Positions 1 to 41,781 of a stretch of DNA of 41,781 nucleotides are shown one piece after another (the stretch's first letter is position 1; each line of letters starts with the position of its first letter). A model generated the notes under the pieces. It saw only the letters and a program-made list of their open reading frames with translations. It was not told where the DNA came from and searched no databases. Source of the stretch: a virus; the IMG/VR virus record IMGVR_UViG_3300033143_002588, positions 1-41,781 of that record. One strand, given 5' to 3'. The position numbers and the translations under genes are program-made.

Positions 1-114
1 GATCTACGACGAATCTGTGACGCCCTGGGACACACAAGGCGCTCGATTGAGGCGTTACATGATGTCTTGTATGATATTGAAATCAAAGACAAAGAAGTTG
101 TTTTTGATGAAGAG
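1..114. repeat. Terminal direct repeat, left copy (circular genome overlap)
   Basis: The first 114 bases are identical to the last 114 bases of the window (41668-41781). The gene at the right end continues in frame into the left end. This is the usual result when a circular or circularly permuted genome is assembled as a line, so the repeat is most simply an assembly overlap. A true short terminal repeat cannot be excluded from sequence alone. Confidence 0.95.
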
Positions 115-300
115 CATGGCGATGTCTATGCAAATGAAATACTTTTTGATAAGGTCTGGGATCGCAATCATCCCGAAGAGCAAGCCGCCCAGGAGGAGCA
201 ACGCTTATTAAAGGAGGGGTGGCATTCGAAAGACTGTGCATCCCATCCTCATAAAGATGGCATTCGGCGCGCGGCGTGTGATTGCCCACTAAAGGATTAG
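1..300 (+). CDS. Hypothetical protein, 3' part of a gene spanning the genome ends
   Basis: The frame is open from base 1 to a TAG at 298-300 and joins the gene starting at 41542 through the terminal repeat, giving a 141-residue acidic protein. I do not recognise the family. The C-terminal quarter contains spaced Cys and His residues (DCASHPHKDG, then ACDC) that could bind a metal. The gene belongs to the run of small plus-strand genes at the distal end of the early region. No function can be assigned. Confidence 0.75.
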   Translation, partial: DLRRICDALGHTRRSIEALHDVLYDIEIKDKEVVFDEEHGDVYANEILFDKVWDRNHPEEQAAQEEQRLLKEGWHSKDCASHPHKDGIRRAACDCPLKD

Positions 301-360
301 CAGGAGAGCGGGGTATGAGTTTAACTCCAGATATGCCCTAATGTGGTGACATACTATGTA

Positions 361-374
361 TTCGGACATCCGAA
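361..374. promoter_or_regulatory. Operator-like palindrome, copy 1 (TTCGGACATCCGAA)
   Basis: Two 6-bp arms, TTCGGA and TCCGAA, are separated by two bases. The same motif occurs at 39364-39377 (identical, with shared flanks) and 21530-21543 (centre TA). This copy lies about 30 bp upstream of a strong promoter (404-433), a usual place for an activator or repressor site. The protein that binds it is unknown. Confidence 0.6.
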
Positions 375-403
375 AACGCCCACACGGTAGCACATCCGGG
401 TTA

Positions 404-433
404 TTGACAGCGTGCGCCGTATTTTAGTACAAT
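404..433 (+). promoter_or_regulatory. Sigma70-type promoter for small plus-strand genes
   Basis: There is a perfect -35 box TTGACA at 404-409, an 18-base spacer, and a -10 box TACAAT at 428-433. The start of transcription would be near 440. It lies in the gap between the end-spanning gene and the small genes from about 485 on, and it follows the palindrome at 361-374. It probably adds transcription for the genes up to the terminator at 2060-2091. Confidence 0.65.
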
Positions 434-484
434 GAAAGAGGATTTGTCCATACCAACGCCTAGTGACAGGAGGGTTATGGTAGG

Positions 485-698
485 ATGAAAACAAAGGAGG
501 AAGCGGAAATGATAGACCATCAATCGTCAAGCAAGCGAAGAATTCAACAAATTGATAATTCAAACCGCTGCCTCCTACCAGGTACGCCCCCGCCGACGGT
601 GGCAATTTTGGAAGCGTGATCAGTGGGAAGAAATTGGCTGGTTATCGTATGGTAGACGGGGCACGCTTTGCCCTGAGTGTGAGGAGGAAAAGGCATGA
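485..698 (+). pseudogene. Small zinc-ribbon-like gene, probably frameshifted
   Basis: A start at 485 (or 509, with AAAGGAGG before it) opens a frame that stops at 619. The +1 frame is open from about 515 to a TGA at 696-698. This second frame looks coding: it ends with Trp-rich and CPEC-like residues, and its stop overlaps the ATG of the next gene in an ATGA junction. Joining the frames near 517 would give one continuous small protein. Alternatively, the distal part could start alone at TTG 552 (48 residues). A real inactivating indel, a sequencing error, or two overlapping genes are all possible. Confidence 0.4.
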
Positions 699-1003
699 AT
701 GACTGGATAAGTACAGGGATTTGTTATGAGGACAGTTCTTTTTCTGTCGTTTCCTGCCCTGAATGTAGGGCAGTTTATTATGAAACAACCTACGGGGATG
801 CCCCCGACGGTTGCAGCGCGTGCGGATGGAAGCGAAACGCGCCGCCCGTAGAACAAGAAAAAGAAGTGGGTGATATCATGCACCTACTTGGAAGCCTCGT
901 GTGGTTAGATAGCTTAAGCGAAGAAAATTTCCGCCGCGTAAAAGAAGCGATAGCCAGATTTGAGCATAATGCAAAGCGGCTCAACAGGGAAGTTGATGAT
1001 TAA
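695..1003 (+). CDS. Hypothetical zinc-ribbon protein
   Basis: The protein has 102 residues. A clear Shine-Dalgarno site (GAGGAGG) precedes the ATG at 695. Residues 21-44 hold a CPEC...CSAC arrangement, the signature of a four-cysteine zinc ribbon. The C-terminal half is a helical segment rich in charged residues (around LSEENFRRVKEAIARF). No enzyme motif is seen. It may be a small DNA- or protein-binding accessory factor. The next gene overlaps it by 8 bases, so the two are probably translated together. Confidence 0.75.
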   Translation: MNDWISTGICYEDSSFSVVSCPECRAVYYETTYGDAPDGCSACGWKRNAPPVEQEKEVGDIMHLLGSLVWLDSLSEENFRRVKEAIARFEHNAKRLNREVDD

Positions 1004-1190
1004 ACTACTCATTGGTAATCAGGCGGTGTGTAGACTTGACGATTTGGGTGTTTTTGTGCCTAAAGATGCGCGCGTCAATGCTGATTTGTTTGTCGAAATG
1101 ATTGCCGGGCAATCCACTAAATTACAAGATGAGTTTGAAATGACTATTGAGAACTTGGCGCAGTGGAGGGGGAGCAATGCCCCTGATTGA
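996..1190 (+). CDS. Hypothetical small protein
   Basis: The protein has 64 residues, starting at ATG 996, which is preceded by AGGGAAG at suitable spacing and overlaps the previous stop. An in-frame ATG at 960 would start inside the upstream gene and has no ribosome site. It is acidic with no recognised motif. It overlaps the next gene by 14 bases within the compact small-gene operon. Confidence 0.65.
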   Translation: MIKLLIGNQAVCRLDDLGVFVPKDARVNADLFVEMIAGQSTKLQDEFEMTIENLAQWRGSNAPD

Positions 1191-1509
1191 AACATTCAAT
1201 CGTTTCCTGTGCCGGTTGGTTAGACATAATATGTATCCGCTAGTCATCCGTACTGAGGGAAAACGGGGGCGCGAAGACGCTCATTATGACGTGTGCCAGC
1301 GTTGCCCGTTTTGGGAAAAAAAGCACACTTTTATCACCTGGCCTATTGGCAGTAGGACTCTTTTAGTTCCTCCACAGGTTTATAAAGAGTGGGAAGAAAA
1401 GATAGCATTAGAAAAAGATGGGGTTGCGACGGGTGACGAAATAGAGTCGATAAAGTTGATAGACATTTTTGAACACAATTGGGTAAAGGGCGACAATGCC
1501 CCTGAGTGA
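1177..1509 (+). CDS. Hypothetical protein with Cys pair
   Basis: The protein has 110 residues. Start ATG 1177 is chosen because GGAGGGGGAG lies just upstream; the in-frame ATG at 1147 lacks such a site. The N-terminal half is basic and contains a CQRCPFW element, and the C-terminal half is acidic. A metal-binding role is possible but unproven. It overlaps the next gene (ATG 1496) by 14 bases. Confidence 0.65.
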   Translation: MPLIETFNRFLCRLVRHNMYPLVIRTEGKRGREDAHYDVCQRCPFWEKKHTFITWPIGSRTLLVPPQVYKEWEEKIALEKDGVATGDEIESIKLIDIFEHNWVKGDNAPE

Positions 1510-1783
1510 ATGTCCGGTATGCGGGGCACGGTATCATAGCGCCGCACCAGATATACAGTTGACGGATCGCCAAGCACGGATATACCACGCCGTCGGGGTA
1601 GTGCATCGCCGGAACGGGGTGGCGTATATCGAAGACGTTGCAACCGAAGTGGGGTGGAGCGTGCCGACGGTGTGGCGCGAACTGGTATACCTGGAACAGT
1701 TGGGCGAAGTGGAACGCCGGGCGGGGAAGCGGAGCGGTTGGCGGATGGTGATCCAGCATGGGGTAAAGATAAATCGGGGGTGA
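1496..1783 (+). CDS. Winged-helix DNA-binding protein with Cys pair
   Basis: The protein has 95 residues. A CPVC element sits at residues 6-9. Residues ~22-80 read as a winged helix: helix (LTDRQARIYHAV), helix (YIEDVATEVGW), recognition helix (SVPTVWRELVYLEQLG) and a basic wing (RRAGKRSG). This is the pattern of LexA-N or MarR-like helix-turn-helix modules. It lies near the end of the plus-strand early operon, so it may regulate the switch to late genes; that role is inferred from position only. Confidence 0.7.
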   Translation: MPLSECPVCGARYHSAAPDIQLTDRQARIYHAVGVVHRRNGVAYIEDVATEVGWSVPTVWRELVYLEQLGEVERRAGKRSGWRMVIQHGVKINRG

Positions 1784-1803
1784 GGTAAGTGAAAGGAGGC
1801 AGC

Positions 1804-2013
1804 ATGTTTATAGAAATCGAAACAAAAGGACAGGGGATGTATTTTGTAAATCTAGACCTTGTCGCTAAAGTGATTATGTCTGAGGACGAAGACGAAAATA
1901 CCATGATGGTTAATATGTATGGCGTGAATGGCAATGGAATAGTTGAATTTTCATTGAGTGTGAGCGGATGCAATGATCTAAGGGACGCCCTATTTGCGAA
2001 ACGAGCAAAATAA
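1804..2013 (+). CDS. Hypothetical small protein
   Basis: The protein has 69 residues, starting at ATG 1804 with the strong site AAAGGAGG before it. A GTG at 1789 is in frame but lies upstream of that site. The predicted structure is mostly beta (alternating hydrophobic residues). This is the last gene of the early operon before the terminator at 2060-2091. Function unknown. Confidence 0.65.
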   Translation: MFIEIETKGQGMYFVNLDLVAKVIMSEDEDENTMMVNMYGVNGNGIVEFSLSVSGCNDLRDALFAKRAK

Positions 2014-2059
2014 CGCGGCAAATAACACAGACGGAAAATAACAGAAAATTATATAAGGC

Positions 2060-2091
2060 AACCTCTATCATAATATAGATAGGGGTTTTTT
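2060..2091 (+). terminator. Rho-independent terminator of the early operon
   Basis: A 10-bp stem (2060-2069 with 2078-2087, one G-U pair) encloses an AT-rich 8-base loop and is followed by a run of T to 2091. It separates the small-gene early region from the packaging and structural region. Confidence 0.85.
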
Positions 2092-2198
2092 GATTCCCAG
2101 CGCCGACGGGCTTTCAACCTTTGACGCATACAGGCCGACAGCGGCGCGGACGAAAAAACCGCATATCTACGGCGGCAGCTTAGACATGTGAGGATAAA
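2092..2198. other. Gap before the late region
   Basis: This stretch must carry or follow the late-gene start signals, but no good sigma70 promoter is visible. A TTTGACG near 2118 has no matching -10 box. GC-rich short inverted segments are present. Late transcription may need a phage-encoded factor, or may come by antitermination through 2060-2091. Confidence 0.35.
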
Positions 2199-2543
2199 AT
2201 GGCGACTTTTAATTTTGACAATGATGTTAAGTGTGAAGTGGTGCTTGACCTTTCACCGGAACGATTACTTAAGGAACAACGGTTTATCACTTTTGTCGAT
2301 TTGTTTATTCAGTGCGTTGACTGCAATGCGTTAGAGCTGTCTACTGTACACGGTAATGTTACAATGTCTTTTCGTTTCGCCGGTGATAGTATGGAAATGC
2401 TTCTTAGTGGTGAAACGGAAAGGATGAGAATCACAGCTTCCACCGGGTGGTGGGATCCCTTTTACGTCCTGGGGTCTTTAGATACGATATTCTATCTGAT
2501 GGATAAACACAAGGTGACGGCGTTAGAGATGGAAAAAGAATAG
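2199..2543 (+). CDS. Hypothetical protein, first gene of the late region
   Basis: The protein has 114 residues, starting at ATG 2199 after GAGGATAAA. It is acidic, with mixed helix and strand and no known motif. It lies directly upstream of the small terminase gene with a one-base gap, so it is probably co-transcribed with packaging genes. No function can be assigned. Confidence 0.65.
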   Translation: MATFNFDNDVKCEVVLDLSPERLLKEQRFITFVDLFIQCVDCNALELSTVHGNVTMSFRFAGDSMEMLLSGETERMRITASTGWWDPFYVLGSLDTIFYLMDKHKVTALEMEKE

Positions 2544-2544
2544 C

Positions 2545-2994
2545 ATGGGCAAGTATAAGCGGTACGATGACGAATTTAGAGCCAGCGCCGTTTTGATGCT
2601 AAAGGCGGCAGGTTACCCCGACACCACCGGGGCGATTGGTCGTGTCTCTAGTCATCTAAGCGTGCCTGAGTCTACCCTGCGAGGCTGGTATAGGGGCACA
2701 AGAAATCCGCCCCCCGCGAAAATGCGTGCTGAAAAAGCGTTTGACTTAAAGATTGCCCTTAAGCAGGAAATAACCTTAATTTTTGATGAGATGGATAATA
2801 CACGAGCCGAGGCTTCTTATCGTGATTTAGGATGGGTTGGCGCTGTATTAATTGACAAATTGCGCCTAGTGCAAGACGAACCAACAGCTATCATTAAGCT
2901 ACAACGGGCGGTAGAACAGGGTGCGGTATCACCGGAGCAAGTGCGGCAACGCTGGCCCACGCTAGCCGAGGAAGTGCTAGTCAATGCTAATTGA
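2545..2994 (+). CDS. terS: Terminase small subunit (putative)
   Basis: The protein has 149 residues. The N-terminal ~55 residues form a helix-turn-helix of the kind seen in small terminases and IS3-type OrfA proteins (YDDEFRASAVLMLKAAGYPD, then VPESTLRGWYRG). The rest is helical, suited to oligomerisation. Small terminases recognise the packaging site and load the large subunit. Its place immediately before, and 11 bases overlapping, the large terminase gene is the main support; sequence alone would also allow another DNA-binding role. Confidence 0.7.
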   Translation: MGKYKRYDDEFRASAVLMLKAAGYPDTTGAIGRVSSHLSVPESTLRGWYRGTRNPPPAKMRAEKAFDLKIALKQEITLIFDEMDNTRAEASYRDLGWVGAVLIDKLRLVQDEPTAIIKLQRAVEQGAVSPEQVRQRWPTLAEEVLVNAN

Positions 2995-4525
2995 TCATAG
3001 GCTAACCGAAACCGAATTATTAGAGCTTGACTTATTAGAGCTTGAAAGGTTCGCCCCGCTTGCCCCCGAGGATTGGGAAGCGCGGGTAGAGCTTTTATTC
3101 GGCGCGTTCTTTTGGTATCCGTTCAGTTCCCCGCACCGCGCCATCTGGGAGTGGGCAAGCGCCATTGATCCCGCCTCCACCGCCCGCCCGTTTGTGGCGA
3201 TTTGGCCGCGCGGTCGGGGTAAGTCCACCCACGCCGAAGCTATCGCCGCCGATCTTGGTGCGCGAAAACAACGCCGGTATTGCATGTATGTCTGCGCTAC
3301 GCAAGATCAGGCAGACAAGCACGTCCAGACTATCGCCCGTATGCTGGAAAGCGACGCGGTGAACCGGTACTACCCGGCGGTGGGCGAGGCAAAGGTCAGC
3401 AAGCACGGTAACCGGCAATGGAATAGACGTATCGTCCACGCCGCCAACGGGTACACGGTGGAGGCGGTCGGGCTAAACAAGGCGGTGCGTGGGCAAAAGA
3501 TTGATTGGGCGCGCCCCGACCTGATTATTTTTGATGACATAGACGAGAAACATGATAGCGACTTAACGCGCGGCAAGAAAGAAGACACGATCACCGGTAG
3601 TATTCTCCCGGCGGGCGCGGCTAATGCGGCGGTGTTGTTTGTGCAAAACTTAATCAGTGAGGATAGTATCGCCAACCGGCTAGCCCGTAACCCCGGCGAT
3701 CCGCTGGCGGCGGGCTATCTGATGGAGCGGATGATATCCGGCCCATACCCGGCGGTGGATGGATTGAAGTATGAGCCGGTAACCGACGGTGATAAAACCC
3801 GCTGGCAGATCACAATGGGCGAGTCATTATGGGATGGCTTTACGCTTGCCGTCTGCGCAGATGAACTTAACCGTGTTGGCCCAACGGCCTACCTGATTGA
3901 ATCCCAACACGAAGTAGACACCGATAACCCGCTGGCTTTATTGAGTGAAGCCGACTTTAAGCGGACACGGGTTGACAAACACCCGTTACTTGCCCGCGTT
4001 GCCGTTGCTGTTGATCCCCCGGCATCCGTTGGGCAGTGCGGTATTGTTGCCGGTGGTATTGCTAAGGTGGGCGGAGAGTGGCACGGTTACACGTTAGAGG
4101 ACAACACCACCCCGCCCGGTGTTAAGCCCGGTACGTGGGCGATTGAGGTACTTAAAACATACCACCGCACCCGCGCCGATATCATTTTCTGCGAAGTGAA
4201 CAACGGCGGCGATATGGTGGAGGCAACCATCCGGGGCGTTAAGTGGTTAGACGACGCCGGTAATGTGATTGTAGACGGCGGGCGAGTACGTATCGAAAAG
4301 GTACGCGCCAGTCGTGGTAAGCGGACGCGCGCTGAACCTGTTGGTGTTGTGTTCGAGCAAGGCCGCGCCCACCACGTCGGGCACTTCCCGGAACTGGAAC
4401 AACAGTGGCGACGGTGGCAACCGGGCGATGATAGCCCCGACCGACTGGACGCTGAAGTCTGGCTCTATACCGGGCTGGGATTATCCGAACAACACGATCC
4501 GCCGAAAGTGGTACGCTATGCCTAA
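2984..4525 (+). CDS. terL: Terminase large subunit
   Basis: The protein has 513 residues, a normal length. It is the motor ATPase and nuclease that packages DNA into the prohead. The N-terminal ATPase has a Walker A-type loop WPRGRGKST (about residues 74-82) and a Walker B strand DLIIFDDID near 184-192. The C-terminal RNase H-like nuclease shows its acidic residues in VAVDPPAS (~343), FCEVNNGGDMV (~403) and SPDRLDAEVW (~495). It overlaps the small subunit upstream and the portal gene downstream (8 bases), as expected for a packaging operon. Confidence 0.95.
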   Translation: MLIDHRLTETELLELDLLELERFAPLAPEDWEARVELLFGAFFWYPFSSPHRAIWEWASAIDPASTARPFVAIWPRGRGKSTHAEAIAADLGARKQRRYCMYVCATQDQADKHVQTIARMLESDAVNRYYPAVGEAKVSKHGNRQWNRRIVHAANGYTVEAVGLNKAVRGQKIDWARPDLIIFDDIDEKHDSDLTRGKKEDTITGSILPAGAANAAVLFVQNLISEDSIANRLARNPGDPLAAGYLMERMISGPYPAVDGLKYEPVTDGDKTRWQITMGESLWDGFTLAVCADELNRVGPTAYLIESQHEVDTDNPLALLSEADFKRTRVDKHPLLARVAVAVDPPASVGQCGIVAGGIAKVGGEWHGYTLEDNTTPPGVKPGTWAIEVLKTYHRTRADIIFCEVNNGGDMVEATIRGVKWLDDAGNVIVDGGRVRIEKVRASRGKRTRAEPVGVVFEQGRAHHVGHFPELEQQWRRWQPGDDSPDRLDAEVWLYTGLGLSEQHDPPKVVRYA

Positions 4526-6011
4526 AAACTACGTAACCCTACCATACGATCCGGCAGAACAATCATACTTGTCGTGGCTGTATGACAGTGAGGCCACTCA
4601 ACAGGAACTCTATACACAGTATCGAGAGTACTACGACGGCAATCATGACACCAAACTAACCGACCGGATTAAGAAATTCTTAGAACTAAAAGAGGGGCAG
4701 GAGTTTAATATCAACTATTGCCCGCTGGTAGTGGACGCGCTGGCGGAGCGGCTGGTTGTCACCGGGTTTAATGCCGATGAACAAAGCGAGTTGTTCTGGG
4801 AATGGTGGGTTGCAAATCGAATGGACGCCGAGTCGGGCATCACCCACACGGCGGCTATCAGGGACGGCGATGCGTTTGTATTGGTTGAATGGGACGTGGA
4901 TAACAATCGCCCCCTGTTTACTTTCGAGATGGCTTGCGCCAGCCAGGAAGGCGTCAAGGTTCACTATGACGATGAAAACCGGAAGCGGGTTGATCATGCC
5001 AGCAAGCGTTGGATAGTCAAGCAACCCGGCGATGCCGGTAAGCGCCGCCGCCTTAACCTTTACTACGCGGATCATATTGAGAAATACATTAGCAAGAATG
5101 AGGAGAATGAAGGCAACTGGCAACCCTACCTTGATAAAGGGGCGAAACAGTTACCCGGTGAACTAGGCGACTGTGGATGGTATTGGCACACACATGACCG
5201 CACCGAAAAAGGCAACCCGCTAGGCGTGCCGGTAGCACACTTTAAGAACTTAGATCACGGCTACGACCGGGGAGTTAGCGAACTAAAGAACGTGCTACCA
5301 ATTCAGAACGCATTAAACAAGACGATGATTGATCTGGTTGCCACTGCCGATGTATGCGCCTTCCCTTTACTGGTGGGGCTGGGTGACGACTTCTCTGATA
5401 TTAATATCGGGCCGGGCGTGATAATTTCATCGAATAAGCCACCCGACAAGGTATCCGTTAATAAGATACCCGGCGAAGACTTAAAGCCCTTGATTGCATT
5501 AAAGGATAGCTTTGCCGTTGACATCGCCCGGATTACCCGGACGCCGCTATCTTATTTCCAGATCAGCGGACAAATGCCTGCCGAAGGCGCTGAGAAACAA
5601 CGCGAGGCGGGGTTGGTGGCGCGTGCCGAGAACAGGCAAGTCCACTATGGCAATGCGTGGGAAAACGCAATGAACATTGCCCGCCGTCTGCATAACGCAT
5701 TCGGTAGCGGCGATCAGCTAGATGAAAACCAGTCCATCAGTACGCAGTGGAAAGAGGCGCAAACGCGCAACGAGAAAGAACATCTCGAAACCTTACTGAT
5801 TAAGAGTAAGCTAGGCGTAGACGATGAGACGATCTGGTCAGAGATGGGATACAACGCCGAAGATATCGCCAAGTTTCAGCGCGTTAAGCTACGCAAAGAG
5901 GCGCGTGTAATCAGAGACAACGCGGAGGCGGCGGTCAGCATGGACAATAATAATCAGGAGAATGGCAACAACCCGGAGGCGGAAAGTGAACCCATCCCAA
6001 CCCCCGCCTGA
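4518..6011 (+). CDS. Portal protein (SPP1 gp6-like)
   Basis: The protein has 497 residues. The start is set at ATG 4518, which overlaps the terminase stop; the longer open frame from 4314 lies inside the terminase gene and is a shadow. The sequence follows the SPP1 gp6/phage portal family, with a YYDGNHDTKL element near the start, a stem region ending in RITRTPLSYFQISGQ and a long helical crown with EGAEKQREAGL. Twelve copies form the ring through which DNA passes and to which the connector binds. The C-terminal tail is Asn/Glu-rich. Confidence 0.9.
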   Translation: MPKNYVTLPYDPAEQSYLSWLYDSEATQQELYTQYREYYDGNHDTKLTDRIKKFLELKEGQEFNINYCPLVVDALAERLVVTGFNADEQSELFWEWWVANRMDAESGITHTAAIRDGDAFVLVEWDVDNNRPLFTFEMACASQEGVKVHYDDENRKRVDHASKRWIVKQPGDAGKRRRLNLYYADHIEKYISKNEENEGNWQPYLDKGAKQLPGELGDCGWYWHTHDRTEKGNPLGVPVAHFKNLDHGYDRGVSELKNVLPIQNALNKTMIDLVATADVCAFPLLVGLGDDFSDINIGPGVIISSNKPPDKVSVNKIPGEDLKPLIALKDSFAVDIARITRTPLSYFQISGQMPAEGAEKQREAGLVARAENRQVHYGNAWENAMNIARRLHNAFGSGDQLDENQSISTQWKEAQTRNEKEHLETLLIKSKLGVDDETIWSEMGYNAEDIAKFQRVKLRKEARVIRDNAEAAVSMDNNNQENGNNPEAESEPIPTPA

Positions 6012-6765
6012 TATGGACGGCGTTCTCGATGAAGACGATATGGCGGACTTCGCAGAGATTAATGATCTGGACATCGCCGCCGCCGAAACGTGGTGGGATC
6101 GCCATTCAACGTCGGCATGGTTTGTAGCGGCGGCGGGTCAGTTCGTCTTTGATCCGGTGGCTAACGCATGGCGCTATTCCCCCGCCGCCGGTGGCGGGCT
6201 AGTGCCGAAAGCGGTGATAACCGGCGAAGTTCAGATACACATTAACGCCTCGCAGAATGTTTTAGATGTGCTTACCAGACAACTGTACTCTAAACAGATT
6301 ACCGGTGATCAGTGGCAGATAGCGGTTATGGCAGAACTTAAAGACGCTCACATCGGGCAAGCGTTGTTTGCGCGGGGCGGACGTGAGAACATGACGTCCA
6401 CTGAGTGGGGGCGGTTGGGCGGCAATCTAGCAGATGAATACACCCACCTTAAGAAGATGATTGATCAGATTGCTAATGGTGAGGTGAGTTGGAAGCAAGC
6501 AATAGCCCGGATTAAGCAATACGGGCAAGCATCTGAGCAAGCCTACTGGCGCGAGTGGGCGTTAGCACAAGATCGCCCGGAGTGGTCAAGCCTACCCGCC
6601 TTGAATCAAGTACCGCGCGATGGCAATACGGACTGCTACGGTAATTGCCAGTGTCATTTAGAGACGCGCGAGGATGGGATTTATTGGGTGTTAGGTGGCG
6701 CGGCGCATTGCAACGATTGCCCGCCATTAGCCGCCGGTAGCCCGTACCGACCGGGTAGCGTATGA
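5986..6765 (+). CDS. Minor head protein (MuF-like C-terminal motif)
   Basis: The protein has about 259 residues from GTG 5986, chosen because GGAGG lies six bases upstream; ATG 5962 and ATG 6013 are alternatives. The middle is helical. The C-terminus carries a CYGNCQCHLE element and a HCNDCPPLAAGSPYRPG element, typical of head morphogenesis proteins next to portals in many siphoviruses, where His and Cys may bind zinc. Such proteins are carried in the prohead in few copies. The gene order (portal, this, scaffold, capsid) supports the call. Confidence 0.75.
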   Translation: MNPSQPPPDMDGVLDEDDMADFAEINDLDIAAAETWWDRHSTSAWFVAAAGQFVFDPVANAWRYSPAAGGGLVPKAVITGEVQIHINASQNVLDVLTRQLYSKQITGDQWQIAVMAELKDAHIGQALFARGGRENMTSTEWGRLGGNLADEYTHLKKMIDQIANGEVSWKQAIARIKQYGQASEQAYWREWALAQDRPEWSSLPALNQVPRDGNTDCYGNCQCHLETREDGIYWVLGGAAHCNDCPPLAAGSPYRPGSV

Positions 6766-6796
6766 ATTTTAATATATCTACAAAGGAGAGTTATCG

Positions 6797-6943
6797 ATGA
6801 ATCGTTTGTCGTGGTGTCTCAAGCAACTGCTTCCCTTTCAGTATGTATCAACATATACGGAGGACGAGCAGCGCAAGCTATCTGTTTTCCGCATGTGGTT
6901 TGGCAGATGCTTTAATGTGCGAACCTACTCTCTGGCAGAGTAG
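6797..6943 (+). CDS. Hypothetical small protein
   Basis: The protein has 48 residues, starting at ATG 6797 after a strong AAAGGAGAG site at 6782. It is rich in aromatic and basic residues, with no motif. It lies between the minor head protein and another tiny gene, in the direction of the late operon. Confidence 0.5.
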   Translation: MNRLSWCLKQLLPFQYVSTYTEDEQRKLSVFRMWFGRCFNVRTYSLAE

Positions 6944-6960
6944 TATGCGGCGTTAAAAGT

Positions 6961-7140
6961 ATGACTAACTTATACAAGTCCACCAATAGTTGGGTGATGA
7001 TTAAGCGGGGCGGGCGCTGGGTACGCTATAAGCGCCACGAGAACCCACAGGACGCCGCCCAACACGCGGATGAACTAAACAAGATGGTAGACGACATAAA
7101 GGCGCGCCGCCGTCGTAAGCGGCGCAAGTGCAACTGGTAA
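6961..7140 (+). CDS. Hypothetical small basic protein
   Basis: The protein has 59 residues. The first part (SWVMIKRGGRWVRYKRHEN) looks like a short beta element, followed by a helix and a strongly basic tail (RRRRKRRK). It could bind nucleic acid. The ribosome site is weak. The call rests on the open frame, composition like its neighbours and tight position before the scaffold gene. Confidence 0.5.
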   Translation: MTNLYKSTNSWVMIKRGGRWVRYKRHENPQDAAQHADELNKMVDDIKARRRRKRRKCNW

Positions 7141-7212
7141 GTGACGGCGCAAGCCGAGAATAATAATCATAATGCGGGGCGTTGCCCGTAAAACTCGAAC
7201 AGGAGAAATGAA

Positions 7213-7815
7213 ATGCCAGACGATAAACAGCAAGATAAAAATAAGCAAGAACCACAGGATCAGACACCGCCCGCCGGGGCGCAAAACGCGGAGCACATGA
7301 TCCCTAAGACGCGGTTTGACGATGTGAACAATCGGCGCAAGACTGCCGAAGACGCGCTCGAAGCGTTGCGTAAGCAGCAAGCCGACGACGAAGCCGCCCG
7401 CCTGGAAAAGCAAGGCGAGTACAAGGATTTATATGAGGGCTTGAAGACTGAAAACGAGCAACTCAAAACCAAAGCAGAGCGGGCGGATCAATTACAGGAG
7501 TCGATAGCGGCTGGCAATCAGAAGCGGATTGCTCAGTTACCGGAAGCGATGCAGGCGCTAGTGCCGGAGTACGATGATCCGGCCAAAGTGCAGGCGTGGC
7601 TCGATGCGAATATGGCAACCTTAGCCCCCGGCAAGGTAACCCCCCCGCCGCTAGACGGCGGCGCTGGCGTGTTACATCGCCCGGATAAAGGGCAGGTGAA
7701 GCTCACTCCTGACGAAATCAAGCTGGCAAAATTGTCTGACATGACAGTAGAAGAATACGCGAAATCAAAACAAGAGCGGGCGGGGTTTTATATGTCACCG
7801 CCCTCACAAGAATAG
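7213..7815 (+). CDS. Capsid scaffolding protein
   Basis: The protein has 200 residues, highly charged and mostly helical. Residues ~35-100 form a coiled coil (NRRKTAEDALEALRKQQADD and on), flanked by a disordered Gln/Pro-rich N-terminus. This is the normal form of phage scaffold proteins, which guide capsid assembly and are then lost. The site AGGAGAAATGAA precedes ATG 7213, and the gene lies directly before the decoration and major capsid genes. Confidence 0.8.
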   Translation: MPDDKQQDKNKQEPQDQTPPAGAQNAEHMIPKTRFDDVNNRRKTAEDALEALRKQQADDEAARLEKQGEYKDLYEGLKTENEQLKTKAERADQLQESIAAGNQKRIAQLPEAMQALVPEYDDPAKVQAWLDANMATLAPGKVTPPPLDGGAGVLHRPDKGQVKLTPDEIKLAKLSDMTVEEYAKSKQERAGFYMSPPSQE

Positions 7816-7831
7816 ATAGAGGAGTAAGAAA

Positions 7832-8260
7832 ATGGCTGATTCAACTTATGGATTTCGTTACCGTTACCGGTTAGGTGGCGGCAAGCCAACCATCCAAAAC
7901 TTGATTTTCAAGGATACCGAAACGCTCACTAAAGGTGATTTAGTGAACCTCGAGTCGGGCGAGGTGGACTTAGCGGCGACGGCAGACACCGCTTTGCTGG
8001 GTACCGCCCTTGAAACTAAGGCGGGCACGGACAGCACCACGAAAATTGACTGCATTGTCAATGATGACGCGGTGTATGGTATCTATGACGCTAACGCCCG
8101 CGTAAAAGGGGCAACCCTGGATATCGCCGGAGCAACCGGCGCGATGACGGTGGCAACGTCAAGCAATAAAGAATTAGTGGTGGTAGAAGCGTCAACGGCA
8201 GCCGAAGAGACGTTAGTCCGGTTCAACATTGGCAAGCACCACGATAACGTGGCACTGTAA
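7832..8260 (+). CDS. Head decoration protein (putative)
   Basis: The protein has 142 residues and is almost entirely beta-type, with repeated Thr/Ala-rich strands. Its size, composition and place immediately upstream of the major capsid gene match small capsid-stabilising decoration proteins (lambda gpD-like or DUF2190-like). Such proteins bind the outside of the expanded head. A strong AGAGGAG site precedes the ATG. Confidence 0.7.
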   Translation: MADSTYGFRYRYRLGGGKPTIQNLIFKDTETLTKGDLVNLESGEVDLAATADTALLGTALETKAGTDSTTKIDCIVNDDAVYGIYDANARVKGATLDIAGATGAMTVATSSNKELVVVEASTAAEETLVRFNIGKHHDNVAL

Positions 8261-8271
8261 AGGAGTAAACG

Positions 8272-9186
8272 ATGACTTTAGTATCTTCACAATGGGCTTA
8301 TGCCCTTGACCCCACCATTGCAAAATGGTTTGAGCAGGGTTACAACCGCCGTCCCTCACTGCGCGAAGCCCTGTTTAATGTTCAGATGTCACTCAGCAAT
8401 GATGAGGAAGTAGCAGGCGTTGGTGCTATCGGCCTTGACGCCTGGGAAACCTACGAAATGGCGGGGGAAGTAGGCTCTGCCGACTTCGACCAGGGGTATA
8501 AGAAAACGTATACCCACAAAGAATATCCGGTTGAGGTGACCATCAAACGTAAGCTTTGGGATGACAATAAACACGCCCAAATCTTTCGGATCGCCGAGCG
8601 GATAGGGGATAGCGCCCAGTTAAAGCGTGAGATTGACGCGGCCAGCGTGTTTAACAACGCCTTCACCGATTCCGCTCCTTACGACGGGGCGGACGCGGTT
8701 GGCCTGTGCTCAGACGCCCACCCCTTCTCGCCACACAAAACTGGCGATACTCAAGCAAATGAAGGCACGTATACGCTAAACAAAGACAATGTTGGGGCCG
8801 TGCGTGAGGCTATGATGGCCTTCACCGATGACAATGGCAACATCGCCGGGGTAACCCCCAACCTGTTACTAGTGCCGCCTGAGTTGGAAGATGAGGCGCT
8901 GGTGATTGTCGGATCGTTGCTTGACCCCGAATCGGCGAACAACGCCATCAACCCGCAATCACAGCGGTTTAGTGTGCTGACGTGGCACTACTTAAGCGAT
9001 AGCAATGCGTGGTTTATGGTTGACTCCGCCCTGATGGGGATGGCGCTCGACTGGTGGGATCGGTCACCGTTGACCATTCTGCCGAAAGTGGAAGACAAAA
9101 CCATTCAGGCGACCTGGATTGCTTATATGCGGTATAGCTATGGATGGAGCGACTGGCGCTTTGTTTATGGCAATAACCCGTCATAG
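8272..9186 (+). CDS. Major capsid protein (Mu gpT-like, HK97 fold)
   Basis: The protein has 304 residues. Features of the Mu-type major head family are visible: DQGYKKTYTHKEYPVEVTI in the E-loop/spine region, then RIAERIGDSAQLKREIDAA, a LCSDAHPFSP element, and the conserved LLVPPELEDEALVIVGS strand-helix. The protein would form the icosahedral shell. Preceded by AAAGGAG and placed between decoration and connector genes, as expected. Confidence 0.9.
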   Translation: MTLVSSQWAYALDPTIAKWFEQGYNRRPSLREALFNVQMSLSNDEEVAGVGAIGLDAWETYEMAGEVGSADFDQGYKKTYTHKEYPVEVTIKRKLWDDNKHAQIFRIAERIGDSAQLKREIDAASVFNNAFTDSAPYDGADAVGLCSDAHPFSPHKTGDTQANEGTYTLNKDNVGAVREAMMAFTDDNGNIAGVTPNLLLVPPELEDEALVIVGSLLDPESANNAINPQSQRFSVLTWHYLSDSNAWFMVDSALMGMALDWWDRSPLTILPKVEDKTIQATWIAYMRYSYGWSDWRFVYGNNPS

Positions 9187-9198
9187 GGGAGGACAAAC

Positions 9199-10155
9199 AT
9201 GCCTATAACTAATTTTCCTAATGGTGCTTCCTCCTGGGGCGTGCCTATTCTACCGGGCGGTTTTGCGACGGCTGGCGATGTCTATTTCTTAGACCCCGCC
9301 AACGGCAACGACACCAGTGATGGCCGGTCAATTGACCGGGCGTTTGCTACTCTGGCAGTGGCTTATGCCGCTTTGACCGCTAATCAAAATGATATCCTGT
9401 ACTATATCGCCGGGCCAACTTCCCTGACGTTAAATGCGGCGTTTACGTGGGCGAAAAACTACACCCACTTTATTGGGTCATGCGCCCCCACTGATACCGC
9501 CCAACGTTGCCGGATATTCCAACTATCAACGCTAACCGGCGCGTCGCCGCTGTTCACAATTTCGGCGACGGGCTGTGTATTCAACAACTTCTATGTTTTC
9601 CAGGGAGTAGATGACGCCACCTCACTGATCAATATCAGTGTAACCGGTGGGCGTAACTACTTTGAAAACGTTCACTTTGCGGGCGGCGGTCACGCGACTC
9701 AAGCTGTCAATGGCGGGGCGTCTTTGATGTTGGACGGCGCTGAGGAAAACACTTTCTACCGGTGTACTGTCGGGGTTGATACCATTGACGCCGCTACCGG
9801 CATGGTGGGATTACTGTTCGACGCGGACGCCCACCGGAACACGTTCCGTGAGTGCAAGTTCAGAATGCGCGCCGGTAATACGGGCGCGGCGTTTGTTGAA
9901 GTGGCAGACGCTACCGGCATTGACCGCGATAACTTTTTCGACAACTGTACGTTTATCAACAACTCCACCGGAAACGACATGGCGGCGGCGTTTTTGATCC
10001 CGGCAATGGGAGAGCCGCGCGCCTTGCTGTTAAAAGATTGCATGTTCCACAACGTCACCAAGCTTGACGCTAATGACCGGGGCGTGCTGTTCGGCAATAT
10101 GGATGCCATCACCGGGGCGGATTTGAGCGGCGTTGCGGTTGAACTGGTAACTTAA
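9199..10155 (+). CDS. Parallel beta-helix protein in the capsid cluster
   Basis: The protein has 318 residues. Repeated short strands with N-x-F and F-x-N-C patterns (TGCVFNNFYVFQG, RNYFENVHFAGG, ENTFYRCTV, RNTFRECKF, DNFFDNCTF) are the ladder of a right-handed parallel beta-helix (pectate-lyase-like fold). Phages use this fold in tailspikes and fibres, with or without enzyme activity. Its place directly after the major capsid gene suggests a head-associated fibre or decoration rather than a tail tip protein; that is inferred from order. No catalytic triad can be picked out. Confidence 0.75.
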   Translation: MPITNFPNGASSWGVPILPGGFATAGDVYFLDPANGNDTSDGRSIDRAFATLAVAYAALTANQNDILYYIAGPTSLTLNAAFTWAKNYTHFIGSCAPTDTAQRCRIFQLSTLTGASPLFTISATGCVFNNFYVFQGVDDATSLINISVTGGRNYFENVHFAGGGHATQAVNGGASLMLDGAEENTFYRCTVGVDTIDAATGMVGLLFDADAHRNTFRECKFRMRAGNTGAAFVEVADATGIDRDNFFDNCTFINNSTGNDMAAAFLIPAMGEPRALLLKDCMFHNVTKLDANDRGVLFGNMDAITGADLSGVAVELVT

Positions 10156-10165
10156 GGAGCTAGCT

Positions 10166-10333
10166 ATGGAATACGTGGTTAAGCAGGATTACTACAATGA
10201 CGAATTCGATTTCGAATTGTACGAGGGCGAGTTCGTTTGTGACGGCGATATCGAGCCTGATCTGATGGCTAATCTGACTGCCTCCGGCGTTGTCGAGGCG
10301 ATTAAGCCGAAGAAAACAAAGCGCAAAGAATAA
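10166..10333 (+). CDS. Hypothetical small acidic protein
   Basis: The protein has 55 residues, starting at ATG 10166 after AAGGAG. It has an acidic N-terminal half and a Lys-rich C-terminal tail (KPKKTKRKE). Similar small proteins often sit between capsid and connector genes in siphoviruses; the role is unknown. It is followed by a strong inverted repeat. Confidence 0.6.
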   Translation: MEYVVKQDYYNDEFDFELYEGEFVCDGDIEPDLMANLTASGVVEAIKPKKTKRKE

Positions 10334-10340
10334 CAATGCA

Positions 10341-10373
10341 TAGGGGAGGGGTGGCGCGTAAGCCCCTCCCCTA
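10341..10373 (+). promoter_or_regulatory. Intercistronic hairpin without T-run
   Basis: An 11-bp perfect stem (10341-10351 with 10363-10373, core AGGGGAGGGG/CCCCTCCCCT) encloses an 11-base loop. It is followed by AAAAGG, not T residues, so it is not a normal terminator. It may protect or punctuate the very abundant capsid mRNA. Its G-rich arm could also form other structures. Confidence 0.6.
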
Positions 10374-10385
10374 AAAGGAAACGAT

Positions 10386-11111
10386 ATGGCAATTCCAGGA
10401 CACAACTACTCAGATCAGATCAATAAGTTCGGAGAGATTCCCGACTTTGACGCGGCTAATACCAATGAGGACGTGTGGGATTATACCGGCGCATACCCTT
10501 TCCCCGCCGCCGCCGCTACTACTACTATCGTGAGTGATAGCGCCGAAGATGACACGGTAAAAGCGGACACCAACCCCGGCACAGGGGCGTGGACGGTTCA
10601 GGTTATCGGGCTAGATACCAATTACCTACTGACTACCGAAGTTGCCACACTGAACGGCGCGGGGGCGGTCACGCTGGATAATGAATACCTGCGCGTCTTC
10701 AGGGTCAAAGTCCTGACATCTGGCTCAGGAGAGACCAACGCCGGGAATATAGATGTCAAGCACGGCGCAACGGTGATAGCGCGCATTCAGACGGCACTAG
10801 GTCAAACCCTAATGGCGATCTACACTGTGCCCGCTAACTATCAGCATATGCACCTACAGCGCTGGTATGCCGCCATGACCGGTAATGTGAACGGTTCGGC
10901 GGTGGTATCTTTGCAGGTCAGGGAATACGGTGGATCGTGGCAAACAAAAATGCGTACCAATATTGCCCTTGCTCAGTCGTGGCTATATGACTACGGAGAA
11001 CTAACGCCAACCTTCCCGGCAAAAGCCGACATCAGAGTCCGCGTTAATAGCGCCAGTGTTAATAACTCTGTCATCGCTGCCGGATTCGATGGGCACTTAC
11101 ACAGGAGTTAG
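10386..11111 (+). CDS. Virion structural protein, beta-rich
   Basis: The protein has 241 residues. The EDVWDYTGAYPFP element followed by Thr/Ser-rich strands (VQVIGLDTNYLLTTEVATLN, AGNIDVKHGATV, then TLMAIYTVPANY) matches a widespread but poorly described family of phage virion proteins found near capsid genes. It probably decorates the head or the neck. No enzymatic residues are visible. Confidence 0.65.
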   Translation: MAIPGHNYSDQINKFGEIPDFDAANTNEDVWDYTGAYPFPAAAATTTIVSDSAEDDTVKADTNPGTGAWTVQVIGLDTNYLLTTEVATLNGAGAVTLDNEYLRVFRVKVLTSGSGETNAGNIDVKHGATVIARIQTALGQTLMAIYTVPANYQHMHLQRWYAAMTGNVNGSAVVSLQVREYGGSWQTKMRTNIALAQSWLYDYGELTPTFPAKADIRVRVNSASVNNSVIAAGFDGHLHRS

Positions 11112-11114
11112 GTG

Positions 11115-11492
11115 ATGACGTTTACTTACCTTATCGCTAACGACATCGGCAAAGTGCGCCTTGAGATTGGCGACACGATTGAAAACAGCGGCGTCTATCC
11201 CGACGGCTCTAACCTATCTGATGAAGAAATTCAGGTACTACTCGACCGGGAAGGCGCGGTAATGAAGGCAGCCGCCGGAGCGTGTGAACTACTGGCGCGC
11301 CGTTGGGCGAGAGAAATCGACACCCGCGTAGGGGAACGGCAAGAAAAGCCGTCCACCGTTTCGGCGGCGTGGTTGAAACAAGCCGAACAGTTGCGCGCCG
11401 ATTTCGGTTACGGGGCGGGCAGCGGCGCGTCGGGAAGCTTTGTTACCCGACAGGATGGCTACAGCGATGATCTGGCGGCGGAGGAAACATAG
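11115..11492 (+). CDS. Head-tail connector protein (adaptor-like)
   Basis: The protein has 125 residues from ATG 11115 (GTG 11112 is also possible; AGGAG spacing favours the ATG). The sequence NDIGKVRLEIGDT...LSDEEIQVLLDREG, then a helix with AAAGACELLARRWA, is typical of HK97 gp6/SPP1 gp15-type adaptors that bind under the portal. It overlaps the next gene by one base. The position supports the call. Confidence 0.75.
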   Translation: MTFTYLIANDIGKVRLEIGDTIENSGVYPDGSNLSDEEIQVLLDREGAVMKAAAGACELLARRWAREIDTRVGERQEKPSTVSAAWLKQAEQLRADFGYGAGSGASGSFVTRQDGYSDDLAAEET

Positions 11493-11821
11493 TGAGTGGA
11501 CTAACCCGAATGGCAAACGTCACGGCGTCAACTAAACGTAAAGTTTATGACGCCGCCCTTAAAGTTTATACCGCGCCATCCGTAAAATTAACCGGGCTGT
11601 CAATCACGCCGCTTGACTGGGTAGGACAAAAGGAAATTGAGAATCTACAGATAGAAGTTCCGGTCAATCTGTTACAGACGTTTATCGAGGGTGACCATGA
11701 TATTGTGGAGGAGGATTTCTTAGTGGTATCCGGTGCGGATTATCAGGTGCGGTTGGTTCAGGAATGGGTATGGCATAACACGCAATACATGCACGTTTAT
11801 GTGGAAAAGGTAAAGAAATAA
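11492..11821 (+). CDS. Head closure protein (putative)
   Basis: The protein has 109 residues, starting at GTG 11492, which overlaps the preceding stop and has GGAGG upstream; ATG 11510 is an alternative. It is beta-rich with a central YQVRLVQEWVWHNTQYMHVYVEKV. Size and order after the adaptor match head closure or stopper proteins (SPP1 gp16-like), which seal the capsid before tail joining. The family is not certain from sequence. Confidence 0.6.
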   Translation: MSGLTRMANVTASTKRKVYDAALKVYTAPSVKLTGLSITPLDWVGQKEIENLQIEVPVNLLQTFIEGDHDIVEEDFLVVSGADYQVRLVQEWVWHNTQYMHVYVEKVKK

Positions 11822-12279
11822 TGACAAGCCTGAATGCCAAAGCCGTTAGAGACGAATTCGCAGCGCTGGCGCGCACTGCTTTGATCGGTGCTAGTAAGCC
11901 CACGCAAGAAGTTAAGGAGGCGCGCGGGGAAACGATAGAGGCTTCCCCCCTGCTGGTGATCCCGGTGATCAAAGTGTGGCGTCACCGGCGGGCGTTGGGG
12001 GTAAGCAAATTGCGAACCAATGTCCGGCTTGGACTGTATATCTTTGTTCCCAGTGCGGACGCCGACAATAACCGGACTGAACAAATCGCCGAAGATCAAA
12101 TGTTGGAAATAGAGCAAGCGCTAGCGGACTTAATCGCCGCCAGTACCCAGGGTACAAGCTGGGATTACCTGACATTTACGGAAGATAATCAATTCGGTGA
12201 TATTGTGCCGATGGAAATCAATAAGCAGCCATACCTTGTTTACATGGGGGCGGCTGATGCGTTTAAGGATGATAACTGA
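11821..12279 (+). CDS. Tail terminator/completion protein (putative)
   Basis: The protein has 152 residues, mixed alpha/beta with an N-terminal helix (LNAKAVRDEFAALARTAL), then strands (SPLLVIPVIKVWRHRR, VRLGLYIFVPSA) and a long helix. This order fits tail terminator proteins (lambda gpU or SPP1 gp17-like), which cap the tail tube and dock it to the head. Assigned mainly by position between head closure and tail tube genes. Confidence 0.55.
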   Translation: MTSLNAKAVRDEFAALARTALIGASKPTQEVKEARGETIEASPLLVIPVIKVWRHRRALGVSKLRTNVRLGLYIFVPSADADNNRTEQIAEDQMLEIEQALADLIAASTQGTSWDYLTFTEDNQFGDIVPMEINKQPYLVYMGAADAFKDDN

Positions 12280-12449
12280 TGAAATATAAAGGTGATGGCA
12301 CTCAGTCCATCCCCGGTGTGCCGATGCGAGATTTGACGCCCGCCGAATGGGACAACCTGAGTGAACAACAAAAAGAGGAGTGCCTAAAAACCGACTTGTA
12401 TCAGGCGGCTAAGGTAGCGCCGAAGAAAGAAAAGGAGACTAAATTATGA
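12279..12449 (+). CDS. Small protein before the tail tube gene
   Basis: The protein has 56 residues, starting at ATG 12279, which overlaps the preceding stop. It reads KYKGDGTQSIPGVPMRDLTPAEWDNL, a pattern common in very small siphovirus genes near the neck (GxxxxGxPxRDLTxxEW). The C-terminus is Lys-rich. The function is unknown. It overlaps the tail tube start by 4 bases. Confidence 0.65.
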   Translation: MKYKGDGTQSIPGVPMRDLTPAEWDNLSEQQKEECLKTDLYQAAKVAPKKEKETKL

Positions 12450-13426
12450 CCGCACCTGATTTATTAGAAGTACAAGTAGGTGAAGAGTCGTCATACGGAA
12501 CACCCGTCGCGCCCACCCATCGCCTGATGGGGGTGGAGCTAGGCGGGGCGAGTATCGCACCGGGTTACACCGGGGAAATCTACCAGGAAGAGCGCAAGAG
12601 TTTGTCCCCCGGCTTTAACGCCGGGCTAAACCGGACGTGGGGCGTGGGCAGTATCCCCCTGCAAATTGGGTACGGGAAAGATTTAATCTGGTTTCTCAAC
12701 GCTTTGTTTGCCGAAGACGCCGCTCCGGTAGGGACTGATCCCTACACCTGGACGTATGTTGCTCCCAGTTCCGCCGCCCCAGCCAGCAAGTCCTTGACGA
12801 TTGTCCGGGGTGGGCCGGACGGGGCGTACAGTCTCGCCGGGGCGGTCGGGCAAGCGCTAACGCTTTCCTGTGAAACCGGCGGGCGCATGATGGGCGCGGT
12901 TGACCTGATCGCTAAGTCATTCCAAGTCGATACTCTGGAAACGTTATCCGACACCGCTATTAATCCGGTGATGGGTCACCATATGAGTCAGATTTCAATT
13001 GACGCATTGGGCGGCACTATCGGTACTACGGCATTCAGTGATTGCGCATTCGGTTTTGAAATGCAAATCACCAGCGGGCGGGATGTCAAGCAGTGTCTTG
13101 GCTCGTTAAGCGCTTCTAATTACAATGAAGGCAAGTGGACGGGAACGCTTAATCTCCGGCTAGAATTCGATACCGCTTCAAAAGCGATCTATGACGCTAT
13201 CGTTGGGGTTACCAATGACCCGGTCGGGCGTTTAGTTCGGATTGACTTTGCGGACGGTGCAGATGAATTCCAGATTGACTTCGCCGGAATCTTTATCGAA
13301 GCCCCGCCGCCGTTTGAGGAATTTGAGCGGTCGTTAATGGTGAACCTGAAATTTGACGGATTGACCGATAATACTTATGGCAACTGGTGCGGGATTGAAA
13401 TCATCAACACCATAGCTAGCCTGTAG
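12446..13426 (+). CDS. Major tail tube protein
   Basis: The protein has 326 residues, beta-rich throughout. The N-terminus (EVQVGEESSYGTPVAPTHRL) and the later strand pattern are typical of phage tail tube proteins that stack as hexamer rings around the tape measure. The C-terminal part (VRIDFADGADEFQIDFAGIF) resembles the tube beta-sandwich. The place before the chaperones and tape measure is standard. No sheath gene accompanies it, so the tail should be non-contractile. Confidence 0.8.
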   Translation: MTAPDLLEVQVGEESSYGTPVAPTHRLMGVELGGASIAPGYTGEIYQEERKSLSPGFNAGLNRTWGVGSIPLQIGYGKDLIWFLNALFAEDAAPVGTDPYTWTYVAPSSAAPASKSLTIVRGGPDGAYSLAGAVGQALTLSCETGGRMMGAVDLIAKSFQVDTLETLSDTAINPVMGHHMSQISIDALGGTIGTTAFSDCAFGFEMQITSGRDVKQCLGSLSASNYNEGKWTGTLNLRLEFDTASKAIYDAIVGVTNDPVGRLVRIDFADGADEFQIDFAGIFIEAPPPFEEFERSLMVNLKFDGLTDNTYGNWCGIEIINTIASL

Positions 13427-13449
13427 GAATGAAGTATAAAGGAGGAAAG

Positions 13450-13833
13450 GTGAGCGAGAAAAAAGCAATCGAGTTTGTCGATTTAGATATTGAAATCAAG
13501 CTCCCTGATCCGCTAACGATGGCGAATTGGGGGCAGTATTGGGCGGCACGCGAAACGTTTAAGGACGACCATAAAACCGAAATCGACCGGGCGACCGCTG
13601 GCGCGCTAGTCGGGGAGCAATTAGCGGGCGCGCTTGCCGTGTTGGAATCGGCGGTCTGTACGCTGGATGAAATTAGTTATACCATCACTTCAAAGTCAAA
13701 CCCGGATGATATCCCATTAAGTATTTCATTTGCCATCGGTGGGATGGTGCGCCAGTACATTGAGGGGCGGATGCGCGTCCCTTTCGACAAGTTCGTCAAG
13801 CCATTGCCGCCGCCGAACAACGGGAAGAAGTAA
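13450..13833 (+). CDS. Tail assembly chaperone (gpG-like)
   Basis: The protein has 127 residues from GTG 13450, chosen for the AAAGGAGG site just upstream; the in-frame ATG 13429 precedes that site. It is a small helical acidic protein located between tail tube and tape measure, the position of lambda gpG and its relatives, which coat the tape measure during tail assembly. It contains a slippery heptamer CCCTTTC at 13779-13785 in the right frame for a -1 shift into the next frame. Confidence 0.75.
   Translation: MSEKKAIEFVDLDIEIKLPDPLTMANWGQYWAARETFKDDHKTEIDRATAGALVGEQLAGALAVLESAVCTLDEISYTITSKSNPDDIPLSISFAIGGMVRQYIEGRMRVPFDKFVKPLPPPNNGKK
13779..13785 (+). promoter_or_regulatory. -1 ribosomal frameshift site (C CCT TTC)
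   Basis: The heptamer C CCT TTC fits the X XXY YYZ rule and is aligned with the codons of the chaperone gene (CCT 13780-13782, TTC 13783-13785). Slipping back one base leads to CGA at 13785 and a frame open to 14123. The -1 frame is closed upstream at 13761-13763, so the slip must occur after that. This is a sequence-based prediction. Confidence 0.65.
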
Positions 13834-14123
13834 GCGTTCCGGTTGATCTGCAAATTGCTTGGCAGGTGGAGAGGTGGGGCGTTGAGGCGGTATTCGGTAC
13901 GCCGGTCCTGGACGCCGGGTTTGCCGTGAGAGCGGCTTATCTGCAAGACGTGTACCAAACTGTCAATACCTGTCTTGCGCTTAACGGAAGGGAAATCATG
14001 AAATGGGAAGGCGCGGGGCGGCGGATGGCTTATCGTGAGCTGGCATTCAGTGGAAAAAGTAAGCTACCGCAAAAACAACGTGAATTTTTAGCACAATTAA
14101 TTAACGCAGGGGCATTTGACTGA
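13785..14123 (+). CDS. Frameshift extension of the chaperone (gpGT-like)
   Basis: In the -1 frame, bases 13785-14123 encode about 112 residues without a stop. An ATG exists only at 13866, which has no convincing ribosome site and would lose a well-formed segment (QAIAAAEQREEVSVPVDLQIA). The most likely product is therefore a fusion of about 224 residues made by frameshifting. In lambda the longer gpGT form recruits tail tube subunits. The C-terminal part (WEGAGRRMAYRELAFSGKSK) is basic. The stop overlaps the next ATG. Confidence 0.7.
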   Translation, partial: RQVRQAIAAAEQREEVSVPVDLQIAWQVERWGVEAVFGTPVLDAGFAVRAAYLQDVYQTVNTCLALNGREIMKWEGAGRRMAYRELAFSGKSKLPQKQREFLAQLINAGAFD

Positions 14124-14461
14124 TGAGTGTCGTCAATTTGGTGATAACAGTAGACACTTCTGAGCTACGAAAAGTTCGTGGCAAGATTCGGGCTGCCGAA
14201 ACATGGGCGTCAAGCCGGACAGTTGATTTCGGGATAGCGGGAACACAGCGCCGCGCCCCCGTTGATACTGCTAACCTGTGGTCAAAAATTGGCGGAGTGG
14301 TTAAAGGAGGAAAGTGGTCGTGGTGGTCTAAGGCGTCCTATGCCGGTTATCAGGAAGGTGGAACGATTTACCAGAAAGGCACGCCTCACGTAACGCCAAC
14401 ATTTGAAGAAGTCCCCTGGGAGCAGATTGCCCAGGGCGTAGTCAAGGAAATGGGGCTATAG
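14123..14461 (+). CDS. HK97 gp10-like tail/connector protein
   Basis: The protein has 112 residues. The motif RRAPVDTANLWSKI is the signature of the HK97 gp10 family (APVDTGxLRxSI), and the C-terminus has GTPHVTPTFEE, the usual HPFLxPA-like end. Members act in head-tail joining or tail completion. Here it lies after the chaperones and before the tape measure, not among the connector genes where it normally sits. Confidence 0.8.
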   Translation: MSVVNLVITVDTSELRKVRGKIRAAETWASSRTVDFGIAGTQRRAPVDTANLWSKIGGVVKGGKWSWWSKASYAGYQEGGTIYQKGTPHVTPTFEEVPWEQIAQGVVKEMGL

Positions 14462-14465
14462 AGCG

Positions 14466-16871
14466 ATGGCAGGGGCAACAGTAAATGTAACCGGCACATG
14501 GACAATGGACGATATTGGCAAGGGGCTTACAGACCTTTCAGCCAAACTCGACAAATTCCAGGCCGAGAATACAAAAGCAGGCGGCGCGGCGGGTGATGCG
14601 GCGGAGGATACCAACGCATTAGCGGGGGCGCTTAAAAACGTTGGTATGGCAGTGGGGGCGGCGGGCATTGCAAAGGCGGCGTGGGACACTATAGAGTTAG
14701 GCGCGGCGGCAGACCGGGCGGAAAGTTCGCTGAACGCCTTGACGGGGGGTAAGGCCGACGAATATATTGAGGCGATAGGCGAATCCACTAAAGGAACGGT
14801 GTCCGAAATGGACGCCATGTCAGCGGCGTCTAAGTTTGTCTCTATGGGATTGGCCGATACCGCCGGAGAAGCGGCGGAGCTGGCCCGCATCGCCGCCACG
14901 CTTGGCCCGGTATTTAAAGGAATGGACGCCGGGCAAGCCGCCGAAGAGATGGCGATCATGCTGTCGAATATGTCAACTCCCCGCCTTGACTCATTCGGGG
15001 TAAGCGCTGGCAAAGTCAAGGAGAGAATTCGGGAGTTGCGGGAAGAATTTCCCGAAATGGGTAAACAGGCCGCTTTCATGCAGGCGTTTCTTGAGGAGGC
15101 GGGGACTGCTGCTGACTTACTATCTGGCAACCTAACCGATCTCGGTGCAGATATCGAGTACATGAATGCGGAAATTGAAAACGCCAAAACAGCCGCCGGG
15201 CAGTGGGCGGCCAGTGGTTTAGCAGACATCTCGCGTGGAGTCAAAGACCTCAAGTCGGCGGTAAAAGACACCAGTGAGTCAATATTAGAAAGTGCAAATA
15301 GCTCGGAAGAATACGCCGAGTCGCTTAGGAATTCTCACAGGAGCGTACAACAGGCTGCGATCGCCGAGCGCGCACTACAAATTGCACAGGAGGAGAGTAT
15401 TCCATTATGGCGCGCGAGAAGTATAGCGTCAATCGAGTTTTACAATTCGATTGACAGCGTAGCCGAAGCGCTGTATGAGGCAGCGCGCGCAGAGAGAGTC
15501 TACGCGGAGGCGGCTGAGTTCAGGGGCACGCGAGGCGAGAAAGGCGGCGCGCTCCCAGAAATACCGGAGATACAGGGGATACCGGAGTTGGGCGATCTGC
15601 CCCCCACTATAGAGGAAGTCGCTGATGCGATGAGTCAGTTAGCGCAGGACATCGCCGAGTATAATACGGTCGTCGCCCAGCAGAGCTCATTGCATCTTGA
15701 ATTACTACAGAGCATTCCCGGACTCACAGAAGGAGTTGGCGGGTTGGCCGATGCCTTCGCTATGGGAGTCAGTATCCTGGATAACTACGGTTTATCCACC
15801 GGAGAACTGGCAGACAAATATCAGGAATTGGCGCTGGCAACCGGCCAGATGACAGAAAAACAAGTTGCCGCCGCTGACGCAGTACAAACCCTCGGCAATC
15901 TCTTTATGTCTGGCAAAATGTCCGCCGAAGCTTACGCCGAAGGGCTGGTTGCAATCCAGGAGGGGGCTGATCCGGCGACGGTGGCGTTAAATGCGATCAA
16001 TGATGTGATTCAGGAGATCGCCGGAGCGCCGCCGATTGACCCGTTTGGCGATTTGTCGATGGCAGAAAAAAACGCGGAGGACATTAGAGGGGTAACCGAA
16101 GCAACAAAAGAATATCGTGACGCGGCGGCGGAGGCGGCGGAAGCGGCGCAAGCTGCGGCAGAAGGGATGGACGACGTTGCCAGCCCTGAAGACTTGGCGG
16201 CTCAGATTGAGTCCATTCAGGAGATGATCAACAGTGTCACCGATGAAGCCGCGCAAATCGAATTTGAAGCCGATCTAAGTAGTTTGGAGGGGAGTATTTT
16301 AATCGCGGAAGGGATGGTAGAAGGATTATCAGATTTGGCCGGAGCATTCCCCATTGACGCCGATATTACCCCCGCCGAAGGGAATATCAGAACACTTGAG
16401 GGGAAGGTTGAGGGTTTGAATTCGCTTGAGGGAACGCCAATAATTGGCGAAACCAAAGCAGCCATTGAAGCAGGAAAGGTAGATGACTTATTTGCAAGTG
16501 TCTCCGCGCTTAAGAATAAAGAAATCGTTATAAAAGTAAAGTATGAATATGAGGGCGAACCTCCCCCGGCGGGGGCGGGTGGCGCTTCATTTGTTACCAC
16601 CGGCCCACAACTCATTTTAGTTGGCGACAACCCCGGCGGGCGCGAATCGGTGCGGGTTACACCATTATCGGGGGTAGGCCAAACGCGCGGCCTTCCTCAG
16701 AATGGTGGCGCTATTGGGATGGCGGGCGGCGGTACAGGTACGGCGGGAGGCGGCAGGGTTGTTCCCCAAAACGTATACTACGTGACTTTGGAGGGGCTGA
16801 CTACCGAAGAAGCCGGGCGCGCGTTTGTCGATATGGTGCAACAGGAACAACGTTACCGGGGTGAATTATGA
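14466..16871 (+). CDS. Tail tape measure protein
   Basis: The protein has 801 residues, Ala/Glu/Gly-rich with long helical stretches, and is the longest gene in the window. It starts with a typical TMP N-terminus (LTDLSAKLDKFQAENTKAGGAAGD) and includes repeated small helices and a Gly-rich C-terminal segment near residue 705. Tape measure proteins set tail length and pass into the host on ejection. The large antisense frames in this gene are composition shadows. The stop overlaps the next start by 4 bases. Confidence 0.9.
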   Translation: MAGATVNVTGTWTMDDIGKGLTDLSAKLDKFQAENTKAGGAAGDAAEDTNALAGALKNVGMAVGAAGIAKAAWDTIELGAAADRAESSLNALTGGKADEYIEAIGESTKGTVSEMDAMSAASKFVSMGLADTAGEAAELARIAATLGPVFKGMDAGQAAEEMAIMLSNMSTPRLDSFGVSAGKVKERIRELREEFPEMGKQAAFMQAFLEEAGTAADLLSGNLTDLGADIEYMNAEIENAKTAAGQWAASGLADISRGVKDLKSAVKDTSESILESANSSEEYAESLRNSHRSVQQAAIAERALQIAQEESIPLWRARSIASIEFYNSIDSVAEALYEAARAERVYAEAAEFRGTRGEKGGALPEIPEIQGIPELGDLPPTIEEVADAMSQLAQDIAEYNTVVAQQSSLHLELLQSIPGLTEGVGGLADAFAMGVSILDNYGLSTGELADKYQELALATGQMTEKQVAAADAVQTLGNLFMSGKMSAEAYAEGLVAIQEGADPATVALNAINDVIQEIAGAPPIDPFGDLSMAEKNAEDIRGVTEATKEYRDAAAEAAEAAQAAAEGMDDVASPEDLAAQIESIQEMINSVTDEAAQIEFEADLSSLEGSILIAEGMVEGLSDLAGAFPIDADITPAEGNIRTLEGKVEGLNSLEGTPIIGETKAAIEAGKVDDLFASVSALKNKEIVIKVKYEYEGEPPPAGAGGASFVTTGPQLILVGDNPGGRESVRVTPLSGVGQTRGLPQNGGAIGMAGGGTGTAGGGRVVPQNVYYVTLEGLTTEEAGRAFVDMVQQEQRYRGEL

Positions 16872-18439
16872 CGGTAACATGGGTAATTAAAATTGCGTGG
16901 TCTGGCGATAGCGCCGGGTACACCGGAACGTATGATAACGTGACGCCTGATGTGCTAGAAATCAGAGATTCCTTTATCGGAATTACCGACTGGAAACAAC
17001 GTATTGCCAGAGTGGGAACACTTGATTTAGTGCTTGATAACGGTTGGCGCAATAACCACAGCGAGTATGGATTGTACACCCCATCCAATACTGCCGGATC
17101 GTTGTATGGCGACTTGAATCCCATGACGCCAATGGAAATAGTCGCCACCCAAAGCGGCACGGATTACAACATTTTTACAGGCTACGTTGAAAACATCCAA
17201 CCGCGCGGCGAAAAGGAGGTGCGGTTAAGGTGTGTCGATGGCATTGAGCCGCTGACCAGGGCGCGCCCCCGGATAGCGTTACAGGTTGACAAAACCGGCG
17301 ATCAGGTGATCAGCACCATCATTGACGCCACCTATACCCCACGCGCCGCCGCCGGGGTATGGAATATAGGCGAGATTTCCGATCTGGGAGAAACTACCGT
17401 ATTAGCGGCGGGAACGGAGGGGCGCAATTTAGAAACGGGATTATATACATGGGAGGCCGTTGGTCATACGTGGCAACCGGAGCGCACCCCCGCCTATCAA
17501 ATGCTACGCGACACCGTACAGGCGGAATGGGGTTTATTGTGGGCGGATACGGCGGGCAATATCGTCTTCAAAAATGGGCATTGGGCGCTAACAGACTCCG
17601 ACACTGATGCTACTGTCAGCACAGGGATAGTGGGTGTTGAACCGCTGTATGGCGCTAACGAGATTGTCAACCGGGTAGACGTGACGGTTACACCGCGCGA
17701 AAGCGGATCGCCTAATACCTTACTTGGCGAAATGAACGATACACCATCACTGCGGGCGGGCGAAACATTAAAGGTAGAAATAAGGTTCAGGGATCAAACT
17801 GGTGGCGCACGAATAGCCGCCAGTGCAGTTGATACCCCCGGCGCGGGCGCGGATTACACAGCCAACTCTAATAGCGATGGCTCAGGAAAGGGATTGACCG
17901 GCAATTTAACGATGTCGGTTGATGGTTTTTCTACCAGCGCATTAGTTAGCATGACTAATGGTGGCACTGAAGAACTGTACGTCACTAAATTACAGCTAAC
18001 CGGAACGCCGATTTATATTTATGACGCGGTAACCAGATATGCCGAAGACGCTGGCAGCGAATTGTCGTACACGCGCCGTGATATGATGATCAGATTGTCG
18101 ATGGGGGAAGATGTCACTTTTGCTCAGGCGCTGGCAGATTATTTATTGACGGAATGGAAAGACCCACGCTTTATTTTGAAGGGGTTACGCTTGGTCAATG
18201 TGGATGATACGCTGGAAACGCAATGCTTGGCGCGCGAAATCGGCGATGTGGTAATCGTGCAGCACGCACCGCTCGGAATGGACGCCAAGTATCGGATCAT
18301 TTCAAAATCATTGCGGGCTTCTGGTAGAAAAATAATAGTTAAGTTGGGACTTATCCCATTCGATGATATACAGTACTGGCTTTTAGGTGTGGTAGATTAC
18401 GGTGAACTAGGCGAGACAACCTACTTAGGGCCATTATGA
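16868..18439 (+). CDS. Tail hub or adsorption protein
   Basis: The protein has 523 residues, beta-rich. Its position right after the tape measure is that of distal tail or hub proteins. The first ~120 residues (IRDSFIGITDWKQRIARVGTLDLVLDN, then YNIFTGYVENIQP) resemble the N-terminal domains of tail hub proteins that join the tube to receptor-binding components. The middle contains a domain with Ser/Thr/Gly-rich strands that could be an inserted binding module. No enzymatic site is evident. Confidence 0.65.
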   Translation: MTVTWVIKIAWSGDSAGYTGTYDNVTPDVLEIRDSFIGITDWKQRIARVGTLDLVLDNGWRNNHSEYGLYTPSNTAGSLYGDLNPMTPMEIVATQSGTDYNIFTGYVENIQPRGEKEVRLRCVDGIEPLTRARPRIALQVDKTGDQVISTIIDATYTPRAAAGVWNIGEISDLGETTVLAAGTEGRNLETGLYTWEAVGHTWQPERTPAYQMLRDTVQAEWGLLWADTAGNIVFKNGHWALTDSDTDATVSTGIVGVEPLYGANEIVNRVDVTVTPRESGSPNTLLGEMNDTPSLRAGETLKVEIRFRDQTGGARIAASAVDTPGAGADYTANSNSDGSGKGLTGNLTMSVDGFSTSALVSMTNGGTEELYVTKLQLTGTPIYIYDAVTRYAEDAGSELSYTRRDMMIRLSMGEDVTFAQALADYLLTEWKDPRFILKGLRLVNVDDTLETQCLAREIGDVVIVQHAPLGMDAKYRIISKSLRASGRKIIVKLGLIPFDDIQYWLLGVVDYGELGETTYLGPL

Positions 18440-18468
18440 TGTAATGAGGAAATATAGGAGGATAGACA

Positions 18469-19206
18469 ATGAGCAATAAGACACACTTTACCCCCCCACG
18501 CCGGGTCGATAACGATGCGGCGTTGGAATTGATTGGTCACACGGTGCGTTATCGAGAATCTAAGTTCATTCCGCTGACGGTATTGTTTGCCGCCGCCGCT
18601 TATTTCAGCGCGGCGCGCAAGAATAAGCGGGGCGTGCTGATTTCGGCGCTGATTGCATTGGTAGGCATTCCGGCTGGGTTTCTGTTTGCTTATTCAGCGC
18701 CAAGCACCCTAACAACCGGTGATCTGGTGACCGCTGCGATCTGGAATCAAGATGTTGTGGATAATGTTATTTTCCTGCATTCCAGGAGTGCTGCGATCTA
18801 CATAAACGGCTACGACAGCAGCAACGCCGCGAATCACACATCTACAATAACCGTAACCGGACAATATATTACCGCCGCAAATAAACAGCATTTTTATTTC
18901 CGTGTACCCGCCGACTTTGCCAGTATTGCTGGTTTGCAGTGGGTGTATTCCCCTTTCGGAGGTGGAACTTCAGATGTTGATTACAGCGTTGGTTATGGAG
19001 CAAGTGGCGAGGTGTTCGATGCTGATAATGCCACCGTTGCCGGGGCTGGCGGGGCGGTGACGCAAGATCATGTAGAACTGCTTGACTTGTCGGCAGGTTT
19101 CGGATCGCTGGCAGCGAATGATTACATATCTGTTCGTATAGCATATGGCGGAACTGGGCCTAATTTATTTGATATGGGTATGTGGTTCGAGTATACAAGG
19201 ACATAA
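18469..19206 (+). CDS. Tail fibre-like protein with N-terminal membrane segments
   Basis: The protein has 245 residues. Residues ~34-80 hold two hydrophobic segments (FIPLTVLFAAAAYFSAA and a longer VLISALIALVGIPAGFLF), with basic residues between them. From ~81 the sequence SAPSTLTTGDLVTAAIWNQD begins, a pattern that normally opens phage fibre proteins at their very N-terminus. The rest is beta-rich. It looks like a fibre domain fused behind a membrane-anchored region, so it may be a host surface protein, or a virion protein with an unusual anchor. Strong AGGAGG site. Confidence 0.6.
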   Translation: MSNKTHFTPPRRVDNDAALELIGHTVRYRESKFIPLTVLFAAAAYFSAARKNKRGVLISALIALVGIPAGFLFAYSAPSTLTTGDLVTAAIWNQDVVDNVIFLHSRSAAIYINGYDSSNAANHTSTITVTGQYITAANKQHFYFRVPADFASIAGLQWVYSPFGGGTSDVDYSVGYGASGEVFDADNATVAGAGGAVTQDHVELLDLSAGFGSLAANDYISVRIAYGGTGPNLFDMGMWFEYTRT

Positions 19207-19208
19207 AT

Positions 19209-19565
19209 ATGAGTTATCAATTTGAGCAAACAATCAATAGCAAGCTGTTAAAAAAAGAATTGAAAGCAGTACTTGGTTATCCGGTGACGGTGGCGATAAC
19301 TGGCGGCGCGGGCGAGATAACAAGACGGGGCGATAGCGGCGGCTTTTCCCCAACTGAAGAGTCGCTTATCGCCACCGCGCTAGCCGCCCACAATGCCGAT
19401 GCGCTTACCGACGCCCAGCAATTAGAGCAAGATGTTGTAGTCCGCCGCGCCGCCGCCAAAGCGCGCCTAATCGCAACCGGCGCGGAAGGTGTCCGCGTGA
19501 CCGGTTTACCCGTTCTGGCGGATATCGTGGCCGATATCGTTGAGGCGCTGGATTTGGATTTGTAG
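19209..19565 (+). CDS. Hypothetical tail-region protein
   Basis: The protein has 118 residues from ATG 19209 (AAGGA upstream); an ATG at 19182 would overlap the previous gene. It is Ala-rich and helical, with a central TEESLIATALAAHNADALTDAQQ. No motif recognised. It sits between the fibre-like protein and the membrane coiled-coil protein. Confidence 0.65.
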   Translation: MSYQFEQTINSKLLKKELKAVLGYPVTVAITGGAGEITRRGDSGGFSPTEESLIATALAAHNADALTDAQQLEQDVVVRRAAAKARLIATGAEGVRVTGLPVLADIVADIVEALDLDL

Positions 19566-19588
19566 GATACTCAAAAGGAAAGAAACTT

Positions 19589-20113
19589 ATGGACTGGGTT
19601 GATCTCGCAACCGGTGGCAGCGTCCTTGTTACTACTCTATTGACTTTAGCGTTTGTAGTTTCACGCATCCCGGCAATCATCGACTCGGCAAAGCTCTACC
19701 GAAAACAAGAAATAGACGCCGAGAGCGCAAGTGAAAAACTATTAATGCAGCAGGCAATTGAAACCATGACAGTTACTCAATTATCTCTTACTGAAGTATC
19801 AAGCGCCTTTAAGACAACTATAGCAAGAGTAACAGAGTTAGAAGACACCGAAACGGAATCAGAGAACCGTCTATGTGATTTGGAAAGAGAAATGACAGAC
19901 TTGAAACAAGCTCACGAAGACGAAGTAGAACAACTGAAAACAATCATAGCCGAACAGGAAGCGGAGCTTAAAGAAGTTAGAGCGAGGCTTGCCGAAAAAG
20001 ATAAACTTATAGGGGCGGAGCGCCTAGCCGCTAAAGAGCGAGAAAGAGAATTGAACGAACAAATCAGAGCGCTTAAAGATCAATTAGCAGATCAGAACAA
20101 GGAGGAACAATAA
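19589..20113 (+). CDS. Membrane-anchored coiled-coil protein
   Basis: The protein has 174 residues. A single membrane helix lies at about residues 11-32, followed by a long, highly charged coiled coil from ~75 to 170 (ELEDTETESENRLCDLE and on). The layout resembles inner-membrane spanin components or other lysis accessories, but no second spanin gene is evident. The stop overlaps the next ATG in TAATG. Confidence 0.6.
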   Translation: MDWVDLATGGSVLVTTLLTLAFVVSRIPAIIDSAKLYRKQEIDAESASEKLLMQQAIETMTVTQLSLTEVSSAFKTTIARVTELEDTETESENRLCDLEREMTDLKQAHEDEVEQLKTIIAEQEAELKEVRARLAEKDKLIGAERLAAKERERELNEQIRALKDQLADQNKEEQ

Positions 20114-21087
20114 TGGAAGAACTAATGAAATTTGCAAACCGCATTCCGGGGTGGGGGTGGGTGATTATTATCATTGCCACCCTGTTTGCATTTGCCAGCG
20201 GCGCGGCAGGTGATGCGCCAGACGCAACCCCAACGCCCAACGCCCCCCCGTCGCCAACGTATGCGCCGGGGCAACCGACGCCACACCCAACCGGCACGCC
20301 GGTAATCGCGCCGACGGTGACGCCCAACCCCGCCAATCCCTACGAGAACCTCATTTACAATGGGGAGATGAATCCGCCGTATGTTAAGTATGATTTTGAC
20401 AATTTCGATTATCCGGGGAATGCTGGGGAGATTTTAACTATCGAAGTAGCAGACGGATGGCAGGGCTACGGTAAAGCGCCGCCGTCAATGCCTGAACTAT
20501 ACCCGGCATGGGAAAGGGAGAATGGCGAAATCGTCTATCTGACAATCCCGGAATTTCGGCGCGAAGATTGCGAAGTTCCCAGCCCGAATAAACCATGCTT
20601 TGTCGAAAATCCGCCGGGGCAAAAGTTTTTCGCCACCTGGAAACCGTATATCGCCGGTATCTACCAACAAGACGTGCCAACCATTGAGGGCTACGATTGC
20701 ACTCTGTCGGCTTTTGCCGGAACGCGCCACTCAGAAGATGAAAATCAGGGTAACAAAACCGATACCCTGCGTGATCAGGAAGCGTCAAAGTGGACGCTAG
20801 GCGTGTTAATTGATAACGGGCATTTACCGCTTTTGGAGTATCGCCTTGCACCGCGTGAGCCGTTCGGTTACGGCTATAGGGATGGCTACGGTCATGGACA
20901 CTATGGCGACTTGACACTGATCTCATTCACGTTCACCGGCACGGGTAACCCCGTCACGGTGTTCATCGAAAACCAGCGCGGTACTACTGAGCTACAGTTT
21001 AATGATAGCATTGTGGACAGTGTGACTATGATCTGCCGTGCGCCTATCTCATTTTTTCGCAACGCCGACTCCGGTCGGCTCAACTAA
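20113..21087 (+). CDS. Exported protein with Pro/Thr linker and beta-rich ectodomain
   Basis: The protein has 324 residues. A membrane or signal helix spans about residues 14-33 (WVIIIIATLFAFASG). Residues ~35-75 are a Pro/Thr-rich linker, followed by a beta-rich domain (NLIYNGEMN...VADGWQGYG...FFATWKPYIAGIYQQD) like carbohydrate-binding or jelly-roll modules. Such linkers and domains are common in surface proteins of Chloroflexota and some other bacteria. It could coat the infected cell or act in adsorption. It is unlike ordinary tail proteins. Confidence 0.65.
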   Translation: MEELMKFANRIPGWGWVIIIIATLFAFASGAAGDAPDATPTPNAPPSPTYAPGQPTPHPTGTPVIAPTVTPNPANPYENLIYNGEMNPPYVKYDFDNFDYPGNAGEILTIEVADGWQGYGKAPPSMPELYPAWERENGEIVYLTIPEFRREDCEVPSPNKPCFVENPPGQKFFATWKPYIAGIYQQDVPTIEGYDCTLSAFAGTRHSEDENQGNKTDTLRDQEASKWTLGVLIDNGHLPLLEYRLAPREPFGYGYRDGYGHGHYGDLTLISFTFTGTGNPVTVFIENQRGTTELQFNDSIVDSVTMICRAPISFFRNADSGRLN

Positions 21088-21113
21088 TACCCCTAATGGA
21101 GGGAATAGATAAC

Positions 21114-21413
21114 ATGAACGAAATGAAATTAGCTTTACAGAAATTCGGTACTCTTTTGGTTGACCGGCGGGCGCAAGTTACCGCCGCTGTTGTCGCCTTA
21201 CTGGTATTTGCCCCATTCCTCGGATTCACTGAGGATCAGGTCGAATTAATCCAGTCCACCTTTACCGGAACTTACGCCCTTCTGATTTTGGCTATTCCGG
21301 CACTGGTTAAAATCTTAGTGGTCGCGCAGCTTGTGACTGAAGTCGTGAAGTCCTGGACTGTTCGCCCGCCGTCCGGCCTGAATTATAAAAAGATTTCCGG
21401 CCCACAAGGATAA
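21114..21413 (+). CDS. Holin-like two-helix membrane protein
   Basis: The protein has 99 residues from ATG 21114, with GGAGGG upstream; an in-frame ATG at 21096 is an alternative. Two hydrophobic helices are visible (AAVVALLVFAPFLGF and LLILAIPALVKILVVAQLV) joined by a short acidic loop, with a basic C-terminal tail. This is holin-like in size and form, and the gene lies directly before the lysin candidate. Holins time host lysis by forming membrane holes. Confidence 0.6.
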   Translation: MNEMKLALQKFGTLLVDRRAQVTAAVVALLVFAPFLGFTEDQVELIQSTFTGTYALLILAIPALVKILVVAQLVTEVVKSWTVRPPSGLNYKKISGPQG

Positions 21414-21469
21414 CTTAACCCACCCCGGAGGTTAGTACCCGGCGTGGGACACTTTCCTCCTGTTCAACG

Positions 21470-21531
21470 CCCTGCCCGGCTTGAAATCCTGCGCTTATGC
21501 GTGGGCCATCAGTAGAGCCGGGCGGGGTTTT
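21470..21531 (+). terminator. Terminator-like long-loop hairpin
   Basis: Stem arms CCCTGCCCGGCT (21470-21481) and AGCCGGGCGGGG (21516-21527) pair over 12 bp with one G-U, and are followed by TTTT at 21528-21531. The loop is long (34 bases), so efficiency is uncertain. It separates the holin-like gene from the lysin candidate and directly abuts the palindrome at 21530-21543. Confidence 0.5.
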
Positions 21532-21543
21532 CGGATATCCGAA
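21530..21543. promoter_or_regulatory. Operator-like palindrome, copy 2 (TTCGGATATCCGAA)
   Basis: This is a perfect 14-bp palindrome sharing arms TTCGGA/TCCGAA with copies at 361 and 39364. Its last base is the A of the lysin ATG (21543). It occupies the place where a ribosome site would be expected, so a bound protein or an RNA hairpin here could control lysin production. Confidence 0.6.
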
Positions 21544-22124
21544 TGCAAATGCTCAAAATTCTAATCGCATCACTCTACATATCATGCCTACACGCGGCAA
21601 CGCCCGCCGATGGTTTCGCGCCGGTTTGCCTATCCCACGCGAATATCGAACAGTTAGTCCGCCTGTGTGTGGTAGAATGCCGGGGGATGGAGGACGCGCG
21701 CGATAGCTGTTGCGCGTCTAGCGTTAGCACCGCACTGGCGCGGATGTACTATTATCAGGAGAATAGCGGGTACTATCTGGCAGGGGATACGTTAGACGAC
21801 GTGTTGGGATATAGCCGCGATAACATCTGGCAGTTTCCGCCGTATGCCTACCGGGGTTGCGATTGGGACGCGGGTGGCGTTCATCCGTCTAGCGTGGCTT
21901 GTCTTGAGAATGAGGATCATGGCTGGGCGGCTGGCCCGGCGTTGGATTGCGTTCTGAACGGGGAGTGTGGGGGTTGTCCGTACTATCTGTACTATTCGCC
22001 CCGCGCCGCCATTGACGCGCTGCCGGGGGCTTGTGAGGTTGAGTCTATCGGCGGCATACACTGGTATCATGATGGTTGGGGGGCGCACCCAGTTCCAAGC
22101 TGGCACGCCCCGGCGGGAGAGTAG
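21543..22124 (+). CDS. Exported Cys-rich cell wall hydrolase (SleB-like), lysin candidate
   Basis: The protein has 193 residues. A signal peptide is clear (basic start, LKILIASLYISC, then a cleavage-like LHAATPA). The core IEQLVRLCVVECRGM followed by a helix (VSTALARM) matches the start of SleB/hydrolase_2 domains, where the Glu of the E-x-R-G element is catalytic. The many Cys residues suggest disulfides after export. Together with the holin-like gene it would form the lysis set. Starts at 21543 or 21549; no Shine-Dalgarno is seen. Confidence 0.65.
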   Translation: MQMLKILIASLYISCLHAATPADGFAPVCLSHANIEQLVRLCVVECRGMEDARDSCCASSVSTALARMYYYQENSGYYLAGDTLDDVLGYSRDNIWQFPPYAYRGCDWDAGGVHPSSVACLENEDHGWAAGPALDCVLNGECGGCPYYLYYSPRAAIDALPGACEVESIGGIHWYHDGWGAHPVPSWHAPAGE

Positions 22125-22571
22125 TTATTCGGTGGCTTGCTGGCTTCCACTCACCGTTATCCGCCGCTTCATACACCGGCTGCAACTATAGAATTCTCCG
22201 CTATCATGGGTGTAATCATACTCCCACTGATGCCCAAAGGAAATACAAAGTACTTCGCCCGTTTTTACTTTCCAGTACCACGCCTCTATCCGGGCGGCAA
22301 GGTCTTCAAGAAAACCAAGCCATTCGTCAAGCATCGGATCATCGTCTTCAAGCACACCGCACCGCTGGCAATAGTCCGGCGTGATTTTCAGCGAGTGTCC
22401 ACCGGGCGCATATTCGGTTTTACCATATTGAACATCGTGGCCGTTCCACCAACAATTCAGTTTATCAAACATTTTCATTCCTTCCTTCCATCTATTAATA
22501 AACTCTTCGACTTCATCGCTCATTTTTTGCAAATACCATAGAGCGATCAGCGACCATAGGAAAAGTGACAT
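22125..22571 (-). CDS. Hypothetical protein with zinc-ribbon Cys pairs
   Basis: The protein has 148 residues, starting at ATG 22571 after AAGGAGGAG. The N-terminus is hydrophobic (LFLWSLIALWYLQK) and may insert in the membrane. Cys pairs CQRC and CSRC, with a second set near NCWW and GHQW, suggest metal binding. It is the last gene of the minus-strand region, ending one base from the stop of the lysin gene. Function unknown. Confidence 0.6.
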   Translation of the reverse strand: MSLFLWSLIALWYLQKMSDEVEEFINRWKEGMKMFDKLNCWWNGHDVQYGKTEYAPGGHSLKITPDYCQRCGVLEDDDPMLDEWLGFLEDLAARIEAWYWKVKTGEVLCISFGHQWEYDYTHDSGEFYSCSRCMKRRITVSGSQQATE

Positions 22572-22572
22572 C

Positions 22573-22806
22573 TCACTCCTCCTTTTGCTGGCTTAACATC
22601 GGACGATCACTTTCCTCGTATTTGCACTCTTCAAGCGTCTTGCTTAACAGCGTCAATATATGATCGCGCGACCCCTGCCATCCGGGTTCGACAGCGTTCC
22701 CCAATTCCAGGTTAGCTATCCATTCCCCGGCTGATTCAATCGCCTCAACCGCCGCCCTTAAGTCCTTCTCGGTGTCATTTAATCGGTCTGCTAGTTCTCC
22801 GCACAT
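22573..22806 (-). CDS. Hypothetical small helical protein
   Basis: The protein has 77 residues, starting at ATG 22806 after AAGGAGGATA. It is acidic and helical. The C-terminal PMLSQQKEE resembles the end of the protein at 23597-23851 (PMLNQQPNQEE), suggesting a shared gene-end module. No function assigned. Confidence 0.6.
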   Translation of the reverse strand: MCGELADRLNDTEKDLRAAVEAIESAGEWIANLELGNAVEPGWQGSRDHILTLLSKTLEECKYEESDRPMLSQQKEE

Positions 22807-22868
22807 TATATATCCTCCTTATGGATACGCCTTAATTACGTAAGTAAAAATAATTTCATATAACATCA

Positions 22869-22886
22869 GAAATAGGAAACTATTTC
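22869..22886. promoter_or_regulatory. Perfect hairpin/palindrome in minus-strand gap
   Basis: A 7-bp stem, GAAATAG/CTATTTC, surrounds a 4-base GAAA spacer. It lies in the gap after the terminator of the MazG unit and before the gene starting at 22806. It may be an operator for that gene. No clear promoter boxes could be fixed. Confidence 0.4.
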
Positions 22887-22898
22887 CCGAAAAGCACG

Positions 22899-22928
22899 AA
22901 AAAAAAACCGCTCCACCGGAGTCAACGG
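22899..22928 (-). terminator. Rho-independent terminator after the MazG gene (minus)
   Basis: On the minus strand, CCG-TTGA-CTCC-GGT-GGAG-CGG (a short stem with one bulge) is followed by nine T residues (plus-strand A-run 22899-22907). It would end transcripts that pass through the MazG gene. Confidence 0.65.
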
Positions 22929-22961
22929 TAGAACGGCAGTCGGACATAAGGCGCTATGCTT

Positions 22962-23396
22962 TTATGTCTTAGTAAGACAAAGGAAACGTTTTAGGCAATG
23001 TTTCCTTATGAACAAATGATACCACAAATAGGGACTTCTGTCAATAATTTCCAACCACTGCACAGCAACGGCGGCAACCTGAATCAGTTCCTCTTTAACC
23101 TTCCCGGCAGCACGTCCTCCAAAATCATCGTGTAGAACTGCCTGAGAGACTTCCCCGATTTCTTCTGTGAGAATAGCCAGCCACTTGTAATCATCGTGGT
23201 TCTGTTCGCCCCATTGCCGATCTTGTTCTTTGCGTGCCATGATTACTACAGGAATGGTTTCATCAATGGCGGCTTCATATGAGTAACCGCCATATTGTGC
23301 CGTCATATATTCCCGATGTAATTCGATGGCATATAGAATGTCCTCTAATGTAAATATCTTTTCGTCTGGATCAATACCGTATTTTTTATCACCCAT
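22962..23396 (-). CDS. MazG-like nucleotide pyrophosphohydrolase
   Basis: The protein has 144 residues. The all-alpha NTP-PPase core is clear: RQWGEQNHDDYKWLAILTEE, then EIGEVSQAVLHD, then KEELIQVAAVAVQWLE; the E-x2-E and E-x-x-D type acidic residues bind Mg2+. Such enzymes hydrolyse NTPs or alarmones and are common in phages, where they may blunt host stress signalling. The last ~20 residues (from RSPYL) are an odd basic, aromatic tail beyond the usual end of the fold, encoded by DNA with short inverted repeats. Confidence 0.8.
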   Translation of the reverse strand: MGDKKYGIDPDEKIFTLEDILYAIELHREYMTAQYGGYSYEAAIDETIPVVIMARKEQDRQWGEQNHDDYKWLAILTEEIGEVSQAVLHDDFGGRAAGKVKEELIQVAAVAVQWLEIIDRSPYLWYHLFIRKHCLKRFLCLTKT

Positions 23397-23604
23397 CGCT
23401 ATCCTCCTTTGCGCCTAGCTGCATTAGAATATCACCGATTGCCAAAATCTCATCGCCGATCTCTGTGGTTCTATCTCGTATCATTTCCACATTGTTACCC
23501 ACGTTATCGCCATAGCCAATCTCATCAATTCGCAGCCTGATTTCAATCTGCTTTTTGTCTATCTTTTGTAAGTGGTAAACAATAGCCGCCAACTCTTTAC
23601 CCAT
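23389..23604 (-). CDS. Hypothetical small helical protein
   Basis: The protein has 71 residues, starting at ATG 23604 after GGAGGAG. It is an Ile-rich amphipathic helix with heptad-like spacing (KIDKKQIEIRLRIDEIG). Its end overlaps the MazG start by 8 bases. It could form a helical oligomer or partner protein; no family recognised. Confidence 0.6.
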   Translation of the reverse strand: MGKELAAIVYHLQKIDKKQIEIRLRIDEIGYGDNVGNNVEMIRDRTTEIGDEILAIGDILMQLGAKEDSDG

Positions 23605-23851
23605 CGCTCTCCTCCTGGTTGGGTTGCTGGTTTAACATCGGCTCTCTATCGCAGTTGTCTTTCCAATTACGCGATTCCTTATTGACTGGCTCATTGCAAT
23701 AGGCGCATACAGGCCATTCAAAATCGTCGTTTGGAAACATGACATGTTCTGCTATTGCTTGACGCGCGCAATCTTCACACCAATCATACACATCTACCCT
23801 TGATTTTTGATGACAGGCCTTACAAACACCTTGCTTGTAATACTCACTCAT
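23597..23851 (-). CDS. Zinc-ribbon protein
   Basis: The protein has 84 residues from ATG 23851 (GGCGGAGAGA upstream); the longer frame to 23917 overlaps the previous gene and is not favoured. Two four-Cys sets are visible: CKACHQK with CEDC, and CAYCNEP with a later Cys. This is a typical double treble-clef or rubredoxin-like small protein. It may bind DNA or RNA. Its start overlaps the upstream gene's stop by 4 bases. Confidence 0.7.
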   Translation of the reverse strand: MSEYYKQGVCKACHQKSRVDVYDWCEDCARQAIAEHVMFPNDDFEWPVCAYCNEPVNKESRNWKDNCDREPMLNQQPNQEESDG

Positions 23852-24336
23852 TCTCTCCGCCCCCCTTTGCCGGGCTGGTTGGCTTGCTGCTTTGCCATTT
23901 CGTTGGCGCGGATACACAGAGCGACCAATTCAAAAGCGATTTTTAGTTTCGGGCGGCGCAAAGCGGTTTGAATGTATACATCCTGCCTTCTGGGGTATCC
24001 GGGATCAACCCCTACTACAATGTTTTCATGGCGTTCTAATGCTGATCCATATTCAAACATCACAATAGGATTTACGCTTCCCCTTGAAAACCAGAACAAT
24101 AAAATATCCGCCCCGCGCAATCTTTCATATTCCCATTCGATTTGCATCTGAGCGGCGGTTTCGTCATGGATCGGGAAGCTCTTTCGGCGCGGGTTGAAGA
24201 GAGTTAATTCTTGCCATGACAGTTCTCGGCAAACTTCGCTTTGCCAGTCCGGGCAGTTCGTAATGCCGCCCGCCAAAAATATGGAGGGATACTTTGCTTG
24301 TTCTAAACTAGGTGCTTCTATGTATTGAACTTTCAT
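23848..24336 (-). CDS. Nucleoside 2-deoxyribosyltransferase-like protein
   Basis: The protein has 162 residues. The family pattern is visible: SIFLAGGITNCPDWQSEV near the start, FNPRR, then IEWEYERLRGADILLFWFS and PIVMFEYGSALE. This matches the Nuc_deoxyri_tr2-type fold, with the Glu of MFEYG as likely nucleophile. Such enzymes exchange bases between deoxynucleosides, or act on modified nucleotides or signals. With MazG it suggests manipulation of the nucleotide pool. The ribosome site is GGAG before ATG 24336. Confidence 0.8.
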   Translation of the reverse strand: MKVQYIEAPSLEQAKYPSIFLAGGITNCPDWQSEVCRELSWQELTLFNPRRKSFPIHDETAAQMQIEWEYERLRGADILLFWFSRGSVNPIVMFEYGSALERHENIVVGVDPGYPRRQDVYIQTALRRPKLKIAFELVALCIRANEMAKQQANQPGKGGRRE

Positions 24337-24338
24337 CT

Positions 24339-24716
24339 TTAATTCTCCTCCGTCTTCTTAGCGGCGGCCATAAGAGCGTCCAACGCGGCCTCGTGTTCTC
24401 CCGGCTCTGGCTCACCGCCCGCTTTGCCGACACCGTTCATGACGTGTAGCACCCATTGGGCGGCTTCATAGAGATCAGGCGCAGCAGCTATCAGCCGGGC
24501 GTCTGCCATACGCAAAACGCCTTGCTCAACGCCACAACTACAGCAAGCGCAAGCGCCAGATACAATACAATCATCCTCCTCTTTGATGTCCATCCCGTCA
24601 TAAACAATCTTCGGCGTAATGTATATACCGTCATCGCCCTCGCCCCTTCCCGAACCATCATAAAAGCCGATGAACCAGGGGGCGGGGGTGTATTGATCCT
24701 TATTTAACTTTGTCAT
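24339..24716 (-). CDS. Hypothetical phage protein (ADARLIAAAPDL family)
   Basis: The protein has 125 residues. The segment MADARLIAAAPDLYEAAQWVL is a very common phage signature of unknown role. The N-terminal PAPWFIGFYDGSG also fits this family. A CACCSC cluster in the middle may bind metal. It lies in the minus-strand accessory operon. Confidence 0.75.
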   Translation of the reverse strand: MTKLNKDQYTPAPWFIGFYDGSGRGEGDDGIYITPKIVYDGMDIKEEDDCIVSGACACCSCGVEQGVLRMADARLIAAAPDLYEAAQWVLHVMNGVGKAGGEPEPGEHEAALDALMAAAKKTEEN

Positions 24717-24796
24717 CTTTCCCTCTTTTCTAATTGATATTATATTAACTGGCGATAGTCGAGTTAGTAAAGCTCATCAAAATCAAAAGCCAGCGC

Positions 24797-25003
24797 CTAC
24801 TCATTCTCTCCGCCTTCCTTGCCGGGCTGGTTGGCTTGCAAGCAATGATGCCCGCAGGCAAAACACTCAAAAAATATATATCCCGTTCCATTGCACTGTT
24901 CGCACTTACGCATATCATCGGGGTGCATATACATTCCCCACCCCCGGCACGACGGACACTCGCTGTCATCTATGTGATCGCTTTTGCAGTTTGGGCATTC
25001 CAT
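24797..25003 (-). CDS. DnaJ-type zinc-finger protein
   Basis: The protein has 68 residues with four Cys pairs: CPNC, CPSC, CEQC (in CEQCNGTGY, close to the DnaJ CxxCxGxG repeat) and CFAC. It would bind two zinc ions. The tail QANQPGKEGGENE nearly repeats the end of the protein at 23848-24336. A good AAGGAGG site precedes ATG 25003. Confidence 0.75.
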   Translation of the reverse strand: MECPNCKSDHIDDSECPSCRGWGMYMHPDDMRKCEQCNGTGYIFFECFACGHHCLQANQPGKEGGENE

Positions 25004-25063
25004 ACTTTTCCTCCTTGAAATTATTAACTGGCGATATTACCGGATATATAAATAGTTAAATTT

Positions 25064-25285
25064 TCAATCAAAATCAGGTAAGCTGCCAGTAAGTAAAAGT
25101 GTTCTTAGCGCCAACTCAGGATCAATGCCAAGTGTTCGTAACTGGATTTTTATTTCATCAACATTGCTATCTGTGGCCCAAGCGATTTTATCTATTGCAA
25201 CTTTTTTGCGTTGGCTAGATTCAAATAACGCGGCGTTAAATTTTAATCTTGATTTAATAAGCGTATCGCGTTTTAATTTATTCAT
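25064..25285 (-). CDS. Hypothetical small protein
   Basis: The protein has 73 residues, basic N-terminus, helical, with an Asn-rich centre (IAWATDSNVDEIKIQLRTLG). This could be a short helix-turn-helix-like element, but it is not clear. The start overlaps the end of the next upstream gene by 8 bases. Confidence 0.55.
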   Translation of the reverse strand: MNKLKRDTLIKSRLKFNAALFESSQRKKVAIDKIAWATDSNVDEIKIQLRTLGIDPELALRTLLLTGSLPDFD

Positions 25286-25445
25286 TATTCACATCCCTTC
25301 GGGATAACTTTTGCCCGGTATCACACTCGCAAACAGGACAACGCCACCACTGAATCTTGACAGCTACTTCTTGATCGGCGTCAGAAGAGACCAGCCATCG
25401 GGGGGTAGCCAGCCAGAATATTATAGGCCGACGCACGCACCCCAT
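25278..25445 (-). CDS. Small Cys-pair protein, start uncertain
   Basis: The protein has about 55 residues from ATG 25445 (GTG 25478 gives 66). The end carries CPVCECDTGQKLSRRD, a zinc-knuckle-like element. Whichever start is used, it overlaps the 3' end of the gene at 25381-26160, so translation may be coupled to it. Only the distal part looks coding. Confidence 0.4.
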   Translation of the reverse strand: MGCVRRPIIFWLATPRWLVSSDADQEVAVKIQWWRCPVCECDTGQKLSRRDVNNE

Positions 25446-26160
25446 ACCATGACGCGCCTGGATGACCGTCGCCTCCACCGGCTTCTACAAAGCGATTCCA
25501 GAGATCGTTACCCCGGTCGTTTAACTCTTCCTTGTCTTTAACGAGCCGGATCAGGATATAGGCATCTTCGACAATGCCGCGATCACCACCGACGCCATAC
25601 AGGGAGCAGCCGGTTTCTTCCCGCTCTTCCTGGCGCGCTTCCATTTTAGCCTCAAATTCCTTCTCGTGCTGCTCCTTCTCTTCTGGCGATTCCTTGCTGA
25701 CATACCCGGCAATGGTATCCCCGCACGCGCTACCCTTGAAAGCGTGTTGTGTGCCATTCATTTCCCAGCCGCCGGGGAAAAGTTCTTCAAGCGTACTTTT
25801 CAAGGCTTTTTCCGCAACCTTTTTAGTTGCCCTCTGTCCGCTCTCCTTTAATCCCGGCATGGGATTCTTTTGCATAAACTCAGCATCTTGCCGCACGGTC
25901 GCAAGGTTGGTGAAATGCGATGCGTTGTAATCCCCAACCGACATCGACCATACACGGGGGTTGGGCGGCCCTTCCGGGCTAACATAAAGCCAGACAACAT
26001 GGCTGTAGCAGATGATCAGCATAATGTTGATATTCCGTTCCCTGTAACCAGTGCCGATCTCCCGCTCTTGCCAACCTGCGCCCTCCGGTCTATCGTGCGC
26101 TACGATAACCCTATCCCAACCTTCCCATTCCCTCTTATACCCTTTTCTTCCTCTAGGCAT
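25381..26160 (-). CDS. Hypothetical protein, 259 residues
   Basis: The start ATG 26160 follows AAAGGAATT. The N-terminus is very basic (RGRKGYKREWEGW), then a beta-rich part (NIMLIICYSHVVWLYVSPEG), a Lys-rich helical middle with a long acidic coiled segment (EEKEQHEKEFEAKMEARQEE), and a Gly-rich C-terminus. I do not recognise the family. It is the largest unknown gene of the minus-strand region. Confidence 0.65.
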   Translation of the reverse strand: MPRGRKGYKREWEGWDRVIVAHDRPEGAGWQEREIGTGYRERNINIMLIICYSHVVWLYVSPEGPPNPRVWSMSVGDYNASHFTNLATVRQDAEFMQKNPMPGLKESGQRATKKVAEKALKSTLEELFPGGWEMNGTQHAFKGSACGDTIAGYVSKESPEEKEQHEKEFEAKMEARQEEREETGCSLYGVGGDRGIVEDAYILIRLVKDKEELNDRGNDLWNRFVEAGGGDGHPGASWYGVRASAYNILAGYPPMAGLF

Positions 26161-26171
26161 TTCAATTCCTT

Positions 26172-26756
26172 TCAGCCGCTACCGGCGGCAATGTTGAATT
26201 CTCCGGCAAGCCAGAGCGCCCGCTCTTTATCTGTCATATCGATCACGGCTGCCATAATATCCCCATGACAGGCTTTAGGCGCACACCAGCACCCCAGGCG
26301 CAGCCCCTTCAACTCTAACAGGCGCTCAAGCGCCCCGGCTTCATGCCTAAGCTTCTCTCTCAAGAGGCCCTCGTAGAGCGTGATCACTTCTTCGCGCGTG
26401 CCGCCTCTGCCGATTTTGAACAGGTTACACCACTCGGAGCGCTTAAAGTTTCGACTTGGTTGCCCGATGTAGGTATCGTACTGATCTGCTTTGACGTTGA
26501 CTACCGTTGTTTCAGCCATCGCTTCCTCCTTATCTTCCGGATTCATGCTTTCAATCCAGGCTACTACCTCATCGAGATCGTAAAGCTCATTTACAATAAA
26601 TAGGTAACCAGAGCCGTCATAGTAGGATGCGCGGGTAAAAACACCGCTCTCCTCCAACGTTACTATCACGTCGGGAACTGCCATCAACCAAATGTTATAG
26701 GCGTCCCTGTCAACATATGTAATCTTAACCTGTCTCTTCGGTGTAGGTTTATCCAC
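26172..26756 (-). CDS. DUF4326 protein with N-terminal extension
   Basis: The protein has 194 residues from GTG 26756 (AAAGGAG upstream). The C-terminal ~115 residues are a clear DUF4326 domain (TYIGQPSRNFKRSEWCNLF..., then LRLGCWCAPKACHGD), a family of unknown function common in phages. Residues 1-78 are a separate mixed alpha/beta part. An ATG at 26519, in the same frame, has a near-perfect AAGGAGG site and starts exactly at the DUF4326 domain, so two products may be made from one frame. Confidence 0.75.
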   Translation of the reverse strand: MDKPTPKRQVKITYVDRDAYNIWLMAVPDVIVTLEESGVFTRASYYDGSGYLFIVNELYDLDEVVAWIESMNPEDKEEAMAETTVVNVKADQYDTYIGQPSRNFKRSEWCNLFKIGRGGTREEVITLYEGLLREKLRHEAGALERLLELKGLRLGCWCAPKACHGDIMAAVIDMTDKERALWLAGEFNIAAGSG

Positions 26757-26794
26757 TTTGCTTATTCTCCTTTTGTTTGATATAAGTTTTATTT

Positions 26795-26822
26795 ACTTCG
26801 TATTTCAGTTAAAATACGAAGT
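26795..26822. promoter_or_regulatory. 11-bp perfect hairpin after a minus-strand stop codon
   Basis: ACTTCGTATTT (26795-26805) pairs perfectly with AAATACGAAGT (26812-26822) around a 6-base loop. It begins at the stop codon of the gene at 26822-27007. No T-run follows on either strand, so it is more likely an mRNA 3' stabiliser or an operator than a terminator. Confidence 0.5.
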
Positions 26823-27007
26823 CATTTCAACACTAAGGTAACGTTTGTTGTATCTAAGTATGGGCCACTCCCGACATGAGAAAATACATGCACGCTTGTA
26901 GTCTTTTCCCTCGGCGTTTCAAACCATATCGGAACATTGCCCCGGCGTTTCTTTTCTTCCTGTAGAACCTCAATCAAATCATCGATTCTTATCGGTTTAT
27001 CACCCAT
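26822..27007 (-). CDS. Hypothetical small phage protein
   Basis: The protein has 61 residues from ATG 27007 (GTG 27010 is in frame). It starts MGDKPIRIDDLIEVLQEEKKRRGNVP, a pattern of small phage proteins of unknown role that carry an LxxxL helix and a beta C-terminal half. The start overlaps the upstream stop. The MGDK start also matches the MazG gene start. Confidence 0.6.
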   Translation of the reverse strand: MGDKPIRIDDLIEVLQEEKKRRGNVPIWFETPREKTTSVHVFSHVGSGPYLDTTNVTLVLK

Positions 27008-27210
27008 CACTCGTCCCCTGCCCTTTCCTGATAATTGGGAGGCGGCTTATCGCCTGGACGCCATAGATCACTCCATGATTTGCCAATTTCCACCCGGCAA
27101 GCTTCGCATACTTTTAGGTGTGGTTGCGGTGAGGGGTTCATCGGGTTGAGCTTATCAGCGACACCGCCGCGTATGCTTCGCAAAATACTAGCATCATTCA
27201 ATCTCCTCAT
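27007..27210 (-). CDS. Small Cys-pair protein
   Basis: The protein has about 67 residues from ATG 27210; ATG 27141 would give a shorter form starting at the NPSPQPHLKVCEACR part. The segment with CEACRVEIG resembles that in the gene at 27513-27716 (NPGSKKICSDCLAEIE), so the two may be duplicated Cys-pair modules. The end is Pro/Asp-rich. It overlaps its upstream neighbour by 17 bases. Confidence 0.5.
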   Translation of the reverse strand: MRRLNDASILRSIRGGVADKLNPMNPSPQPHLKVCEACRVEIGKSWSDLWRPGDKPPPNYQERAGDE

Positions 27211-27403
27211 CACCCTGGGGAGGCTCTCCCCAGCGCGCTATCACGTCCGCCCACGTTACCAGGATTGCGCCGGGTATACGGTAGGTGTCCAGCCTGCCTT
27301 GACTAATCAGCAGGCGGGCGTACTTCTCCTTGCTCGCGCCGTACCGCGCCTTGATTTCTGCGGGCGTGGTGTACTGTTTAAGTGCATCGAATTTGTCAGC
27401 CAT
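27194..27403 (-). CDS. Excisionase/MerR-like helix-turn-helix protein (putative)
   Basis: The protein has 69 residues from ATG 27403, which overlaps the upstream stop in TAATG. Residues ~10-60 (YTTPAEIKARYGASKEKYARLLISQG, then a short wing and WADVIARWGEPP) look like a winged or AlpA/Xis-type helix-turn-helix used for DNA binding. It may be a small regulator or excisionase. No integrase gene is present, so regulation is the likelier role. Confidence 0.55.
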   Translation of the reverse strand: MADKFDALKQYTTPAEIKARYGASKEKYARLLISQGRLDTYRIPGAILVTWADVIARWGEPPQGDEEIE

Positions 27404-27516
27404 TACCACGCCCCCGGATCGGTGTTCCACTCGCCACGCTTGCCGGGTAGCGGGTTGTGATAGCCGCCGCGCCGGTACATTTTGCGGTACTTGTTTGGTT
27501 TCTTATAGAGTTTCAT
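27403..27516 (-). CDS. Very small basic protein
   Basis: The protein has 37 residues from ATG 27516, which overlaps the upstream stop in ATGA. It is Lys/Arg/Tyr-rich (KLYKKPNKYRKMYRRGGY) and likely binds nucleic acid or another acidic partner. Its close coupling on both sides is the main evidence that it is real. Confidence 0.5.
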   Translation of the reverse strand: MKLYKKPNKYRKMYRRGGYHNPLPGKRGEWNTDPGAW

Positions 27517-27716
27517 TCCGGGTATCTCCCGTAGCGCTGGTAGTCCTCGGTATCCATCGCGTCCCGCGCCATCTCTGCGAGTTCGCGTTCGATTTCCGCC
27601 AGACAATCGCTACAGATTTTCTTGCTTCCCGGATTCACCGGGTTGGTGTGAACGCCAACGCCCCGGCAGCATGTGCAAATGCGTTGCCGCTGTGGGTTGT
27701 GAATGGTGGTTTTCAT
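27513..27716 (-). CDS. Small zinc-binding protein
   Basis: The protein has 67 residues, starting at ATG 27716 after AGGAGACA. CTCCRG and CSDCLAEI form a four-Cys ribbon, followed by an acidic helix. It is similar in layout to many phage accessory zinc proteins. Function unknown. Confidence 0.65.
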   Translation of the reverse strand: MKTTIHNPQRQRICTCCRGVGVHTNPVNPGSKKICSDCLAEIERELAEMARDAMDTEDYQRYGRYPE

Positions 27717-27801
27717 GTCGGTTGTCTCCTGTAATTAAAGCTCTTCAAAACCCCGGTCAACTATCCGCCGGGACGACGCCCTTGAGGGGCGTTTCGCTGG
27801 C
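27717..27801 (-). terminator. Weak terminator-like hairpins (minus)
   Basis: After the stop of the gene at 27802, the minus strand has ACGCCC/GGGCGT around a short loop (27775-27792) and then CCCGG/CCGGG followed by GTTTTG. Stems are short (5-6 bp) and T-runs poor, so only weak or partial termination is expected. Confidence 0.3.
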
Positions 27802-27951
27802 TTACGACCAAGTGTGATCGCAGGCGTTGCAACAATAAGCAATGCCATCTTCCCAACAACTATCGCATCCGATGCCGCCGCAATCGGGGCAATCGTCTAC
27901 AATAATGTCTTCCATGTTTCCGCAGTTAGGGCAAGTGAGTTCTTCGTTCAT
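27802..27951 (-). CDS. Small eight-Cys zinc protein
   Basis: The protein has 49 residues, starting at ATG 27951 after AGGAGATAA. It is packed with Cys pairs: CPNC, CPDCGGIGC, CDSC, and CCNAC with a nearby His. Two zinc ions could be bound in a DnaJ- or ribbon-like fold. It is short but has an excellent ribosome site, and the coding pattern matches its neighbours. Confidence 0.7.
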   Translation of the reverse strand: MNEELTCPNCGNMEDIIVDDCPDCGGIGCDSCWEDGIAYCCNACDHTWS

Positions 27952-28011
27952 TCGATTATCTCCTGTGGTGTGAGGTGCAGCTTGCGCCGCCCCCGGTGTG
28001 GTTGGTGGCGG

Positions 28012-28212
28012 CTAGCTGACTTCTTCCTCTTCCCAGATGTCCGTAGTCAGCTCACTTAACAAATCTTGTGTAGCGTTCAGGCGATCACAAATCGCGCCGA
28101 TGCGTTTAAGGATTGCCTCATCATCGGTCAGGTTATTAATGTGACTGATTCGATTGCAGGCGATGTGAATCTCGTTGGTAGTGTCGTAAAGTTTATTGAG
28201 TAGTTCTTGCAT
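28012..28212 (-). CDS. Hypothetical small helical protein
   Basis: The protein has 66 residues from ATG 28212, which has CGGAGAAAC upstream; the frame extends to 28242 without a ribosome site. It is helical with leucine repeats and an acidic tail (WEEEEVS). It is the first gene behind the minus-strand promoter at 28255-28283, so it may be expressed when that operator is free. Confidence 0.6.
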   Translation of the reverse strand: MQELLNKLYDTTNEIHIACNRISHINNLTDDEAILKRIGAICDRLNATQDLLSELTTDIWEEEEVS

Positions 28213-28254
28213 TTCGTTTCTCCGATGTGTTAGTTTAATCAACCTTATGACACT

Positions 28255-28283
28255 ATCTTACCACACGGTATGACTTCTGTCAT
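28255..28283 (-). promoter_or_regulatory. Minus-strand promoter overlapping an operator
   Basis: On the minus strand a -35 box ATGACA (28283-28278) and a -10 box TAAGAT (28260-28255) are separated by 17 bases, with a start near 28248. The -35 box is part of the palindrome at 28270-28283, so a bound repressor would block it. It would drive the accessory genes to the left. Confidence 0.6.
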
Positions 28284-28297
28284 ATGACGTTTGTCAT
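28270..28297. promoter_or_regulatory. Two back-to-back operators (ATGAC-N4-GTCAT)
   Basis: Two 14-bp palindromes, ATGACTTCTGTCAT (28270-28283) and ATGACGTTTGTCAT (28284-28297), abut each other with no gap. The arms are identical and only the centres differ. Paired operators next to an XRE-type regulator gene (28682-29104) are the classic form of phage repressor sites. The right site runs into the end of the gene at 28294-28680. Confidence 0.65.
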
Positions 28298-28680
28298 GAA
28301 TAATTTGTTCTATAAGTGCGGGGCGGCGGTGCGCCCGTCCGGTAGTAGTAGGTAGGGCATGAACGCCGCGCGCGCCCCAGCACCTTAGCGGCAACTGATT
28401 TGCTTTTCACATCGTGATACAGCATGGTAGCCGCCTGAACCTTTGCCGCCTTGTGTTTGCCCATCCTTGATTCCAATACAGGCCAAGTGATCTTGTACTG
28501 CTGACCGCCCAATTCAAAAGCCAGCATGAACGCCGAACCGCTCCCAAAGTTCCCATAGGCGTCGCCCAGAACGTTACCGCCCGCCGCTGCGATTTCTGCT
28601 TTCGCCCTATCTATCCAGGTATCAGACGATGACCGGGATGTTTGCCAGTAGTTTACATCTTCTGCGTAGCTTTGTTTCAC
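28294..28680 (-). CDS. Hypothetical conserved-looking phage protein
   Basis: The protein has 128 residues from GTG 28680 with GGGGAGGAAT upstream. The core (YKITWPVLESRMGKHKAAKVQAATMLYHDVKSK) resembles a family often seen in uncultured phage genomes, where a WPV motif precedes QAATMLYHDVKAK; its role is unknown. It lies between the repressor gene and the operator pair. Confidence 0.65.
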   Translation of the reverse strand: MKQSYAEDVNYWQTSRSSSDTWIDRAKAEIAAAGGNVLGDAYGNFGSGSAFMLAFELGGQQYKITWPVLESRMGKHKAAKVQAATMLYHDVKSKSVAAKVLGRARRSCPTYYYRTGAPPPRTYRTNYS

Positions 28681-28681
28681 C

Positions 28682-29104
28682 TTATTCCTCCCCTTTGAAA
28701 AGCGTTTCGATTACCGGGTTATAAAACAACCCGACTTCTACGCCGAAGAAATCGGCAAAAGCGGCTATCATTTCTTTTGAGACAGTAACCCTGTCATCCT
28801 TCTCGATAAGTGAAACCTTTGTTTGTGACATTTTCAGAAATGGATATTTGCCTTTTATTATCTTTGCAAAATCCACCTGGTTTAACCCGCGCCCCTTACG
28901 CAGACTTTTAACAAGCGCCCCGAAACTTGTTTTGTCACCAACCTCAATATTGTGATACTCTCGATAGTAGGCGTTATAGTTTGTCCATGCTGATTCCTGG
29001 TCGGAAATGCTGGCCTCTAATAATTCCTGAGTATCTTCCACCGCCTCATCAGCATCTATTGCAATACTGAAAAGCCTCATAAGATCATCGCGTTTATCTT
29101 GCAT
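28682..29104 (-). CDS. XRE-family repressor-like regulator
   Basis: The protein has 140 residues. The N-terminal half is an acidic helical domain; the C-terminal half (from ~62) is an XRE helix-turn-helix: FGALVKSLRKGRGLNQVDFAKII, then the recognition part around MSQTKVSLIEKDDR, ending in FADFFGVEVGLFYNPV. This order (helix-turn-helix at the end) is less usual than in CI or Cro. It is the best candidate to bind the operators at 28270-28297 or 30498-30511. AAGGAGG precedes the ATG. Confidence 0.8.
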   Translation of the reverse strand: MQDKRDDLMRLFSIAIDADEAVEDTQELLEASISDQESAWTNYNAYYREYHNIEVGDKTSFGALVKSLRKGRGLNQVDFAKIIKGKYPFLKMSQTKVSLIEKDDRVTVSKEMIAAFADFFGVEVGLFYNPVIETLFKGEE

Positions 29105-29108
29105 CTTG

Positions 29109-29657
29109 CTATTCCTCCTTTATAGCCACTTTGTTTAAGTATTCTAATAGCTCGCCATCCGGGTAAAACCATTCGCCCCGGACGCGGTATTCACTAAATC
29201 GTTTGTGTAATTCGTATTCTCGCTGACCATATCTGCCGGTGCGATCATAGGCGACTAGGCGCAACTCGAAAGGGGATGCGGTTTGTAAGTTGTTCATGCG
29301 GTTGCGAATGTTTTTAGATATCCCAATTTTAACTAAGCCAGACGGCGCTACTTGAATAATGTAAGTCCCTTGCACCTTTGGCGGTTTGACTGGCTCAAAT
29401 ATTAGTTCTGGATTATTGGGTTGCATTACGTATTCGGTTCTATTGGTTACTTTCTTGACAATGGTCTGATGATTAAGTTTGAGCGCATTCAAATGATCTA
29501 TCGTGTTTCTTAGTTCATAATTCGTTTCTTTTGTTGCCAGTGCCGCCGCGCTTTTCAGATCGTAGTATCTTGAGAGCGCCTTTCTTAAAGCCGTCTCCGT
29601 CTCAAATCTCTTGACAGCGCGTTCTAAATATCTTCTCAGAATAGTTCCAGCCATCAT
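29109..29657 (-). CDS. T5orf172/MUG113-type GIY-YIG-like protein
   Basis: The protein has 182 residues. The C-terminal ~80 residues (GTYIIQVAPSGLVKIGISKN, then RMNNLQTASPFELRLVA and YELHKRFSEYRVRGEWF) match the T5orf172 branch of GIY-YIG domains, found in phage antirepressors and homing-type nucleases. The N-terminal ~90 residues are helical and basic. It lies in an operon with the XRE protein and behind the antisense-controlled leader, so a regulatory or antirepressor role is likely. The ATG overlaps the upstream stop. Confidence 0.75.
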   Translation of the reverse strand: MMAGTILRRYLERAVKRFETETALRKALSRYYDLKSAAALATKETNYELRNTIDHLNALKLNHQTIVKKVTNRTEYVMQPNNPELIFEPVKPPKVQGTYIIQVAPSGLVKIGISKNIRNRMNNLQTASPFELRLVAYDRTGRYGQREYELHKRFSEYRVRGEWFYPDGELLEYLNKVAIKEE

Positions 29658-29989
29658 TGGCGCAATCCTTTTCGAATACGGCCAGCATATACATGCGATA
29701 CGGTCTGCCCGATAGCGTCGCTTAGAATGGCGGCAAGCGCCCTTGACGGATATTCGTCAGGGTTTAGGTACTTATCGTTTGTTTGAAGAAAGACAATTAT
29801 TAGCTCTTTTTTGCTGATTTGCGCCTGCTGGAAACTTGTTTCCAAATTGTTACCAACGCCTATCAATGCGTCTAATTTTGCCTCTATCCGATCAGATTGT
29901 TCTTTAAGGGCGGCGCGTTCTTCTGCCGCCTTCTTTTCAGCGCGCAATACATCGCGCCTTAGAAATAGGTATTCATCTGATACTGGCAT
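29654..29989 (-). CDS. Leader-controlled coiled-coil protein, first gene of the regulatory operon
   Basis: The protein has 111 residues. The N-terminal half is a charged coiled coil (RAEKKAAEERAALKEQSDRI); the C-terminal half (ISKKELIIVFLQTND..., then LSDAIGQTVSHVYAGRIRKGL) could be a helix-turn-helix. I do not recognise the family. Its ribosome site AAGGGGG is inside a leader hairpin (29995-30019), and its mRNA leader is covered by a predicted antisense RNA. It may be a replication, copy-control or immunity protein; this is inferred from the control region, not from the protein. Confidence 0.65.
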   Translation of the reverse strand: MPVSDEYLFLRRDVLRAEKKAAEERAALKEQSDRIEAKLDALIGVGNNLETSFQQAQISKKELIIVFLQTNDKYLNPDEYPSRALAAILSDAIGQTVSHVYAGRIRKGLRQ

Positions 29990-29991
29990 AC

Positions 29992-30019
29992 AAAAACCCC
30001 CTTGAAAAATCTGGGGGTT
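29992..30019 (-). terminator. Leader terminator/SD-sequestering hairpin (minus)
   Basis: On the minus strand AACCCCC (30019-30013) pairs with GGGGGTT (30001-29995) around an 11-base loop and is followed by more T residues, ending three bases before the ATG at 29989. The GGGGG arm is also the Shine-Dalgarno sequence. The hairpin can thus stop transcription or hide the ribosome site. It competes with pairing of AACCCCC to a second GGGGGTT upstream (30054-30048). Confidence 0.7.
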
Positions 30020-30030
30020 GCGTCTATACT
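30002..30030 (+). promoter_or_regulatory. Promoter of the antisense RNA (plus)
   Basis: A -35 box TTGAAA (30002-30007), a 17-base spacer, and a -10 box TATACT (30025-30030) predict a start at G30037, which is exactly the first base of a 9-bp stem. Confidence 0.7.
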
Positions 30031-30036
30031 ATATAT

Positions 30037-30099
30037 GGTTGCCGCTTAACCCCCGTCATGCGGTGACCACCTGCCCACGTTGAGGCGTGGGTATTTTTT
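30037..30099 (+). ncRNA. Predicted ~63-nt antisense RNA (countertranscript)
   Basis: From G30037 the RNA folds into a 9-bp stem (30037-30045 with 30060-30068, two G-U pairs) with a 14-base loop containing AACCCCC, then a second stem CCCACG/CGTGGG (30074-30079 with 30086-30091) followed by six U, a typical terminator. No open reading frame is present. It is fully complementary to the start of the minus-strand leader, whose own promoter starts near 30102. The layout matches plasmid copy-control and phage immunity RNAs. Existence is predicted from sequence only. Confidence 0.65.
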
Positions 30100-30100
30100 A
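30074..30100 (+). terminator. Rho-independent terminator of the antisense RNA
   Basis: The 6-bp stem CCCACG/CGTGGG (extended by one G-U) with a 6-base loop is followed by TATTTTTT. It ends just before the predicted start of the opposing transcript. Confidence 0.8.
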
Positions 30101-30108
30101 TTTCCTCA

Positions 30109-30137
30109 ATTATACCTTTTTCCTAGATGGTTGTAAA
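30109..30137 (-). promoter_or_regulatory. Promoter of the minus-strand regulatory operon
   Basis: On the minus strand a -35 box TTTACA (30137-30132), a 17-base spacer and a perfect -10 box TATAAT (30114-30109) predict a start near 30102. The resulting leader is about 110 bases long and includes the whole complement of the antisense RNA. Confidence 0.75.
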
Positions 30138-30139
30138 GC

Positions 30140-30458
30140 AACTGAATCAAAAGAGGCCAGCGCACGGATACACACCGGCCTCTACACTCAGGCAGTCCTA
30201 CCCCGACAACTGTGCCGGATCAGACTGCGATAGGCGCGCCAACCCTCCTCACAGAGAAGCGCGCCATGATAAACAAAGGAGTGGGGCGGAACGGTATCTT
30301 TACCAGAAAATAACGCCGCCCCCGCGTGCCTACCTACAAAAAGGGTGAGTGGCGCAACGATAAGGTTTTCTATCACATTGGAGGTGAGATAGGTTTTACT
30401 TCGAGGTGTCACGCCCCTCCCCAATACTGTACCACACCCACGCTTTTTTTTCAAACAC
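30140..30458. other. Non-coding divergent control region
   Basis: There is no credible gene here. The region has an inverted repeat, AGAGGCC/GGCCTCT (30152-30183), that on the minus strand is followed by TTTT and could insulate the regulatory operon promoter, and a T8 run at 30443-30450. Short frames on both strands (30127-30348 plus, 30188-30454 minus) are Arg/Pro-rich, lack good ribosome sites and overlap the promoters. A segment near 30324-30410 reads like a decayed coding fragment in one frame. Confidence 0.4.
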
Positions 30459-30488
30459 TTGACAAAATCAATTTTCTGAGATTATAAT
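30459..30488 (+). promoter_or_regulatory. Strong early promoter (plus)
   Basis: Perfect -35 TTGACA (30459-30464) and perfect -10 TATAAT (30483-30488) are separated by 18 bases; the start is near 30495. It drives the early operon starting at 30535. This is the strongest consensus promoter in the window. Confidence 0.85.
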
Positions 30489-30497
30489 CATGGCAAG

Positions 30498-30511
30498 GTT
30501 AAACGTTAAAC
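30498..30511. promoter_or_regulatory. Operator-like tandem GTTAAAC repeat
   Basis: Two direct 7-bp repeats, GTTAAAC, sit at 30498-30504 and 30505-30511, right after the predicted transcription start of the early promoter. A protein bound here would block initiation or early elongation. The XRE-type protein is a candidate, though its other proposed operators have a different sequence. Confidence 0.45.
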
Positions 30512-30534
30512 ACTAACACATTGGAGAAAACAAT

Positions 30535-30795
30535 ATGCAATTACCAGACGAAAATACCAACTATAGGGCTACCACGCTGCTACACGCGCTTGGCGCGGGC
30601 AAGCGGGTTGCCATGACGTGGCAGCATGAACAACCGGCCACGCTATACATGAACGCAGATTATAGCCTGACGTTCTTTGAGTATTTCCCGGAAAAGTGGG
30701 GGATTAAAGAGCTATACTCGTTCTGCGAGAAACTGACTCACAAACAGTGGGCGGACATCATGGCGCAAATCCAGGACACGGAGGTAGGCGAATGA
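30535..30795 (+). CDS. Hypothetical early protein
   Basis: The protein has 86 residues, the first gene of the early operon, with TTGGAGAAAA before the ATG. It is acidic with several Trp and aromatic residues (WADIMAQIQ near the end). First-position early genes are often takeover or anti-host proteins, but nothing in this sequence proves that. The stop overlaps the next ATG. Confidence 0.7.
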   Translation: MQLPDENTNYRATTLLHALGAGKRVAMTWQHEQPATLYMNADYSLTFFEYFPEKWGIKELYSFCEKLTHKQWADIMAQIQDTEVGE

Positions 30796-31028
30796 AATAC
30801 CGACCCAAGCACTACAACAAATTGCAAAAGCAAGTCCTCCCCCCGTCTGTATACGCCGCTATCGAACGTGACCGGCAGCGCGTCAAGGCGAAGAGAACCC
30901 CATCGCCCGCCTGGAATGATAAGGCGACGGCGCAAAGTCGGGCGATTGTGCCGCACCTGAAAGCGCTTAACGCCGTGTGGGGCAAGCCCACGCAACTCAA
31001 GGCGTTTGTAGCGGGGAGGATGGCGTAA
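30792..31028 (+). CDS. Hypothetical basic early protein
   Basis: The protein has 78 residues from ATG 30792 with GGAGGT six bases upstream; the longer frame from 30747 lies within the previous gene. It is strongly basic (ERDRQRVKAKR) with helices, and may bind nucleic acid. The stop TAA overlaps the next ATG. Confidence 0.65.
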   Translation: MKYRPKHYNKLQKQVLPPSVYAAIERDRQRVKAKRTPSPAWNDKATAQSRAIVPHLKALNAVWGKPTQLKAFVAGRMA

Positions 31029-31219
31029 TGGATAACCAACTCTCCCCCGTCATGCTGAACGCGGTCACCGCCGCCGTCGCTGAACTGAACGCCAACCTAC
31101 ACCCCGACGGCAGCCAATATACAGTTGAAGGCGTTCTCTCCCGTTATCGGGGCACTGACTTAGACAACTGGCTGATATTTCGCAATCATCACCCGGTTTA
31201 CAGGGAGGAAAACGAGTAA
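31028..31219 (+). CDS. Hypothetical small early protein
   Basis: The protein has 63 residues from ATG 31028, in a TAATG overlap with the preceding gene and with GGGGAGG upstream. It begins with a helix (VMLNAVTAAVAELNANL) followed by a polar half. No motif known. Confidence 0.65.
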   Translation: MDNQLSPVMLNAVTAAVAELNANLHPDGSQYTVEGVLSRYRGTDLDNWLIFRNHHPVYREENE

Positions 31220-31938
31220 TGACTGACATTAACAACGAACTGCTGAAAGTGGAAGTTTTTGACAATGAGGGCAACAAGATAAACGCCCTCACTTATTGTA
31301 CTGAGTGGGTGGTGAGTTATTCGGCGAAAATCGGAGAAGACTTCAAAGAGGAAAATCCGTTCGTATCAATCAAGTGCGCCCGCCCGGAAAATTTAGACGA
31401 TGATAATCTGGCGGCGTTGATTGACGGGCAGATGAACGCGCTACGCACTGAAGTGCACGGCATGCTCTGCGCCACCCCGCCGCCCACCCCCACCGCTGAC
31501 ACCACTCAACCCCCGGCAAGCCAGCAGGAGCACCCCAGCGCCGCCCCGCAAGCGACGGCGGAAGGGCCGCAGCTTGCCCGGTTACCGTATGGGCCAAAAG
31601 CAGAGGGGCGGATTCCGGGGCAATGGTGGGTCAAAAAGGCTACCCACTATAAGTGGGGAGAGTTCACCGATGATCGCGGCGGGCCGCCGTTTGTGGCCTT
31701 AAAGCTGTATGAGGAAGGGATGCAATACCCTCACGCAACATTAAAGACAAAATCCCCGGCTTACCCGACCGAAACGCAGTTGGAAAATATGAAATACGGA
31801 ACGCCAGATCGGGTTGAGTTTCCCAGCCTCCTTTATATAGTTTTCAAGGTGTCGGCGAAAAAGAACACGAAAGACAATTATTATGCCGACGTCAACTTCC
31901 TAACCACCAGCGAATCGAACGCGCGCCCAACCGCCTAA
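31219..31938 (+). CDS. Hypothetical two-domain early protein
   Basis: The protein has 239 residues. An N-terminal mixed domain (1-85) and a C-terminal beta-rich domain (~130-239, with GQWWVKKATHYKW and VFKVSAKKNTKDNYYADVNF) are joined by a Pro/Gln/Ala-rich linker. The C-terminal part could be an OB-like fold, as in phage single-strand binding proteins, but no signature is conclusive. It is the last gene before a strong terminator. Confidence 0.65.
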   Translation: MTDINNELLKVEVFDNEGNKINALTYCTEWVVSYSAKIGEDFKEENPFVSIKCARPENLDDDNLAALIDGQMNALRTEVHGMLCATPPPTPTADTTQPPASQQEHPSAAPQATAEGPQLARLPYGPKAEGRIPGQWWVKKATHYKWGEFTDDRGGPPFVALKLYEEGMQYPHATLKTKSPAYPTETQLENMKYGTPDRVEFPSLLYIVFKVSAKKNTKDNYYADVNFLTTSESNARPTA

Positions 31939-31951
31939 CTAACGCCAACCC

Positions 31952-31986
31952 AGCCGGGGCAGACTATCGCCCCGGCTTTCTTTTTG
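31952..31986 (+). terminator. Strong rho-independent terminator
   Basis: AGCCGGGGC pairs perfectly with GCCCCGGCT around an 8-base loop, followed by TTCTTTTT. It separates the first early unit from the methyltransferase unit, which has its own promoter. Confidence 0.9.
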
Positions 31987-32012
31987 TCTGCTACCCACTT
32001 CCGATGTATAAT
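31984..32012 (+). promoter_or_regulatory. Promoter of the Dam-type methyltransferase unit
   Basis: A -35-like TTGTCT (31984-31989), a 17-base spacer and a perfect -10 TATAAT (32007-32012) predict a start near G32019, at the first bases of a long inverted repeat. Confidence 0.65.
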
Positions 32013-32017
32013 ATTCT

Positions 32018-32103
32018 TGACAGGGTAGATGATAGCTTACCCGCGTTCCACCCGTTATAAGTGCATCCTACCCTGTCAGGCAGGTAAGCGACTTGTAGCG
32101 GGT
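32018..32103 (+). promoter_or_regulatory. Leader with interlocked inverted repeats
   Basis: Arm A (TGACAGGGTAGATG, 32018-32031) pairs with A' (CATCCTACCCTGTCA, 32064-32078) with one bulged base. Arm B (GCTTACC, 32035-32041) lies inside the A loop and pairs perfectly with B' (GGTAAGC, 32083-32089) outside it; ACCCGC also has a partner at 32098-32103. The order A-B-A'-B' allows an H-type pseudoknot or two alternative hairpins. It covers the 5' end of the mRNA of the following methyltransferase. Function unknown. Confidence 0.6.
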
Positions 32104-32124
32104 GTAGTGCGTTAAGGAGAAAAT

Positions 32125-33162
32125 ATGCCAGTCAATATCGTCACCGGGGAAGTTATCGAGGAAGACGCCTTAGCCATTCCCCAGCAGCAAGCCCCCGCCG
32201 CTGTTACCGAACAATTCATAACCGATAGTCTGGCGCAAATTGGCCGCGTCTTGGACATGCTCAGAGAAGTTGCCGATCCGCGCGTCCGATTCGAGGGGGC
32301 GACGGAAGCGAAAGCGCGTTCTAAATTCTTGCAAGCCGCCACCCGCGAAATCGGGCTAGAGAAGGCATTGGTACAAGCCGCCACCCTACAGTGGATAGAT
32401 AGCAGGCGAGTAAGGGGGGAGGCGTTACTTGATATGGAGAAGGCGACAGGGGGCGATGCCCAGCGTGCTCGGTTGGGAATACCTACCGAGTTGAATACCT
32501 ACGCAGATTTGCAAATCAGCAAATGGGAAGCATCAGAAGAGCAAACGGTGGCGCGCCTGCCGTATTCAGATTATGAAACATTTATCACCGAAAAGGCGGA
32601 AAGCCTCGCCCTGTCGTGGACTGCCGTTAAACTATACGCCGAAAAGTTTGCCAAAAAAACACACGTTACCAACAACTCAGGCGAGAACGAATGGTATACG
32701 CCTTTTGAATATATTAAGGCGGCGCGGGCGGTGATGGGATGGATTGATCTTGATCCGGCGTCTTGCGAGATGGCAAACAGCATTATCCAGGCGACGGTAT
32801 ACTATTCGTTGGGGGATGATGGCTTAACTCAGGAATGGCACGGCAGAGTATGGATGAATCCCCCTTACTCGCAGCCGGAGATTAAGCACTTTTGCCACAA
32901 GTTGCGGGATCATGTTTCGGGCGGCGAAGTCTCGCAGGCGGTTGTACTGGTAAACAACGCCACCGAAACCGGCTGGTATCATGCGTTGTTGGAAGTTGCC
33001 GCCGCCGTGTGCCTGATTAAAGGCCGCGTCAAGTTCATTGACCAATACGGCAACCCCGACGGCGCGCCGCTGCAAGGCCAAACGGTGCTGTATATGGGAG
33101 AGTATGTCGAAAAGTTTTCCGAAGAGTTCGAGCAATTCGGGCGGGTGTTGCATGTTGACTAG
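32125..33162 (+). CDS. Dam-type DNA N6-adenine methyltransferase
   Basis: The protein has 345 residues. The C-terminal half is a phage Dam-like domain: NEWYTPFEYIKAAR, IDLDPASCEMAN, YYSLGDDGLTQEWHGRVWMNPPYS (catalytic NPPY at ~249) and a VVLVNNATETGWYH strand. The N-terminal ~150 residues form a helical domain seen with this enzyme in some phages. It transfers methyl from SAM to adenine in DNA, probably to resist host restriction or to mark phage DNA. It overlaps a nuclease-like gene by 11 bases. Confidence 0.85.
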   Translation: MPVNIVTGEVIEEDALAIPQQQAPAAVTEQFITDSLAQIGRVLDMLREVADPRVRFEGATEAKARSKFLQAATREIGLEKALVQAATLQWIDSRRVRGEALLDMEKATGGDAQRARLGIPTELNTYADLQISKWEASEEQTVARLPYSDYETFITEKAESLALSWTAVKLYAEKFAKKTHVTNNSGENEWYTPFEYIKAARAVMGWIDLDPASCEMANSIIQATVYYSLGDDGLTQEWHGRVWMNPPYSQPEIKHFCHKLRDHVSGGEVSQAVVLVNNATETGWYHALLEVAAAVCLIKGRVKFIDQYGNPDGAPLQGQTVLYMGEYVEKFSEEFEQFGRVLHVD

Positions 33163-33550
33163 GGGGAAGATTAGAAATAGAAAGTACGCCCAACAAATCA
33201 AGGATTTTTCGGGGTTGACGTATGGCAAGATAACCCCCACCGATATAGACGGCTTTCTTGACTTTGGGAACAAGCTATTTGTTTTCATAGAAGTCAAGTA
33301 TGGCGACGCCGCCCTACCCACCGGGCAGCGCTTGGCACTGGAAAGGATATGCGATGCTTGCCAGAAAGCGGGTATCGTTTCGGTGGTGGCGATTGCTTCA
33401 CACGATAGCGCCACACAGGATATAGACGTTGCCGGGGCAATGGTTACCCGGTATCGTTATGATGGGAAGTGGCAAAACTTCAAGCCGGGCGATGGTTATA
33501 CCGTCCGGCAGTTTATTGACAGAATGCGAGAGTTTGCAAGATTAACTTGA
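33152..33550 (+). CDS. PD-(D/E)XK nuclease-like protein
   Basis: The protein has 132 residues from ATG 33152, inside the end of the methyltransferase gene; longer upstream frames are shadows. The active-site pattern is visible: DIDGFLDFGNKLFVFIEVKYG (D ... ExK) followed by a Gln-containing helix (TGQRLALERI). This is the PD-(D/E)XK fold of restriction enzymes and resolvases. With the methyltransferase directly upstream, a restriction-like or repair role is possible. Confidence 0.75.
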   Translation: MLTRGKIRNRKYAQQIKDFSGLTYGKITPTDIDGFLDFGNKLFVFIEVKYGDAALPTGQRLALERICDACQKAGIVSVVAIASHDSATQDIDVAGAMVTRYRYDGKWQNFKPGDGYTVRQFIDRMREFARLT

Positions 33551-33612
33551 CAACCCAGGCGCGCGCGGCGATTTGACGAAAATCGTTCAGTGGGAAAAGG
33601 AACTGGCCTATA

Positions 33613-33939
33613 ATGACGGGATTTATGAGTTCCTGCCTCAAGCCCGATAGTAGTTGGCGCTTTATACAGGCTGAACACGCGATGGGGCTTGTCGGGGATT
33701 GCTGGTTTGACTATAATCGCCTCGCCGCCCAAATAGAAAGAACATCGCGCCCCGTCCCCCTTTATACCGTTTACAGCCAGCAGGGTAGCAGGCCCGGCGG
33801 ATATGATAAGCTGTATCAGGTAGGTAGATCAATTGATTTCATGGTAGACGGTAAAAGCCGCAGCCTGTTTATTGCCTATATTTTGTTGGAGCTACGCGGA
33901 ACAGTTGTTTTGACTATCGGAACGCGCCGGGGCGAATAG
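33613..33939 (+). CDS. Hypothetical protein
   Basis: The protein has 108 residues, starting at ATG 33613 (weak site AAGGAA) or ATG 33625. It is beta-rich with several aromatic residues and a central YSQQGSRPGGYDKLYQVG. No family recognised. Confidence 0.55.
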   Translation: MTGFMSSCLKPDSSWRFIQAEHAMGLVGDCWFDYNRLAAQIERTSRPVPLYTVYSQQGSRPGGYDKLYQVGRSIDFMVDGKSRSLFIAYILLELRGTVVLTIGTRRGE

Positions 33940-33969
33940 CCGGGCGGTTTGCATATATGGAGGAAAGAC

Positions 33970-34587
33970 ATGAAGTACACCATTCAGGATATTAGAGGTT
34001 TAGAACCATGTTACGACCCCGTCCGCTATTTGACCGAAGATTGGGAAGGGACTCTGCTTGACTTGCTTAGAGTGGACGACTGCCCAGCAAAAGATCGTGT
34101 CTGGGTATGCTGTCAACTGTTACCAGACAAGGAAAGCCGCCTATTTGCCTGCGATTGTGCGGAGAAGGTGCTGCCGATTTACGAGGCCAAATATCCAGAT
34201 GACCCCCGAGCGCGTCACGCAATAGAAACCGCACGGCGTTATGCTAATGGCGACGCCACCGACGAAGAGTTGGCTGCGGCTGCGGCTTGGGCTGCGGCTG
34301 CGGCTTGGGCTGCGGCTAGGGATGCGGCTGCGGCTGCGGCTGCGGCTAGGGATGCGGCTTGGGCTGCGGCTTGGGCTGCGGCTGCGGCTTGGGATGCGGC
34401 TGCGGCTGCGGCTTGGGCTGCGGCTAGGGATGCGGCTGCGGCTGCGGCTGCGGCTGCGGCTGCGGCTAGGGATGCGGCTGCGGCTAGGGATGCGGCTGCG
34501 GCTGCGGCTGCGGCTGCGGCTTGGGATGAATTCATAGAATGGGCAGTTGAGAGACTGCGTTTTTACGCCGCTGAACCGGAAGGCTAA
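33970..34587 (+). CDS. Ala-rich repeat phage protein
   Basis: The protein has 205 residues from ATG 33970 with GGAGGAAAG upstream. The first ~95 residues are an ordinary domain (LLDLLRVDDCPAKDRVWVCC..., RLFACDCAEKVLPIYEAKYPDD) common in phages; then about 85 residues of Ala with periodic Trp, Arg and Asp, and a short C-terminal helix. The repeat would form a long helix. Its DNA is a hexanucleotide-like repeat and could vary in length without breaking the frame. Confidence 0.75.
   Translation: MKYTIQDIRGLEPCYDPVRYLTEDWEGTLLDLLRVDDCPAKDRVWVCCQLLPDKESRLFACDCAEKVLPIYEAKYPDDPRARHAIETARRYANGDATDEELAAAAAWAAAAAWAAARDAAAAAAAARDAAWAAAWAAAAAWDAAAAAAWAAARDAAAAAAAAAAAARDAAAARDAAAAAAAAAAWDEFIEWAVERLRFYAAEPEG
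34267..34521 (+). repeat. GCTGCG-type hexanucleotide repeat in coding DNA
   Basis: About 255 bases are built almost only of GCTGCG units with variants containing TTGG, TAGG or GATGCG. All frames are open here, so several shadow frames result. Slippage in 6-base steps would change protein length by two residues. Confidence 0.9.
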
Positions 34588-34612
34588 CCGGGCGGTGCTA
34601 TGAGGTGACAGG

Positions 34613-34816
34613 ATGAACAAAAAACAATTCATAATCCAGACGAGAGAAAGTCTGACCGCTATCGAAAGCGCTCCCGACGCTCCCGAATTCATGGGGGGCG
34701 AATGGGATACTGAGTGGGAGTTATTGAAAGAAATCGAGTACTGTTTACGTGAACGGTTTGAAGAACACGGCAAGGAGCAAGAGCGGGCATTTGAAAGGTA
34801 TTTGAGTGATGGCTAA
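34613..34816 (+). CDS. Hypothetical acidic helical protein
   Basis: The protein has 67 residues, starting at ATG 34613 after GAGGTGACAGG. It is acidic, rich in Glu, with Trp and helical segments (WELLKEIEYCLRERFEEHG). The next gene starts inside it. Unknown role. Confidence 0.65.
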   Translation: MNKKQFIIQTRESLTAIESAPDAPEFMGGEWDTEWELLKEIEYCLRERFEEHGKEQERAFERYLSDG

Positions 34817-34925
34817 CCCCCTGCGAAAAATCAAGGTGTGGCTCTCCTGGAAGCGCCTAGCGATTATGCGGTGGCGCATCCGGCGGCGGGCGTTGAGGCG
34901 GTTGAAAAACAGAAAGGTTGAATGA
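34809..34925 (+). CDS. Very small Arg-rich protein
   Basis: The protein has 38 residues, overlapping both neighbours (8 bases upstream, 4 bases downstream). It is extremely basic (MRWRIRRRALRRLKNRK) with two Trp. It may bind nucleic acid or membranes. Real coding is supported by the coupled overlaps only. Confidence 0.45.
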   Translation: MANPLRKIKVWLSWKRLAIMRWRIRRRALRRLKNRKVE

Positions 34926-35116
34926 TGAAAGTCGAATACACATTAGAACATCGGGAGCTAGAAGTGAGCGTTAGCCCCGGCGGGCAGTACGTTTTTTTAG
35001 AGGTTAGCAACCACAATAACGACAAGTGCGGCGATTATTTCGAGCTCTCCCCGGAACAATGCCGCCGGTTTATCCGGCAGCTAGAGGGGTGCTTGGCGCG
35101 GGTGGAAGGCGAGTAA
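34922..35116 (+). CDS. Hypothetical small protein
   Basis: The protein has 64 residues, starting at ATG 34922 or 34925. It is beta-rich at first (VEYTLEHRELEVSVSPGGQYVFLEV), then a helix with Cys and Arg. Last gene before the second structured leader. Confidence 0.6.
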   Translation: MMKVEYTLEHRELEVSVSPGGQYVFLEVSNHNNDKCGDYFELSPEQCRRFIRQLEGCLARVEGE

Positions 35117-35125
35117 TATTTGCGC

Positions 35126-35148
35126 CCCGGCTGAAAAGTGGGTATACT
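35126..35148 (+). promoter_or_regulatory. Promoter of the ParB-methyltransferase unit (tentative)
   Basis: A good -10 box TATACT lies at 35143-35148; the -35 region (TTGCGC, about 35120-35125) matches only in TTG. The predicted start near 35155 coincides with the first base of inverted-repeat arm A. Confidence 0.45.
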
Positions 35149-35154
35149 AGGGGC

Positions 35155-35269
35155 GTCACAGTTTAGATTGCTTCAGCCAATATATTTTCTGGGAATTATC
35201 CCCCGATACGAAACTCTGTAAACTGTGACAGGTGGCAGAAAACGGCGCGTATCTGGGGATAATTCTTTT
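35155..35269 (+). promoter_or_regulatory. Leader with interlocked repeats and terminator (attenuator-like)
   Basis: Arm A GTCACAGTTTA (35155-35165) pairs perfectly with A' TAAACTGTGAC (35219-35229). Arm B (35193-35210, GAATTATCCCCCGATACG) pairs with B' (35248-35265) with one mismatch in 18, and B' is followed by TTTT, the form of an intrinsic terminator, just before the site AAAGGA and ATG 35281. Order A-B-A'-B' means the pairs form either a pseudoknot or exclusive structures. A possible minus-strand promoter (TTTACA-16-GATAAT, 35222-35195) lies within it. Confidence 0.65.
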
Positions 35270-35280
35270 AAAGGACAGGT

Positions 35281-36561
35281 ATGAATACCATAACACTGAA
35301 CACCTCAGAAGTAATCTACCGTGAAGACATGTACCCTCGTTTTAATCCAGACCCGGCGCGGATTCAGCAGTATGCCGATAATATCGACCGCCTGCCACCG
35401 ATTGAAATCAATCAGCACAATGAATTGATTGACGGCTATCACCGCTGGAAAGCTCACCAAAAAGAAGGCATTGAAACCATCGCGTGTATTGTTACGCATA
35501 CCACCAGCGATCTCGAATTATTGGCGCTGGCAACGGAACGCAACGCTGTACACGGCCTACAATTGAGCCGGGAAGAAAAGCGGTCGATGGCACGTAAGCT
35601 ATACGGCTATGGCGACGGCTTGCCGAAAGATCGTATCGCTGAAGTTCTCGGAGTCAGCGGGCGGACTATCGCCAACTATTTGAAAGACATTGATCGCAAG
35701 CTGAAAGAAGACCGTGACAGAAAGATTTTTGAAATGTGGCTAGCCTGCCATACGCTAGAAGAAATAGCAGAGACGGTTGACTTGACGCATCAGTCTATAT
35801 CTAAGCATGTAGAAGATTTGCAAGTTTTGGAAAACTTACAAAAAGTTGCAAAACTATCAGCCACCTATCAAGAAGACACCTGGAAACCGCCGCTATACAA
35901 TGTTTGGACATATGGTAAAAAATCGAATTCAACCGGGCATTTTGGAAACACCGAACAATCTATAGTTGACAACCTCTTATACCTATTCACCGAACCCTTT
36001 GAAATCGTGGTTGATCCGTTTGGCGGCGGCGGTAGTACGATAGACGTATGCCAACACCGCGCCCGGCGCTATTGGGTGAGCGATAGACTGGTAACGGTGG
36101 AACGAGAGCACGATATGCGCCAGCATGATATTTTGGAAGGTGTACCGCCTTTATACAACCGCTGGGGCGATGTGGCTCTTTTGTATCTTGACCCCCCATA
36201 CTGGAAACAAGCCGCTGGGCAATACAGTGAGGACGCCGCCGATTTAGCCAATATGGAGCTAGAAGAGTTTTACCATACGTTGGTGGTATTCATTGAGTCT
36301 TGTGCCGGTAAAATGCGCGTCGGTTCTCATATCGCGCTGATCATCCAACCGACTCAATGGTTAGCGCCGGATCGCCATTTTATCGTTGATCACGTTTTTG
36401 ATCTGGTAGCAAGCGTCAACCGTTCAGTGCTCTATAAGCAGCGCGTGATTTGCCCATACCAGAGTGAACAGTACAACCCACAACAAGTCAATTGGGCAAA
36501 AGAAAATAGAGAGGTGTTGACGCTTAACCGTGAACTGATTATCTGGCAGGTGGTTGAATGA
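35281..36561 (+). CDS. ParB-domain/DNA methyltransferase fusion
   Basis: The protein has 426 residues. The N-terminus is a ParB/Srx-like domain (INQHNELIDGYHRWKAHQKEG), then helix-turn-helix elements (IAEVLGVSGRTIANYLK and a second one near EEIAETVDLTHQSISKH), then a methyltransferase with the SAM-binding DPFGGGGST and the catalytic DPPYW. Such fusions occur in many phages as orphan N6-adenine or N4-cytosine methyltransferases. The enzyme likely protects DNA or controls replication and packaging. It overlaps the next gene by 4 bases. Confidence 0.9.
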   Translation: MNTITLNTSEVIYREDMYPRFNPDPARIQQYADNIDRLPPIEINQHNELIDGYHRWKAHQKEGIETIACIVTHTTSDLELLALATERNAVHGLQLSREEKRSMARKLYGYGDGLPKDRIAEVLGVSGRTIANYLKDIDRKLKEDRDRKIFEMWLACHTLEEIAETVDLTHQSISKHVEDLQVLENLQKVAKLSATYQEDTWKPPLYNVWTYGKKSNSTGHFGNTEQSIVDNLLYLFTEPFEIVVDPFGGGGSTIDVCQHRARRYWVSDRLVTVEREHDMRQHDILEGVPPLYNRWGDVALLYLDPPYWKQAAGQYSEDAADLANMELEEFYHTLVVFIESCAGKMRVGSHIALIIQPTQWLAPDRHFIVDHVFDLVASVNRSVLYKQRVICPYQSEQYNPQQVNWAKENREVLTLNRELIIWQVVE

Positions 36562-36959
36562 CACGGCAGGACAATGAAGGAAAGTCAACTGAGTTCAGCC
36601 TGTGGTTAAGGAGTCAGTCTAGTCTGGATAGCCGCCGCGCCGGATTTACGGCTAATAATCTCGACTATATCTGGACTAATTATAAGCAGAATAGAGTTAT
36701 GGTAATTGAGGAAAAGCGATTTATGGCTAAATTGACTTATCCTCAGAAAAGAGATTTTAGCTGGCTTGACAATAAATTAGAAGGAACGCCAAACTATTAT
36801 GGGTTTCATTTAATCCAGTTTGAAAAACGTTCGCCAGAAGACGGGAATGTATTCCTTGATGGCTCTAAAATTTCGGTAGACGACTTATTTTCATTCTTGA
36901 AATTTGAAGCCCCGCCAGAAGTGTATGTCAGTTATTTTGTAAAGACATCGCAGAATTGA
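36558..36959 (+). CDS. Nuclease-like partner of the methyltransferase
   Basis: The protein has 133 residues, its ATG overlapping the methyltransferase stop. The order TANNLDYIWTNYKQNRVMVIEEKRF, with D followed by EEK, and a later helix, fits a PD-(D/E)XK-type active site, although the family is not defined. The C-terminal part (FEKRSPEDGNVFLDGSKISVDDL) is typical of a phage family that often follows ParB-methyltransferase genes. Function not established. Confidence 0.6.
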   Translation: MTRQDNEGKSTEFSLWLRSQSSLDSRRAGFTANNLDYIWTNYKQNRVMVIEEKRFMAKLTYPQKRDFSWLDNKLEGTPNYYGFHLIQFEKRSPEDGNVFLDGSKISVDDLFSFLKFEAPPEVYVSYFVKTSQN

Positions 36960-36974
36960 AACAGGAGTTTGATT

Positions 36975-37958
36975 GTGACCAGTAAGCTATTAATAAATGA
37001 ATACCCGCTCCAGGTGCTCCCCACCCTTGCCGTCAAGATAGGGTTGAATGAGGCGCTATTTTTGCAGCAACTCCATTACTGGCTTGGCAAGTCTGGAAAG
37101 CCGCGCGATGATCACGAGTGGATTTATAAGACTTACAAAGAGTGGGTAGCAGATGATTTCCCATTCTGGAATGAGCGAACTATCAAGCGCATTGTCGAAA
37201 GTCTGCAAGCCAGAAAGTTGATCATGACGACCGACAAGTATAATAAGAGCAAGTCAGATCGGACGCTATGGTATGCTATCGACTATGAAAAGGTGGCCGA
37301 ATTAGAGCAAAGTGACAAAGTGTCACCCCAATACCAAAGTGACAGAGTGTCACTACCAGATGACAAAGTGTCATCCTCTAAGACAGTGACAGAACGGCAC
37401 GCTCATACCAGAGAAAAGACTACAGACAAAGATTCCCCGGCTTCGCCGGAGCACGCCCCCGCTAGCGTCGAAAAACCGGTTACCCCTCCCAAGAAAACCA
37501 AAGCCAAGCCGAAACAAACCGATCCCGCTATGCCCAAAGAAGAATTCAACGTCTGGCAGCAGGCGCTACTCAAGGGTAAAACCGGCATTGACTATTCACA
37601 GGAGAAGGACAAGCGCCCGCCGGAGTTCTGGCGTTCTCAGTTCAGCGCCACCCACAATAAGTGGGCGAAGTGGTGGGCGGGTTATTTGCCGTCATGGGAA
37701 CACCAGCCGCCGGAGGGGGTGACGCCGGAAAAGCTGATCGCCTTCTATACGTGGTGTCGGGAGGAAATGAACTTATCACCGTCTGCCCTTCCCCAGAAAT
37801 TTGAAACGATAGAACGGCAGTGGGGGAATTGGGCGGCGGCGGAGTATGACCGGCAGGATACTACCCCAAAGAACGACGGTATCCGCCGCCTCTATGATCC
37901 GGTAAAACTGGCCGAATACGCCGCGCGCAAGCAGGCAGAATATGAGGGCACGTCATGA
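36975..37958 (+). CDS. Replication initiator (winged helix, O/DnaD-like)
   Basis: The protein has 327 residues from GTG 36975, with AGGAG seven bases upstream (TTG 36969 also possible). The N-terminal ~115 residues form a winged helix (LLINEYPLQVLPTLAVKIGLNEALFLQQLHYW...RTIKRIVESLQARKLI), as in lambda-O-like or DnaD-like initiators. A disordered charged middle (~120-185) and a C-terminal Trp-rich domain follow. Three palindromes inside its gene (37312-37374) are the likely origin. The DnaB-type helicase gene follows with a 4-base overlap. Confidence 0.75.
   Translation: MTSKLLINEYPLQVLPTLAVKIGLNEALFLQQLHYWLGKSGKPRDDHEWIYKTYKEWVADDFPFWNERTIKRIVESLQARKLIMTTDKYNKSKSDRTLWYAIDYEKVAELEQSDKVSPQYQSDRVSLPDDKVSSSKTVTERHAHTREKTTDKDSPASPEHAPASVEKPVTPPKKTKAKPKQTDPAMPKEEFNVWQQALLKGKTGIDYSQEKDKRPPEFWRSQFSATHNKWAKWWAGYLPSWEHQPPEGVTPEKLIAFYTWCREEMNLSPSALPQKFETIERQWGNWAAAEYDRQDTTPKNDGIRRLYDPVKLAEYAARKQAEYEGTS
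37312..37374. repeat. Palindromic iterons, probable replication origin
   Basis: Three 15-bp palindromes, GTGACAAAGTGTCAC (37312-37326), GTGACAGAGTGTCAC (37339-37353) and ATGACAAAGTGTCAT (37360-37374), occur in the linker-coding part of the initiator gene. All share TGACA-N3-TGTCA. A half site follows near 37385. Lambda and its relatives keep the origin inside the O gene at the same relative place. No strongly AT-rich segment is evident, though an A-rich stretch lies downstream. Confidence 0.7.
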
Positions 37959-39361
37959 GTCACGGTGGAAACGATAACCTCGCCCCCAAAAATAAGCAGG
38001 CAGAGCAAGCGGTACTTGGATCGGTGATGATTAATCCCGAATGCTTGCCGACCGTCCGACATATGCTATCCCCCGATGATTTTTATGACGGCGGACACGC
38101 GGCGATGTGGGAAGCGATTTGCAATATAGAGGAAACGGGTATCGACTTTGTGCTGATTGTCTCTGAATTAGAACGGCTTGGCAAGCTCCATTTGATGGGT
38201 GGCGCGGCGGGCGTACTGCATTTAGTAAATGAAACGCCTAACTCCCTGAATGTCGAAGGGTACGCCAAGCCGGTAAAAGATGCCGCCTATCGCCGCCGGT
38301 TGTTGGAATTTTGCAGCCAGTCCGCCCGGCTTGCCCACTCTGAGGAAACCGATATCAGAGAGATACACGATGCGATATCCGATGAACTGAGCGCGCTTGG
38401 CGGAGGGCTGCTCACCAACCCGGTAACGGCGCGCGAACTATCGAACAACTATCTCGACAAGCTGCTATTGGCGAAGTCAGGGGTAGAAGTGATGAACTGG
38501 TATTCGACCGGGTTCAGGGGCCTGGATAGGATGTTAGGCCATACTTTTGGCCCGGCGTCCTTTACGGCGCTGGGGGGTTATACCAGTGGGGGCAAGTCCT
38601 GGATAGCGTGTCAAATCGCGCTGGCGTTAGCCGCTCAGGGTGTGCCGGTGTTGTTTGTCTCACTGGAGTCAGCGCCGGAACGCATTCACCAACGCATGAC
38701 GGCATTAACGGCAGGGGTTAATTATACCAAAGTGCAAACCCTGCGCGATGTGACCGACGATGAATATAGTCAGCTAATCGCCGCGCAGGATGAACTGGCT
38801 AAATTGCCGCTTGAGATTGACGTGCTGGAGTCGCTTGGCGAAATTGAGGCGCGCGCTAATGCGCTATCGGTGCGGTACGGCTATCTTCGCCCGGCGGTGA
38901 TCATTGACGACCTGGACTCGCTGGCAGGTAATGTCAGTGAGGAAGGGGAGTATCAGCGGCTTTTGAAGCTGATCCCGAAAGTGCTGACTATGGCACTCAA
39001 GAATAGTTATTGTGTTTTTGCCACCAAACAACTCAAGATTCCGCGCAATATTGACGCCAGTATGTCAGATGGTGTCTTGCACGAAAAGCTAAACCCTCAC
39101 ATATCCAGCTATCAAGGTGGTGCTACCATTATCCAGAAGGCCGGTACGGGGTTGGTGATGTGGGGGAGCGACTGGATTCGGCAAAAGGTAAAGCCGGAGT
39201 TTGACAGCCTGAAAATGACGCGCGGGGTGGTGTATATCCGCCGTCTGCGAAGCCGGGATGATAGTAGCGAGATGGTCGATGAAATCCCGCTCACCTGGAA
39301 TCCGGCTATACCTTGTTTTGAAAATATTGAATTAGAGACTTACGACACCGACGCCTATTAA
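37955..39361 (+). CDS. DnaB-type replicative helicase
   Basis: The protein has 468 residues, normal for DnaB. The N-terminal domain (AEQAVLGSVMINPECLPTV, LSPDDFYDGGHAAMWEAI) and the RecA-like domain are both complete: Walker A GGYTSGGKSW (~210), SLESAPERIHQRM, and Walker B strand PAVIIDDLDSLAG. The helicase unwinds DNA as a hexamer at the fork. The loader is probably the initiator just upstream. A palindrome lies right after its stop. Confidence 0.9.
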   Translation: MSHGGNDNLAPKNKQAEQAVLGSVMINPECLPTVRHMLSPDDFYDGGHAAMWEAICNIEETGIDFVLIVSELERLGKLHLMGGAAGVLHLVNETPNSLNVEGYAKPVKDAAYRRRLLEFCSQSARLAHSEETDIREIHDAISDELSALGGGLLTNPVTARELSNNYLDKLLLAKSGVEVMNWYSTGFRGLDRMLGHTFGPASFTALGGYTSGGKSWIACQIALALAAQGVPVLFVSLESAPERIHQRMTALTAGVNYTKVQTLRDVTDDEYSQLIAAQDELAKLPLEIDVLESLGEIEARANALSVRYGYLRPAVIIDDLDSLAGNVSEEGEYQRLLKLIPKVLTMALKNSYCVFATKQLKIPRNIDASMSDGVLHEKLNPHISSYQGGATIIQKAGTGLVMWGSDWIRQKVKPEFDSLKMTRGVVYIRRLRSRDDSSEMVDEIPLTWNPAIPCFENIELETYDTDAY

Positions 39362-39363
39362 AA

Positions 39364-39377
39364 TTCGGACATCCGAA
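39364..39377. promoter_or_regulatory. Operator-like palindrome, copy 3 (TTCGGACATCCGAA)
   Basis: This is identical to copy 1, with 17 bases in common including flanks. It overlaps the ribosome site AAAAGGAG of the gene at 39389, so a bound protein, or a hairpin in the RNA, could control its translation. Confidence 0.6.
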
Positions 39378-39388
39378 AAGGAGCGCGT

Positions 39389-39598
39389 ATGGACTTCAGG
39401 AAACTAAGCAAGCGCCACACCCCGCCGCCGCTTGACCGGGCGGCCAACACCGGAACGGCTATCCGTCTATGTCCGACGTGCCGCCAACCCGCTACCGCGT
39501 TTTCCGATAGGATGGGCGCGGTTGGCGCTATGATGTTGTTTTATGATTGCGCGCTCTGCGGTGTGGTTAAGACGCTGAACCGCCGGGCGAGTGAGTAA
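39389..39598 (+). CDS. Small zinc-ribbon protein
   Basis: The protein has 69 residues with CPTC and CALC pairs (residues ~28-58), a classical ribbon. The N-terminus is basic. It stands directly behind palindrome copy 3. It may be a DNA-binding accessory protein. Confidence 0.7.
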   Translation: MDFRKLSKRHTPPPLDRAANTGTAIRLCPTCRQPATAFSDRMGAVGAMMLFYDCALCGVVKTLNRRASE

Positions 39599-39610
39599 AG
39601 GAGAAGGAAA

Positions 39611-40099
39611 GTGACTATTTTTGAAAAGACATGGCGACAAGTACTAGATGGAGCGAAAAGGAATTCGCGCCGCGTGGTAATCGGTAAAGGGTATATCGCC
39701 GAAAGCGAAAACGGCTTTAGTTATTGGTTAGATCGCCCGGCTCACCGCGAGTCGCTTATACAGAACGAAACGCCAATTGTCGCTATCTACACCGCAAAAA
39801 ATGACAAGCTGCGGTTACTATACCGCGCGGGCAAGGATTACGCGGTTTGTCCGGGGCGCGGGAAATGGCAGGTAGGGCGGTATAAACTGCTGTCGATACG
39901 CCTGGAATATGTTCAGGATATCAGTGAGGGGGATGTGATTAAAGAAGGTATTCAAACCGTCTACGATTTTGACGGACATAGTAGGGGCAGCCTGTGGGCG
40001 ACGTTCGGTGCGCTGTGGAAATCACTCCACAAGAAAAGCCCTAACCGGTGGGAGGACAATCCGCCCGTTCTGGTGATGGGGATTGAGGTAAAGCGATGA
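39611..40099 (+). CDS. Hypothetical protein
   Basis: The protein has 162 residues from GTG 39611 with GGAGAAGGAAA upstream. It is basic with mixed structure and no recognised domain. It overlaps the next gene by 4 bases in the late part of the early operon. Confidence 0.7.
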   Translation: MTIFEKTWRQVLDGAKRNSRRVVIGKGYIAESENGFSYWLDRPAHRESLIQNETPIVAIYTAKNDKLRLLYRAGKDYAVCPGRGKWQVGRYKLLSIRLEYVQDISEGDVIKEGIQTVYDFDGHSRGSLWATFGALWKSLHKKSPNRWEDNPPVLVMGIEVKR

Positions 40100-40566
40100 A
40101 CGAACCACGATTGAGCAAGAAACATGATAACGATGTGATGTTAGGCGGCGACCGGGCTATTCCCCGGAAGTGCAACGTCTGCGAGGATACCCTGTTCAGG
40201 GACATATTAGGCGTGTATATCTGCCTGACCTGCCTGGAAAACCTACAGACTTTGCAGCGATGGATAAACGAGGGCTGTTGTATACAGTACAACAATTCGG
40301 CTATCCTTTCGCCCGGCGGCGTTTTTATGAAAGACGGCGTTTTGAATGTTGTTGCCGCTCACTATCTCCCAGACGAAACGAACCCGCGCCCGACGGTAGT
40401 GGGTTGGTTTGATGACGATGCGCATGGGGTTACTCGGGAGTTCCCCGACTGGGATGTGAGCCTTCAGATGGTTAGCCCGACTGAACTGAGCGCCTATTGC
40501 CATCATTGCCACGAGTGGTTTTACATGCCGATTTTCGCCAAGCCGCCGCAAGGAATGAGTGGATAA
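40096..40566 (+). CDS. Hypothetical protein with Cys pairs
   Basis: The protein has 156 residues. CNVC and CLTC at residues ~27-48 form a zinc ribbon, and CHHCHEW near the end forms another metal site. The middle is acidic and beta-rich. Unknown role. The stop TAA overlaps the next ATG. Confidence 0.7.
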   Translation: MNEPRLSKKHDNDVMLGGDRAIPRKCNVCEDTLFRDILGVYICLTCLENLQTLQRWINEGCCIQYNNSAILSPGGVFMKDGVLNVVAAHYLPDETNPRPTVVGWFDDDAHGVTREFPDWDVSLQMVSPTELSAYCHHCHEWFYMPIFAKPPQGMSG

Positions 40567-40781
40567 TGAGCGACTGCCAAGATTGTAATGACACCGGGCG
40601 GATACCCTATGAGGTTTTCACTGAAGGGCTTGGCATGACGTATGGTAGTTCGCCCTGTATTTGTTGCGCCGGGGCGGGGCACTACTGGGATTTTGATGAG
40701 GAGGAGTGTATGCGGTGCGGGCAACCACTTAATCCGCTGCCTGAACCGGTTCAGCTAATGCTATTTGAGGAGGGTGTATAA
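40566..40781 (+). CDS. DnaJ-type zinc protein
   Basis: The protein has 71 residues from ATG 40566 (TAATG overlap). Four Cys pairs are visible: CQDC, CICC, a CAGAG context like the DnaJ repeat, and CMRC. It resembles the gene at 24797-25003 on the other strand. Likely a small metal-binding chaperone-like or adaptor protein. Confidence 0.7.
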   Translation: MSDCQDCNDTGRIPYEVFTEGLGMTYGSSPCICCAGAGHYWDFDEEECMRCGQPLNPLPEPVQLMLFEEGV

Positions 40782-41062
40782 TGCCGCGCCGCGCGCCTAG
40801 GAGAGATGCCAACGAACGCCAGATCATAGACGAATTGCGCGGGATGGGGGCAATCGTGGAACAAATCGACAAGGAAGACTTTCCCGATCTGGTCGTCATC
40901 TGGCGCGGCTATGTGATGTTGGTCGAAGTCAAGAGCGAGAAGGGGCAGCTATCGGAAGGCCAGCGCGAGTGGCATGAATATGCCCGTGACCGCTCAGAGT
41001 GGGTGATCGTGGCGCGGTGTACTCAGGATGTGATTGACGCCTATGAAGAGAGACTAGCATGA
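40781..41062 (+). CDS. VRR-NUC-like nuclease
   Basis: The protein has 93 residues. FPDLVVIWRGYVMLVEVKSEKGQLSEGQREWHE shows the PD...EVK...Q active site of VRR-NUC/Holliday-junction-resolvase-like PD-(D/E)XK enzymes. Such small nucleases in phages resolve branched DNA before packaging. Its ATG overlaps the previous stop, and the next tiny gene overlaps its end. Confidence 0.8.
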   Translation: MPRRAPRRDANERQIIDELRGMGAIVEQIDKEDFPDLVVIWRGYVMLVEVKSEKGQLSEGQREWHEYARDRSEWVIVARCTQDVIDAYEERLA

Positions 41063-41157
41063 GGTACGGCGAAACCACGCCAGCGCGGGCGGGGTTTCTA
41101 ATCGGGCTTATACTTGTGGCGTTGCCGATAGCGGCGGCGGTGTGGATATTGAGGTGA
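41059..41157 (+). CDS. Very small membrane protein
   Basis: The protein has 32 residues with one hydrophobic helix (FLIGLILVALPIAAAVWI). It overlaps the nuclease gene by 4 bases. Tiny membrane proteins of this kind are common in phages but mostly of unknown role. Confidence 0.5.
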   Translation: MRYGETTPARAGFLIGLILVALPIAAAVWILR

Positions 41158-41192
41158 CACTATGACGATTGAGATATATCACTAGTTAATTT

Positions 41193-41204
41193 TAGAATAT
41201 TCTA
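41193..41204. promoter_or_regulatory. AT-rich palindrome before a small gene
   Basis: TAGAATATTCTA is a perfect 12-bp palindrome about 15 bases upstream of the ATG at 41219. It may be an operator. No promoter boxes with proper spacing were identified next to it. Confidence 0.35.
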
Positions 41205-41218
41205 GAAGGAGAATAATC

Positions 41219-41314
41219 ATGAAAGACTTTTTGAGAAAACACTGGACGGTATTACTCGGATTGTTGATTGGCGCTCTCATCAGTCAAGCTATGTACTGGC
41301 TGGGATGGTTATAA
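41219..41314 (+). CDS. Very small membrane protein
   Basis: The protein has 31 residues, starting at ATG 41219 after AGAAGGAGAATA, a strong site. It has one hydrophobic helix (VLLGLLIGALISQAMYWL). The stop overlaps the next ATG. Unknown role. Confidence 0.55.
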   Translation: MKDFLRKHWTVLLGLLIGALISQAMYWLGWL

Positions 41315-41496
41315 TGAGTCAACTAGTCCAGTGTATCTATTGTAGCAAGTTGTTGTTCACGGATGATCCCGATTACATATTCGCTGAAAATCCGTATACC
41401 CGCGAAAAGCAAGACGCCCACCGTAAATGCTATAGTGCGTTTATGGAGGGACACCAGCAACTCAAGCGGGAATTTGTAACGAAATATGATATTTAA
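41314..41496 (+). CDS. Small protein with Cys pair
   Basis: The protein has 60 residues from ATG 41314 (TAATG overlap). CIYC near the start and a later HRKC could bind one zinc ion. The C-terminus is charged. Unknown role. Confidence 0.6.
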   Translation: MSQLVQCIYCSKLLFTDDPDYIFAENPYTREKQDAHRKCYSAFMEGHQQLKREFVTKYDI

Positions 41497-41541
41497 TCGC
41501 GCGTCTTGCGCTTAGGTTAGTTCCTTAAGGAGGAAATTGAA

Positions 41542-41781
41542 ATGAATGACGAACAAACCCCTCAGATGAAAGAGATTTTTTTTAGTCGCGCAGTACAGAA
41601 AGAACTAGTTATTGGCAAGTTGTGTGACGCGATAATGGAAAAGTATTCTACCCGCAAGCAATGGGGCGATCTACGACGAATCTGTGACGCCCTGGGACAC
41701 ACAAGGCGCTCGATTGAGGCGTTACATGATGTCTTGTATGATATTGAAATCAAAGACAAAGAAGTTGTTTTTGATGAAGAG
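41542..41781 (+). CDS. Hypothetical protein, 5' part of a gene spanning the genome ends
   Basis: Starts at ATG 41542 after AAGGAGGAAAT, an excellent ribosome site, and continues into base 1 through the 114-base repeat; the complete protein has 141 residues. The N-terminal part is helical and basic (FFSRAVQKELVIGKLCDAIMEKYSTRKQWG). See the entry at 1-300 for the rest. Confidence 0.8.
   Translation, partial: MNDEQTPQMKEIFFSRAVQKELVIGKLCDAIMEKYSTRKQWGDLRRICDALGHTRRSIEALHDVLYDIEIKDKEVVFDEE
41668..41781. repeat. Terminal direct repeat, right copy
   Basis: This is an exact copy of bases 1-114. Removing one copy gives a circle of 41,667 bp and restores an uninterrupted 141-codon gene across the junction, which supports the circular reading. 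Confidence 0.95.

Follow-up and report, generated by a model that had tools for sequence, protein, structure and literature searches.

Can a phage control an operon by means of a counter-transcribed RNA that closes an attenuator, in the manner of the plasmid pT181? This question is raised by a short intergenic region of a virus record of 41,781 bases, which was analysed over its whole length and is referred to below as the window. The two ends of the record share a direct repeat of 100 bases or more, and its gene content comprises a terminase (2984-4525), portal, head and tail genes, a DnaD-like loader and a DnaB-like helicase. Rightward genes occupy the record up to about 22.1 kb and resume at 30,535; between 29,989 and about 22.1 kb the genes are directed leftward. 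The locus of interest is situated between the divergent operons and constitutes the leader of the leftward one, whose first three genes, encoding a 111-aa protein, a MUG113/T5orf172 protein and an XRE regulator, are followed by further genes (Table 1). The first two overlap by 4 bp (ATGA). A family match was looked for with the product of the first gene and none was obtained; its structural model, of low confidence (mean pLDDT 65.6) and too poor for a fold search, points to one long helix and to a C-terminus that is helical too. The DnaD-like replication gene is located on the other arm (36969-37958), outside the leftward operon. A leftward terminator placed before the mRNA promoter would insulate the leader from upstream transcription.

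Table 1. Coordinates in the window of the leftward operon, its leader and the facing small RNA
Feature	Coordinates	Strand	Remarks
First gene of the leftward operon, 111 aa	29654..29989	-	ATG at 29989
Second gene, MUG113/T5orf172 (GIY-YIG type) protein	29109..29657	-	
Third gene, XRE-type helix-turn-helix regulator	28682..29104	-	
Leftward terminator	30152..30183	-	just upstream of the mRNA promoter
Leftward mRNA promoter, TTTACA-17-TATAAT	30109..30137	-	11/12 match; predicted start near 30102
mRNA leader, 113 nt	29990..30102	-	attenuator region
Leader-ORF SD, AGGTGGT	30066..30072	-	inside the predicted antisense target
Leader ORF, MTGVKRQPYIV then stop	30024..30059	-	AUG 30059-30057, stop UAG 30026-30024
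Segment 1, GGGGGTT	30048..30054	-	loop of leader hairpin, pre-emptor-like
Segment 2, AACCCCC	30013..30019	-	5' arm of putative attenuator hairpin
Segment 3, GGGGGTT	29995..30001	-	3' arm of putative attenuator hairpin, then T's
Antisense-RNA promoter, TTGAAA-17-TATACT	30002..30030	+	consensus scan 10/12; predicted start G30037
Predicted antisense RNA, about 63 nt	30037..30099	+	hairpin, then terminator
Intrinsic terminator of the antisense RNA	30072..30099	+	9-bp stem 30072-30080/30085-30093, T6 tract 30094-30099

A number of other features of the window were recorded in their own right. The segment 21466-21531 (plus strand) matches the DUF3800-VIII RNA (Rfam RF03075, 49.6 bits for a threshold of 40.2) and immediately precedes ORF 21543-22124, which displays no Pfam or PHROG match and could be a novel partner gene of this RNA. 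Between the divergent promoters, positions 30140-30455 contain several large inverted repeats and fold slightly better than expected on both strands (z of -2.6 on the minus and -2.2 on the plus strand), without any Rfam match; this may be a structured RNA or a replication or packaging site. Positions 30459-30511 comprise a perfect-consensus rightward promoter, TTGACA-18-TATAAT, and after it the near-palindrome GTTAAACGTTAAAC, which occurs nowhere else in the window. The latter may serve the rightward operon as an operator, to which the XRE protein would perhaps bind. Further along this operon, a gene at 33949-34587 (plus strand) is similar to Imm5-like immunity proteins.

The explanation that we favor, with a probability of about 0.6, is that the leftward operon, which starts with the 111-aa gene and takes in the XRE regulator, is under the control of an antisense-driven, pT181-like attenuator located in its 113-nt leader and perhaps coupled to leader translation. 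The elements of this design, their pairing, their order and their rarity are directly established from the sequence. The production of both RNAs, termination at the hairpin, the direction of the control and the role of the leader ORF are inferred. The proposed mechanism can be summarized as follows. The RNA of about 63 nt would pair with the early part of the leader, covering segment 1 as well as the Shine-Dalgarno sequence (SD) and AUG of the leader ORF. Segment 2, left free, would then pair with segment 3; transcription would stop at the U-run that precedes the start codon, with the SD of the 111-aa gene concealed in the hairpin (OFF). When the antisense RNA is lacking, segment 2 would be occupied before segment 3 is made, transcription would go on and the SD would remain free (ON). 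Segment 2 would be occupied either by segment 1, acting as a pre-emptor or through a loop pseudoknot, or by a ribosome. In the ribosome variant the leader ORF would be translated, and a ribosome placed on its stop codon would have its leading edge at about 30015-30013.

The small RNA was considered first from its own strand. An earlier note on this DNA had described a plus-strand promoter starting an RNA at G30037, and this promoter was found exactly as claimed. The same note had the RNA forming a 9-bp stem with a 14-base loop and then a terminator, which is borne out by the predicted fold: the stem is formed by 30037-30045 and 30060-30068 around an outer loop of 14 nt (30046-30059), the terminator scores +34 for its longest stem, and the folding energy of the entire RNA (-29.6 kcal/mol, z = -4.3) is equaled by none of 200 shuffles. 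Two G-U pairs of the first hairpin become A-C mismatches in the mRNA, so that the hairpin is weaker there. When the same 57-nt stretch is folded on each strand, the z value is -3.5 for the plus strand versus -1.6 for the minus strand. The structure is therefore tuned for the plus-strand RNA, and this asymmetry favors a real transcript on that strand. Two compact units made of a promoter (at least 10/12) and a terminator within 150 nt are found in the window, where shuffling yields 0.03 per window. If an opposing promoter is also required at the 3' end of the cassette, the window has one case, and one more is found among 284 other loci totalling 3.36 Mb. Both promoters were scored against the sigma-70 consensus, which is assumed to apply to the host. 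No Rfam family exceeded its gathering score at 29990-30140, and a match to OmrA-B (20.4 bits for a 40-bit threshold, E of 0.27) was taken as chance. Elsewhere in the window, a second compact cassette is found at 23044-22900 (minus strand) with TTGACA-17-TATCAT, three stem-loops and a strong terminator with a T run (z = -4.0). It starts inside the end of ORF 22962-23396 and could be a small RNA of about 100 nt or a leader.

On the opposite strand, the mRNA promoter and the three 7-nt segments are present precisely where they had been announced. Segments 1 and 3 are mutually exclusive partners of segment 2, each over 7 nt. The description of segment 3 as both an SD site and a terminator arm is equally sound: it is the core of the strong SD (AAGGGGGT, anti-SD pairing of -11.7 kcal/mol) of the 111-aa gene, and it is the 3' arm of a terminator-like hairpin located directly upstream of the ATG at 29989. 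The 5' end of the predicted antisense RNA lies 48 nt upstream of the same ATG. A run of five T's comes directly after the G-run of segment 3. With a formula of the literature, the 2:3 hairpin obtains a borderline terminator score (0.1 or -16.7, depending on the stem chosen), and its U-run is short. The hairpin of pT181, a proven attenuator, nevertheless scores -27.4, worse than that of the window, and a borderline value does not therefore exclude a terminator.

These last properties bear on an alternative in which the control is translational only. The antisense RNA would cause segments 2 and 3 to hide the SD of the 111-aa gene and transcription would not be ended. There is a precedent in pSK41, where an antisense-induced hairpin hides the ribosome binding site without attenuating transcription (PMC5703833). 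The borderline score, the short U-run and the identity of segment 3 with the SD core are all in line with such a scheme, whereas the five T's directly after the G-run, much as in pT181, point to termination. The two outcomes are not separated by the sequence, and we regard purely translational control as unlikely, though deserving of attention.

The antisense-driven attenuator was then confronted with folding predictions. In a growing leader the 5' hairpins form first; the probability of the 1:2 pairing is 0.99 at 94-102 nt, and that of the 2:3 pairing is 0.99 from 110 nt. With the antisense-covered stretch made unavailable for pairing, 1:2 becomes impossible and 2:3 still forms. Cofolding of the leader with the antisense RNA likewise yields a complete duplex in which the 2:3 hairpin is intact. 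Closure of the gene is therefore the effect expected of the antisense RNA, through termination, hiding of the SD or both. The closed state is predicted at -39.6 kcal/mol versus -30.9 kcal/mol for the nested open state, a difference of about 9 kcal/mol in favor of OFF, in programs that handle nested structures only. A loop pseudoknot that keeps the first hairpin is several kcal/mol nearer to the closed state by a rough hand estimate. After segment 3 has been made, opening consequently requires kinetic trapping by 1:2, a pseudoknot or a ribosome. The earlier proposal, in which pairing of segment 2 with 1 opens the gene and pairing with 3 closes it, is thus retained as far as the pairings are concerned, which fit the sequence, but the open state is not an equilibrium state in the nested model.

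An element absent from the earlier account is the 11-codon leader ORF (AUG ACG GGG GUU AAG CGG CAA CCA UAU AUA GUA UAG). Its SD displays the strongest anti-SD pairing (-12.1 kcal/mol) among 28 starts compared in the window, with a spacing of 7 nt from AGGUGG to AUG, and an equally good leader ORF was obtained in only 3 of 3000 leader shuffles. The AUG shares one hairpin loop with segment 1, the very loop that the antisense RNA would contact, and 4 nt separate the end of the stop codon from segment 2, which lies downstream. The leading edge of a ribosome is found at +15 to +17; according to this rule, a ribosome on the stop codon would reach the far edge of segment 2. A ribosome-controlled access to segment 2 is made plausible by this combination of a strong SD, a start in the antisense loop and a stop next to segment 2, and it is at least as plausible as pure RNA switching. 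The claim that the antisense loop favors closure has to be amended accordingly: it agrees with the cofolded and blocked leaders and with the similar plan of pT181, but was made without the leader ORF. Ribosome-driven opening is also attractive because an antisense RNA lying over the SD and start codon of the leader ORF would take away the ribosome and segment 1 simultaneously. As a tentative extension, to which we give rather less than an even chance, a single antisense kissing loop covering the leader-peptide start codon and the pre-emptor would shut leader translation and attenuator opening together. This would be a hybrid between the pT181 type and a leader-peptide system, and possibly a dose sensor for phage genomes; no phage example of such a hybrid was found in the literature.

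The importance of the leader ORF could be pushed further. In a plain leader-peptide attenuator, translation of the 11 codons alone would decide the fate of segment 2 and the opposite-strand promoter would play little or no part. The very strong SD, the position of the stop codon and the ribosome edge falling on segment 2 are all suited to this role, and the ribosome would be a natural ON signal since folding alone favors OFF. Such an attenuator would nevertheless leave both the plus-strand cassette, expected 0.03 times per shuffled window, and the plus-tuned fold without explanation, and we consider it improbable.

Relatives of the locus were searched for in several collections. The 111-aa first gene gave no relative in viral contigs, genome contigs, phage records or 40 related viral records, and viral-contig searches with the XRE, GIY-YIG and DnaB-like genes were empty or returned sequences too distant for comparison. 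At the DNA level, no homologue of the leader region was retrieved from phages (near and distant searches) or plasmids (distant search). The antisense stem pattern was found in 73 stretches, none of them endowed with the promoter and terminator of the small RNA. The three-segment pattern gave 15 matches in viral contigs, which on reading proved to be unrelated terminators or C-rich repeats. The leftward operon was encoded in none of 192 loci collected with terminase and DnaD-like queries, the nearest terminases (63-64% identity) being carried by fragments of 4-6 kb without the leader region. As the leader, the small RNA and the first gene were all left without a homologue by these searches, covariation and conservation contribute no evidence.

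The rarity of the arrangement was estimated by counting. The three-segment motif is reproduced in 7 of 20,000 dinucleotide shuffles of the leader. The triple of 7-mers is not rare as such when sought anywhere in 41.8 kb: it occurs at a few places in the real window and in two of five shuffled windows. Its unusual feature is its position at the SD and start codon, facing a small RNA. Terminator-like hairpins whose 3' arm is an SD number 20 in 3.36 Mb of other contigs, none of them preceded by a third segment, and one in the window, which has it; the scans were designed after seeing the window, and these counts measure rarity rather than provide unbiased p-values. The architecture scan, at relaxed settings, did not recover pT181 from the two pieces fetched, because the pT181 leader is split by the start of the record and pairs imperfectly; the scan is thus a specificity count and not a sensitivity test. 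In another phage, a short promoter-terminator unit facing a gene start was noted on contig L230 (reverse strand, about 12613-12712). It would be antisense to an SD-like site (GGGGGAGGT) upstream of the next gene, in a different layout where no attenuator was seen.

Two further explanations dispense with RNA control altogether. The inverted repeat AACCCCC-11-GGGGGTT flanks the -35 element of the plus-strand promoter, an XRE regulator is encoded nearby, and the repeat might then be a protein-binding operator with the RNA pairings as a by-product. The other copies of AACCCCC are however scattered over the window (12 found versus 6.3 expected), none of them is located at the strong rightward promoter, which has a different palindrome, and an operator would account for neither the SD, the T-run, the leader ORF nor the terminator; we give this reading very little credit. 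A chance overlap of sequences resembling promoters and hairpins, within an unremarkable intergenic leader, for which one may invoke the lack of conservation to lean on and the recurrence of the triple alone in the window and in some shuffled windows, is most improbable given that several rare features coincide within 150 nt.

The antisense-driven attenuator finally gains from a direct comparison with the copy-number attenuator of the staphylococcal plasmid pT181 (RNAI/repC), whose leader was taken from the pT181 record and read with the same tools as the window. It contains AAGGAGTCGCTCAC, then GTGAGCGATTCCTTAA, then TTAAGGAGTCG-A-TTTTTT-ATG, that is, the pre-emptor, the 5' arm and the 3' arm, the latter being the SD of repC followed by T6 and the start codon. 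In the pT181 leader, 1:2 is predicted to form from about 153-159 nt and to last as long as segment 3 has not been transcribed; the phage leader likewise allows the pre-emptor to pair with the 5' arm before the 3' arm exists. The parallel with pT181 drawn in the earlier note thus holds feature by feature, from the counter-transcribed RNA, predicted in the phage, that faces the leader to the pre-emptor, the 5' arm, and a 3' arm that is also the SD, with the T-run and start codon within about 20 nt. It also agrees with the published mechanism of pT181, a proven antisense attenuator operating by the same 1:2 and 2:3 scheme (PMC5703833). The two states are almost equal in pT181 (-50.7 with 1:2 in the complete leader, -50.5 with 2:3 in a leader six bases shorter) and less balanced in the phage. 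The phage leader is shorter (113 nt versus about 190), as is the predicted antisense RNA (about 63 nt versus 87), and, unlike pT181, the phage leader possesses an SD-bearing ORF. The target is a 111-aa phage protein without family match instead of a replication initiator, and a distant blastn search of a plasmid collection for relatedness to pT181-family leaders gave only chance-level matches. The phage locus would work like pT181 attenuation, and it falls outside the pT181 replicon family, since the gene under control is no initiator and no sequence relatedness was detected.

Other known systems share part of the design. In the repZ (repA) control of IncI-alpha and IncB plasmids, the loop of the Inc RNA targets a hairpin loop able to pair downstream near the SD; here too, segment 1 is located in a loop and is complementary to the downstream segment 2 over 7 bp. 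A short leader ORF lies nearby in both cases and has a role in IncI-alpha/IncB control. The plasmid pseudoknot, however, activates translation and involves no terminator, whereas the alternative in the phage is a terminator-like hairpin containing the SD. The RNAIII/repR system of pIP501 combines antisense-induced attenuation with an XRE-type repressor as a second control (PMC5703833), but has a long leader (about 320 nt in pIP501-like staphylococcal plasmids) and controls a plasmid replication gene. Among phages, P22 encodes sar, an antisense RNA of similar size (68/69 nt) that acts on the regulatory gene ant (PMC12197685). In contrast with the present design, sar pairs with the ant mRNA and blocks translation initiation, with no attenuator described. 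The predicted antisense RNA of the window does not overlap the start of the target gene as sar does, only that of the leader ORF. The CI RNA of P4 and the C4 RNA of P1 confer immunity by ending transcription of an early operon, but derive from the transcript they control and not from a facing promoter.

In reviews of phage and bacterial antisense RNAs, the phage examples are OOP, aQ, sar and sas, whose action is on translation or mRNA decay, and attenuation is given for plasmids only (PMC12197685, PMC5415839). No report of an antisense attenuator in phages was found, and none of these four RNAs is so described in the reviews. The sequence design of the phage locus, which covers about 150 bp, is well supported, and its mechanism is predicted. 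If the latter is true, a dose-sensing RNA switch would be common to plasmids and phages, and an early phage decision could measure genome copies directly.
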